Under the pieces are notes generated by a model. It saw nothing but the letters and a program-made list of their open reading frames with translations. It did not search any database and was not told the origin of the DNA. This document shows, in pieces, positions 1 through 38,890 of a DNA stretch of 38,890 bases (positions within the stretch are counted from its first letter, which is position 1; the number at the start of each line of letters is the position of its first letter). A program made the position numbers and the translations under genes. The stretch is from a virus, in the IMG/VR virus record IMGVR_UViG_3300011116_000809, positions 1 to 38,890 of that record, one strand, 5' to 3'.

Positions 1-1098
1 GTAAGGTGAGTAACACGCCGTGACTTGACCACTGTTTGGGTTGCGATGAGCACAACGACCAGTGATGCAACCGTTAGTAACAACGTCACCGTGCATACGA
101 CCAGTATCATTATTAACCAACTTAAGCCAAGCGTTGTTTCCATCTGCAATTTGCCCTAAGCGTTTTTTGATGAGCATGTATTGAGCAAGCACCTTAGCTT
201 CTGGGTAAGGGAGAGATTCCAATACGTCATCATCAAGAACAGGATTACCTTTCTCAGTACTTTTTTCCGGAGACCATCCGTACTTTTGTCGTAAACGATC
301 AACAATTTGCTGACGAGATCCAGGGTTAAATTCTTCGAGGTGCACTTTGACAAACGGTTCTCCTTTGACATAACCTCTTGTTTTGTTATTGACTTTTGGA
401 ATGAATGTAGTTTCATGTTTGATTGGTGGAAAAATTTCTTTTAGCTGTGCTTCAAGTTCTGCTTGCTTTGCTCGTAGCTCATCCACAAGATCAAGAGCTG
501 CATCAACATTAAAAGGAATACCTGATCGAATTTGTTTGTTAATGGCTGCAGCAAAGTCATGCTCCAGCTTGAGCGCTGATTGTGGGTATGTTTCCCAAAC
601 AATCTTCTCGTATAACTGAGTGGTAATTTTAACGTCCTGGATACAATACGCCAACATTCCATTGGAGTATTCACTGAAGTCTTTGAAGTTGATCTTGTTA
701 TCGGCCAACCTCCATCCCCAACTCTTAAGTGATGCGGATCCACGTAGGTTCGATGGAACCTGCGGATATTGTTCTGTGTCAAGGTCATAGAGTAATTCTT
801 TAGGCCAGATCAACCTGGTGCACACCAGGGTATCAATGACTTGTGCTTTGGGTTGGAAGGAAGGATAAAGCTTATGTAGTACAGGGATATCAAAGAAAAT
901 TACATTATGACCAATGAGACAATCAGCGGTTGCCAGATGAGCAAGAGCAGCATCAATACGATCAGGCCCATAAGCAGTAGTTTGTTTTCGTGTGATGTCA
1001 TATATCACAATGCAATGTACTTTTGTGGCCTGATCATATAAGCCATCAGTTTCACAATCAAAGACTAGCCATTTGCTAGTTTCTGAATCTGGCTTCAT
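1..1098 (-). CDS. DNA polymerase family A (T7-like), 3' part beyond the window
   Basis: Reading leftward from an ATG at 1098, the frame stays open for 366 codons to the window edge, so only the N-terminal part is present. Residues 13-19 (FDCETDG) hold the exonuclease I Asp and Glu. GHNVIFFDIP near residue 68 is the exonuclease II motif. YCIQDVKIT near residue 160 is the exonuclease III motif with its Asp. Near the left edge TGRCAHRNPNSGQV matches the TGR start of the polymerase domain of T7 gp5-like enzymes. The product would replicate phage DNA with 3'-5' proofreading. The start overlaps the upstream small gene by 23 nt, which suggests translational coupling. The catalytic palm and fingers lie outside the window. 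Confidence 0.93.
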   Translation of the reverse strand, partial: MKPDSETSKWLVFDCETDGLYDQATKVHCIVIYDITRKQTTAYGPDRIDAALAHLATADCLIGHNVIFFDIPVLHKLYPSFQPKAQVIDTLVCTRLIWPKELLYDLDTEQYPQVPSNLRGSASLKSWGWRLADNKINFKDFSEYSNGMLAYCIQDVKITTQLYEKIVWETYPQSALKLEHDFAAAINKQIRSGIPFNVDAALDLVDELRAKQAELEAQLKEIFPPIKHETTFIPKVNNKTRGYVKGEPFVKVHLEEFNPGSRQQIVDRLRQKYGWSPEKSTEKGNPVLDDDVLESLPYPEAKVLAQYMLIKKRLGQIADGNNAWLKLVNNDTGRMHGDVVTNGCITGRCAHRNPNSGQVTACYSPY

Positions 1099-1309
1099 CA
1101 AATACGTTGAGGTCTTCACTGGCGAGGGCACTATCGTTCTGTTGAATCCATGTCAAAACATTATATGCTCCAGCACGATAGGGATGGGAAAAGACTTTGT
1201 TAAATGTGCTGTCTCCTTTTACTTCAACAAGTTGAAATGAGTTGGTCTCACTATCAGCAGTAATGAGATATGGGACACAGTCTTTGTAAGTACCAATGAC
1301 GTAGCTCAT
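1076..1309 (-). CDS. hypothetical protein, 77 aa, ahead of DNA polymerase
   Basis: This short ORF starts at ATG 1309 and ends inside the first codons of the polymerase gene. The product is mixed alpha/beta in appearance, with no cysteine cluster, signal peptide or membrane segment. I do not recognise a family. A 14-bp hairpin lies two bases upstream of the start codon and could control its translation. The 23-nt overlap with the polymerase suggests that reading this gene helps ribosomes reach the polymerase start. Confidence 0.65.
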   Translation of the reverse strand: MSYVIGTYKDCVPYLITADSETNSFQLVEVKGDSTFNKVFSHPYRAGAYNVLTWIQQNDSALASEDLNVFDEARFRN

Positions 1310-1311
1310 GT

Positions 1312-1355
1312 GATCAGGACAAACCTGGTTTAATACTACCGGGTTTATCCTGATC
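1312..1355 (-). promoter_or_regulatory. leader hairpin directly before the 77-aa gene
   Basis: Arms GATCAGGACAAACC (1312-1325) and GGTTTATCCTGATC (1342-1355) pair over 14 positions with one wobble. On the minus strand the hairpin ends two bases before the ATG at 1309. The loop contains TATTAAAC, resembling the TTAAAC in the leaders at 2151 and 9337. No U-tract follows, so this is more likely a leader or ribosome-site structure than a terminator. Confidence 0.6.
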
Positions 1356-1372
1356 GATACTACCTACATAAT

Positions 1373-2134
1373 TTATTTCTTATGTGATACTCCGTAACCA
1401 ATGAACTCACCGTTCTTCTTGCGCTGAGACAAAGCTTGAGACGCAGCAGTACCAGCCCGCTGGGACCCATGCACCAATAGTGCAAACGGCTTGTCACCAA
1501 AGCAATGGCTATCGTCGTGATCAATCTCTAGACCACGTTCTTTTGCTTCTTGCTCTGTGTATACCACATAAGCAATTCGTTTAAATACATCTTGATTTTT
1601 GTCAAGCAAGTAATCAAGAGTCCCACCGCATGATGCGGTGAGATAAAAGTTGGATGGAATCAAATCTTTAAGATTCAACCACATCCCAAGAGACTTAGTA
1701 TATGCATAGAACTTTTGCTTAGGTCGTTGGATTGCAGCCATGATCCAAGCACGCATGTAATGCTCAGTCCAAAAATCACCTGACTCATGGATGCGAACCA
1801 ATTCTTTAGGCGCTTGCATGCTTAGTGAAAGATCAATCAGATCCCTCATTAGAATCGCCTGGTTCCCATTGCTATACATTACCTCACGCAACAGATCCCA
1901 ATTGTGCCAACGTGCATCACGCACATTAGGTCTGGTCTCTGCCATGGCTGCAAAGCATCGAAACTCTAATGCAGTTGTTCCTGTCCACTGTGGCAAATCC
2001 ATAATGTTGCCTGTAGTTCTATCAGCCATTGTCTTGCAGACACCGGCATGAGGACAAGAGTAACCAGCTGGTAGCGAAAAGATCAAACGATTCTTCAGCT
2101 TGCCATTGCCTGTAGAAAACTTAAGAAGTTTCAT
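1373..2134 (-). CDS. Gp88-like phage protein (Gene product 88 family)
   Basis: The 253-residue product begins LLKFSTGNGKLKN and continues FSLPAGYSCPHAGVC, then CFAAMAETRPNVRDARWHN. These are the N-terminal signatures I associate with the phage Gene product 88 family (named for mycobacteriophage gp88). Conserved features are the GNGKL motif, the CPHAGVC cysteine pair, and the RIHESGDFW and TASCGG segments. The biochemical function of the family is not known to me. Paired cysteines and histidines hint at metal binding, which is inference. The start at 2134 follows a leader hairpin at 2151-2179. Confidence 0.8.
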   Translation of the reverse strand: MKLLKFSTGNGKLKNRLIFSLPAGYSCPHAGVCKTMADRTTGNIMDLPQWTGTTALEFRCFAAMAETRPNVRDARWHNWDLLREVMYSNGNQAILMRDLIDLSLSMQAPKELVRIHESGDFWTEHYMRAWIMAAIQRPKQKFYAYTKSLGMWLNLKDLIPSNFYLTASCGGTLDYLLDKNQDVFKRIAYVVYTEQEAKERGLEIDHDDSHCFGDKPFALLVHGSQRAGTAASQALSQRKKNGEFIGYGVSHKK

Positions 2135-2150
2135 GATGTTGAAGTTGAAT

Positions 2151-2179
2151 TGAGCATGAGCAGTTTAACGTCATGCTCA
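2151..2179 (-). promoter_or_regulatory. leader hairpin with TGACGTTAAAC core
   Basis: TGAGCATGA (2151-2159) and TCATGCTCA (2171-2179) are perfect 9-bp arms. A nested alternative pairs GAGCA with TGCTC around the minus-strand loop TGACGTTAAAC. The same 11-nt loop occurs before the PcfJ gene (9337-9357) with different but still complementary arms. It lies 16 nt upstream of the Gp88-like start. Confidence 0.6.
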
Positions 2180-2196
2180 GGACGTGTGCTATTTAT

Positions 2197-2547
2197 TCAA
2201 ATGTTTTCATACTTCTTTTTTAATCGTTCATAAGCTTTGCGTTCCCTCTCTTCTTTTTTAAGTTTTGCTTTAAGTTCTTTTTGTTCTTTTTGTACACGAA
2301 GCCTTAGTTCCTCATCAGTTTCAAGACGTGTTTTGTACAGATAGTATTTGCGATACCAACATTTTTCACAATATTCTGTATTCATGTCTTTGGCCTCAAT
2401 GCCTTCCCAACCTTCTTCTTCTATAAGCACAGTTTTAATATATTCAATATAATCTTCTAACGTAAAATCACCATACAAATCAGTACCTAAATACTCCCAC
2501 TGTTCATATTCACGAATTAATTGTTTTTGTTCATTAATCTGATCCAT
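2197..2547 (-). CDS. hypothetical charged coiled-coil protein, 116 aa
   Basis: The product is very rich in Glu, Lys, Arg and Tyr. Residues about 78-113 are a continuous charged helix (KEQKELKAKLKKEERERK and onward) likely to form a coiled coil. A CEKC pair near residue 60 could bind metal with other ligands. I do not recognise a family. The start is ATG 2547, behind a hairpin at 2575-2603. Confidence 0.7.
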   Translation of the reverse strand: MDQINEQKQLIREYEQWEYLGTDLYGDFTLEDYIEYIKTVLIEEEGWEGIEAKDMNTEYCEKCWYRKYYLYKTRLETDEELRLRVQKEQKELKAKLKKEERERKAYERLKKKYENI

Positions 2548-2574
2548 TTTAAAAACAGATGTGTAGAATGTTTG

Positions 2575-2603
2575 CAGACCGTAGCAGAGCAGCGTCAGGT
2601 CTG
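2575..2603 (-). promoter_or_regulatory. leader hairpin before the 116-aa gene
   Basis: CAGACC (2575-2580) pairs with GGTCTG (2598-2603) around a 17-nt loop, about 27 nt upstream of the ATG at 2547. The rest of 2548-2726 holds no convincing gene; it is spacer behind the orphan thyX fragment. Confidence 0.4.
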
Positions 2604-2726
2604 AGGGAGTCAGGGTTTCTGCTGCTTCCCCTGGCTGGAAAGCGAATGACCTTGCAGCTTGATCACTGTGAGGTCACACCCTCCATCAGAAAAAACAAAC
2701 GGCTGTGACCTTCAGCTTTCCACTCA

Positions 2727-2874
2727 TCAACCAGAGGTTTCTGTTTGGAATGCCGCTTCACCAATGATGGGAAGTGTTTTGCAAAAAACATCTTTGATTT
2801 GTTGAGCAATGATGCGATGTTCAAGTTGAGTGCTTTGGTCACAACGAAGTTGTAGATAGTGAATCCACCGGACA
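2727..2874 (-). pseudogene. orphan duplicate of the thyX 3' end
   Basis: In the minus frame ending at TGA 2727-2729 the DNA encodes VRWIHYLQLR, DQSTQLEHRIIA and PIIGEAAF. This mirrors the C-terminus of the intact ThyX upstream (IHYLWVR, DPSTQMEHRQIA, PIISEAAF). By hand alignment about 24 of 39 residues are identical from IHYL to EAAF. No start codon or N-terminal part precedes it. Its first codons overlap the end of the HNH endonuclease gene in another frame. I read it as the displaced original 3' end of thyX, left behind when the endonuclease unit with a replacement 3' end inserted. Confidence 0.8.
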
Positions 2875-3327
2875 ATTATTTAGGTAGTTATTCCATGGTT
2901 CAGGATTTTTAAGATACGCTTCAATACGTCCGAGGTTTGTGTTGCATTTTGCACACAACAAGCCACGAACTACTCCGGTTTCATGACAGTGATCAACTGC
3001 CAACTGTTTGCCTGATTTACAAGTATACTGGCAAATCTTACAAACACCGCCTTGGTCTTGGAGCATTCGTTCATAGTCTTCAACAGTAATTCCATAAGCA
3101 CGTTTAAAGTGTTTTTTTCTATCAGTTATCCAAGTATTTCTATTTGCCCTTCGGCGCTCGTTAATTTTATCCAAGTCTTCTCTTGTTCTCAATGAATGTC
3201 TCACTTTGTTATAAGCATTTACACATTCTCTACACTTATTACTTAAGCGATCTTTTGTATGTGGATGAGGAGAAAAATCTGCAACAATCACATCTTTGTT
3301 GCAATAACGACAATGTTTAGTTTTCAT
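2839..3327 (-). CDS. HNH homing endonuclease, Endonuclease VII type
   Basis: Residues 5-8 (CRYC) and a later CREC form an N-terminal zinc site. YGITVEDYERMLQDQGG, then CKIC, then LAVDHCHETGVVRGLLC and CNTNLG are the hallmark of the recombination endonuclease VII (His-Me finger) family, with the catalytic HCH. The 162-aa length suits free-standing members. I chose ATG 3327 (MKTKHCRYC) over upstream in-frame codons because it overlaps the thyX stop by 11 nt and begins directly at the zinc motif. Its 3' end runs into the orphan thyX fragment. It probably cuts thyX alleles that lack the insertion. Confidence 0.9.
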   Translation of the reverse strand: MKTKHCRYCNKDVIVADFSPHPHTKDRLSNKCRECVNAYNKVRHSLRTREDLDKINERRRANRNTWITDRKKHFKRAYGITVEDYERMLQDQGGVCKICQYTCKSGKQLAVDHCHETGVVRGLLCAKCNTNLGRIEAYLKNPEPWNNYLNNCPVDSLSTTSL

Positions 3328-3979
3328 TTTTAAAAGCGGCTTCACTAATAATTGGAAATTGCTGACAAAAAATCTTTTGGATTTCAAGAGCAATTTGTCG
3401 GTGTTCCATTTGTGTGCTTGGATCAGTCCGTACCCAAAGATAATGAATAAACGACCTGAGAGTGCCGTTCATATAAAGTCTAGTCGGAGTGGAGAGCGGC
3501 AGGATGCTACGTGCGCATTCCTTGGCAACTCCAGTGCTTACCATTTCACGATACAGATGTTCTGCATCTTCATACAACTGAGAGATGCGACGGTAATAAC
3601 CAGTAATCATGTCAGCATCTAAATCATCAATACTGTTTTGCCGATTCTTAGTATCTTGCCTACGCAAATGCGGAATCACACAGGATCCCAACTCATTTAC
3701 ATCTGCATATCTTGTAGAAAATTCTTGAAAGCTGAATGAACGATGTCGCAAGATCTGTGCAGATATTGCACGAGTTGTGTTGATTTCAACACAAATATTA
3801 GCCATCTCATACGGACTCCAGTGGTTATGCGTAATCAAATAACGCAACAACCTTGGAGCTGTATCCATATTATCTTGATTCTTGGGTGCTGAAACACGTG
3901 CCATACGCGTGATCATTTCCTCTGCGTTTGGCGTACACCATACAAGAGAAACATTTGGTAATTCCACAGTGTTTTCCAT
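3317..3979 (-). CDS. thyX: flavin-dependent thymidylate synthase
   Basis: The 220-aa protein carries RHRSFSFQEFSTRYADV (residues about 84-100), the ThyX signature RHRxxSxQExSxRY that binds dUMP and FAD. ThyX converts dUMP to dTMP using methylene-tetrahydrofolate and reduced flavin, supplying thymidine for phage DNA synthesis. Length is normal for the family. The ATG at 3979 shares one base with the upstream gene's TGA. The last 40 or so residues (IHYLWVR to EAAFKNEN) are duplicated in diverged form about 450 nt downstream, beyond an HNH endonuclease gene. The present C-terminus may therefore be an acquired replacement. Confidence 0.96.
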   Translation of the reverse strand: MENTVELPNVSLVWCTPNAEEMITRMARVSAPKNQDNMDTAPRLLRYLITHNHWSPYEMANICVEINTTRAISAQILRHRSFSFQEFSTRYADVNELGSCVIPHLRRQDTKNRQNSIDDLDADMITGYYRRISQLYEDAEHLYREMVSTGVAKECARSILPLSTPTRLYMNGTLRSFIHYLWVRTDPSTQMEHRQIALEIQKIFCQQFPIISEAAFKNEN

Positions 3980-4275
3980 CACTCACCAGACACCAAGGTT
4001 TGATTGACCAGTGTAGCAAGCTGGTCAATAGGACAAATCCTGCATGTTGCATGCGTCATAGGAGACTTAAGATGATCCCACTGGATCACAAGGAACTTGG
4101 TACGCCTACCACTCTTGTCCACTTTGGTTGTATGACCAAGCACAGTCCCATAACGCTGAGTTGAATTGCGAGCAACAACCTCACGGGCTTTATTGCTAAT
4201 AGCAAACAACCCATGTAGCTTGGGGCGTTCTGCTACGCGATCACCTTCGTTGAATTGGTATTGAGTTTTAGTCAT
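3979..4275 (-). CDS. hypothetical protein, 98 aa, possible SH3-like barrel
   Basis: The sequence opens FNEGDRVAERPKLHG and continues QRYGTVLGHTTK, FLVIQWDHLKSP and CRICPIDQL. The GDRV...YGTV...VQW pattern is typical of small beta-barrel (SH3/KOW-like) proteins, and I have a general impression that similar proteins occur in other phages. No function is known to me. ATG 4275 overlaps the upstream stop as ATGA. A longer in-frame reading from 4377 is rejected because it would run inside the upstream gene. Confidence 0.75.
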   Translation of the reverse strand: MTKTQYQFNEGDRVAERPKLHGLFAISNKAREVVARNSTQRYGTVLGHTTKVDKSGRRTKFLVIQWDHLKSPMTHATCRICPIDQLATLVNQTLVSGE

Positions 4276-4625
4276 GGCACGTGTTTCCATGCTTTGTAAT
4301 TGACAATGTTTGATACATGTGGCCTTGAAATACCATACTGTTTTGCTATGGAAGTCAAGGTTTGCCCTTCCTGCCATAGCTTACGCATAGTGATAATGTC
4401 ATCATCGTTAAACGTTGACATTGGGTGTGCTTCACCCATGACAATGTTACGCGTTCTTGGGGTACCAGGCATTGGACCTGGCTTTGGTTGTTCATAAGTT
4501 TCAATAGTACGAAATGTTTTGTTGCAATCCAAACAACGTTTATACTTCTTCAAGAAATTTCCATAATCTCTTGTACAAGTAACACGTGTATTTTTACTGT
4601 TGCAATGCCGACATTTCAATCCCAT
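4272..4625 (-). CDS. zinc-ribbon plus helix-turn-helix DNA-binding protein
   Basis: Residues 4-45 form a two-pair zinc ribbon: CRHC, then KRCLDCNKTFRTIETYE, similar to the N-terminal ribbon of NrdR. Residues about 75-115 (LTSIAKQYGISRPHVSNIV, then KAWKHV) are a Hin-type helix-turn-helix of the kind often appended to homing endonucleases. No nuclease motif is visible, so it is more likely a regulator or a nuclease-less remnant. The ATG at 4625 gives the cleanest N-terminus. The stop overlaps the next start (ATGA), suggesting coupling. Confidence 0.8.
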   Translation of the reverse strand: MGLKCRHCNSKNTRVTCTRDYGNFLKKYKRCLDCNKTFRTIETYEQPKPGPMPGTPRTRNIVMGEAHPMSTFNDDDIITMRKLWQEGQTLTSIAKQYGISRPHVSNIVNYKAWKHVP

Positions 4626-4629
4626 TAAT

Positions 4630-5187
4630 TTAACTAACCTCCACCACAGGCGCATCCGCAATCAACTGCAGCAGCAGATCCCGCTGCCGAAGCCGAGCAG
4701 CATCAGCATCAGCAGCAGCCCAAGCAGCAGCCCAAGCAGCATCAGCATCAGCATCAGCAGCAGCATCAGCAGCAGCAGGCCAGTAAAGGCCCTGCGCCAG
4801 CAAGTCCATACCAGTAATCACTGGATCAATGACTGCCTGGATGTCATCTGGCTGTGGTGGCAGGCTACGCAGCTCAGCAGCAAGAAACTGCCAATGTACC
4901 CTGCTTAAATCCTTGCCATCGCATCCCACTGCATCAGGTAACGCAGCAAAAAACGCCTTTGCTTTATCTGCTGGCAATGCCTCAAAGATGCTTTCAGCAA
5001 TGCGCTGCACAGCAACCGGCAGGCCATACGTCGCTTCGTTGATGCTGGGGTCATCGTCATGCGCCAAGCATCCAATAAAGCAACCGCGTAGGTTTACGGT
5101 ATCCCAATAGATACCTTGAATGATGGAATCTGCAGCAACGTGCTTAGCAACACGCTGCTTAAGTTGTTCGGTGTTTTTAGTTAGCAT
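4630..5187 (-). CDS. hypothetical protein with Ala/Asp/Trp repeat tail, 185 aa
   Basis: Residues 1-130 look globular (IYWDTVNLRGCFIGCLAH, LPVAVQRIAESIFEALP). The C-terminal third is built of Ala-Asp and Ala-Trp repeats (AAADAAADADADAAWAAAW), encoded by GCA/GCT/GAT triplets that read as CAG and CAT runs on the plus strand (about 4690-4785). Alanine-rich repeats of this kind are common in phage and bacterial proteins of unknown role. The start is ATG 5187, overlapping the upstream gene's end by 11 nt. The repeat tract is a likely slippage hotspot. Confidence 0.7.
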   Translation of the reverse strand: MLTKNTEQLKQRVAKHVAADSIIQGIYWDTVNLRGCFIGCLAHDDDPSINEATYGLPVAVQRIAESIFEALPADKAKAFFAALPDAVGCDGKDLSRVHWQFLAAELRSLPPQPDDIQAVIDPVITGMDLLAQGLYWPAAADAAADADADAAWAAAWAAADADAARLRQRDLLLQLIADAPVVEVS

Positions 5188-5566
5188 GGTTCTCCAGTTC
5201 GGTAGCGATGGCAAGGAGTTCTGCGCGGATGCGTTGGCACTCCATCGCCATTGGCAAGTAGTTCCGTGGCTCATCCAAGTCGCTTGGCGCCACCTGATCC
5301 GCAGCAGTACGCAGGGCGGCAGCGACTTGACCGGCTTCGTCTTGGATCCATTCGCCGTTGATGTAATTCCCGTCTCGGGCCTCTTTGTAGGCATTCATCA
5401 CCGCTTGGGCCTGGGGGGAGAGGCACTTTCTTAGGTCTTGATTAAACTTGACATGGTGCATGCAATTGTCGCAACGAAGATCGCCAAAGATGTCATCATT
5501 TAAATCAAAGGCTTTGTAGTGACCTTTGCCGCATCGGACGCATGTTGCGCGTGTATTGTCAGCCAT
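5177..5566 (-). CDS. zinc-finger protein with AAALR-AADQV repeat domain, 129 aa
   Basis: Residues 7-32 contain CVRCGKGHYKAF and LRCDNC, a probable zinc knuckle. Residues about 78-125 contain VAAALRTAADQVAP and LLAIATELE, paralogous to the neighbouring gene at 5559-5801 (IAAALRAAADQVVP, LLAIAAELE). The ATG at 5566 overlaps the upstream stop by 8 nt. Function unknown. The shared domain points to local duplication with later fusion to the zinc segment. Confidence 0.7.
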   Translation of the reverse strand: MADNTRATCVRCGKGHYKAFDLNDDIFGDLRCDNCMHHVKFNQDLRKCLSPQAQAVMNAYKEARDGNYINGEWIQDEAGQVAAALRTAADQVAPSDLDEPRNYLPMAMECQRIRAELLAIATELENHAN

Positions 5567-5801
5567 TGGCATCCTCCAGCTCGGCGGCGATGGCGAGGAG
5601 GTCGTCGCGAACATCTTCACGGGCATCCCAATCAGCATAGGCAGCGTCATCCGCGTAAAGAGGCATGTCGCGTTCTGGCACCACCTGATCCGCAGCAGCA
5701 CGCAGGGCGGCGGCAATGGGCGATCTGGCGTGGTCGCGAGCAACGGATGCTGCTGAGTCCACTGCCCAAGCGGCGGGGCTCAGTGGGGTGGGGTTAGTCA
5801 T
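5559..5801 (-). CDS. small AAALR-AADQV repeat-domain protein, 80 aa
   Basis: The product is alanine- and aspartate-rich and almost entirely helical. IAAALRAAADQVVPE and LLAIAAELED match the C-terminal domain of the next gene (5177-5566), and the underlying DNA is also visibly similar (shared CACCTGATCCGCAGCAG near 5291 and 5683). It starts MTNPTP at 5801 with an 8-nt overlap with the upstream gene. Function unknown. Confidence 0.65.
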   Translation of the reverse strand: MTNPTPLSPAAWAVDSAASVARDHARSPIAAALRAAADQVVPERDMPLYADDAAYADWDAREDVRDDLLAIAAELEDANG

Positions 5802-6108
5802 TGAGCTGCTCCAGAGCGCGGCGGATTAGTTTTTCTTCAACTGTTGGTCCAAGCATCTTGTCCTCGATCTCGTTTAAAGCGGCAAGCGCCTGCTCCTTCA
5901 AGCTCGGCGGCTTCGGGCGGCGGGCGGCGCGGAGTTTTTCCTCAGGCATGGGATAGTCACCGAAGTACGGGCAATAATTAGCGACCCACTCACAGCACGC
6001 CTCCAGCTCCTGGTCAGCGCCAGCGCGATAGGCAGCCTCAAATGCAAGGCTTCGGGGCATCCCCTCCCACTGCTTGAATAACTCCGGCGATGGGGTGGGG
6101 TTAGTCAT
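5794..6108 (-). CDS. ELEACCEW/ARRPKPPS-family small protein, 104 aa (paralog 1)
   Basis: It shares the block order SPELF..W, GADQELEACCEW, LRAARRPKPPSLKEQAL and IRRALEQLND with the genes at 6101-6478 and 11291-11671. The adjacent cysteines and invariant RRPKPPS suggest a conserved fold, but I know no function. The start MTNPTP at 6108 overlaps the upstream gene by 8 nt, as does its stop with the downstream start. Confidence 0.7.
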   Translation of the reverse strand: MTNPTPSPELFKQWEGMPRSLAFEAAYRAGADQELEACCEWVANYCPYFGDYPMPEEKLRAARRPKPPSLKEQALAALNEIEDKMLGPTVEEKLIRRALEQLND

Positions 6109-6478
6109 TGTTCTCCAGCTCCTGCAGGCGCTCCAGGGCGCGGCGAATGGCGGCAAACCGTTTGACTTTGTTAGGGCCTGTTACCGGCATGAGTAGAATC
6201 ACGGTTCGCTCTAACTCCTGTAACGCCTCCTCCGCCAAGCTCGGGGGCTTCGGGCGGCGGGCCTTGCGGAGCGACGGGATGAGTTCGACGTGAGTCGTCA
6301 ACTTCCACTGGTGCTGTAGCCATTCACAGCACGCCTCCAGCTCCCGGTCGGCGCCCCATCGGGCGGCTTGGGTGACGAGGTGCCAGGAGTAAGACAACGG
6401 AGCGTCACCTGGAGCGGTATTTCTCCATAAATCAAACAGCTCAGGCGATGGAATGATGGGGTGTTGTTGGTCAGTCAT
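6101..6478 (-). CDS. ELEACCEW/ARRPKPPS-family small protein, 125 aa (paralog 2)
   Basis: Same block architecture as the neighbour: IPSPELFDLW, AARWGADRELEACCEWL, LRKARRPKPPSLAEEAL and IRRALERL. The middle of the protein is longer than in paralog 1. The start at 6478 overlaps the upstream stop as ATGA, so it is translationally coupled to the polyglutamine-tailed gene. Role unknown. Confidence 0.7.
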   Translation of the reverse strand: MTDQQHPIIPSPELFDLWRNTAPGDAPLSYSWHLVTQAARWGADRELEACCEWLQHQWKLTTHVELIPSLRKARRPKPPSLAEEALQELERTVILLMPVTGPNKVKRFAAIRRALERLQELENND

Positions 6479-6810
6479 TGTTGTTGTTGCTGTTGTTGTT
6501 TGAATTCCATGTACTTATCTAGTTGCATTGCATCCAGTAAGTACAAAGTATTTTCTGATCCAAGAACCTTAAAAGAATCCTGGATCAAATTGTAAAGCGC
6601 ATCATCTCCTTGGTAATAGGACATTAAAATTTCTTCTGCCTTATGAAATCCCAATGGATTACCAGTCAATGACTCAAGTACATCTGATGTCATTGCATCA
6701 ATAAGACTTCCAACTAAAGCTGGAACTACCAGATGAGTTACATCTGGTGGAATCATTGCAAGTACTTTGTCAATTAACTCCAAGTCAATGTTGCATTCAG
6801 TTGATGTCAT
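6475..6810 (-). CDS. hypothetical protein with polyglutamine C-terminus, 111 aa
   Basis: Mostly helical, with a hydrophobic core (VTHLVVPALVGSLIDAM). It ends in seven consecutive glutamines encoded by CAA/CAG, directly at the 4-nt overlap with the next start. The triplet run can slip, which would change the coupling. A terminator-like hairpin sits just upstream of its ATG (6819-6836). No family recognised. Confidence 0.65.
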   Translation of the reverse strand: MTSTECNIDLELIDKVLAMIPPDVTHLVVPALVGSLIDAMTSDVLESLTGNPLGFHKAEEILMSYYQGDDALYNLIQDSFKVLGSENTLYLLDAMQLDKYMEFKQQQQQQQ

Positions 6811-6818
6811 AGATAAAA

Positions 6819-6836
6819 CCCCAGCTTGCGCTGGGG
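6819..6836 (-). terminator. rho-independent terminator
   Basis: On the minus strand CCCCAGC and GCTGGGG enclose a GCAA tetraloop and are followed by TTTT. It lies 22 nt after the stop of the 6858-7220 gene and 8 nt before the next start, so it could end or attenuate transcription between them. Confidence 0.75.
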
Positions 6837-6857
6837 ATGACAGGCGTTAGGTTGATG

Positions 6858-7220
6858 TTAGGCTGGTGATGCTTGCGTGTCAAGAGGTGGAGTCATTACT
6901 CCAGAATCTTTTAGCTTATCAAGCATGGCACACATGATTGTTGCATGCATGTGGGTCTGTTCCATGAACTGCTTGGCACGCTCAGCTGAAATAACATGGA
7001 CACTGCCGTTGGGTTCCACATACTTCCAACTGCCATCAGGCTGTGGTTCACCTTGGAGCGCAAGACGCTCAGAGTTATGGACATAACGCAGCTCAAGATT
7101 GTGATAATCCTTGAGCCCATCATTAGATGTCCATGTAGCACCAACGTTGTAACGTTTGTCTTCATCTGAGTATGCATGGAACTCAGGGATGATTGATTTG
7201 AATACAGACAAGATTTGCAT
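6858..7220 (-). CDS. hypothetical protein, 120 aa, downstream of the tRNA
   Basis: The product contains a region that reads like small beta strands (YNVGATWTSN, LELRYVH, GSWKYVEPNGS) followed by a helical tail (AERAKQFMEQTHMHATIMC). The ATG at 7220 (MQILSVF) is the first one after the tRNA. A longer open frame simply reads through the tRNA and is not coding. No family recognised. Confidence 0.65.
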   Translation of the reverse strand: MQILSVFKSIIPEFHAYSDEDKRYNVGATWTSNDGLKDYHNLELRYVHNSERLALQGEPQPDGSWKYVEPNGSVHVISAERAKQFMEQTHMHATIMCAMLDKLKDSGVMTPPLDTQASPA

Positions 7221-7242
7221 GGTGTTGTGTTGAGTATGTTGT

Positions 7243-7318
7243 TGGTAGCCGACCCCGGATTCGAACCGGGACTTGGCGGAGCTTAAATCCGCTGCCTCTT
7301 CCGTTGGGCTAGTCGGCC
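7243..7318 (-). tRNA. tRNA with UAA anticodon (Leu by anticodon), class I shape
   Basis: The cloverleaf is complete in 76 nt. Acceptor arms GGCCGAC and GTCGGCT pair over 7 bp. The D arm is GCC...GGC. The anticodon stem GCGGA/TCCGC holds loop TTTAAGC with anticodon TAA. The variable loop is five nucleotides (CAAGT). The T arm is CCCGG-TTCGAAT-CCGGG, then discriminator A and an encoded CCA. The anticodon reads UUA (Leu). Bacterial leucine tRNAs normally have a long variable arm, which this one lacks. The upstream ORF ends inside its 5' acceptor strand. Confidence 0.95.
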
Positions 7319-7527
7319 TCACTTGGACTTACATCAATCTCAATTGAGTTTGAATGCCAAGTGTGATCATGAGGTAAGACTTCCATTCCGTAAGTCCAAC
7401 TATCATAGTCATCCTCGTTGCGAGGATCTTCTTCTATCAAGATATAGTGGGGTGAATTGTCATGAATATATTCACCGATGTTAGCCATTGCCATGGCCAA
7501 TAATTGTTCATCTGTGTATTCAGTCAT
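7309..7527 (-). CDS. hypothetical acidic protein, 72 aa, ending inside the tRNA
   Basis: Starts MTEYTDEQLLAMAMANI at 7527. It is rich in Asp and Glu and has no membrane segment. Its TAG stop lies within the 5' acceptor strand of the tRNA, a 10-nt overlap. Tail codons also form the hairpin at 7322-7361. Ribosomes reading this gene would meet the tRNA processing site, so processing and translation may compete. Family unknown. Confidence 0.6.
   Translation of the reverse strand: MTEYTDEQLLAMAMANIGEYIHDNSPHYILIEEDPRNEDDYDSWTYGMEVLPHDHTWHSNSIEIDVSPSEAD
7322..7361 (-). promoter_or_regulatory. TAAGT-type hairpin immediately 5' of the tRNA
   Basis: CTTGG and CCAAG arms (extendable to 7 bp, CACTTGG/CCAAGTG) enclose, on the minus strand, CAT, an inner CTC-AATT-GAG stem and TGTAAGT. 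The same layout with different arms occurs at 10070, 10757 and 18530. It ends four bases before the mature tRNA 5' end, so it may mark a precursor-processing or initiation site. Confidence 0.55.
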
Positions 7528-7534
7528 GGATAAA

Positions 7535-7568
7535 AGACCTGCCCTAGTGACGAGGATAGGACAGGTCT
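7535..7568 (-). terminator. rho-independent terminator after the PcfJ-domain gene
   Basis: Minus-strand arms AGACCTGTCCTA and TAGGGCAGGTCT pair over 12 bp with one wobble. They surround a 10-nt loop and are followed by TTTTATC. It sits between the PcfJ-domain stop (7586) and the next start (7527). Confidence 0.75.
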
Positions 7569-7585
7569 ACCTGGTGCAGGCAAGC

Positions 7586-9307
7586 CTAGCTTAGCTGACT
7601 ATTGCGTTGCTTGAGTGCGTTGCCAAAGGCTGTTGTGTAAAGTTCTTTTTCCTCCAAGGTAAGACTCTTGTTAGACAAGCCAGTAATTTGTTTGACAGAC
7701 ATCATGCCCATACTGACTTCAAGTTGTACTGTAAATACAGGCTTGTTATCAATCATGCACAACACAATGAAGTGTTGCTTCTTCTTGACGCCATCTGCAT
7801 AGCCAGATGCAGAGCCAACACAGTTACGTACTACTTGGCCCCACTGCGCCAACTGATGCGTATCAGCTGGCTGAAAGAATGTCCACTTCTTGTCAGCCAG
7901 TTCAATCTTTACTGGCGTTGGGAATAAATCCTGAGGCAATGATTCATTCTTGTTCTTAATCTTCCATGTTTCAGCTTGCACATCATCATGGAACTCTTCA
8001 ATACGCCAGCGCTTAGGCACTGGTACCTCGACGTTTTCCGTAAGTAATGTATGCACCATGTTCATGGTGTCATTGAATGTATAGAATCTAAAGGTCAATA
8101 CACCTTCTACATTTTCACAACGTGATCTATTGTTGCTTGCTGTTGGATATTCCTGTTCATAATGCTTATTAATCATGTGAAAGAATGATGCAATAGGCAT
8201 GTTGCTCCTGAGCCATTCTTTTACATTGTCTGCTGGAGACCACAAATTAACAGCAATCAATGCATCAATATTGTTTTGATAATAATCAATAGGACAGTCA
8301 GGCCAGATTCGATATACATATTGAATTGCTTCAAGCATGCGCATCATCTCATACCATGGACGCTTTACATTCTTAAGATAATTATTACTTGGATCTTGGT
8401 GTAGTTGATTAACTTGATCACACTTAGATTGAATCCACCTACGAAAGAAAGGTGTATCAATAATGTGCATGATCTTATTTAGTACACGCCAGTCATGTCC
8501 GTATGAAGTTGAGTCATCTTTATGGGCAACAATAATTGCTTTAAGTTCCTGGAACGATGCAATCCACTTTGACTTATCAATTGACTTAAAGTACGCAGTT
8601 GATTGCTCGTGTGTTTTGAGTAACACATTGATAACCAATGATCCCCTAATCCGATCAAAGATTCCATTACTATCTGTCCATGTTGGAATAGTTGATCGCA
8701 ATGCTTTTTCAAATGTATCAATAGCAGGACGCATTTCTGTTGACTTCTTGTAGTACCTAGCAACACCAGGGATGTTCCATCTTGGTGTTGAATCTACCTC
8801 TGCAATGCGCTGTTTGGTAACAAAGATAGTTTGAGTAAACCAGTTAGATCGCCCCATGGTTACTTGCTGCATACTATCCATATTGTTATTGATGTAATAC
8901 GGCATGCTCTTACGTGCAGCTGCAGTATCTTTGAACCAATAGCTATAGCCATACACGTATTGATCTTCTTTACCTTGTGGTGGCAGCCATGCTGCGTACC
9001 AAATGTTTTCGTAGTGATAAAGGATAGCAATAGTAATTGTTGCAGCTTCTGGTGTAGCTACATTAACTACGCGTGTGAACTTATGGAATCTATGTGTAAC
9101 TGGATTCGAATTGATATGAGTGATTGCATCATCAACCAGTGATTCCCTAATGACATCTGCAGGGATGATACCTTTGGGCTGTCCTAGTGGGTATGGAGAT
9201 TTCTTGGTCTTAGTTGTTTGCTGCTTGTTCTCTCTAGCCAAAACCTTAAGCTTTGGATCATAGGCAAGCAGCTCTTGCTGAAGTTCTTGTGGCAGTTGAA
9301 ATTGCAT
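7586..9307 (-). CDS. PcfJ-domain protein, 573 aa
   Basis: The C-terminal 150 residues carry ADTHQLAQWGQVVRNCVGS, YADGVKKKQHFIVLCMIDNKP, FTVQLEV and KQITGLSNK. This is the pattern of the PcfJ-like domain (NCVG, then a KP..TVEL strand, then Q..G..N), first named from an enterococcal conjugative plasmid. The N-terminal 400 residues are helical and rich in Trp and Tyr, with no motif I recognise. The molecular function of PcfJ proteins is unclear. It is the largest gene of the leftward block. It is bounded by a leader hairpin (9337-9357) and its own terminator (7535-7568), so it is probably transcribed as a single-gene unit. Confidence 0.75.
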   Translation of the reverse strand: MQFQLPQELQQELLAYDPKLKVLARENKQQTTKTKKSPYPLGQPKGIIPADVIRESLVDDAITHINSNPVTHRFHKFTRVVNVATPEAATITIAILYHYENIWYAAWLPPQGKEDQYVYGYSYWFKDTAAARKSMPYYINNNMDSMQQVTMGRSNWFTQTIFVTKQRIAEVDSTPRWNIPGVARYYKKSTEMRPAIDTFEKALRSTIPTWTDSNGIFDRIRGSLVINVLLKTHEQSTAYFKSIDKSKWIASFQELKAIIVAHKDDSTSYGHDWRVLNKIMHIIDTPFFRRWIQSKCDQVNQLHQDPSNNYLKNVKRPWYEMMRMLEAIQYVYRIWPDCPIDYYQNNIDALIAVNLWSPADNVKEWLRSNMPIASFFHMINKHYEQEYPTASNNRSRCENVEGVLTFRFYTFNDTMNMVHTLLTENVEVPVPKRWRIEEFHDDVQAETWKIKNKNESLPQDLFPTPVKIELADKKWTFFQPADTHQLAQWGQVVRNCVGSASGYADGVKKKQHFIVLCMIDNKPVFTVQLEVSMGMMSVKQITGLSNKSLTLEEKELYTTAFGNALKQRNSQLS

Positions 9308-9336
9308 GGTTGATTCAGGGTTGAGTTTGTAGTGTA

Positions 9337-9357
9337 GGTCAGTTTAACGTCATGACC
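9337..9357 (-). promoter_or_regulatory. leader hairpin with TGACGTTAAAC loop
   Basis: GGTCA (9337-9341) and TGACC (9353-9357) flank, on the minus strand, the same 11-nt loop TGACGTTAAAC seen before the Gp88-like gene. There the arms are GAGCA/TGCTC. Changed arms with preserved pairing imply that structure is selected. It is 29 nt upstream of the PcfJ-domain start. Confidence 0.6.
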
Positions 9358-9374
9358 CAGGACGTGATGATTAC

Positions 9375-9587
9375 TCAATCATCTTCAGTGTGTTCATCAG
9401 GTTCGCGCCATCCATCTGCAAGGATTGCTGAATAGCTATCGTCTACAGCCCGCTCAAATGCATAAGCTTGAGCAGGTGAAATGAACACAGGCAAACGCTT
9501 GGCAAACCCAGTGCAGAGATACACTCTGCCCTTGGGACCACGCAGTGTAATGTACCAACGTTTGAATTCAATTGAAAATCCAATCAT
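9375..9587 (-). CDS. hypothetical protein, 70 aa
   Basis: MIGFSIEFKRWYITLRGPKGRVYLCTGF suggests a small antiparallel beta sheet, followed by a helix (AQAYAFERAVDDSYSAI) and an acidic tail. No membrane or cysteine motif. It follows the 84-aa gene with a 9-nt gap and is probably co-transcribed. Family unknown. Confidence 0.65.
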   Translation of the reverse strand: MIGFSIEFKRWYITLRGPKGRVYLCTGFAKRLPVFISPAQAYAFERAVDDSYSAILADGWREPDEHTEDD

Positions 9588-9596
9588 GATGTTAAG

Positions 9597-9851
9597 TCAG
9601 TTGTTGTAATCAGAGCTGTCTACTGGCGTCCACTCAAGGTCAAGACCAGTAAGGAAACTACAGAACCCATCTTCGTCAGTAGGGATCTGTTCTTCGTCAG
9701 CCAGTTGGAAACTAGCGATACACAGTCCTGGAGCATACTCAGCAGGGTCTCTGTAAGTTGCTTTGTAGATGCAAATAGCATCATCAATGATTGCTTCAAC
9801 TGTGACATTGGCACCTTCAATGGTTGTGTTCTCGATTGATAGCACGGTCAT
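9597..9851 (-). CDS. hypothetical acidic protein, 84 aa
   Basis: Start MTVLSIENTTIEGANVTVEA at 9851, overlapping the upstream stop as ATGA. Alternating hydrophobic residues in the first half suggest beta structure; the second half is strongly acidic. An alternative upstream start at 9911 would lie inside the preceding gene and is less likely. No family recognised. Confidence 0.6.
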   Translation of the reverse strand: MTVLSIENTTIEGANVTVEAIIDDAICIYKATYRDPAEYAPGLCIASFQLADEEQIPTDEDGFCSFLTGLDLEWTPVDSSDYNN

Positions 9852-10039
9852 GGCCAGTTGCTCTCCACGTATTTGCAATTGGTTGTGATGTAGCATTTGT
9901 AGCTGTGCCACATGCGTGCAGTCTGGTACTCACCGTTGAAACGGTTAGTGTCATGACAGTGTAGTTGTGCACGCTGTGCTGCCATCTCGGCAAGATGCAA
10001 TCGATCAAAGAAATCGATGCAGTTAGATGATGCTCCCAT
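9848..10039 (-). CDS. hypothetical protein, 63 aa
   Basis: Start MGASSNCIDFFDRLHLAEMAAQR at 10039. Three cysteines, histidines and many Asn/Tyr residues in the second half. The stop overlaps the next start (ATGA), consistent with coupling. It follows a TAAGT-type leader hairpin at 10070-10101. Family unknown. Confidence 0.55.
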   Translation of the reverse strand: MGASSNCIDFFDRLHLAEMAAQRAQLHCHDTNRFNGEYQTARMWHSYKCYITTNCKYVESNWP

Positions 10040-10069
10040 GTTGAGTTTGTGTTGAGGTGGGGTTGAACA

Positions 10070-10101
10070 CTGGGACTTATATAGCAATTGCTAATGCCCA
10101 G
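10070..10101 (-). promoter_or_regulatory. TAAGT-type leader hairpin
   Basis: Minus-strand arms CTGGG/CCCAG enclose CATT, an inner AGC-AATT-GCT stem and ATATAAGT. It is nearly identical to the element at 10757-10788 (three changes). It lies 30 nt before the start at 10039 and just after the stop of the Tyr/Gly repeat gene. Confidence 0.6.
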
Positions 10102-10104
10102 TAA

Positions 10105-10401
10105 CTATTTAATTCTTCGTAAACGATGCGGCGAGCAAGTGCCATCGCCATAGCCATTGCCATTGCCATAGCCATTGCCATTGCCATAGCCATTGCCATA
10201 GCCATAGCCATTGCCATTGCCATAGCCATAGCCATAGCCATTGCCATAGCCATAGCCATAGCCATAGCCATAGCCATTGCCATAGCCATTGCCATTGCCA
10301 TAGCCATAGCCATCGCCATAGCCATAGCCATAGCCATAGCCATAGCCATAGCCATCGCCATTGCCATTGCCATAGCCGACGGGGCGCATCAGTGCGGCCA
10401 T
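10105..10401 (-). CDS. Tyr/Asn/Asp-Gly dipeptide repeat protein, 98 aa
   Basis: From ATG 10401 the frame reads MAALMRPVGYGNGNGDG, then about 39 dipeptides of Gly with Tyr, Asn or Asp, and ends with a short basic tail (CSPHRLRRIK). The start shares one base with the stop of the preceding gene (TGATG), which is why I prefer this frame over the open Met-Ala, Trp-Leu/Gln and antisense Ala-Ile frames. From general knowledge, a glycine-dipeptide repeat ORF following a gene like the one at 10401-10724 is seen in other phages. The repeat protein would be disordered, and its function is unknown. Confidence 0.55.
   Translation of the reverse strand: MAALMRPVGYGNGNGDGYGYGYGYGYGYGDGYGYGNGNGYGNGYGYGYGYGYGNGYGYGYGNGNGYGYGNGYGNGNGYGNGNGYGDGTCSPHRLRRIK
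10141..10374. repeat. 39 tandem GCCATN hexamers
   Basis: Thirty-nine uninterrupted six-base units occupy 234 bp. On the plus strand the sixth base is A 23 times, T 13 times, C 3 times and never G. All other positions are invariant. The array is open in several frames at once: Ala-Ile on the plus strand, and Met-Ala, Tyr/Asn/Asp-Gly and Trp-Leu/Gln/Arg on the minus strand. It is too regular and spacer-free to be CRISPR. Confidence 0.98.
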
Positions 10402-10724
10402 CAGTTAAGTCCCCAGTTCTCAGAAACCGGGATGCAGAAAATCTCTGCACCTTCGGGAATGTCTACATCTGCTATGGGGCGCAAATCGGCCTCGGCTGTT
10501 TCAACCATCTTGGCAAAGCCGATGGATTCCCACTTAAATACATGCAATGCTCGTGCTAAACGGATGCGGCCGTTTTCTCTGGTAACATCACCAGCAAAGA
10601 TCCAGCCGCGATCAACGACCACAACAGCGCGATTGCCATTAGGTTGTGGTGTCAAAACAAAATCTGAACGAACATAATCAATACCGTTAATTGAAATGTT
10701 GTTGATTGATGCAATGTCAGACAT
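10401..10724 (-). CDS. DUF6948-like phage protein, 107 aa
   Basis: The core reads NRAVVVVDRGWIFAGDVT, then LARALHVFKWESIGFAKM and EGAEIFCIPVSENWGL. The beta-rich VVV..G.IFAG..T plus FKWES layout resembles the DUF6948 family of small phage proteins, but this assignment is from memory and tentative. The stop shares a base with the next gene's ATG, tying it to the Tyr/Gly repeat gene. The start is ATG 10724, 32 nt after a TAAGT-type hairpin. Confidence 0.65.
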   Translation of the reverse strand: MSDIASINNISINGIDYVRSDFVLTPQPNGNRAVVVVDRGWIFAGDVTRENGRIRLARALHVFKWESIGFAKMVETAEADLRPIADVDIPEGAEIFCIPVSENWGLN

Positions 10725-10756
10725 GATTGTAAATACAAATGGAATTTAGATTAAAG

Positions 10757-10788
10757 CTGGGACTTACATAGCAGTTGCTAATGCCCAG
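10757..10788 (-). promoter_or_regulatory. TAAGT-type leader hairpin overlapping the upstream gene's end
   Basis: Minus-strand arms CTGGG/CCCAG enclose CATT, AGC-AACT-GCT and ATGTAAGT. Part of it encodes the last codons of the 72-aa gene (YWALATAM), so the element straddles a stop codon. It is the second copy of the element at 10070-10101. Confidence 0.6.
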
Positions 10789-10982
10789 TAGCTCCACATT
10801 ATCTTAATGTTTCGGAAGCTTACGCCTGTGCCTGGGATGCTGAGTGATCCCAGGATACCAGACTTCCTGGCGTTAAGCGTGAGTTGAATGGGTCCCAGCT
10901 TAATTGATTTAGTGTACGACTTGATACCATTTTCTGTGATGTTGACACCACCAATGGTTCTATCAAAGTTAAGTTTAGTCAT
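10764..10982 (-). CDS. small DUF4236-like protein, 72 aa
   Basis: KLGPIQLTLNARKSGILGSL and SIPGTGVSFRN resemble the glycine-rich repeat end of DUF4236-type proteins (GIPGTGLSYR). The match is short and by eye. The ATG at 10982 overlaps the upstream stop by 8 nt (ATGACTAA). The C-terminus YWALATAM is encoded by the hairpin element at 10757-10788, so the protein end may be a by-product of the RNA element. Confidence 0.6.
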   Translation of the reverse strand: MTKLNFDRTIGGVNITENGIKSYTKSIKLGPIQLTLNARKSGILGSLSIPGTGVSFRNIKIMWSYWALATAM

Positions 10983-11298
10983 TGTGTTGAGATGATACAA
11001 AGGTTCTGATCTGTTTAATCTTCTCTACATCATGTGCTGTAAGCAATGAATGTACATACTCATTCAGTTCATCATCACCTGATAGGAATGAGATGATGAC
11101 TACTGCACGATGCATGTCATGTTCAGTGAGTGTGGTATGGGGATGAGCAATGATCTGTTGAATGATAGTAAAGATGGATTGATAACGTTGGTTCCATATC
11201 TTATGTATATCTTCTTGTAGTTGTTCACTAAAAGAATCTAAGGTTTCCCCCTGGTACGCCCCCTGGGGGGTGCAGGGGGGATTGTGTTGTTCAGTCAT
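10975..11298 (-). CDS. hypothetical helical protein, 107 aa
   Basis: Starts MTEQHNPPCTPQGAYQ at 11298 with an 8-nt overlap with the upstream gene. The body is helical (IWNQRYQSIFTIIQQIIAH, MHRAVVIISFLSG), resembling in style the polyQ gene at 6475-6810 but with no clear identity. The 5' codons lie in a C-run-rich stretch (11248-11280). Function unknown. Confidence 0.6.
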   Translation of the reverse strand: MTEQHNPPCTPQGAYQGETLDSFSEQLQEDIHKIWNQRYQSIFTIIQQIIAHPHTTLTEHDMHRAVVIISFLSGDDELNEYVHSLLTAHDVEKIKQIRTFVSSQHND

Positions 11299-11671
11299 TG
11301 AGCTGCTCCAGGGCGTGTCGTAGGGCTTGATACTCAGGATCAACTATGCGTCGTGATTCAATTAAGTCTTCAAGAACCTGTAGTGCTTCTTCCTTTGGAG
11401 ACAACGGCTTTGGGCGTCTGGTAGCACGAAGTTCAGCAAGTTGAAACTGCGGGGTTGCAAACCACGTCATCCTTCCAGGTGCACCAATGTACTCACAGCA
11501 CGCTTCCAGCTCCTGGTCTGCGCCCCAGCGGGCGGCTTGGGTGGCGATGTACTGATATACCGTACAACTTGGGTTAATCGGATGTTGTTTAGTCATCGGG
11601 AGCTTAATCCATTCATCTCGCCATTGCTCCACCAGCTCCGGCGGTGGAGTGATCGGATGTTGTTTAATCAT
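11291..11671 (-). CDS. ELEACCEW/ARRPKPPS-family small protein, 126 aa (paralog 3)
   Basis: Contains PPPELVEQW, AARWGADQELEACCEY, ELRATRRPKPLSPKEEAL and LRHALEQLND, the same ordered blocks as the genes at 5794-6108 and 6101-6478. The N-terminus has a partial internal duplication (MIKQHPITPPPE and MTKQHPINPS). The start at 11671 overlaps the upstream stop by 8 nt. A dispersed third copy shows the family has spread within this genome. Confidence 0.7.
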   Translation of the reverse strand: MIKQHPITPPPELVEQWRDEWIKLPMTKQHPINPSCTVYQYIATQAARWGADQELEACCEYIGAPGRMTWFATPQFQLAELRATRRPKPLSPKEEALQVLEDLIESRRIVDPEYQALRHALEQLND

Positions 11672-11975
11672 CGTAAGAGTCTGCTTCACAGAGGATGAAT
11701 TTAAGTTCGTAATACTCTTGATTCTTATTTAAATCAAGGTGGTATTCAGCGTGGAATCCACCAGATCCCACAGTCTTTTCTATGGTTGCCTCGGTCAATA
11801 GATGACGAGCCGTTGCTTTAAGTCTTGCAACACTTGGTAGTTCCATACCATCATTACGTGTTGTCTTCCATTGCCAATCAAGTGCAGTCATTGCCACATG
11901 CACGCGTTCAAAGTTGAAATTGTCAATGACTTCATCAATCAATGCAATTTGATCGACGCTCAGTTTCTTCACCAT
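11664..11975 (-). CDS. hypothetical protein, 103 aa
   Basis: MVKKLSVDQIALIDEVIDNFNFERVHVAMTALDWQWK, then ELPSVARLKATARHLL and GGFHAEYHLD, then LKFILCEAD. The layout (FNFERVHxxMTALxWxW, PSVxxLK, GGFxAxY) is one I have seen in phage proteins of unknown function. The start overlaps the preceding micropeptide by 7 nt. Confidence 0.7.
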   Translation of the reverse strand: MVKKLSVDQIALIDEVIDNFNFERVHVAMTALDWQWKTTRNDGMELPSVARLKATARHLLTEATIEKTVGSGGFHAEYHLDLNKNQEYYELKFILCEADSYDD

Positions 11976-12040
11976 GTTTTAATTGCAATGTAAATGAGAT
12001 AACCAAGTACACATATTAAAAAGATGTGTAGTGTTGTCAT
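11969..12040 (-). CDS. transmembrane micropeptide 3, 23 aa
   Basis: ATG 12040 to TGA 11969. Begins MTTLHIFLICVLGYLIYIAI and ends Lys-Thr-Trp; nearly the whole peptide is one hydrophobic helix. It overlaps the next gene's ATG by 7 nt. It is the last of three adjacent micropeptides. Function unknown; a small membrane effector or holin-type accessory is possible. Confidence 0.55.
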   Translation of the reverse strand: MTTLHIFLICVLGYLIYIAIKTW

Positions 12041-12044
12041 TAAT

Positions 12045-12113
12045 TTAGTCCATAAGTAAAAATGAAAGTGCAAAGATTAATGCAATAAGGATTGCTGCAA
12101 TCACTGCTGTCAT
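12045..12113 (-). CDS. transmembrane micropeptide 2, 22 aa
   Basis: ATG 12113 to TAA 12045. Begins MTAVIAAILIALIFALSFLL and ends Met-Asp, a single hydrophobic helix with a charged end. Its start overlaps the stop of micropeptide 1 as ATGA. Too short for standard gene finding; support comes from the overlaps and the repeated design. Confidence 0.55.
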   Translation of the reverse strand: MTAVIAAILIALIFALSFLLMD

Positions 12114-12175
12114 TTAAATACAATCAATGTAAACATGAATAAAGACATAAAGATTGCGATGAGTAATACTGTCAT
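12110..12175 (-). CDS. transmembrane micropeptide 1, 21 aa
   Basis: ATG 12175 to TGA 12110. Begins MTVLLIAIFMSLFMFTLIVF and ends in a single Lys. The ATG shares its A with the TAA of the upstream gene (TAATG), so ribosomes ending there can restart directly. The first of three such peptides in a row. Confidence 0.55.
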   Translation of the reverse strand: MTVLLIAIFMSLFMFTLIVFK

Positions 12176-12378
12176 TACTGCAGTTCATCCGGCATAAGCA
12201 TCTTCATATCTTCATCTTCCATATTTGTCATTACAAATTTCTTTCCATCGGGGGAGACAAAGCCCCCGATGAATCCAACACCTTGCTTGTCTGCAGCTTC
12301 TTTCATTTGCGCAACAATGCGCATGGCAGAAAGCTTTTGTGGATCCAGTGAATCTTCAATGCTGATAATGTCGGACAT
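12175..12378 (-). CDS. hypothetical protein, 67 aa
   Basis: MSDIISIEDSLDPQKLSAMRIVAQMKEAADK is helical, followed by GVGFIGGFVSPDGKKFVMTNM, which looks like a beta hairpin, and an acidic Met-rich tail. No family recognised. It feeds translationally into the three micropeptides through its TAATG junction. Confidence 0.65.
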   Translation of the reverse strand: MSDIISIEDSLDPQKLSAMRIVAQMKEAADKQGVGFIGGFVSPDGKKFVMTNMEDEDMKMLMPDELQ

Positions 12379-12487
12379 TTGATGTGTGTTTTGTGGAATG
12401 AACTGAAGTTTGGCTTGAGACCTGATAAGCCTACCAGCGATGTCAAGTCACTGGCAGACTTACAGATTCTCTTAATGTGTTGTAGTA
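12379..12487 (-). other. intergenic leader with two hairpins
   Basis: On the minus strand GCCAG and CTGG arms (about 12434-12456) and GGCTT/AAGCC arms (about 12415-12434) form two successive hairpins ahead of the gene at 12378. No gene is visible. Confidence 0.35.
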
Positions 12488-12796
12488 TTAGCGGTGTGCT
12501 TCCAGGTGCTCACGCCATGCGGCATCATGCATTTCTGATGCAGTCATGGGCGGCTCACCTGGTTCGCTAGGCGTGGGATCATAGTCAAGCTCATCACTCA
12601 ACAGGCTGATTGCCTCATCAAGTGCAGCGGCTGTCTCTGGTGTGAGATGCTGATCCATTTCATGACGCCTGCATTCACGATTGCGAATGTTCTTGAGTGC
12701 ATCCAATGCAACTTGCAATTGATGATACTCATTTTTAGTCCAGGTAAGTTCAGGATACTTCTCTGGTTTGTTGTTGAGTTGAGTTGAATCAGTCAT
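12488..12796 (-). CDS. hypothetical protein, 102 aa
   Basis: The middle (YHQLQVALDALKNIRNRECRRHEMD, TAAALDEAISLLSDEL) is helical and amphipathic, like a small dimerising protein. Pro-rich linker SEPGEPPMTASEMHD near the C-terminus. Start ATG 12796. No family recognised. Confidence 0.65.
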   Translation of the reverse strand: MTDSTQLNNKPEKYPELTWTKNEYHQLQVALDALKNIRNRECRRHEMDQHLTPETAAALDEAISLLSDELDYDPTPSEPGEPPMTASEMHDAAWREHLEAHR

Positions 12797-12821
12797 GTGT
12801 TTACCTTAAAGGTTTAGGTTC

Positions 12822-12844
12822 CCCCCTGGTACTTAACCAGGGGG
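12822..12844 (-). promoter_or_regulatory. GC-rich 9-bp hairpin before the 102-aa gene
   Basis: CCCCCTGGT and ACCAGGGGG pair perfectly around a five-base loop. On the minus strand the loop region reads TTAAGTACC, resembling the TAAGTCC of the elements at 7322, 10070, 10757 and 18530. It ends 25 nt before the start at 12796. Confidence 0.5.
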
Positions 12845-12910
12845 AGTGTGAGGGGGGTAGGCCAACGAAGTTGTGGTCATTTATTGTGATGGTCAATAGC
12901 CACACATAGT

Positions 12911-12925
12911 TAAACACTGTGTTTA
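12911..12925. promoter_or_regulatory. perfect palindrome, possible operator
   Basis: TAAACAC-T-GTGTTTA is a 15-bp perfect inverted repeat with a one-base centre, a size typical of repressor binding sites. It lies in the largest leftward non-coding gap of this section (12797-13024), which also holds a 6-bp hairpin (12956-12972) and two stronger hairpins. Binding protein unknown. Confidence 0.35.
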
Positions 12926-12982
12926 CCACACTTCGTGTTTGGCATTACCCATGTCATTCGCTATTTGCGAATAGAGAATATA

Positions 12983-13019
12983 ACCACCAACACATTAGGA
13001 AAACTTATATGTTGGTGGT
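12983..13019 (-). terminator. probable terminator after the winged-helix-like gene
   Basis: ACCACCAACA (12983-12992) and TGTTGGTGGT (13010-13019) pair over 10 bp around a 17-nt loop. On the minus strand it is followed by a TTATATT run. It begins six bases after the stop at 13025. Confidence 0.5.
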
Positions 13020-13024
13020 GTTAA

Positions 13025-13282
13025 TTACTTTGGATCCAAGATGATCCAGCCTGTGTAGTTATCTGCTCTTCTGTCTACGCGTATTAATCCTTTCTCTTCT
13101 AGCCTTTGCAATGCAATCAGATAGTCTTCTACCCTGGTACTTTGCAATGGCATCCTTGGTACAAAGCATGGTTGATTACCATGTTTCTTCCTGTGATTCA
13201 GGTAGTAATACCAAATGTTGCGTTGGTTGATTGTCAGCTTGATCTTCGGGTCAAGCTTAGGCAAATCCTCTTGAGTCAGCAC
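13025..13282 (-). CDS. winged-helix-like DNA-binding protein, 85 aa
   Basis: LTINQRNIWYYYLNHRKKHG resembles the first helix of MarR/LexA-type winged helices. VEDYLIALQRLEEKGLIRVDRR fits the recognition helix followed by the wing, ending GWIILDP. This fold assignment is by pattern only. Likely a small transcriptional regulator. The start overlaps the upstream gene by 26 nt, and a palindrome that could be an operator lies downstream at 12911. Confidence 0.6.
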   Translation of the reverse strand: MLTQEDLPKLDPKIKLTINQRNIWYYYLNHRKKHGNQPCFVPRMPLQSTRVEDYLIALQRLEEKGLIRVDRRADNYTGWIILDPK

Positions 13283-13667
13283 GTGCGTTTAATAGCTGTG
13301 ATTTTGGTTGTGATTCAGCAGTAGTACGGACGCTCTTCCGGGAACGCTTTGCGTATCCATTGCTGAAGCTAACAGACCAGGTGTCCCATCCGAGGTAGTC
13401 CTTGCATTCGCCGTACTCTTCTTCTGCCCACTCCTGGAGCTTGATGGCTTCACGGATGGCCTGCTTCTTGGAGAAGACACAGATTGTTTTGACTGGCCAT
13501 CCTTGCTGGTAGTACCAACCACCTTCTTCTGGTCCACCGTAACGCATGGCGCATTCGTGGAGGGTAATGGTGGTTGGTTCTTCACCTTCAACTTCGGTGT
13601 ACCACTTGTAACTTGTGATGTAGTTACGAGCTGTTTGGGTCTTGGCAAATGGATTGTTAGTAGACAT
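13257..13667 (-). CDS. hypothetical protein, 136 aa
   Basis: MSTNNPFAKTQTARNYITSYKWY is followed by TTITLHECAMRYGG and GGWYYQQGWPVKTICVFSKKQAIREAI, then EYGECKDYLGWDTWSV and a basic tail (AKRSRKSVRTT). The Trp/Tyr-rich body looks globular. GGAG lies 11 nt before ATG 13667. The gene sits almost wholly inside a second open frame (13289-13762). This frame has the more protein-like composition in the shared part. Confidence 0.65.
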   Translation of the reverse strand: MSTNNPFAKTQTARNYITSYKWYTEVEGEEPTTITLHECAMRYGGPEEGGWYYQQGWPVKTICVFSKKQAIREAIKLQEWAEEEYGECKDYLGWDTWSVSFSNGYAKRSRKSVRTTAESQPKSQLLNARADSRGFA

Positions 13668-13762
13668 TCGATGAAGTCTCCGATGAGTGTGATAGTGATT
13701 GAGACGAGGACAATGCATAGGATGATTGGATCCTCATCCCATACTTGACGTTGTTTAGTCAT
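13289..13762 (-). CDS. possible overlapping gene with N-terminal membrane helix
   Basis: ATG 13762 overlaps the upstream stop by 8 nt in the ATGACTAA arrangement used by several true genes here. The first residues, MTKQRQVWDEDP, lead into IILCIVLVSITITLIGDFI, a clear membrane segment. Beyond about residue 45 the frame runs through the body of the 13257-13667 gene and becomes Ser/Thr/Lys-rich, as out-of-frame reading often does. Either the N-terminal membrane part is real and the tail incidental, or the ORF is spurious. Confidence 0.4.
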   Translation of the reverse strand: MTKQRQVWDEDPIILCIVLVSITITLIGDFIECLLTIHLPRPKQLVTTSQVTSGTPKLKVKNQPPLPSTNAPCVTVDQKKVVGTTSKDGQSKQSVSSPRSRPSVKPSSSRSGQKKSTANARTTSDGTPGLLASAMDTQSVPGRASVLLLNHNQNHSY

Positions 13763-13937
13763 GGTAGTCATTGATTACATACCTCTCGTTGTAGTGGTCA
13801 CATGCATTGCGTTCTGCGGATGATATCTCATCGATACCATCCCATTCATCCATGGATGATTCACGCATTGCTTCTTCTATTTCATATGCTCTATCTGACA
13901 TGGCGTCAAGATAGTCAGCTGCATAATCGTTTGGCAT
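13755..13937 (-). CDS. hypothetical acidic protein, 60 aa
   Basis: MPNDYAADYLDAMSDRAYEIEEAMRESSMDEWDGIDE is acidic and helical; the tail has two His and several Tyr residues. Start ATG 13937, preceded by the leader hairpin at 13963-13983. Family unknown. Confidence 0.6.
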   Translation of the reverse strand: MPNDYAADYLDAMSDRAYEIEEAMRESSMDEWDGIDEISSAERNACDHYNERYVINDYHD

Positions 13938-13962
13938 GTTGTTAAGTTGTAGTGGTTAATGC

Positions 13963-13983
13963 CTGCGTTTATAGGATGCGCAG
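13963..13983 (-). promoter_or_regulatory. leader hairpin with TATAAA loop (copy 1)
   Basis: Minus-strand arms CTGCG/CGCAG enclose CATCCTATAAA, preceded by GGGGG. The element recurs exactly at 15061-15081 and in a varied form at 19136-19156, each 16-25 nt before a start codon. The TATAAA could be a -10 box placed in the loop. Confidence 0.6.
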
Positions 13984-13991
13984 CCCCCTGG

Positions 13992-13997
13992 TAAAAT
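13992..13997 (+). promoter_or_regulatory. -10-like box TAAAAT
   Basis: TAAAAT lies 24 nt before ATG 14022. TA(A/G/T)AAT boxes sit 20-26 nt before many rightward virion genes (26985, 25546, 23902, 28435, 31307, 31806), suggesting a shared late-promoter form with no evident -35. Confidence 0.4.
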
Positions 13998-14021
13998 ATA
14001 TAATTATTGATTAATAACTAT

Positions 14022-14585
14022 ATGCCTGTACCAGTTACTAAATTTCAAGATTTGCTAAACGCGGTTACCAAAAATCCTGAATACTTTACACCTGGCTACA
14101 CAAAACAATCTGTATTGTATAAAGGTGCCCCTGGTCAGATGTTAAATGCATTTAAAGCTTTTGTCCCTGGACAAGGCGGCATGCTAACACACGCAGATAA
14201 AACAGGCATGTTTGGCATTTCACCTTTGAGTGGGCAAATGACATTAAAATCTACTAACGGTTGGGGCCTTGATGTTAATCCCATGGCTAAATCAGTGGGA
14301 TTTAATAAAGGTAATTTTGCAATTGGTGGTTCTTTCAATAAAGATTTACCTAGTGCATACATAAATTATGGCCCAGTTAATGTGCAGGGCTCTTTAGGCT
14401 TTGATCCAAGTATTCAAATGAATATTAATACTAATGCTACTAGAGACTTTATCGAACCAACAATGATGCAAGAGTTTCTTGCTGGTGATACAGTGCCACA
14501 ACAATTAAATCCAACTGCAAGAGAGGAGTTGGAACAACAACTTAATCAATATCGCAATTCTAATCCAACTTGGTACAGACCATAG
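14022..14585 (+). CDS. isolated rightward gene, unknown, 187 aa
   Basis: The only convincing rightward gene inside the leftward block. The start is MPVPVTKFQDLLNAVTKNP at ATG 14022; an in-frame TTG upstream is less likely. The sequence is Gly/Asn-rich with beta-like stretches (GWGLDVNPMAKSVGFNKG, FAIGGSFNKD, YINYGPVNVQGSLGF) and ends in a Gln/Asn-rich helix. Composition and the upstream -10-like box match the virion genes beyond 19.7 kb, so it may be a virion or late gene. No family recognised. Confidence 0.75.
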   Translation: MPVPVTKFQDLLNAVTKNPEYFTPGYTKQSVLYKGAPGQMLNAFKAFVPGQGGMLTHADKTGMFGISPLSGQMTLKSTNGWGLDVNPMAKSVGFNKGNFAIGGSFNKDLPSAYINYGPVNVQGSLGFDPSIQMNINTNATRDFIEPTMMQEFLAGDTVPQQLNPTAREELEQQLNQYRNSNPTWYRP

Positions 14586-14737
14586 GATTGATTGCAACGA
14601 TAAATCTGTTGTTGTTGTGTGCAATAATAAATACCATTTTGGGATTGATAAATAAAATGCATGCCATCACTAATTGTGATTCCACCAATACCAAGGTATT
14701 GTTGTAAGCATGCAAATGTTGTGCAAATAAAATTCAT
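14546..14737 (-). CDS. possible small gene, 63 aa, convergent with the rightward gene
   Basis: ATG 14737 opens MNFICTTFACLQQYLGIGG, then GMHFIYQSQNGIYYC with four glutamines. The last 40 nt overlap the end of the rightward gene. Most of it fills an otherwise empty interval, but no Shine-Dalgarno or family supports it. Confidence 0.35.
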   Translation of the reverse strand: MNFICTTFACLQQYLGIGGITISDGMHFIYQSQNGIYYCTQQQQIYRCNQSYGLYQVGLELRY

Positions 14738-14754
14738 AGTTAATCAGTCTACTG

Positions 14755-15036
14755 TCAGATTATTCCAAGAATACTGAGCCAGCTTTTTGGATGATCTGGT
14801 TCTACTTCATCTTCATCTGGAGTAAAACATATTGAATCAAATACCCATTCTTCTACTTCTCCCATCGTTGGTACCGGAACCAACTCTTGTTTCCATGTGA
14901 TGTGCGGCCAACCATCTTTGATAATGATCTGACGATTACAAAGACTTGTGTCCGCTGGTTCATCGGCTTCTTCTTGTGTCATTGTCTTATATCCCATAAG
15001 ATCGCCAATGAGTAGTTGTGCAAGTGATAATGCCAT
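14755..15036 (-). CDS. hypothetical acidic protein, 93 aa
   Basis: MALSLAQLLIGDLMGYK is helical. A central NRQIIIKDGWPHITWKQELV has beta character, and the tail is acidic (FTPDEDEVEPDHP). Start ATG 15036, 24 nt after the leader hairpin at 15061-15081. Family unknown. Confidence 0.65.
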   Translation of the reverse strand: MALSLAQLLIGDLMGYKTMTQEEADEPADTSLCNRQIIIKDGWPHITWKQELVPVPTMGEVEEWVFDSICFTPDEDEVEPDHPKSWLSILGII

Positions 15037-15060
15037 GTTGTTGAGTTGTAGTTGTATGGT

Positions 15061-15081
15061 CTGCGTTTATAGGATGCGCAG
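15061..15081 (-). promoter_or_regulatory. leader hairpin with TATAAA loop (copy 2)
   Basis: Identical over 21 bp to the element at 13963-13983, including the flanking C-run and CTGGTA. Both sit 24-25 nt before a start codon. Confidence 0.6.
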
Positions 15082-15129
15082 CCCCCTGGTACTCATTGAC
15101 TAAGTGATGTCACCCCAATGTAGGGTACA

Positions 15130-15444
15130 TTACTTGTAAAGATATACACCTGCCCAATCTGCACGCTTGATCATTGACTCATATGATGTGTCATCAAAGA
15201 GCCAATAGCGTACATGCTTGGCAGGTGATTTGAATGATGCAGGTTTGTAGACTGCACCAGTCTTCTTATCAATGAAGGCATGCACCGACCTAGCGCCGCA
15301 CGTATCTACAAAGATTAGTTTGAGATACTTCCTGCCTTCTTGGATCTCATAGTTGATCTTGTTGTAGTCACGCTCACCGTAATTACTGATGAGCGCTTGA
15401 ACACAGTCACTGATTTTGGCATGTAATGTTAATTGATCTGTCAT
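15130..15444 (-). CDS. hypothetical protein, 104 aa
   Basis: MTDQLTLHAKISDCVQALISNYGERDY, then YEIQEGRKYLKLIFVDTCGARSVHAFIDKKTGAVYKPASF, then a helical tail with a Trp. The KLIFVD..GARSVHAFIDKKTGAVYKPASW-like core is one I associate with short phage proteins of unknown role. Start overlaps the membrane-protein stop as ATGA. Family function unknown. Confidence 0.7.
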   Translation of the reverse strand: MTDQLTLHAKISDCVQALISNYGERDYNKINYEIQEGRKYLKLIFVDTCGARSVHAFIDKKTGAVYKPASFKSPAKHVRYWLFDDTSYESMIKRADWAGVYLYK

Positions 15445-15644
15445 GGTTTAAGTTGTGCCGGTGATGGTGGTGGAGCAGGTGGGAAAGCAGTGATGTCAAT
15501 GCCTAGCATTGCACCTGCTGTGATAATGGCAATGACAAGCATAAAGACTGTCACCAAAAGATTACTACGGCGCGTCTCATGAGACTTACCGTAAGAATCC
15601 AATGTGACAAACTTGCCCTTGCCCATGGAATAAATTGTCTTCAT
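15441..15644 (-). CDS. small single-span membrane protein, 67 aa
   Basis: Basic N-terminus (MKTIYSMGKGKFV...ETRRSN), then one membrane helix LLVTVFMLVIAIITAGAML, then a Pro-rich tail FPPAPPPSPAQLKP. I chose ATG 15644, one base after the upstream stop, over a TTG at 15659. The positive-inside rule predicts a cytoplasmic N-terminus. Function unknown. Confidence 0.65.
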   Translation of the reverse strand: MKTIYSMGKGKFVTLDSYGKSHETRRSNLLVTVFMLVIAIITAGAMLGIDITAFPPAPPPSPAQLKP

Positions 15645-15645
15645 G

Positions 15646-15912
15646 TCATTCAACTGCAAAGATGTAACGGCAAGCAGTCAACCGCTCAGGCGTACTGCCC
15701 TCATCAATATCTGATAGAGGAACCCACTTGCCTTTGATGTTAAGGTCAACGCATTGTTGCCTGCGTTGTACCATGGCTATCAACTCATCTACTGTTGCAA
15801 TCCAGTGCATGTACACCAAACCTGGCTTGCATTCCATGTAGTAGTCTTCAGGTTCAATATCAAATGTGCGGCAAGCTTCATTGATTTCATTCTGATCAAA
15901 CGTTACAACCAT
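15646..15912 (-). CDS. hypothetical protein, 88 aa
   Basis: MVVTFDQNEINEACRTFDIEPEDYYME is followed by LVYMHWIATVDELIAMVQRRQQC and a C-terminal half ending RYIFAVE. GGAG lies 7 nt before ATG 15912. Preceded by a terminator-plus-hairpin module. Family unknown. Confidence 0.65.
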   Translation of the reverse strand: MVVTFDQNEINEACRTFDIEPEDYYMECKPGLVYMHWIATVDELIAMVQRRQQCVDLNIKGKWVPLSDIDEGSTPERLTACRYIFAVE

Positions 15913-15935
15913 GTGTCTCCGTTGAATTGAGTGTG

Positions 15936-15977
15936 TGCAGGATTATGAATCCTGCAAGAAACCCTGATTGCTCAGGG
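15936..15977 (-). terminator. terminator followed by start-proximal hairpin (module A)
   Basis: In minus-strand order CCCTGA-GCAA-TCAGGG followed by TTTCT is a terminator form. TGCAGGATT and AATCCTGCA then pair over 9 bp around CAT, ending 24 nt before ATG 15912. The same two-hairpin order recurs at 16258, 16541 and 17160. Confidence 0.6.
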
Positions 15978-15990
15978 CTTGATGCAGAAA

Positions 15991-16230
15991 TCAATCTTGA
16001 TGCATGCGTTCCCAGCGCAGCAGATCCCTATTGAGATCTACCTTGCGCTGGAGTACCACGCAGAATGATTCAAGGTCCTGGAACTGAGCCATCCCATCTT
16101 GCCATTTCCAGAAGACATCAAGAGCAGCTTGTCGCTGTTCTTCAATCTCTTGGTCGATGACAGGAGAGTCCCTGCGTGCCAGGAGCCGGGCATCCTGGGT
16201 CAGGAGCTGTTCAACACTTGCAGGAGTCAT
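15991..16230 (-). CDS. hypothetical helical protein, 79 aa
   Basis: Almost entirely alpha-helical: LLTQDARLLARRD, IEEQRQAALDVFWKWQDGMAQF, VVLQRKVDLNRDLLRWERM. Such small charged helical proteins often bind a partner protein, but none is indicated. AGGA lies before ATG 16230. Family unknown. Confidence 0.65.
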   Translation of the reverse strand: MTPASVEQLLTQDARLLARRDSPVIDQEIEEQRQAALDVFWKWQDGMAQFQDLESFCVVLQRKVDLNRDLLRWERMHQD

Positions 16231-16257
16231 GGTCCTAGTTGGGTTGAGTTGATCTGA

Positions 16258-16319
16258 TGCAGAGCTAAACTCTGCAGAAAACCCACCGTCCGATACGCAA
16301 ACGTATCAGATGGCAGGGC
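16258..16319 (-). terminator. terminator followed by start-proximal hairpin (module B)
   Basis: Minus-strand hairpin with inner CTGATACG/CGTATCGG and outer CCCTGCC/GGTGGG arms, followed by TTTTC. Then TGCAGAG/CTCTGCA pair around TTTAG, ending 28 nt before ATG 16230. Confidence 0.55.
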
Positions 16320-16331
16320 TTAGTGCAGAAA

Positions 16332-16520
16332 TCAGATCTGATCTTTAGGTGTAAGTATGAATGCCATATCATTAGGCATCATGAGTGCAGCTGCACGACA
16401 ACGAATGTCATGCAATACACCAGATGCCTGCGCCTTGGTAGGCACTTTGGCGTTCTCTACTGCTGATGCGGCAGTGCGCATGAAACAAGCAGTGTTCTTT
16501 CTAATGTTGAGCTTAGTCAT
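16332..16520 (-). CDS. hypothetical basic protein, 62 aa
   Basis: MTKLNIRKNTACFMRTAASAVENAKVPTKAQA, then VLHDIRCRAAALM and FILTPKDQI. Basic and helical with no recognised motif. Each flank carries a terminator-hairpin module, so it is probably its own transcription unit. Confidence 0.6.
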   Translation of the reverse strand: MTKLNIRKNTACFMRTAASAVENAKVPTKAQASGVLHDIRCRAAALMMPNDMAFILTPKDQI

Positions 16521-16540
16521 AGCATGTAGTTGAGCTGAAG

Positions 16541-16583
16541 TACAGGATGTTAAGTCCTGCAGAAACCCATCATTGCTGATGGG
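16541..16583 (-). terminator. terminator followed by start-proximal hairpin (module C)
   Basis: Minus strand CCCATCA-GCAA-TGATGGG then TTTCT, followed by TGCAGGA/TCCTGTA arms around a seven-base loop, ending 21 nt before ATG 16520. Confidence 0.6.
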
Positions 16584-16595
16584 AAAGTGCAGGAA

Positions 16596-16865
16596 TCACA
16601 TCAGATTGTGAAGTCGCTCTTGCTCCAGAATTATGGAGTCATGATAGTAGTCCTCCATAAGGAGGAGCATCTCTTTGATCTGAGTTGGTATCCCAGATCC
16701 AATAGTGCGTATGTCTCTTGCTTCCCATTGTTCCCATGTGTTATCTGTGTCTGGATCCCAGACATTCCAAAGCTTCTCAAAATGGAGCTGAGTACTCTCA
16801 CCTCCATACCAAGCAACTCGGAAACCATTCTCAGCACTAGGCTGATAGATCATTGCAGGTTGCAT
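16596..16865 (-). CDS. hypothetical protein, 89 aa
   Basis: Trp-rich N-terminal half (FRVAWYGGESTQLHFEKLWNVWDP) and a helical C-terminal half (QIKEMLLLMEDYYHDSIILEQERLH). I prefer ATG 16865, with AGGA seven bases upstream, to an in-frame TTG at 16901 that would lie in the leader hairpin. Family unknown. Confidence 0.6.
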   Translation of the reverse strand: MQPAMIYQPSAENGFRVAWYGGESTQLHFEKLWNVWDPDTDNTWEQWEARDIRTIGSGIPTQIKEMLLLMEDYYHDSIILEQERLHNLM

Positions 16866-16910
16866 GAATTGTCCTGAATGGATGCCACTGGATTGTGGCA
16901 ATTGTTGTGT

Positions 16911-16927
16911 GGGGGATTTGATCCCCC
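16911..16927 (-). terminator. GGGGGAT hairpin in the leader
   Basis: GGGGGAT and ATCCCCC pair perfectly around three bases. The same hairpin occurs at 18074-18090. On the minus strand it is followed by TGCCAC/GTGGCA arms before the start. No clear U-tract, so terminator function is uncertain. Confidence 0.45.
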
Positions 16928-16941
16928 GGCATCATGCCTGG

Positions 16942-17139
16942 TCAGATGACCATCACAACATCTGACATCATCATTTCAGGAAGAGTAAGTAGTTTGATGT
17001 CATTAGTACCCTGGACACCGTCATTTAACTCTGGCGAGTTATGTACGAAGTCCAGTTGTGCGGCATACTCAAGAGCTTCTACGTACTCGTTAGAGCCGAA
17101 GATGCGATCTTGAACGCCGTTGAGTGTTACGAAATACAC
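16942..17139 (-). CDS. hypothetical protein, 65 aa, GTG start
   Basis: Starts with GTG at 17139 behind GGAG with six-base spacing: MYFVTLNGVQDRIFGSNEYVEALEYAAQLDFVH. The YFVTLNG and helical YVEALEYA pattern suggests a small beta-alpha fold. C-terminus is Met/Val-rich. Family unknown. Confidence 0.6.
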   Translation of the reverse strand: MYFVTLNGVQDRIFGSNEYVEALEYAAQLDFVHNSPELNDGVQGTNDIKLLTLPEMMMSDVVMVI

Positions 17140-17159
17140 TGTGTGCTCCGTAGGTTAAA

Positions 17160-17200
17160 GACAGACTTGAGGTCTGCAGTAACACCTGGTTGTCCAGGGG
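17160..17200 (-). terminator. terminator followed by start-proximal hairpin (module D)
   Basis: Minus strand CCTGG-ACAA-CCAGG then GTGTTACT, followed by TGCAGAC/GTCTGTC around five bases. It ends about 20 nt before GTG 17139 and matches modules A to C in order. Confidence 0.5.
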
Positions 17201-17212
17201 AAAGTGCAAACG

Positions 17213-17404
17213 TCAGATCTTATAGCCGTTGGTAATACACCATTCACGGTGTAGTTCATCAGCTTGGATGGGCCAGTCATGCTGCTTGCATTGCTTAGCA
17301 GTTGCAACATCAAGCTGATGAATAATCACCTGGCTTCCAACGCCAAGTATGATGGCATAAATAACAGTTGCAACAGCAAACTGCTTCGGATTGAATTGAG
17401 GCAT
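17213..17404 (-). CDS. small single-span membrane protein, 63 aa
   Basis: MPQFNPKQFAVATVIYAIILGVGSQVII has one membrane helix (about residues 9-27). A soluble tail follows with KQCKQHDWP and EWCITNGYK. I chose ATG 17404; an in-frame GTG at 17422 lies in the leader. A CCACAC/GTGTGG hairpin lies just upstream. Function unknown. Confidence 0.6.
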   Translation of the reverse strand: MPQFNPKQFAVATVIYAIILGVGSQVIIHQLDVATAKQCKQHDWPIQADELHREWCITNGYKI

Positions 17405-17433
17405 GATCTGTGTGTAAGCCACACTCAGTGTGT

Positions 17434-17486
17434 GGCAATAACTGTGGGAGGGTTCGCACCTCCCAACCCGCTTGGTTACGGATCAG
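17434..17486 (-). repeat. 53-bp intergenic repeat, copy 1
   Basis: Matches 17771-17823 over 53 bp with one difference (17445). It contains a GGGAGG/CCTCCC hairpin (17446-17464) and an AACC/GGTT hairpin. Each copy follows a stop codon and precedes the next leftward gene. Confidence 0.85.
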
Positions 17487-17487
17487 C

Positions 17488-17733
17488 TCAGCTTGCAAGC
17501 TTCAGCACCTGAATGCTGAAACTAGGGAACAAATGAAGGCGATAATCGCAGTCGCGCTTACCACATTCACATGGATTGGAATCCCAATCTTCTTGTTCTC
17601 TAATAATGGCCTCTGCTTCGAGCAATGCCTTTGCCTCCTTCGCACTCTGAAAAGTGGGATAGAGTGTGTTCTGATGAATCCGACGATCATAAGGATCGTC
17701 TGCAGTAAACACTTCAATAGCAAAAAGGTTCAC
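17488..17733 (-). CDS. hypothetical protein with Cys-rich segment, 81 aa, GTG start
   Basis: AGGAG sits six bases before GTG 17733. A longer frame to 17796 would translate the duplicated leader and is rejected. MNLFAIEVFTADDPYDRRIHQNT leads to a helix (SAKEAKALLEAEAIIREQED), then NPCECGKRDCDY, a compact four-cysteine cluster that could bind zinc, and a C-terminal FPSFSIQVLKLAS. Family unknown. Confidence 0.65.
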   Translation of the reverse strand: MNLFAIEVFTADDPYDRRIHQNTLYPTFQSAKEAKALLEAEAIIREQEDWDSNPCECGKRDCDYRLHLFPSFSIQVLKLAS

Positions 17734-17778
17734 AGGAAACTCCTGTTGTGCGGTGCCTATCTCCGCTGGAGGCAATAA
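17731..17778 (-). repeat. 48-bp leader repeat, copy 1 (ribosome-site module)
   Basis: Nearly identical to 18021-18068 (one difference, at 17739). On the minus strand it holds a TGCCT/AGGCA hairpin, the Shine-Dalgarno AGGAG and the GTG start. The duplication therefore includes the translation start region of both genes. Confidence 0.85.
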
Positions 17779-17823
17779 CTGAGGGAGGGTTCGCACCTCC
17801 CAACCCGCTTGGTTACGGATCAG
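17771..17823 (-). repeat. 53-bp intergenic repeat, copy 2
   Basis: Second copy of the repeat at 17434-17486, beginning inside the stop of the 67-aa gene and overlapping the 48-bp leader repeat. Includes the GGGAGG/CCTCCC hairpin at 17783-17801. Confidence 0.85.
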
Positions 17824-18023
17824 TCAGGATACTTCTTATCCCACTCTTTCTGCAAGCGACGTGCCTCTCGGCACCCGCTTACATACTGGACTCTGACAGA
17901 GTCCGTGACATCAGGTAATTCCGCCACATGCATATGGCGGAGTACCGGGCGTGAATAACGCCACCATCCGGGATTGCCCGGCCAGTCTTGTTGGTACTGA
18001 ACAAGAACAGCTTGCTTGGCCAC
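17820..18023 (-). CDS. hypothetical protein, 67 aa, GTG start
   Basis: GTG 18023 follows AGGAG as in the neighbouring gene. The product reads MAKQAVLVQYQQDWPGNPGWWRYSRPV, then LPDVTDSVRVQYVSGCREARRLQKEWDKKYPD. Trp/Tyr-rich N-terminal half and a basic helical tail. A longer frame from 18149 reads through the leader repeat and is rejected. Family unknown. Confidence 0.65.
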   Translation of the reverse strand: MAKQAVLVQYQQDWPGNPGWWRYSRPVLRHMHVAELPDVTDSVRVQYVSGCREARRLQKEWDKKYPD

Positions 18024-18068
18024 AGGAATCTCCTGTTGTGCGGTGCCTATCTCCGCTGGAGGCAATAA
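18021..18068 (-). repeat. 48-bp leader repeat, copy 2
   Basis: Second copy of the leader at 17731-17778. Here it is joined upstream to the GGGGGAT hairpin instead of the GGGAGG hairpin, showing that leader parts have been shuffled. Confidence 0.85.
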
Positions 18069-18073
18069 GGGTT

Positions 18074-18090
18074 GGGGGATTTGATCCCCC
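18074..18090 (-). terminator. GGGGGAT hairpin, second copy
   Basis: Same 17-bp hairpin as 16911-16927, located between the gene ending at 18115 and the leader repeat. No U-tract; termination is uncertain. Confidence 0.45.
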
Positions 18091-18114
18091 GGCTCACGCC
18101 AATGACTTACGTCA

Positions 18115-18513
18115 TCAACCCCAGTGGACGCCTTCGCTGAGGACAACAATGTCCAATGCGTCTAGCTGATCCCAGTGCGGCATGGCACGACTGCTGTTAA
18201 GCAGCAATTGACATGCCAGCCTGCCGACTGGTGCACTTCCTACGTACATATCTTCTTCAGGAAGAAGACCTGCACTCTGGAACTTACCCCAGCCTTGGGT
18301 CAAGAAACTATCAAGTGTTGCCACATCAGATCCTTTGGTGATGCAATAGAAGTTGTAACCAACTTCCTGTTGATCTACCTCCGGATGTGCAGCACGATAG
18401 AGTTGCTCGGCTTCCCGAAGGATTTCGAGCTGAGCCATCGTGCCCTGTGGCACACCTGCCAGCTTCTCCAGCTTGGCGGCGTCCTTGGTGTTGGGGTAAA
18501 GACGAACTCCCAT
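18115..18513 (-). CDS. hypothetical protein, 132 aa
   Basis: AGGAG with good spacing precedes ATG 18513. The product reads MGVRLYPNTKDAAKLEKLAGVPQGTMAQLE, then AEQLYRAAHPE, NFYCITKGSDVATLDSFLTQGWGKF and a C-terminal DQLDALDIVVLSEGVHW. Looks globular alpha/beta. I do not recognise the family. Preceded by a TAAGT-type hairpin. Confidence 0.7.
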   Translation of the reverse strand: MGVRLYPNTKDAAKLEKLAGVPQGTMAQLEILREAEQLYRAAHPEVDQQEVGYNFYCITKGSDVATLDSFLTQGWGKFQSAGLLPEEDMYVGSAPVGRLACQLLLNSSRAMPHWDQLDALDIVVLSEGVHWG

Positions 18514-18529
18514 GATTCTCCTGGGTACA

Positions 18530-18563
18530 CTTGGACTTACACTGCGGGATTGCAGATGCCAAG
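18530..18563 (-). promoter_or_regulatory. TAAGT-type leader hairpin
   Basis: Minus-strand arms CTTGG/CCAAG enclose CATC, an inner TGC/GCA stem and GTGTAAGT. Fourth member of the group at 7322, 10070 and 10757. Ends 17 nt before ATG 18513, just before the Shine-Dalgarno. Confidence 0.6.
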
Positions 18564-18781
18564 CAGTTCATCTCAGTCAACACCTGAGACTATGTCTGCT
18601 ACGTTTAACGTCCAGCTCGACGATCAATCCCGACCTAAAACATCGGGATATCTACTCGACCGGCATTTATAACCACCACCCTCGCGTGGAGCGGCCATTA
18701 TACACGCGTGATATAATGCGCGTGATTTTAAGTACTAAACCGATATAAGTGTGTAAAAAATAAGTATGAGGGCTACATAAA
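18564..18781 (-). other. long leader rich in inverted repeats, no gene
   Basis: No convincing ORF. On the minus strand it holds ATCCCGA/TCGGGAT arms around TGTTTTAGG, another GACGTTAAAC core (18602-18611), and near 18695-18725 a CATTATA...TATAATG inverted repeat centred on CACGCGTG with a second ATCACGCG beside it. It looks like a control region for the 18115-18513 gene. Confidence 0.4.
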
Positions 18782-18799
18782 CCCCTGGTTGCCCAGGGG
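18782..18799 (-). terminator. rho-independent terminator
   Basis: Minus strand CCCCTGG-GCAA-CCAGGGG followed by TTTATG, 12 nt after the stop at 18812. Same GCAA-loop style as 6819 and 16566. Confidence 0.7.
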
Positions 18800-18811
18800 A
18801 AGAGGTAACCG

Positions 18812-19114
18812 TCAGTCTTTGGCTACTGCTCTGACAACGAAGCTGAGGTTCTCAGGCTTCCTGTCAATGTACACACGCCACTGACGTGGCATAACAGTAC
18901 TACATTCAACTCCATACTCATACTGAATCCACTCCAACTCTTGGCAATGCAGATGACTAAGCAACATATTCATCAGCTGCTTCGGTGTAATACCTGAAGC
19001 CCTGAAGAATCCTGGTGCTAAACTCACACGCTTGCCATCATATAGAGCAAAGCTAGCCTGCTCGACACGAAAGTCAAGCTCTTCTTCGCTAATCGTGTTA
19101 ACTACTGTTGCCAT
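18812..19114 (-). CDS. hypothetical protein, 100 aa
   Basis: MATVVNTISEEELDFRVEQASFALYDGKRVSLAPGFF, then PKQLMNMLLSHLHCQELEWIQYEYGVEC and MPRQWRVYIDRKPENLSFVVRAV. Looks alpha/beta; no motif recognised. Bounded by its own leader hairpin (19136) and terminator (18782), so a single-gene unit. Confidence 0.7.
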   Translation of the reverse strand: MATVVNTISEEELDFRVEQASFALYDGKRVSLAPGFFRASGITPKQLMNMLLSHLHCQELEWIQYEYGVECSTVMPRQWRVYIDRKPENLSFVVRAVAKD

Positions 19115-19135
19115 GGTACTGAACGCGATGGTACT

Positions 19136-19156
19136 CTGCGTTGTACGGATGCGCAG
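19136..19156 (-). promoter_or_regulatory. leader hairpin, variant of the TATAAA-loop element
   Basis: Arms CTGCG/CGCAG as at 13963 and 15061, but on the minus strand the 11-nt loop is CATCCGTACAA. Preceded by GGGGG in the same way, and 21 nt before ATG 19114. Confidence 0.5.
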
Positions 19157-19356
19157 CCCCCGCTATACTCTTACCTACCCCTCACACCCTTTATTTTTTT
19201 CTCCACACATTTCGCTACGCTTGGGTGTTGGTAGAAGCCCCAAAAAAATCAAATGGTTTTTTCAGGCCCCTTATAGGGCCGGCCTAATTAAAAAAGTCAA
19301 TTTTATGCTAAAAATGTAATTTGTAGTCCTAGTTAGCCCAAATATTCAGACAAAAA
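19157..19356. other. AT-rich non-coding stretch
   Basis: No gene visible. It contains long A and T runs, an AAAAAA...TTTTTT inverted repeat (about 19234-19260) and a GGCCC-CTTATA-GGGCC hairpin at 19265-19280 that could act as a second, bidirectional terminator. Confidence 0.4.
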
Positions 19357-19380
19357 TGCCGAGGGTTTTAGTCCTCGGCA
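19357..19380 (-). terminator. rho-independent terminator
   Basis: TGCCGAGG and CCTCGGCA pair perfectly around eight bases; on the minus strand TTTTTG follows. It ends transcription of the 19414-19626 gene. Confidence 0.8.
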
Positions 19381-19413
19381 GGTATAAACTATAGATTTTG
19401 TTTAGATTTGGTA

Positions 19414-19626
19414 TTAGCCTTCTTGTTTTTTCTTATACGCCATAGTTGCATTCACCGCTTTGTTAAACGCCTCTTCATTTGGAAGCTCATACGCCAGTTC
19501 TTTACGCGCAGATGTCACAAAATCACGCACTTCCAGGGAGTCTTGTCCTTTTTTTGCCATGTCAAGGGCTTTGTTCTTGATGGCTTCTAGTGCTTCGACT
19601 CGTTTTTGGCGCGTTCCAGCGTCCAT
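19414..19626 (-). CDS. hypothetical helical protein, 70 aa
   Basis: MDAGTRQKRVEALEAIKNKALDMAKKGQDSLEVRDFVTSARKEL and onward is a charged, almost fully helical protein with balanced Lys and Glu. It is the first leftward gene after the transcriptional divide, so it may be expressed early. Followed by a strong terminator. No family recognised. Confidence 0.7.
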   Translation of the reverse strand: MDAGTRQKRVEALEAIKNKALDMAKKGQDSLEVRDFVTSARKELAYELPNEEAFNKAVNATMAYKKKQEG

Positions 19627-19728
19627 TACCTTTGTTTTGACATCTATCCCCTAACTATAACGCCTGTAATTCCTGGATTTGTCAACAATAGAATGATGAC
19701 AGGTTAAAAATAGCGCTAATAAGTACCA
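19627..19728. promoter_or_regulatory. divergent control region
   Basis: The two gene blocks start here in opposite directions. Leftward, TTGACA (19680-19685) and TTATAG (19655-19660) are separated by 19 nt, a weak sigma-70-like fit. Rightward, TTAAAA (19704-19709) lies 20 nt before ATG 19729. Promoters must exist here or nearby, but the exact boxes are uncertain. Confidence 0.4.
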
Positions 19729-22700
19729 ATGCCCCTCTCTCCAGCTGATTTTTACGCATATAGCCGCGCCACTGGTACTCCATTCCCCGAAGATCCAGAA
19801 GAAAGGGCACAAATCGCCCCTGAAGTACTTGCATTTCGTCGCAATCAGCTCAAAGCACCTCAACAGGAGGAGCAACAGGGGTTCAATTTGACCAATGCGC
19901 TTGGTATTGGTGCAGCATTAGCAGGTCTTGGGGCAGGCGCCTACGGTTTACGTCGTGCCTTAGGCAGTCGTCCTCCACGTCCTGAGCCAACTCCCCAAGC
20001 TCCTACAGGACCAGGCACCGAAGTAGGCGCAGTACAAAACTTGGTGCGTGATTTAGGTCCTGCTACGACTGCTGAACCTGAAGTGCAAGAAGCTGCTGCC
20101 AATATTGCAGCTGAACCAACTCCACCTCCATCTCAAAAACCTCCAACTAAAAGTGATACGTCTTTTGCCAAGCAATATCTTCAAGATACTGGAGCTGTAG
20201 CACCAGAAGATCTCACTGGTATTCAAGAAACCCAACATGACTTTGTTGTACAACAACAAGTAGAAGCGGTTGACTCTGGCCTTGAACAGGAAGAACAAAG
20301 AATTGATGTAAAATTTCAACGTCACACCGGAACTGATGTTCCAGATGTTGACATCCCTCAATCAGAAGATACAATCCAAGCTTTTGGTTTGTTGCCCGCA
20401 GCCCAACGCACTCTTACAAGAGAAGAAAGAGAAGCAAAAATATTTGCCCGCTTAGAAACAGAGGCTTTAAAACTTGGTAAAACAACGCATTCAGCCACTA
20501 GTCCTTTTGGACCAGAAGGTAGACGTATTCCTCCTGGGCCTTTGCTTTATCCTTCTCAAATACCTGTATCTGACGGCGAACAAGTCCTTGGTGTTTCTAG
20601 TCCTACTCGCGAATTTTTAAACGTATTTGCACAAGGTGATCCTCGTGTGCAAGATGTTGTTCGTCGCGAAAATGTTGCAGGATTTGAACGTGTTAAAACT
20701 TACGGTGGAGTAAAAGGAGCTTCCTTATTAGAAGATGATGTTTTTGATCCTTTATCTGGCGAGTTAATTTCAAAAGGTGAGCAAATCACTGCGGCGGGAA
20801 AAACCAGGCAAGTCCTTAATCCTGCTTGGACAGATGCTTATCAAACATATTGGGAACGCCGTGCCGCTGAACTTCCACACACTCTTGATGACTATGAACA
20901 ACGTAAAGCTGCTGGCCAATTAAATTATCAATTACCCGCAGAAAAACAGAGTGCACGCAATAATGCGCAGATGTTTGAAAAATGGGATAGCAAAACATCT
21001 GAAGCATTACAGGATCTTTACGCTGAAACCGTTGGTGATATTCCTCAATACATTACAGAAATAATTGAACCTAAAACAGCTTTTACTGGAACTCAAACCC
21101 AGTATCGCGGACAAGTTGGAACTACAGGCGAAACTACTGGCGCACCTGTTCCCGTGTTAAATCCCAAAGGAATTGTTTTTGGTGCACAAACAAAAGGCCA
21201 ACCTTTTATTTCTGTTGGAGAAAAGGCTCTTGCTCGTGCAGCGCAAGACCCTTCTTATGCTTCAGGCAACGTATTGCGTTTTAAAGGGGAAGGAAGTTCA
21301 ACTAAACTTGACGTAATGCCACTTAGTTATGATGCAGAAGCTGATGTTCTTTTACCTTCTTCTGTTCAAGGTCAACAAGTTAGGGGTAAAGTAAAGGTAA
21401 CACGTACCGCCCTGGTCCCTCTTCAAAAAGCTGTTTTAGTAAAAGACAAACAAACCGGACAACACAAAACACAGCTTGTTAATTTTTCAATTGATTTAAC
21501 GGCACCTGTTGGTACACGTACGGCAGTCGATGAATCAGGTAGAGAAGTTGCAAAAACAGTGACTTTACAAGAAGCGGTTAATGATCTTCGCAATTATCAC
21601 GGAAAAGATTATGCTTCTTTAAATCGTGATGTAGACGCTCTTTTGCGAAGTACACATAATGCTTACGATGTTCCTGTAATGACAAGAACTTCGTTTGATA
21701 AATATGATGAAGGTCGAAATGAATTTATTCGGATGCTTTCAGGCTCTCAATATGAAGCTAAAGAGTATGGTTTTTTAACTTCTGTAGAGGGTCAAAAATT
21801 ACCGTATACAGGACCTCTTGCTCCTGGCTCAAAAGGCAATAGAGCCGAAAACATAACAAATGCTCGTTTAATGCTTTCACAAGCGGGTGTTCCACTGGAT
21901 AAAATTTCTGATTATTTGCCTCACGCTGAAGAGTTAAAACCAACTCCTCGTGTTCAAGCCGCCACTACTCGCGATGTTGGAATTCCAAGACCTGACATCA
22001 TGTCAACAGGCACAGAGTTAGGTGTCCGTACCAGTACTTACGAGCGTATTTCTCCCAGGATGGGGGGTGCTGTTACAAGTCAGTTAAGAAGCTTAATTGC
22101 CAAAGGAGCCAAAATTGAAAACATTAATGGAAATGTTGTTTATTCAACTGCACTTGGTAAAGTGTCTTATCCTGAGAATCAATTGATTGATACTTTAAAA
22201 GCTGAAAACCAAGACGCACCTTCCATTGCTGCTTTAGTCGGACGTTCAATTGCAACAGAAAAAACTGATCCGTTGGTTATTCGCAAAGAACCTAGTGTTC
22301 TTGCACAAGAAAGAGGTAGTGAGGCTGGTTATTATTACAATGAAGCCGGTAACCGTATTAAAGAACCAATTACAACTCCTTGGGGTTCATTTACAGGGGC
22401 AGCTCGTTTTGCCGCTGGTCCCGCCTCAGTTGCTTCCATGGGAACTTACCCCCAAGGTGGCGGCCGCGTACGTGTAAAAACTTCGCCTACTGCCCTAAGC
22501 CAGCTTCAAGAACGCAATCAATTCGCATATACCGCAAACTTAACCCCTGGCGGCCGCGTTGTGCGTGGTGGCTTACAACTAGGTCAAGGTCTTGGTGCAA
22601 TTTCCGCAGGACTTGGTACTCTTAGTGAATCAGAAACAATTAATCGTTATGGTGTAAGTGGATCACAACTTCAAGAAATTGGTAATCGTCTAACGGCGCA

Positions 22701-23022
22701 AGCTGCTTACAAACTTGGCCAACAACCTGGACCAACAGCATCTAGTGCTCCCGGTGGTATTCAGTCCGCCTTAGAAACTTCTACTCGTATGTCTTCTCCT
22801 ATTCCTAATATGACTCCTTCAGTTGATCCTATCCAAGCGCGTAATGATGCAGTTGCGCGGCATATTGGCAACTACATCTCAGCTGCATCTGAACGGATGG
22901 AAGGTCCTGCTTCTATTCAAGGTGTTAAACTCAAAGGAGTAGGACAAAATGCTCTTCGTCCTTACCAGGCTCCCTCTGAGGGAATGATTCAACAATTAAT
23001 GCGTGCCGCTCGTCGTCGTTGA
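19729..23022 (+). CDS. large putative virion protein, 1097 aa
   Basis: Longest gene of the window. Residues 53-79 hold a Gly/Ala-rich hydrophobic helix (ALGIGAALAGLGAGAYGLRR). A Pro-rich linker and acidic Gln-rich region follow (100-200), then a long globular body with many beta-like stretches, and a Gly/Pro/Ser-rich C-terminus ending in Arg residues. I find no enzyme motif. Position at the head of the rightward block, size and the single glycine-zipper helix suggest a structural or DNA-ejection protein (inference). The next gene follows after two bases. Confidence 0.85.
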   Translation: MPLSPADFYAYSRATGTPFPEDPEERAQIAPEVLAFRRNQLKAPQQEEQQGFNLTNALGIGAALAGLGAGAYGLRRALGSRPPRPEPTPQAPTGPGTEVGAVQNLVRDLGPATTAEPEVQEAAANIAAEPTPPPSQKPPTKSDTSFAKQYLQDTGAVAPEDLTGIQETQHDFVVQQQVEAVDSGLEQEEQRIDVKFQRHTGTDVPDVDIPQSEDTIQAFGLLPAAQRTLTREEREAKIFARLETEALKLGKTTHSATSPFGPEGRRIPPGPLLYPSQIPVSDGEQVLGVSSPTREFLNVFAQGDPRVQDVVRRENVAGFERVKTYGGVKGASLLEDDVFDPLSGELISKGEQITAAGKTRQVLNPAWTDAYQTYWERRAAELPHTLDDYEQRKAAGQLNYQLPAEKQSARNNAQMFEKWDSKTSEALQDLYAETVGDIPQYITEIIEPKTAFTGTQTQYRGQVGTTGETTGAPVPVLNPKGIVFGAQTKGQPFISVGEKALARAAQDPSYASGNVLRFKGEGSSTKLDVMPLSYDAEADVLLPSSVQGQQVRGKVKVTRTALVPLQKAVLVKDKQTGQHKTQLVNFSIDLTAPVGTRTAVDESGREVAKTVTLQEAVNDLRNYHGKDYASLNRDVDALLRSTHNAYDVPVMTRTSFDKYDEGRNEFIRMLSGSQYEAKEYGFLTSVEGQKLPYTGPLAPGSKGNRAENITNARLMLSQAGVPLDKISDYLPHAEELKPTPRVQAATTRDVGIPRPDIMSTGTELGVRTSTYERISPRMGGAVTSQLRSLIAKGAKIENINGNVVYSTALGKVSYPENQLIDTLKAENQDAPSIAALVGRSIATEKTDPLVIRKEPSVLAQERGSEAGYYYNEAGNRIKEPITTPWGSFTGAARFAAGPASVASMGTYPQGGGRVRVKTSPTALSQLQERNQFAYTANLTPGGRVVRGGLQLGQGLGAISAGLGTLSESETINRYGVSGSQLQEIGNRLTAQAAYKLGQQPGPTASSAPGGIQSALETSTRMSSPIPNMTPSVDPIQARNDAVARHIGNYISAASERMEGPASIQGVKLKGVGQNALRPYQAPSEGMIQQLMRAARRR

Positions 23023-23024
23023 TC

Positions 23025-23240
23025 ATGGCAGAAGAAAAGAAAAAAGACAAGAAGTGGATCCAGGGCATGGATATGAAGGAGGGTGCTTTTACCGCTAAGG
23101 CAAAAAAGAAAGGCATCACTTCTGCTCAATTGCAAGAAAATGTCCTGGCTAATCCAGATAAGTATGATGAAAAAACTGTTAAACAAGCACGGCTTCGTCA
23201 AACGTTGGTAGGATTAAAAAAGAAGAAAGCACAAAAGTAA
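23025..23240 (+). CDS. small Lys-rich protein, 71 aa
   Basis: MAEEKKKDKKWIQGMDMKEGAFTAKAKKKG, ending VKQARLRQTLVGLKKKK. The KKWIQ...KPGALR...ARLAQTL-type layout resembles small basic proteins that I recall from marine phage structural regions. It may bind DNA or the capsid interior (inference). ATG 23025 follows the previous stop in the sequence TGATCATGGC, which recurs at 26492. Confidence 0.7.
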   Translation: MAEEKKKDKKWIQGMDMKEGAFTAKAKKKGITSAQLQENVLANPDKYDEKTVKQARLRQTLVGLKKKKAQK

Positions 23241-23894
23241 ATGGCCAAAGATAGTAGGCTTGATCTAGGTCGTTATATCCAGAATCCTTTTAATCGCCGT
23301 GGTGAAATTGCTAAGCGATTAAATTTTGATGACTTATTTGCATCTAAACCTGAATCAGGCCAGTATCCCTGGAACCCCTCCAGGTTTGGTACGCAAGACT
23401 TAATGAAGCGTGCTATGACACGCAAAATCAATTTAAACCCTGAACTTAACTTTGTAGGTAACACTCCATTCTTTGACGACAATTCAGAAGTAACTCCGCA
23501 ATATGACATGTTTGGTCTTGGGACTTTTGATCGTCCTGAAGCCTACGATTTTGACGAAGGTAGAGCAAAAACAGCTCAACGCCCGCAAGATCAGCCGGAC
23601 TTTGATCCCACCTGGATGGAGGCCTACAAACTTAGCCCAACCATTAACCCTGGTAAACGAGCAAAGAATCCAATGCCTCGTACCAAGAACCCTGATCCGA
23701 ATGGCTATCTAATGGCAATGGCTGAAAACAGGGCAGAAGATGAAGTGTCTGGCAAACCATCTATTGCACAGCTTTTAGATAACAAAGGTTTGATGAAACC
23801 TGTTGACGTTAAAAAAGACGATAAAGAAGGGGAGAGAACCGCTAACGATGAATCGGTTGAGACTAATGTGTCGCCAGGGAAGACTACAGCATAA
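23241..23894 (+). CDS. putative virion protein, 217 aa
   Basis: The ATG follows the upstream TAA directly. Rich in Asp, Pro and Asn with aromatic motifs (RYIQNPFNRRGEIAKRLNF, YPWNPSRFGTQDLMKRA, DMFGLGTFDRPEAYDF). C-terminal 60 residues are charged and likely disordered. No family recognised. Operon position suggests a structural role. Confidence 0.75.
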   Translation: MAKDSRLDLGRYIQNPFNRRGEIAKRLNFDDLFASKPESGQYPWNPSRFGTQDLMKRAMTRKINLNPELNFVGNTPFFDDNSEVTPQYDMFGLGTFDRPEAYDFDEGRAKTAQRPQDQPDFDPTWMEAYKLSPTINPGKRAKNPMPRTKNPDPNGYLMAMAENRAEDEVSGKPSIAQLLDNKGLMKPVDVKKDDKEGERTANDESVETNVSPGKTTA

Positions 23895-23901
23895 CCAGCC
23901 G

Positions 23902-23907
23902 TAGAAT
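23902..23907 (+). promoter_or_regulatory. -10-like box TAGAAT
   Basis: TAGAAT ends 22 nt before ATG 23930 in the 35-nt gap after the previous stop. Same form and spacing as other rightward genes. Confidence 0.4.
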
Positions 23908-23929
23908 ACGTAGATCAGACGCATACAAT

Positions 23930-24505
23930 ATGAATTTTGGATCCATTGCCAAATTGATTGGTAGCCAGACTTCCCGTCAAGCAGCCAAGGCGGCGATCCC
24001 TGGTGCAGCAATGAACCTTGCCCTGGGCACCCTTGCAGGTGGTCCCGTGGCAGGTGCTGCGTATGCTGCAGGGGATTTTCTGTTGAACTATCCATTGGTG
24101 GGCTTGGCACGCAAGCTGGCTCCAGGTACACCGGCAATGGAAGCACTTGTTAAAAACAAAAAGGGTGAGTTAGTTCCCAAAAATCTTCCCTATCAACCAT
24201 CTCATCTTGAAGCAGGTGTTAATTTTGCAGCCTCACTCGCATCAATGCCCTTGGTAGATGCGGTGACAAAAGGCTCCTTGTATTCACAGCAGGGCGTAAT
24301 AGAGCCAACAAATATTTCTCAAGAGCAACAGATTTATCAACAAGCTACTCAGCGTCAGCAAATTAATCGACTGCAAGCACAAGCATTGTCCCCTGGTACG
24401 CAATTCCAGATGCAAGGTATTGAGCAAACTCTACGTGATCCAAATATTGCATTAGGAATTACATTACCGCCCGAAACCCTTGCACTGTTAAACGAGCTTG
24501 CATAA
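23930..24505 (+). CDS. putative virion protein with glycine-zipper segment, 191 aa
   Basis: Residues 25-60 (IPGAAMNLALGTLAGGPVAGAAYAAGDFLL) form a small-residue-rich hydrophobic segment able to insert in a membrane. The C-terminal half is Gln-rich and helical (EQQIYQQATQRQQINRLQAQAL), ending LPPETLALLNELA. Unknown family. The TAA shares a base with the next ATG, so the two genes are coupled. Confidence 0.75.
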   Translation: MNFGSIAKLIGSQTSRQAAKAAIPGAAMNLALGTLAGGPVAGAAYAAGDFLLNYPLVGLARKLAPGTPAMEALVKNKKGELVPKNLPYQPSHLEAGVNFAASLASMPLVDAVTKGSLYSQQGVIEPTNISQEQQIYQQATQRQQINRLQAQALSPGTQFQMQGIEQTLRDPNIALGITLPPETLALLNELA

Positions 24506-25533
24506 TGGCCAAAACAACACCATTACATCAAGGATATCGAGGGGGGTTTAAAGCAGGCCTGGAGGCTATGCTGCAAACATCTCCATCTCGTTACGCAGAA
24601 ACAAAACGTACTGTTCCCGTTGCTGACACATATCCTTCACCTACTACTACTACTACTGGCTCTACACAAACAACTCGTAAAATTTCTGCAAACGATCCTG
24701 AATTCAAGCAGATCATCAAAGATGCAGGCATTACTTTCAAAGAGACGCCAGGTGCATTTCTTGGTGCGTATACTGCACGTGTCCTAGGTGATATTGTCAA
24801 CCAAGAAACCAGGGCAATGTGGTGGGAAATAAACCACCCCATTGCTCTAGTTGATAAACTTGCAGCTAAAGCAATCGATCCAAATAAACAACTCCATCCT
24901 TATCAAAGAGCAGGCGTTCTTGCTTCTTTTGTTACACCAGCTTTTGCCTTGGCTGGTGCTTACGACCCAACAAATATCTCAGAGCTTGGTCGTCCAAAAG
25001 GCTACAAACAAAACAATCCAGATCCAGAAGATCCAACGCAATCTCTTGACCCTGCAACTGAAGTTTTTGAACGTTTCATGCTTGGTAGGCAAGGTCGTCC
25101 GCTTGCTTACGAAAAAGCTAAAGAAGAAATTCCAACCCTTACAAAACAACGCTATGCCAATTACATGAACTTCATGTATAACGAACCTGCCCTCCTTGGT
25201 TCTGTTAAGGCAACTTCTGAAAACTTGCAAGGTGTTCCCGAGGCACGTGTTTTTGGTTATCCAGTATCTATCCCAACAGTCACTGCAGTTGCTGGCGGCA
25301 TAGCAGGCGCTAGGTTGGGAATGGCATCTGCTCCTAAACCACCAGCTGCTGTTCAACTAAACTTACTTGAAAAAGCTGCTACACCTATTGAATCTTCCTA
25401 TAAACCTCGCGGACTTGCTACTAGAGGCATGCTTGGTGGTTTAGCCGGAGGTGCCGCTGGTGCAATCGCAGGTGTACTCGCCAACCAAGCCCTTGCTGCA
25501 AGAGCAAATCAATCTCAATTACCAATGCAGTAA
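24505..25533 (+). CDS. putative virion protein with glycine-zipper segments, 342 aa
   Basis: N-terminal 70 residues are Thr/Ser-rich. A central body contains MWWEINHPIALVDKLAAKAI and helical segments. C-terminal hydrophobic Gly/Ala stretches follow: IPTVTAVAGGIAGARLGMA and LATRGMLGGLAGGAAGAIAG. Such zippers occur in phage ejection proteins and in tail-tip or membrane-penetrating proteins; assignment here is inference. Confidence 0.75.
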   Translation: MAKTTPLHQGYRGGFKAGLEAMLQTSPSRYAETKRTVPVADTYPSPTTTTTGSTQTTRKISANDPEFKQIIKDAGITFKETPGAFLGAYTARVLGDIVNQETRAMWWEINHPIALVDKLAAKAIDPNKQLHPYQRAGVLASFVTPAFALAGAYDPTNISELGRPKGYKQNNPDPEDPTQSLDPATEVFERFMLGRQGRPLAYEKAKEEIPTLTKQRYANYMNFMYNEPALLGSVKATSENLQGVPEARVFGYPVSIPTVTAVAGGIAGARLGMASAPKPPAAVQLNLLEKAATPIESSYKPRGLATRGMLGGLAGGAAGAIAGVLANQALAARANQSQLPMQ

Positions 25534-25545
25534 TAAAAGTACTGG

Positions 25546-25551
25546 TAGAAT
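25546..25551 (+). promoter_or_regulatory. -10-like box TAGAAT
   Basis: In the 43-nt gap before ATG 25577, 25 nt from the start. Confidence 0.4.
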
Positions 25552-25576
25552 TTATTCATAAGAAAGATCTAGTTAG

Positions 25577-26494
25577 ATGCCCCCTCAGATTGTAGACCCA
25601 TGGTCTTCTCCTACTACATATCCTTCTAGTCCTTTGTTTACTTCTCCTGCAGGAGCTTCTCCACAGGCTGCTGATCCTACTCTCGGGGAACGATTTCAAA
25701 ATTTCTTGAATCGTGGCCGGGACGTTGTGAGACGTGCTGGTGACCGTGCAAAAACTGCACTTAGCTCTGTTGATACTCCAGAGAATCGTGGCAGGATGCG
25801 TGCCGCCTCTGGTTTAGGTGCCACGGCATTAGGTGTTGCCCCTGGGGCATTGCAGACTCTTAGCCAACAAGGCATTCTTCCGGCTGCAGTTAGTACTGGG
25901 GCAGGTCTTTTGGCTGGTACTGCAGTAAGCCCTGTTGCTAACGCAATGATGCGCAGTGGTTCGCTGTCGATGAAACTTGCTGGCTTTGGTCTTCAAGCTC
26001 TTGCTCCGGCTGCTGCGCAAGCTGGTACTGCTGGTCTCTTTGGTGCCGCAGAAGCAGGAAAAACCGGTTCAGGGGGAGCAGACGTATCTATCCCTGGTAC
26101 TCCTGTAACACCAGAAATTCCTATTTCAGATGCAGCTCGTGAACGCATTCAACGTGAGCGCGATCTTGCCTACGAGACAAAAGCACGTACGCAACTTGGT
26201 CAAGCACAACTTGGACTTGATCGCCAAGCGTTGATGGATCAAAACAATGCCTTGGTACAACTTCAAAAATCTTTACTTCCAATTCAAGAGCGCACAATGC
26301 GCCAACAGCTTGTAAATCAACAGGCTTTAATCAATACGCAAACTGCTGCCTATCAGCAATTAGGTCGTCAAGCTGGCATGTTTAAACTTGCTGGTCAAGG
26401 TATGGCAGAAGCTGGCGCAACAATGCGAACTGCACTCAGCCAAAATCCGTATTCAGGTTCTACTATTCAAGCACCTTCCATTAGTTTTGGTTGA
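25577..26494 (+). CDS. putative virion protein with glycine-zipper region and coiled coil, 305 aa
   Basis: Pro/Ser-rich N-terminus (to about 35), then helix FQNFLNRGRDVVRRAGDRAK. A long Gly/Ala hydrophobic stretch runs from residue 78 to 160 (GLGATALGVAPGALQTL, VSTGAGLLAGTAVSPVANAM). Then a Gln-rich coiled coil (RERDLAYETKARTQLGQAQL to about 275). The architecture is that of a helical membrane-interacting virion protein. No family recognised. Confidence 0.75.
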   Translation: MPPQIVDPWSSPTTYPSSPLFTSPAGASPQAADPTLGERFQNFLNRGRDVVRRAGDRAKTALSSVDTPENRGRMRAASGLGATALGVAPGALQTLSQQGILPAAVSTGAGLLAGTAVSPVANAMMRSGSLSMKLAGFGLQALAPAAAQAGTAGLFGAAEAGKTGSGGADVSIPGTPVTPEIPISDAARERIQRERDLAYETKARTQLGQAQLGLDRQALMDQNNALVQLQKSLLPIQERTMRQQLVNQQALINTQTAAYQQLGRQAGMFKLAGQGMAEAGATMRTALSQNPYSGSTIQAPSISFG

Positions 26495-26496
26495 TC

Positions 26497-26967
26497 ATGG
26501 CTGATATCTTTTCACTTCCGCCTCTTGCGGGACAAAGTGATACTTTACAAAAAGCACAGGGCTTTTTTGGCCCTGGTACAGAACGTCTTCTTGCATTTCA
26601 AAAAGAAAATAAACTTACCGGTGAAGACGTTCTTAATTTAGGTCTTGCCAATATGTTGTTTGACACACAACAGCAAGAAGACCGCCAGCGCCGAGCTGCA
26701 GAAGCTGCATATGATATTCAACTCAAAGCTGCCAAGGAAGCTCAAAAGCTAGGCAAAGAAAGTCTTGCCTACACTTCAATGATGAATCAAATCAATAATC
26801 TCCCTGGTACCATTGCATCTGCATTTGGTGGCGCTGGTGAACGCGAGTTAATGCAAAATCTTTACGGCAAAATTCCAGAAGTTGTATCCGAAACTTACCG
26901 CACTTTCCCGCGCATGCAGATTCAACCTGTGGGATATAATACGCCTTCTTCCAACTATTTCAACTAA
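26497..26967 (+). CDS. putative virion protein, 156 aa
   Basis: ATG 26497 lies three bases after the previous stop (TGATCATGGC). MADIFSLPPLAGQSDTLQKAQGFFGPGTERLLAFQKENKLTG, then a helical charged middle (QQEDRQRRAAEAAYDIQLKAAKEAQKL). Probable coiled coil at residues 55-90. Structural role inferred from position only. Confidence 0.7.
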   Translation: MADIFSLPPLAGQSDTLQKAQGFFGPGTERLLAFQKENKLTGEDVLNLGLANMLFDTQQQEDRQRRAAEAAYDIQLKAAKEAQKLGKESLAYTSMMNQINNLPGTIASAFGGAGERELMQNLYGKIPEVVSETYRTFPRMQIQPVGYNTPSSNYFN

Positions 26968-26984
26968 ACAAGCATTCTGTCATT

Positions 26985-26990
26985 TAAAAT
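26985..26990 (+). promoter_or_regulatory. -10-like box TAAAAT
   Basis: 20 nt before ATG 27011, in a 43-nt gap. Matches the TA(A/G/T)AAT set. Confidence 0.4.
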
Positions 26991-27010
26991 GAAACAATAC
27001 TGAGGTCGAT

Positions 27011-27517
27011 ATGGCAGCTTCTGGTTCACCTACTGATTTTTGGTCTGGTGCTGGTGGCCCGATTGTATCCGCAGGCATTGGCTTGGTTGGCCTGCCATTT
27101 CAGATTGCTTCTCAGCAGCGTCAACAAGACATTATGCGCTCCGGCTTGGAAGCGCAACTACGAGCTCAAAATGCTGCTCTTGAAACCAATGCAATGCTTG
27201 GTCGCGAGGGTATGTATGGCCAGCTTGGTGAGAGCTTAGGCGCACGTGTCTTCGGCCAAACTGCAGCAGATCTTGAGTTCGGCCGTCAGCTTGCAGGTAA
27301 GCAATGGGAGATGGGTCCAGGTGCTGAAAAACAGTTAGCCTTTGATACAGAACGAGCGCGGCGACAGTTTGATCTAGTTGGATCAGCTGCTTCCCGAGAA
27401 GCTTCTCAAAGAGCAAATCGAGAAGAATTAAAAAAATCCCTGGCAGAAAGAGAAGCGCAAATGGCTGGTATGTTTGGTCGTATTGCGCCACGTGATGTTG
27501 GCACAATGTTTGTTTGA
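27011..27517 (+). CDS. putative virion protein, 168 aa
   Basis: An N-terminal hydrophobic stretch (GGPIVSAGIGLVGLPFQIAS) is followed by a long Ala/Gln/Arg-rich helix (QRQQDIMRSGLEAQLRAQNAAL to REELKKSLAEREAQMAGMF). A membrane-anchor-plus-coil layout. No family recognised. Confidence 0.7.
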   Translation: MAASGSPTDFWSGAGGPIVSAGIGLVGLPFQIASQQRQQDIMRSGLEAQLRAQNAALETNAMLGREGMYGQLGESLGARVFGQTAADLEFGRQLAGKQWEMGPGAEKQLAFDTERARRQFDLVGSAASREASQRANREELKKSLAEREAQMAGMFGRIAPRDVGTMFV

Positions 27518-27528
27518 GGTATTGAATC

Positions 27529-28425
27529 ATGGGCGGCGGAAGAGGGACTACAGTAAACTATCAACCACCAAATATTCCAAAAGATGATACTTTTGCTAAT
27601 TATCTAAAGTATCAACAGGATCGAGAAGCGCAAGCTGAACAGCGTGTTGCAGCGGAGAAAGCCGAACAAAAAGCTGCTTCAGAGGCAAGGAAAGCTTCAG
27701 GTGCCAGTGCGTATGGCGGCATGCGTTCTGGTATTGAATCACAACTTCGCCAAGGTTTGATTTCATACGGTGATGCTACATCCCAACTCAGGGATTATGC
27801 CGCCAAATACGACCTTGCTCCCCCAGAGGCCGACATCTCTGCTCTGACTGATGTCTATACCAAGGAGCTACTCCCTGGCAGACGTAAGACAGGTATTGCC
27901 GCAGCCTACCAGGAAACATTAGGTCGTCAAGCAACAGAAGAGGAAGCAACTCAAGCTGCTGAACGCTTTAGCCAAGGTTATTACAGTACTTTCCAAGACT
28001 TGCGTGATGCTATTGCTAAAAGTCCTGAGTATCAAAAGAAATTTAATCAAAGCTACCTCGACAACTATTACGATACTCAATACGGCAAACAGCTCACTGA
28101 CACTGCTGGTGAAAAAACAGGTAAACGTGCTTTCACTTTTGACAAGAGTCTTCTCCCAACTTATGCAGATGCAACTAAAGCCAGAGCTGGTGTAGCAACC
28201 CCTAATTTCCAAAATCAATTTATTGGTACTCCAGCTGAACTTGACGAGCAACTGCAAAACGTACGTGATACACGTAAATATCTTTACAGTGCTGGATTAA
28301 CCAATCTCCAAGGGGAGATCGATAAAGAAACGCAATCTCTTAAGAATGAAGGCGCTAAAGAGGTTGCTGTAGTCTCTGCCAAAGGAAACGTTTATTCCAG
28401 TCTTCTTTCGGGATTCTGGTCATAA
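27529..28425 (+). CDS. putative virion protein with DUF4214-like segment, 298 aa
   Basis: Residues about 125-170 (YQETLGRQATEEEATQAAERF, then LRDAIAKSPEYQKKF) match the DUF4214 pattern: YxxxLGRxxxxxE, then a helix, and SPEF/SPEY. That domain is found in large surface and structural proteins. The N-terminal coil is Glu/Ala-rich; the C-terminus is hydrophilic. Starts at ATG 27529, eleven bases after the previous stop. Confidence 0.75.
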   Translation: MGGGRGTTVNYQPPNIPKDDTFANYLKYQQDREAQAEQRVAAEKAEQKAASEARKASGASAYGGMRSGIESQLRQGLISYGDATSQLRDYAAKYDLAPPEADISALTDVYTKELLPGRRKTGIAAAYQETLGRQATEEEATQAAERFSQGYYSTFQDLRDAIAKSPEYQKKFNQSYLDNYYDTQYGKQLTDTAGEKTGKRAFTFDKSLLPTYADATKARAGVATPNFQNQFIGTPAELDEQLQNVRDTRKYLYSAGLTNLQGEIDKETQSLKNEGAKEVAVVSAKGNVYSSLLSGFWS

Positions 28426-28434
28426 ACTTAGTGC

Positions 28435-28440
28435 TATAAT
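28435..28440 (+). promoter_or_regulatory. extended -10 box TGCTATAAT
   Basis: A perfect TATAAT with the upstream TG of an extended -10, 26 nt before ATG 28467. Best promoter-like site in the rightward block; no -35 seen. Confidence 0.5.
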
Positions 28441-28466
28441 TATTTTGTTATTTTAAAGGGCTTTAA

Positions 28467-28766
28467 ATGACTAAAGGAGATTGGTGGGACACCGGCGATG
28501 TTTCCGATTACAATGCATATAGCGCCAAGCAACAAGCAATTCGCGACGCGCAATCGCGTGGTGAAATTGACGAAACAACCGCAAGTGAGCTTCGTAAACA
28601 AGCTGCACAGCAGAAATTTGGTGCAAAATCGTTTGATATTAACGAATTTGACGCTCTTTTAGGTCGCTTGGAAGCCTCCAAAGGTCGTCAACAACGTCAA
28701 AAATCTGTCGAAGGCCGTCGTGATATCTACGCACAAGGCCTTGCTTCTATGATGTCTAACTTCTGA
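28467..28766 (+). CDS. hypothetical protein, 99 aa
   Basis: MTKGDWWDTGDVSDYNAYSAKQQAIRDAQSRGEIDETTASELRKQA and onward is hydrophilic and helical, ending RDIYAQGLASMMSNF. No recognised motif. Lies between virion genes and the packaging genes. Confidence 0.7.
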   Translation: MTKGDWWDTGDVSDYNAYSAKQQAIRDAQSRGEIDETTASELRKQAAQQKFGAKSFDINEFDALLGRLEASKGRQQRQKSVEGRRDIYAQGLASMMSNF

Positions 28767-28774
28767 TTCTTTTG

Positions 28775-28780
28775 TATAAT
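28775..28780 (+). promoter_or_regulatory. -10 box TATAAT close to the start codon
   Basis: Perfect TATAAT only nine bases before ATG 28790. If used, the mRNA would have almost no leader. Confidence 0.35.
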
Positions 28781-28789
28781 ACGTAAGCC

Positions 28790-29038
28790 ATGACCAGTAG
28801 CGTACCAGCCGGTCAATCAGATACTGATGACTGGTTTGATCTAGACAAATATCGTCAGGCTGCTGGCGTGGCATACGAATTTTCCAAAAAGAAAATGGAG
28901 ACTGCTGGTGAGCAAGAGCGTGAAACCATCGGTACGGGCGCAAAAGAATCTCGAACCTCAGCTGAACAGCAACAACAGTTCAAGCAAAAAGATGAAGAGC
29001 GAGATTACGGACAGGCCCAACGAGCTTATCGATATTGA
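28790..29038 (+). CDS. hypothetical hydrophilic protein, 82 aa
   Basis: MTSSVPAGQSDTDDWFDLDKYRQAAGVAYEF then a Gln/Glu/Lys-rich disordered tail. The 3' 47 nt overlap the probable small terminase gene. No family recognised. Confidence 0.65.
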   Translation: MTSSVPAGQSDTDDWFDLDKYRQAAGVAYEFSKKKMETAGEQERETIGTGAKESRTSAEQQQQFKQKDEERDYGQAQRAYRY

Positions 29039-29525
29039 GCTCTTTGAGTATTGGGTCGACAATCTTGATGCTCCCACCCAAGAAGGATTCAACTCTTTCG
29101 CAAAAAACACCGACTCTGTAATTGAGATCTATGTCTATGCCCGCTTCCTTGGATACAAAGGAAGTATTGTTGCCTGTGAACTTTGGGTTAAAGATAATTA
29201 CCCCAAGGTTGATTACGGCAAAAAACTTAGAGACGAAGTAGATAAAATGCTGGAAGACATTGAGCTTCTTCGTTCTGACATTGAAGCTGGCGCAGTTAAG
29301 CGTGATGTTGGCGTGCGGCAGGTTGCTGCCATGCAACGAGAAGTGCGTGGTCACATTGATCAAATTCAAAAGACTAATAACCACAAAGATCGCAAAGCAC
29401 TTGTAATGGCTGGAGCTGACCGCGCCATACGTGAATTGTTGATTACGTTCCAGGATGATCCTATTGGTATTCCACTGGAGGAAGCATCAATGGGTGTATG
29501 GGCACGTATGCAACTAGACGAATAA
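28992..29525 (+). CDS. probable terminase small subunit, 177 aa
   Basis: Helical protein, 177 aa: IELFEYWVDNLDAPTQEGFN and ARFLGYKGSIVACELWVKDNYP near the N-terminus fit a DNA-binding helix pair. A central coil follows (LRDEVDKMLEDIELLRSDIEAG), then a conserved-looking tail. Small terminases recognise the packaging site and form rings via such coils. Support is its position just before TerL, its size and the helix-coil order. No direct family motif, so it remains an inference. I used ATG 28992 rather than an in-frame GTG at 28908. Confidence 0.6.
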   Translation: MKSEITDRPNELIDIELFEYWVDNLDAPTQEGFNSFAKNTDSVIEIYVYARFLGYKGSIVACELWVKDNYPKVDYGKKLRDEVDKMLEDIELLRSDIEAGAVKRDVGVRQVAAMQREVRGHIDQIQKTNNHKDRKALVMAGADRAIRELLITFQDDPIGIPLEEASMGVWARMQLDE

Positions 29526-29531
29526 CACGTT

Positions 29532-29537
29532 TAGAAT
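29532..29537 (+). promoter_or_regulatory. -10-like box TAGAAT
   Basis: In the gap after the probable small terminase, 42 nt before the next ATG (29580). Confidence 0.3.
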
Positions 29538-29579
29538 ATTACTAACAGATTTAACAATCACTTCCTGGACATAATTTAA

Positions 29580-29744
29580 ATGGCTGGTAAAATTCCTCCG
29601 CAATTCTTGGCTCATCTTAAAAAGAAAGAAGCGCAAAAAGAAGATGGATCTGAGATGTCAGACAAAGAAAAACGCAAAGCTGCGTTAGATAAAGCACGCA
29701 AATATCAAGATCAAAAACGCAAGAAGCAAGAAGCAAAAAAATGA
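29580..29744 (+). CDS. small Lys-rich protein, 54 aa
   Basis: ATG 29580 to TGA 29742-29744: MAGKIPPQFLAHLKKKEAQK, ending in Lys/Gln-rich helix (KYQDQKRKKQEAKK). Strongly basic and helical. The PPQFLAHLKKK start resembles small basic phage proteins encoded near capsid genes. It fills the interval between the small and large terminase genes. Confidence 0.65.
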   Translation: MAGKIPPQFLAHLKKKEAQKEDGSEMSDKEKRKAALDKARKYQDQKRKKQEAKK

Positions 29745-29775
29745 TGTAGTATTCAGTAATACCTGAAATATTACC

Positions 29776-31302
29776 GTGCCATCTCATACGCATCTTGCTT
29801 ATCGACGCAACGCACAAGCTGCCGCACGTAATCAGCAGATACGTAAACCAACCAACTCAAAAGAGCTGGAACGGGCGCAAGAAGATTTTGGTTTCTTTTG
29901 TGAATATGTAGCAGATAAACCTCCTGCTACACACCATAAAGAATGGCACCGTCATTTTATTACACAAGAGGATAGCAATTGCCTTATTAAGATTGCTGGT
30001 CCAAATATTGATTTGTTGGCTCCTAGGGGGAGTGCTAAATCTACAATCTTAGGTTTATTTACTGCATGGGCTATTGGCGTACATACGCAAGCCAGGCTTC
30101 CGCTACAGGTTCTTTATTTGTCTTATACCGTTGATATTGCACGCTCTAAATCTGCCACCATTAAACGCATCATTGAAAGTAAAAAATATCAAGAAGTATT
30201 TCCTAAAGTTCGCCTATTAAAAAACGCAACCAGTAATGAGTACTGGTCTATCGACCATAAATTTGCTGGCATCGATGTTACTGGTGATGAACAATTTACC
30301 CTTTGTGCCGCTGGCCTCAAAGGTTCAGTGACTTCCAAGCGTTCTCATCTTGTGATGATTGATGACGCAATTAAATCTGCCGCTGACATCTCCAATCCAG
30401 ATATCCGCAAACAGATGCAGGACAACTGGAATGCTGTGATTGCACCGACTATGTTTGAAGGAGGACGAGCGATTTGCCTTGGTACTCGCTTCAGGCATGA
30501 TGACATTCACTCAACCACTTTTAACGAACAGAACAACTGGAAGCAAGTAGTCTTATCCGCCATCCTTAATAATCCCGTAACAGGTGATGAGGAGTCTTAC
30601 TGGCCAGAGATGTGGTCATTGGATTATCTAAAGGAAAAGAAACGTCAGGCACCTGTTGCTTTTTCGTTCCAATACATGAATCAGGTCGTCAGGCAGAATG
30701 AGCTGTCCCTGGCGCCAGAACTAATTGTTAAAGCAGAGATCTCAACGGAGTTTGATACGCTTGGTGTTGGGGTTGATTTGTCCGCTGGCATCAAAGAGAA
30801 AAATGATTACACAGTAATGGTTCTTGGCGGGCGCATTGGTGATCGCATTCACATCATTGATTACCGTCGTATTCGCGTCATGGGTAATCTAGAAAAACTT
30901 GATGCCATGAAAGAATTGCTTAATGAATGGTCTGTGATTGGAAAGGATCAGAACGGTATTTATTTTCCAACTCACTCAACATGCGACATCTGGAGCGAAG
31001 CTGTTCAGTACCAGGCCTCCCTGGAAGCCGACTTCAAACGTATTTGTCTGAGTAACGAAAGCCTTTACAACTTGATCTGGCATCCTGTCAAAGGATTCCG
31101 TGGCGACAAACTGGCTCGTTTTCGTGGCATTATGGGCTTGTTTGAAGATCGTAAGATCATTTTCAATCGTTACCGTAATTTCACTGCCATGTTCGAAGAA
31201 CTGACCAACTTTGGCGTCAGTAGTCACGACGACTGTGTTGACGCACTTGTTTGGCTTGTGACGGGATTGATGCGCAAGGGCAATCTTCATATTGATTATT
31301 GA
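29776..31302 (+). CDS. terL: terminase large subunit
   Basis: 508 aa with a GTG start. Walker A LLAPRGSAKST at about residues 80-90 and Walker B LVMIDDAI near 191 form the packaging ATPase. GTRFRHDD near 236 is the coupling region. C-terminal nuclease domain: GVDLSAG (first Asp), then the SSHDDCVDAL acidic cluster at about 480-490. It cuts concatemeric DNA and drives it into the head through the portal encoded downstream. Length and motif order are normal. A TAGTAT box lies 23 nt upstream. No strong Shine-Dalgarno is visible. Confidence 0.95.
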   Translation: MPSHTHLAYRRNAQAAARNQQIRKPTNSKELERAQEDFGFFCEYVADKPPATHHKEWHRHFITQEDSNCLIKIAGPNIDLLAPRGSAKSTILGLFTAWAIGVHTQARLPLQVLYLSYTVDIARSKSATIKRIIESKKYQEVFPKVRLLKNATSNEYWSIDHKFAGIDVTGDEQFTLCAAGLKGSVTSKRSHLVMIDDAIKSAADISNPDIRKQMQDNWNAVIAPTMFEGGRAICLGTRFRHDDIHSTTFNEQNNWKQVVLSAILNNPVTGDEESYWPEMWSLDYLKEKKRQAPVAFSFQYMNQVVRQNELSLAPELIVKAEISTEFDTLGVGVDLSAGIKEKNDYTVMVLGGRIGDRIHIIDYRRIRVMGNLEKLDAMKELLNEWSVIGKDQNGIYFPTHSTCDIWSEAVQYQASLEADFKRICLSNESLYNLIWHPVKGFRGDKLARFRGIMGLFEDRKIIFNRYRNFTAMFEELTNFGVSSHDDCVDALVWLVTGLMRKGNLHIDY

Positions 31303-31306
31303 GCTT

Positions 31307-31312
31307 TAGAAT
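31307..31312 (+). promoter_or_regulatory. -10-like box TAGAAT
   Basis: Directly after the terL stop, 20 nt before GTG 31333. Confidence 0.35.
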
Positions 31313-31332
31313 TAGAAAAAAGCTTTAGTTCA

Positions 31333-31626
31333 GTGGGACCAGAATACATTGCACTTGCGTTAACTGCAGTGATATCTGCTGTTTCCAGTGGCACTTGGGT
31401 AGCAACCAAGATCCTCAACAGACAAGAGGAAAAGCGCATTCAGACTGTTAATTACGTCAAATCGCAGGAAAGGCGCTTGGATAATTTGGAAGATCAGCTG
31501 AACCGGATGCCCTTGGAATATGTATTGAAAGTTGATTTCCTTCGCGAAATCAAAGAAATGCACGATAATTTTCGTGAAATTAACAACAAACTTGATAAAC
31601 TGGTTGAAAAGATCTTAAGCAAATGA
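31333..31626 (+). CDS. holin-like membrane protein with coiled coil, 97 aa
   Basis: Residues 4-27 (EYIALALTAVISAVSSGTWVA) form one membrane helix, followed by a charged coiled coil (KSQERRLDNLEDQLNRM, EIKEMHDNFREINNKLDKLVEK). One-span plus coil is seen in some holins and spanin-like or anchoring proteins. Position next to terL is common for holins. Not decisive. It overlaps the next gene as ATGA. Confidence 0.5.
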   Translation: MGPEYIALALTAVISAVSSGTWVATKILNRQEEKRIQTVNYVKSQERRLDNLEDQLNRMPLEYVLKVDFLREIKEMHDNFREINNKLDKLVEKILSK

Positions 31627-31808
31627 CCGAGTACATCATTGAAGTCCAAGAGGACGAGGACAATAATTTGTTCATCCAATTGCCTGACGATTTAATTGAT
31701 GAGCTTGGCTGGGAAGAAGGCGATCTACTTAATTGGGATATTCGCGGTGAAGGCATTGTCCTTACAAAAGTAAACGAACGTGGTGAGTATGAGCCATTAG
31801 ATGACTAG
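31623..31808 (+). CDS. AbrB/MazE-like swapped-hairpin protein, 61 aa
   Basis: LFIQLPDDLIDELGWEEGDLLNWDIRGEGIVLTKV matches the SpoVT/AbrB swapped-hairpin pattern (IxLPxxLxxxLGWxxGDxLxW, then a final beta strand), a dimeric DNA-binding fold used by regulators and antitoxins. No toxin gene is adjacent, so a regulator is likelier. It is translationally coupled to the upstream gene (ATGA). Confidence 0.75.
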   Translation: MTEYIIEVQEDEDNNLFIQLPDDLIDELGWEEGDLLNWDIRGEGIVLTKVNERGEYEPLDD

Positions 31809-31811
31809 AAT
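31806..31811 (+). promoter_or_regulatory. -10-like box TAGAAT
   Basis: Overlaps the stop of the AbrB-like gene, 22 nt before ATG 31834. Confidence 0.35.
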
Positions 31812-31833
31812 GTAGATAGAAAACTCAAATCCA

Positions 31834-31983
31834 ATGAAAAAGAAACAGCTTGTTAAACAAGCACTTAAAAATCCGCACTTGTTCGCACCTGCAGAACTTG
31901 CATATTTTGATCTCTGGCTTCGCAGTAGGAAACAGCGGAAGAAAGCTGCTAAGATTGAAGAAAGTACAAAGGCAAATAGTTAA
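31834..31983 (+). CDS. small basic protein ahead of portal, 49 aa
   Basis: MKKKQLVKQALKNPHLFAPAE, then YFDLWLRSRKQRKKAAKIEE. Short, Lys/Arg-rich and helical. Its TAA shares a base with the portal ATG (TAATG), so translation is coupled. Unknown function. Confidence 0.65.
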   Translation: MKKKQLVKQALKNPHLFAPAELAYFDLWLRSRKQRKKAAKIEESTKANS

Positions 31984-34340
31984 TGGCCGTCGACGCTAAA
32001 TCTAGACTCAAAGAGATTGTCGACTCTTATCTTGAAAAAGATGGTGGTGCGGCAATTGATACTGGCATCGTTGCGGCACACTTGGCGCAGATGAAATTAT
32101 TTGGCATCCGTCAGGGTGTTGAATTTTTTCCTGCTCAAGATAACTTCGGTAATCAACGCAAAGACTTTATCGATCGTGTAATTAAATACAACTCACTCGA
32201 TATCCGCCTTGATTCCATCTGGGATTATTCCCTTTGCGATGGTCAAGGTCTGTTTTACATTCGTCCAACTGAAACCAACTATCGCCTTTACTATTTCCGT
32301 AAACACGAGTACAGAAGCTACTACAACATTGATGGCGAACTGGATGAAGTTGTAATCATTTACAGCTACAAAGTTAAAAATGGTTTTGGCTACCAGCAAG
32401 ACATTGAAGCTTCTAGCTTGACCGGCCCAGCAGTCATGGGTGGTACTGGAGCTAAGCGTTATATCAGGTTGTCGATCAAGCGCAAAACAATTGAAGAAAC
32501 ACACTCAGAAGGTGAACTGTCGTTTGATACGCAATACCAAGCTGTACCTGGCAAGACCAAGACATTTACCAACACTCTTGGGTTTATTCCCTGTGTTGAA
32601 ATCTTCCATAACGTCAGAGGATTCTCTACAGAAGGTGTTGGCGAATTTGATGCACTTGCTAATCACATTTGTACGCATGACGAGATGGTTCGCACCATGC
32701 GTAAGAACGTTCAGTTTTTTGGCAATCCAACTCTTCTTTCTTCCAGGCCCAAGACTGACCTGATGGAGGCAGGCGGTGACAACGTTGTTCAGCGTCCATC
32801 CATTGCAGCTAACTCAGGCTTTGGCAGTCCCAGTGCCCTTAGTCAGTCACGGTTTAAAGCAGATCCTGTCACCCGTGGCATTGACGGTCAGATCCGAGTT
32901 CCACGGGTGATTGCAAACCTGGAGCCCAATGACCGTGTTGGCTACATTGTTCCAGATGCCATCACGGGAGATCAAAATTCTTTTGCACGTCAATATCGAG
33001 AAGAGATTCGCACCGCTCTTGGTGGTGTAGACGAGTTATCTATCTCAGCAGGCGTGACTGCAACTGAGTACAAATCTCTGTTTGGTCGTGTTTCTGCCAC
33101 ATCAAAGAAAAAGGCTATTGCTATTTACACTTATGGTATTTGCCGTTGCCTTGAGTTAATTATCTATCAGGAAGAACGTTTGTTTAAAAATACACTTGCC
33201 GCTGCTGCAGGCCTCGAAAAACCACTTGATCTTCCTGAGCTTGCAAGTGCAGAAGATGTAGCTGCTTACAACCAGGCTATGTCGGCTTTTGAGGGTCAAG
33301 TTAAACAGTTAATGTTGGCTTGTCTTAAGACTGAACAGATCCCACCAGGCGTGTCTGGTTTGATTCCAGATGGTGATGTAACTATCAATTGGCGTTGGCT
33401 GGGTCCTGTATATGAGGACTCTACTCAGGACATCCTGAACAATTCCATTGTGGTACGTAACCTACAGGAATTAGGTGTTGATAGCATTGAAGCACTGAAA
33501 TACCTCTTCCCGTCCAAAACGGATGAGGAACGGGCCGAGATGTTATCTGGGTTCCCGTTCAGAATGGTGAACGAATTGCAGGGTGCATACTCTCAATTTG
33601 CTCGCTTAGTGGGGGGAATGATGCAGACTCCTCACCCGCAATCACCGGACTTACCGATGGCTGCGGATCCGCGATTAGATCTCACACCCTATCTATATCG
33701 CACGTTAGAAGCTTTACAAAAGGAGATGAGCTATGCAGGACGCTACCGTCCAATCGATCCCACAGACGAGCCAAGTGCCAGCGGCCGTCGCCCCGAGCAG
33801 CTACGTGGCTCCAGCACCACAAGCAGCTCCGGTCAGCTACCAAGTGCCGGCTCCGGTGGGGTATCAGGTGGGTACCAGCTACCCCCAAGCGGTACCTCAG
33901 GCAGCCCCCAGCTACCAATCCAGCCCTACTCAGTACGCCCCCCAATCCCAGCCGGAATCTCCAGCGGGCAACCCATGGGAATCGGCGTTCAACAAGGTAG
34001 TGAATCTGCTGAGCGCACCAGTCCAATCCCCGTTCCAGGGTCAACCGTCAACTCCGCCGACAGCGTATACCCCGGCGAATTACGGTCAGTACAGCAACCA
34101 AGCTACGCCACAATCGGGGACGCAGACCTCGTATCCCAGCCAGGCTTACTCGCCCAACTCTTCCCAAACCTCCTCCAATCCATCCTTGGAGCAGATCGCG
34201 GATTACCTGGGAATGAGCCAGGACAGCCGCTACGTGATGGACTCGTTCGGGGTGGAAGCTCCGGCTCTGCTGAACAACTACGCTCTAAACCTGGAGCAAA
34301 TGCTGGACAGCGCCGTCGCGTGGGGAAACCGCGCCGCTAA
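31983..34340 (+). CDS. portal protein, with long tail overlapping the scaffold gene
   Basis: 785 aa. The first 590 residues have portal features: early VIKYNSLDIRLDSIWDYSL, NVQFFGNPTLLSSRP, a central helix around SAGVTATEYKSLFGRVSATSKKKAIAIYTYGICRCLEL, and NWRWLGPVYEDSTQDILN, consistent with the dodecameric head channel. After about residue 595 the frame becomes Gly/Ser/Pro-rich and ends in Arg residues. This 608-nt part is shared with the scaffold-like gene in another frame. The tail may be real dual coding or incidental. Assigned as portal from position between terL and scaffold/capsid and overall pattern. Confidence 0.85.
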   Translation: MAVDAKSRLKEIVDSYLEKDGGAAIDTGIVAAHLAQMKLFGIRQGVEFFPAQDNFGNQRKDFIDRVIKYNSLDIRLDSIWDYSLCDGQGLFYIRPTETNYRLYYFRKHEYRSYYNIDGELDEVVIIYSYKVKNGFGYQQDIEASSLTGPAVMGGTGAKRYIRLSIKRKTIEETHSEGELSFDTQYQAVPGKTKTFTNTLGFIPCVEIFHNVRGFSTEGVGEFDALANHICTHDEMVRTMRKNVQFFGNPTLLSSRPKTDLMEAGGDNVVQRPSIAANSGFGSPSALSQSRFKADPVTRGIDGQIRVPRVIANLEPNDRVGYIVPDAITGDQNSFARQYREEIRTALGGVDELSISAGVTATEYKSLFGRVSATSKKKAIAIYTYGICRCLELIIYQEERLFKNTLAAAAGLEKPLDLPELASAEDVAAYNQAMSAFEGQVKQLMLACLKTEQIPPGVSGLIPDGDVTINWRWLGPVYEDSTQDILNNSIVVRNLQELGVDSIEALKYLFPSKTDEERAEMLSGFPFRMVNELQGAYSQFARLVGGMMQTPHPQSPDLPMAADPRLDLTPYLYRTLEALQKEMSYAGRYRPIDPTDEPSASGRRPEQLRGSSTTSSSGQLPSAGSGGVSGGYQLPPSGTSGSPQLPIQPYSVRPPIPAGISSGQPMGIGVQQGSESAERTSPIPVPGSTVNSADSVYPGELRSVQQPSYATIGDADLVSQPGLLAQLFPNLLQSILGADRGLPGNEPGQPLRDGLVRGGSSGSAEQLRSKPGANAGQRRRVGKPRR

Positions 34341-34704
34341 TACCATCCAGGGTTACGCTAACTTCGCTGTTAACGAACATCAAGAGAATCTTGCCTACAA
34401 CGAGATCCTTACCAATCCCGATGTTCTGAGCGATTACACCCTCAAGTTCTTTGGTCCTGAAGGCCCATATCCTGTTTACGAAAATGAACAGGAACTTGAG
34501 ACGCGTGGTTATCCGACTCAAGCTTTAACTCAACCGCAGTTTACAAATCTTCCTGCACCCCCTACCGCAGCTGCTCCCCAAGCACCTGAGAACTTCTGGG
34601 GCACATTCAGCGAAGTAATGACGCGTGATCCTCAGAACGCCTGGCGCGTCCTGAATCAAGCTCAACCTCAAACTGTGGCAAACAAACTGTTTGTAATGGA
34701 GTGA
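33733..34704 (+). CDS. putative scaffolding protein, 323 aa
   Basis: AGGAG lies well placed before ATG 33733. The first 150 residues are Pro/Gln/Ser/Tyr-rich and disordered (VPAAVAPSSYVAPAPQAAP). From about 155 it is helical (LEQIADYLGMSQDSRYVMDSFGV, LNLEQMLDSAVAWGNRAANTIQGYANFAV), then a Pro-rich linker and FWGTFSEVMTRDPQNAWRVLNQ. Disordered-plus-helical proteins just before the capsid gene usually guide capsid assembly. It overlaps the portal frame by 608 nt. Confidence 0.7.
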   Translation: MQDATVQSIPQTSQVPAAVAPSSYVAPAPQAAPVSYQVPAPVGYQVGTSYPQAVPQAAPSYQSSPTQYAPQSQPESPAGNPWESAFNKVVNLLSAPVQSPFQGQPSTPPTAYTPANYGQYSNQATPQSGTQTSYPSQAYSPNSSQTSSNPSLEQIADYLGMSQDSRYVMDSFGVEAPALLNNYALNLEQMLDSAVAWGNRAANTIQGYANFAVNEHQENLAYNEILTNPDVLSDYTLKFFGPEGPYPVYENEQELETRGYPTQALTQPQFTNLPAPPTAAAPQAPENFWGTFSEVMTRDPQNAWRVLNQAQPQTVANKLFVME

Positions 34705-34708
34705 TGCC

Positions 34709-35332
34709 ATGCGTGGCGCTCTTAAATTAGGCGTACCTATTGCCGCTGGCTTAGCGACGGGTGGGTACGCCCTTTCTCAAGGTGAAGATCCAGGTTCTGC
34801 AATTCTTGCTGGTGCTGCAGGTGGCCTGGGTGGTGCAGCAGGTTTACTTGGCGCACGTGCCCTAGCTGGTAAATATGCAAAAGATGTTGCAGGTTTAATG
34901 AATACCGGCAAAGAAGCCGCAGTTCGAAATTTAACTTCTGCATCTCAAAATATCTATCCACCTCTTAAAACTGGTGCCAGTGTGATTTCTCCTGGAGAAG
35001 CTGCAGCAGCAGAAAAAGTTAATGCGGCTCGTGCACGAATGGCAGGAGAAAGTAAGCGTGCTGCACTGCTTGGCGGAATGGCTGGCGCCATTCAGGGAAT
35101 GCCTCAGGCAACTGAAGCAGGTGTTTATTCCGGACTTAAAAAGGGATTAGGCACCATTGCTGTACCTACGTCTGCACTCGCAGCCGGCCTTGGTGGTGTT
35201 GCCCTTGGTGCCATCCCTGGTTCCATGGGTGTACCAGGTTTTACGCAAGGTGGTCCTGTTGATCCCGAATCTTACGGCTCTAGTAATTCCCCTGGTGCTC
35301 GCTATAAAGCACCTACAATGCAGTATGTGTGA
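34709..35332 (+). CDS. Gly/Ala-rich putative virion protein, 207 aa
   Basis: GGAG precedes ATG 34709. Begins LGVPIAAGLATGGYALSQG and continues AILAGAAGGLGGAAGLLGARALAGK, a glycine-zipper region. A helical middle (EKVNAARARMAGESKRAALLGG) and a second hydrophobic stretch (SALAAGLGGVALGAIPGSM) follow. Similar in style to the 23930, 24505 and 25577 genes. Unusually placed between scaffold and capsid. Function unknown. Confidence 0.7.
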   Translation: MRGALKLGVPIAAGLATGGYALSQGEDPGSAILAGAAGGLGGAAGLLGARALAGKYAKDVAGLMNTGKEAAVRNLTSASQNIYPPLKTGASVISPGEAAAAEKVNAARARMAGESKRAALLGGMAGAIQGMPQATEAGVYSGLKKGLGTIAVPTSALAAGLGGVALGAIPGSMGVPGFTQGGPVDPESYGSSNSPGARYKAPTMQYV

Positions 35333-35352
35333 CATTTAAGTTCACCACCTGC

Positions 35353-35358
35353 TAAAAT
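35353..35358 (+). promoter_or_regulatory. -10-like box TGCTAAAAT
   Basis: Extended -10 form in the 99-nt gap before the capsid gene, 73 nt from its GTG. Confidence 0.35.
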
Positions 35359-35369
35359 TTGTGTTAGAT

Positions 35370-35394
35370 AAGACACGCGTGTCTTTATCTTTCA
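35370..35394. terminator. 25-bp near-perfect palindrome before the capsid gene
   Basis: AGATAA and TTATCT flank the perfect palindrome GACACGCGTGTC. It lies between the rightward gene ending at 35332 and the leftward intron ORF ending at 35446. It may be a bidirectional terminator or an RNA-processing site for the capsid transcript. Confidence 0.45.
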
Positions 35395-35431
35395 CCCGAT
35401 AAAAAACACTGACACTGGAGGATAAACCAAA

Positions 35432-38407
35432 GTGTTCATTGATAGCTAGTTCAGATCCTGGTAGGTGTTTCCTTTTAGGATTTGGTAAATGGCTCCGTGA
35501 TTGCAGTTAAACTTTTCAGCAATCTTTCGATACGAAAGCCCAGCTTCTTTTAAAGCTTTTATCTGCATCACATCATCAGAAGAAAACTTTCTCAAAGATT
35601 TCTTCGCCTTTCCTTTACTGGCAAAACCATTGTTCTTGTAGCAACCCGTCTGCCAGGCTCTTGTTAAGTTTTCTTGTTTGGTAACGATCTCAAGATTTTC
35701 AACTCGGTTATTCCTTTTGTTGTTATCTTTGTGATCTACTTGAAGGGAGAAGTTACTGGTTCCATGTGAATTCAGGTCTAGTCCCAAATAAGCAACTGCC
35801 ATCAAGACATGAAGATGAAAACGTTTTCTTCTTCCATTAACAAGAACTGAAATACGGTCATAAACACTGGTTGAGCTGATTGGAATTTCCCGAAAATATT
35901 CTTGATCGTCGGGGTCAAGTTGTTTTTCAAAGGCTTTTCCTTCTACCGTCAAGTAAAGGTTACCAAAACCAGGGACAAGATTTGGTTCCATGTTGTTCAT
36001 AAACAGGTTTCCAAAGCATAACACACCTCAACTGAACGCTCAACGTTGTCACCTCATCAAGTAATTGATGAGTGCAAACCGGATGAATTCAGGGAAGCCC
36101 TAACGTAAAGACGAGGGTAATCCTGAGCCAAGCCAATCAAGTCGTGATTGGAAGGTGCAGAGACTACTGGGTGTAACACGATCTTGTTACGTAATACCAG
36201 ATTTAGCGTCCGGCATCCCACAGGGATGAAGAGATAGTCCACCCCTCTAAGAAACTAGAGACCAGGAGAACGATTTTCCAAAAATCTTAGGTGCCGAACT
36301 CTATCGGCCTCACCCTGCTTATATTGCCGAAATGGCTGTCGAGCCAGTGGTCGTGCATGACTTTACTCGCCAGCCTGGTCAAACCGTTCAGTTAGACCGC
36401 TATAAGTTCTGGGGTACCCCTGGTACCAAGGACAGCCGTGAGCGTATTGCTGATCAAACGATTGGTACCGCTAACAGCCGGAACATTACAAAAGAAAAAG
36501 TTCTGGTTGTTCTTAAAGAGTTGACATCCGTCATCACCAGCTTTTTTACTGGTGCTCCGGTAAGCTCCTTCGCGGCGTAATCCGCGTCGAAAACGGGGTG
36601 AATTGCTGGAAACCCACCAACCAGTATCTCAAGAGCTATACTGGTCGGGCAATCAGCAGCCAAGCTACTTAGTAATAAGTAGAAGGTTCAACGACTAACG
36701 CTGTCGACCCCATGACGAACCTTGAAAGCCAAAGATTTTTGATTGGATGCTCTCTTGGTGATGGGTGTCTTTCCAAAGCAAAGCGTAATGGATCGATAAC
36801 TCTTCATATACAACGAAAGGGCGCACACCAACCTTACGCCGCATGGCAGCTTTCCAGGCTGAATAACATCCTTGGAACAAAAGCAACACTCAGGACGTTT
36901 CTTGACAAAGGAAAATATCCTGCCGTAAGGTTTGGCGTAACCAACAAAAAGATACTGACCCCTGTTTACAATCTTCTTTATCCTTTTGATAAAAAGATTT
37001 TTTCAACTGAAGTTCTTCAAGAACTTCAGTTACCAGAGTTAGCTTTATTCTGGATGGACGATGGTTCACTTGAAGTTCGCAAACGCAAAAAACCAAGTGG
37101 ATCCGAAAAGATTGAGCGGTCAGCTTGGCTAGCTGTTTGTGAAGATGAGCCCACAACCGATTTAGTTGGTCAGTGGATTGAATCTTTGACACAGGCAAAA
37201 TACACTAAAGTTCGTCATGTTTCAGGTAAGTATTATTTAAGGTGGCACTCCGCACAGTGCCGTAATCTTACGCAAAAGATTAAACCTTATATTCTTCCCT
37301 GTCTTGGATACAAAGTCGACCTCAACAGAACTGGAAATGTTTCAGATTGGTTGAGCGAGTCCTACTTCTGATATTGAAAAGGACGATAAGGCGACACGAG
37401 TGCCCCGCACCCGAATCAATGAAATTGAAGGGTGATGATATAGTCTGAACTACATCAATGGTAAAGATGTAGAACCAAAAGATAAAGAACTTTTGGGATA
37501 ACAGCTTGATACCGGCCCTGCAGATCCGGGCGATCCGACTCAGCCCAGCACATTCAAGATTGCTCGCGAAACTCTGGTTACTGCTCAGCGCCTGCTGCTG
37601 GACACTGGTAACCTGAATATGTTCCACCAGTCGATCGGTAGCTTGACGCTGCTTGACGACTATCGCCGGTGGCGCGACCGTGTGTTTATTGACGAGCTGG
37701 CCAAAGCTGAAGCCAACGGTGCTGCGTCTACCACCCAAGGTGGTTACTTCTTCGCTGGTGCCAAGACCAAAGACTCCTCTGGCCGTATCTCTTACACTGG
37801 CACTGAGTATACTGCTGATCTCCAGCAGTTCTCTGTTCGCACTGACCTGCTGACTGTTGTCAAGGATCTGCGCAAGCGTAACGTTCCGACCTATGCCGAT
37901 GGTCTGTATCGTTGCATCTGCGATCCTACTTTCATGATGCACCTGCGTCGTGATCCTGACTTCCGTGAGATTGCTCGCTACGCTGGTAACCCCGGCCAAG
38001 GCATGTACATGGGTAACCCCATGCTGCCTAACAACGCTAGCTTCTTCCAGGGTCCCCAGGCCGGCCAAGCTTACTTCCTGGCTGGCGAACCTGTGATGCC
38101 TACTGGCGTCCAGTTTGAAGGTGTGAAGTTCTTCGAGTCGACCAACTTCCCGACTAAGAGCATCACCACTTCGTTTGACGGTGGTTCTACATATGCTTCC
38201 AAGGAAGTTGCCCAGGGTTACTTCTTTGGTCCTCAGGCAATCGGCGTGGGTATCGGTGGTCCGAACGCTCAGGTGCTCATCAACAACAACGATGACTTCA
38301 GCCGTTTTATCATCCTGATTTGGCAACTGTACGCTGGTTTTGAAATCCTGAATAAGGATTTTGTTACCACTGCGTTCAGCTATGTTCAAGATGACGGCAA
38401 CGTCTGA
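35432..38407 (+). CDS. major capsid protein, split by two group I introns
   Basis: Exons 35432-35440, 36269-36521 and 37509-38407 join to 1161 nt, exactly 386 codons plus stop. GGAGG precedes the GTG start. The joined protein reads MFINDFPKILGAELYRPHP, then QTVQLDRYKFWGTPGT in exon 2. The exon 2/3 junction gives KEYTGPADPGDP. Exon 3 carries LLTVVKDLRKRNVPTYADG and FEGVKFFESTN, resembling N4-gp56-type capsid proteins with the HK97 fold (by eye). It builds the icosahedral shell. Intron ends obey the exon-T and intron-G rules. Exon 1 is only nine bases; an alternative junction four bases further on also keeps the frame. Confidence 0.85.
35441..36268 (+). ncRNA. group I intron 1 of the capsid gene
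   Basis: Core elements in order: P3 CCGGATG (36079), P element AATTCAGGGAAGCCC (36086), Q AATCCTGAGCC (36119), R GGTGCAGAGACTA (36154), P3' CGTCCGG (36207), P8 CATCCC/GGGATG, S AAGAGATAGTCC (36229). P4 pairs TTCAGG with CCTGAG and P7 pairs GACTA with TAGTC. An extra hairpin between R and P3' is typical of subgroup IA phage introns. It carries an antisense HNH gene near its 5' end. The 5' guide-sequence pairing was not resolved. Confidence 0.85.
35446..36000 (-). CDS. HNH homing endonuclease, antisense within intron 1
   Basis: 184 aa from ATG 36000 (other starts at 35991 and a GTG at 36024). SLQVDHKDNNKRNNRVENLEIV is the HNH catalytic region, with a NUMOD4-like N-terminal segment (YFREIPISSTSVYDRISVLVNG). 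The C-terminal SSDDVMQIKALKEAGLSYRKIAEKF segment, followed by HGAIYQILKG, is a helix-turn-helix for target binding. It would spread the intron by cutting intronless capsid genes. The gene points opposite to the intron and capsid gene, which is unusual, and stops five bases inside the intron. Confidence 0.88.
   Translation of the reverse strand: MNNMEPNLVPGFGNLYLTVEGKAFEKQLDPDDQEYFREIPISSTSVYDRISVLVNGRRKRFHLHVLMAVAYLGLDLNSHGTSNFSLQVDHKDNNKRNNRVENLEIVTKQENLTRAWQTGCYKNNGFASKGKAKKSLRKFSSDDVMQIKALKEAGLSYRKIAEKFNCNHGAIYQILKGNTYQDLN
36522..37508 (+). ncRNA. group I intron 2 of the capsid gene
   Basis: The exon ends AAAGAGT; the intron ends ACAGCTTG. GCTC (36564-36567) can pair with the exon end as guide, with a U-G at the splice site. 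P element AATTGCTGGAAACCC (36601), Q AATCAGCAGCC (36651), R GTTCAACGACTAA (36686), S GATGATATAGTCTGA (37433). P7 is GACTA/TAGTC, and P3 is GGGGT/ACCCC. The LAGLIDADG gene sits in the P8 loop between R and S. It lacks the extra R-P3' hairpin of intron 1, so the two introns have different origins. Confidence 0.9.
36712..37371 (+). CDS. LAGLIDADG homing endonuclease in intron 2
   Basis: 219 aa. The first motif FLIGCSLGDGCL lies at about residues 9-20 and the second, ELALFWMDDGSL, at about 108-119. These supply the two catalytic Asp residues of a single-chain enzyme. It begins right after the P3' strand of the intron core and ends before the S element. It probably recognises the joined exon 2-exon 3 site in intronless capsid genes; some relatives also assist splicing. 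Confidence 0.92.
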   Translation: MTNLESQRFLIGCSLGDGCLSKAKRNGSITLHIQRKGAHQPYAAWQLSRLNNILGTKATLRTFLDKGKYPAVRFGVTNKKILTPVYNLLYPFDKKIFSTEVLQELQLPELALFWMDDGSLEVRKRKKPSGSEKIERSAWLAVCEDEPTTDLVGQWIESLTQAKYTKVRHVSGKYYLRWHSAQCRNLTQKIKPYILPCLGYKVDLNRTGNVSDWLSESYF

Positions 38408-38443
38408 TAATTAATAACAAACATCCAACAAAAGGAAAAATAA

Positions 38444-38890
38444 ATGACTTATTTGTCTGCTAAGAAAATCTACCCAGGTAACTGGGCTGAACCCCTGAAC
38501 GGCTGGTACAAGAACATTGATGCCACTACGGAAGGTGGTTCTTCCCTTGACAGTGCTCTGGGCGGCCCTACTTCCGTTCTTGCTGTTCCTGGCTATCGCT
38601 ACTTCCAACAGCGTGGTTATGTCCCCGTGACAACCACCTCTGGTGCTGGTGCGGTCGCCTCTGCTGCTGTGATTGTTCCCTCGCCTTATCGCCAGGATGA
38701 CACTCGTCCTGACATCACCGGTATGGTGATCTCTGGTAGCAGCACCCTGCCTGCTTACGTGTATCGCACTGCAGTTTCGGTTGCCTCTGGCTGGGGTGAT
38801 GGCCGTGTTGCCTCTGTTATTTACGCTGCTACCGGTAACGTTCTGTCCTTCGGTCGTAGCAACGGTTGTAGCCCCCCTGCTGCTTCCGTC
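38444..38890 (+). CDS. putative head or virion protein, 3' end beyond the window
   Basis: AAAGG lies before ATG 38444; 149 codons are visible and the frame is open at the window end. MTYLSAKKIYPGNWAEPLNGWYKN, then FQQRGYVPVTTTSGAG and beta-rich, Gly/Ser/Val stretches (SPYRQDDTRPDITGMVISG, YVYRTAVSVASGWGDGR). Directly downstream of the capsid gene, where decoration or head-completion proteins are often encoded. Its family is not recognised. Confidence 0.75.
   Translation, partial: MTYLSAKKIYPGNWAEPLNGWYKNIDATTEGGSSLDSALGGPTSVLAVPGYRYFQQRGYVPVTTTSGAGAVASAAVIVPSPYRQDDTRPDITGMVISGSSTLPAYVYRTAVSVASGWGDGRVASVIYAATGNVLSFGRSNGCSPPAASV

Follow-up and report, generated by a model that had tools for sequence, protein, structure and literature searches.

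How does an intact thyX gene come to be followed by a nuclease gene and then by a second thyX 3' end that belongs to no complete gene? This question is raised by the window, i.e. the whole stretch of 38,890 nt of IMGVR_UViG_3300011116_000809, a metagenomic virus record from IMG/VR whose source virus is cyanophage-like. On the minus strand the order is hybrid thyX (3982-3317), Endonuclease VII-type nuclease gene (3327-2839) and orphan thyX end (2867-2727). The first-pass annotation had described a thyX with a replaced 3' end, an HNH endonuclease and an orphan second ThyX C-terminus, and this description held. The parts are as follows:

3982/3979 to 3317, minus strand: hybrid thyX, intact, 221 aa, consisting of the resident body and an imported 3' end (Pfam Thy1, 7e-44)
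3317 to 3451, minus strand: tail A, the imported thyX 3' end, from the Phe codon that replaces a conserved Trp to the stop
2839 to 3327, minus strand: Endonuclease VII-type (DHHRN) nuclease gene, 162 aa (Pfam PF02945, 3.4e-22)
3451 to 2868, minus strand: the inserted unit, tail A plus nuclease, 584 bp
2727 to 2867, minus strand: tail B, the orphan native thyX 3' end, from the Trp codon TGG (tblastn)
2575 to 2726, minus strand: native sequence 3' of thyX (RLFF end, intergenic), continuous with tail B (blastn to the related loci L008, L009 and L253)

The hybrid gene encodes a full-length ThyX, the flavin-dependent thymidylate synthase, with a Thy1 domain, which matches the ThyX structures 2cfa/4fzb in the PDB at 4e-56 over residues 18-215, tail included. 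The nuclease gene starts with the ATG at 3327, so that its overlap with the thyX stop is exactly 11 nt, as had been annotated. In a blind tblastn search of the record with its own ThyX, tail B was the sole second match (2870-2739, 57%, E 2e-12). Its reading frame is open to its own stop, and the upstream stop is not followed by a usual start codon in this frame. Tails A and B are identical at 24 of 39 residues, the figure estimated earlier. The annotation had named 2875-3440 as the stretch that splicing would have to remove; the bounds of the insert were refined to 2868-3451, the homology of the orphan starting at the TGG codon at 2867. The body ends with ...AGG TCG and tail B resumes with TGG ATT CAC; when the flanks are joined, they read ...TLRS-WIHYLQLR in frame. 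The nuclease frame enters tail B out of frame (...NN-CPVDSLSTTSL, then the stop), and thus its last codons and its stop derive from the remnant of the host gene.

Two other features were seen in the surroundings. Between the region downstream of thyX and the GP88-type gene there is a charged ORF of 116 aa (2197-2547, minus strand), inserted relative to L008/L009, with only a very weak match to a PHROG of unknown function. Small paralogous genes of the MTDQQHPIIPSPELF type, whose function is unknown, recur in arrays near thyX in the window (5794-6478, minus strand), in L083 (3711-3947), in L003 and in L041.

The uninterrupted near relatives, at least 11 in number, have a single tail and read RSWIHYL without exception. 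The Trp at the target column is present in 183 of the 193 distinct ThyX compared. From TGG onward the window is collinear with the thyX end and the following region of L008 (73% over 290 nt, blastn). Its intergenic part matches L009 (88% over 125 nt) and L253 (94% over 109 nt), and the collinearity with these kin runs on to the GP88-type gene. Since the window from tail B onward is thus collinear with what follows an intact thyX in L008/L253, tail B is the native end. The body of the window ThyX shows 79-87% amino acid identity to its kin, whereas tail A shares only 24-29 of 39 residues with tails of the same kin and its identity to them is only about 60-71%. Trees of the window tails alone rest on 117 nt, which is too short to be decisive, and other placements were not rejected (AU 0.13-0.35). 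One further close ThyX (L258/L379) is truncated by its contig end just before the target codon.

The same order was found in a second record, IMGVR_UViG_3300045740_000123 (L083, 85 kb). Its ThyX reads RSYIHYL, and there is a 4-nt overlap between the thyX stop and its nuclease, which is 77% identical to that of the window. The nuclease is separated from the orphan tail by three small genes, and with them the insert comprises 1352 bp as against 584 bp in the window; homologues of one of them (77 aa) immediately follow thyX in L042/L046. The orphan tail begins at the same Trp codon as in the window, here mutated to TGA. With the uninterrupted sister L251, the body of L083 is 92% identical at the amino acid and 84% at the nucleotide level. 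The orphan tail matches the L251 tail at 36/39 aa and 90% nt, whereas the functional tail matches it at only 29/39 aa and 63% nt. In the tree the orphan tail groups with L251 (support 97/91), and a grouping of the functional tail with L251 was rejected (AU p = 5e-5). From the orphan tail onward L083 is collinear with the region after thyX in L251/L004/L005. Between the window and L083, a continuous stretch of homology, 1027 nt at 75%, spans body, tail A and nuclease and ends 11 nt before TGG; the two tails A share 34 of 39 residues.

The first-pass annotation had proposed that a unit of new 3' end and endonuclease landed in thyX and displaced the original tail, and the sequences of the relatives support this. 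It had expected uninterrupted relatives to join the N-terminal part to a RWIHYLQLR-type tail, which all close ones do in the form RSWIHYL, and a tree to separate the two tails, which held in L083. Relatives with both tails and no endonuclease would have refuted it; among 292 ThyX loci there were none.

The nuclease of the window belongs to the Endonuclease VII group (PHROG endonuclease VII, 6.7e-32; Hpy99I/Endonuclease VII structures, 5e-5). The DHHRN motif (CxxC ... DHxH ... R ... CxxC-N) is complete, with D112, H113, H115, R121 and N129 as catalytic residues and C96/C99 and C125/C128 as the CxxC pairs. No cleavage assay was done, and site-specific cleavage and homing activity are inferred from sequence alone. 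A search of IMG/VR with nuclease profiles yielded only three close nucleases, every one of them behind thyX, and in all three carriers the nuclease frame overlaps the thyX stop (by 4-14 nt). The third carrier, L164, belongs to another phage family. Its thyX (RSFLHY) overlaps a 54% identical nuclease by 14 nt; there is no orphan tail, and a TerS-like gene follows downstream. This pair without an orphan is what a donor would look like. In L084-L086 a 44% identical nuclease lies about 65 nt after thyX. The same profiles found no further members in GTDB genomes, and GenBank phages contained neither a close nuclease nor, at E 0.01, a record with two ThyX tails.

In addition, 107 nuclease loci were screened for a tail of the upstream gene repeated downstream. 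The window and L083 stood out, and no clear comparable case behind another gene was found. The few other matches (L105, L107, L134, L333) seem to be paralogues among structural genes, or hits to the nuclease itself. L333 (1933-3997) has a tail-fibre-like C-terminal region in two diverged copies with an Endonuclease VII-type gene between them; this may reflect an end exchange of similar kind that affected a structural gene, or the copies may merely be paralogues.

Taken by themselves, the sequences place the unit at the conserved codon of RS|WIHY and demonstrate that thyX is whole with an imported end and that the recipient's own end is stranded behind. The likely explanation is that a variant thyX 3' end and an overlapping Endonuclease VII-type gene form a unit which homes by 3'-end replacement, where cleavage and homing are inferences. 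The closest mechanistic parallel are the WHO elements at FBA1 of Torulaspora/Lachancea yeasts (Coughlan et al. 2020, PMC7282813). These consist of an endonuclease and an upstream 3' end of the target gene that confers resistance; with each homing event the 3' end is replaced, the gene is left whole and the old end becomes a fragment further downstream. The target gene resists through allelic differences in sequence and not through interruption (PMC7282813). The window unit shares with them the endonuclease, the replaced 3' end, the whole gene and the old end downstream. The order of foreign 3' end on an intact target gene, nuclease and native end is met in the window and in L083, as are uninterrupted alleles with a matching native end in relatives (L251 for L083; for the window, collinearity with L008/L253). 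However, WHO elements encode LAGLIDADG nucleases related to inteins and HO, reside in a nuclear eukaryotic gene of organisms with a sexual cycle and form clusters of several fragments, whereas the window and L083 have an unrelated Endonuclease VII-type nuclease in a phage thyX, gene overlaps of 4-14 nt and one fragment. Membership in the WHO family proper, which has an HO/VDE-related LAGLIDADG nuclease, is therefore not met, and the phage unit is not WHO by descent.

The mobile ORFs of fungal mitochondria have a similar layout; they are known from atp6 of Allomyces and from atp6, atp9, cox2 and nad3 of Glomus/Rhizophagus (Beaudet et al. 2013, PMC3630166). The likeness to Allomyces atp6 had been pointed out in the annotation and is apt. 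In these genes, too, a foreign C-terminus in phase is followed by an endonuclease ORF and then by the native C-terminus, and the native end matches a close relative while the foreign end does not. They differ in that the atp6 case has a LAGLIDADG nuclease, that they reside in an organelle and that their transcripts were tested (PMC3630166).

With respect to the nuclease, F-CphI of cyanophage S-PM2 is a proven homing endonuclease of the DHHRN/Endonuclease VII type (PMC6083498). It has the same catalytic motif as the window nuclease and likewise comes from a phage of cyanobacteria. F-CphI cuts an uninterrupted neighbour gene, which is the likeness inferred for the window nuclease (PMC6083498). 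F-CphI relies for self-protection on a group I intron in psbA (collaborative homing), whereas the window unit apparently relies on the exchanged coding end. Free-standing homing endonucleases and split genes of T4-type systems (SegF/SegG; MobE in nrdA of Aeh1; PMC2988022) are alike in the phage endonuclease, in the co-conversion of flanks and in the insertion inside an essential gene of nucleotide metabolism. Yet MobE and MobA split their gene into two proteins, whereas thyX of the window stays one piece with a replaced end.

Of the rival explanations, ordinary mosaic recombination with the nuclease as a passenger without targeting role survives best, although we regard it as unlikely. In its favor, phage genomes are mosaic, and Phe at the Trp codon also occurs without the nuclease (L171, L191). 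Against it, two lineages carry tail A and nuclease as a unit at one and the same codon, with a right-hand extent that differs between them, members of the close nuclease family are found solely behind thyX (3/3), and among the 107 nuclease loci screened no gene other than thyX provided a clear counterpart.

It is very unlikely that the 584 bp are an intron and that the functional ThyX is spliced to the orphan tail. Excision of the insert would restore the ancestral frame exactly, the orphan tail is still open and looks constrained, and a group I intron is present elsewhere in the window genome. However, neither the insert of the window nor that of L083 gave an Rfam intron match at gathering or permissive thresholds, even at E 5, whereas the real group I intron of the window genome scores 92 bits. 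The window insert is almost wholly coding (tail A and nuclease), so that a separate ribozyme core could not be accommodated; the orphan tail of L083 opens with TGA, and splicing there would thus truncate ThyX; and tail A is under strong constraint at the protein level. Membership in group I or group II introns, i.e. a ribozyme core in the insert, is not met in either phage. An intein was set aside because the thyX frame ends in a stop and the nuclease lies in another frame. The annotation had spoken of homing without an intron or intein; that the nuclease cuts at this site and that no splicing occurs are inferences from sequence alone.

Equally improbable is a tandem duplication of the thyX 3' end with later landing of the nuclease between the copies. 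A point in favor is that L219 has a near-identical tandem thyX end without a nuclease. Against this, copies made in place should be nearest kin, whereas the tails pair across phages (34/39 between the tails A) and each orphan matches its own lineage (L083 orphan to L251 36/39, to its own tail A 28/39). Moreover, nuclease frame and thyX stop overlap in each of the three close carriers, and both diverged tails without nuclease occurred in 0 of 292 ThyX loci. The duplicate in L219 (3505-3618 and 3922-4035; same contig as L256) is recent and lies at the contig end, its copies separated by an unrelated ORF of about 90 aa. An assembly artefact, conceivable in a metagenomic virus record, is all but excluded, since L083, an independent contig of 75% identity from a different sample, has the same architecture.

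Homing by 3'-end replacement could proceed as follows. The nuclease would cut an uninterrupted thyX at or beside TGG in RSWIHY. Homologous copying from the donor would then repair the break on its 5' side and bring in the donor 3' end and the nuclease gene. This donor end would carry Phe or Tyr for Trp and hence probably be uncuttable. The other side of the break would be joined behind the nuclease by end joining; in T4, intron homing with homology on one side only has been shown to use such illegitimate joining (Parker et al. 1999, summarised in PMC2988022). Alternatively, the right side may arise by recombination with an existing orphan fragment, as in WHO elements. Function of thyX would be kept without intron or intein splicing. 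All three carriers of a close nuclease have F or Y at the Trp column, which fits self-protection, but Phe also stands there in L171 and L191, which lack the nuclease.

Whether the window and L083 acquired the unit once or twice was also considered. The break codon is identical in both, and the right-hand donor junctions differ: in the window the junction lies inside the last codons of the nuclease, in L083 about 760 bp past the nuclease stop. In body trees the window groups with L003/L008/L009/L011/L253 and L083 stands apart from that group; a common body clade of both had an AU p of 0.005 in one sampling and 0.065 in another. Among informative sites, those shared solely by the window and L083 are 10 of 16 in the part that begins about 6 nt ahead of the Trp codon, as against 4 of 32 upstream (Fisher p 6e-4, with site classes defined after the fact). 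Two acquisitions thus appear likely, with the reservation that the body-clade tests vary with sampling. The pN/pS of tail A is 0.11, i.e. strong constraint, and that of the orphan tails is 0.22-0.35, like functional tails; these values are rough, as synonymous sites are near saturation. Constraint at the protein level is still visible in the orphans, so their stranding is recent and postdates the divergence of the two lineages. The window and L083 differ about as much in the nuclease as in the body, and therefore a recent direct exchange between the two is not shown.

Apart from thyX, the window genome probably has a second homing hot spot in the head-gene region (36001-36261, 36712-37371 and 37619-38407, plus strand; 35446-36024, minus strand), as far as can be inferred from its sequence. 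Here the group I intron (92 bits in Rfam) lies close to the gene for the major head protein, a LAGLIDADG homing endonuclease is encoded within the head gene region, and a further HNH-looking ORF is on the other strand.

A bolder reading, towards which we lean without being able to insist on it, is that the unit is the phage counterpart of WHO: a self-protecting, translationally coupled module of resistant 3' end and Endonuclease VII-type nuclease. Such a module would invade thyX time and again, in different phage families, and the end of this essential enzyme would be exchanged on each occasion. Only two examples of the stranded-end layout were present in the collections searched. If true, homing by 3'-end replacement would have arisen independently for a third time, and for the first time in phages as far as could be checked, and the module would drive the exchange of thyX tails. 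So far the trick has been described chiefly in fungi, and the literature searched contained no published phage example of the layout; most subscription journals were outside its scope, and priority is unproven.

The phage case means that neither an intron or intein nor a split gene is needed for a selfish nuclease to persist within an essential gene; a spare, presumably uncuttable gene end serves instead. The layout is now seen in fungal mitochondria, yeast nuclei and phages with unrelated nucleases, which points to a general, convergent solution. Phages offer a tractable system for testing the repair route, i.e. one-sided end joining or fragment-assisted recombination, and the differing right-hand junctions of the window and L083 are natural evidence on this route.
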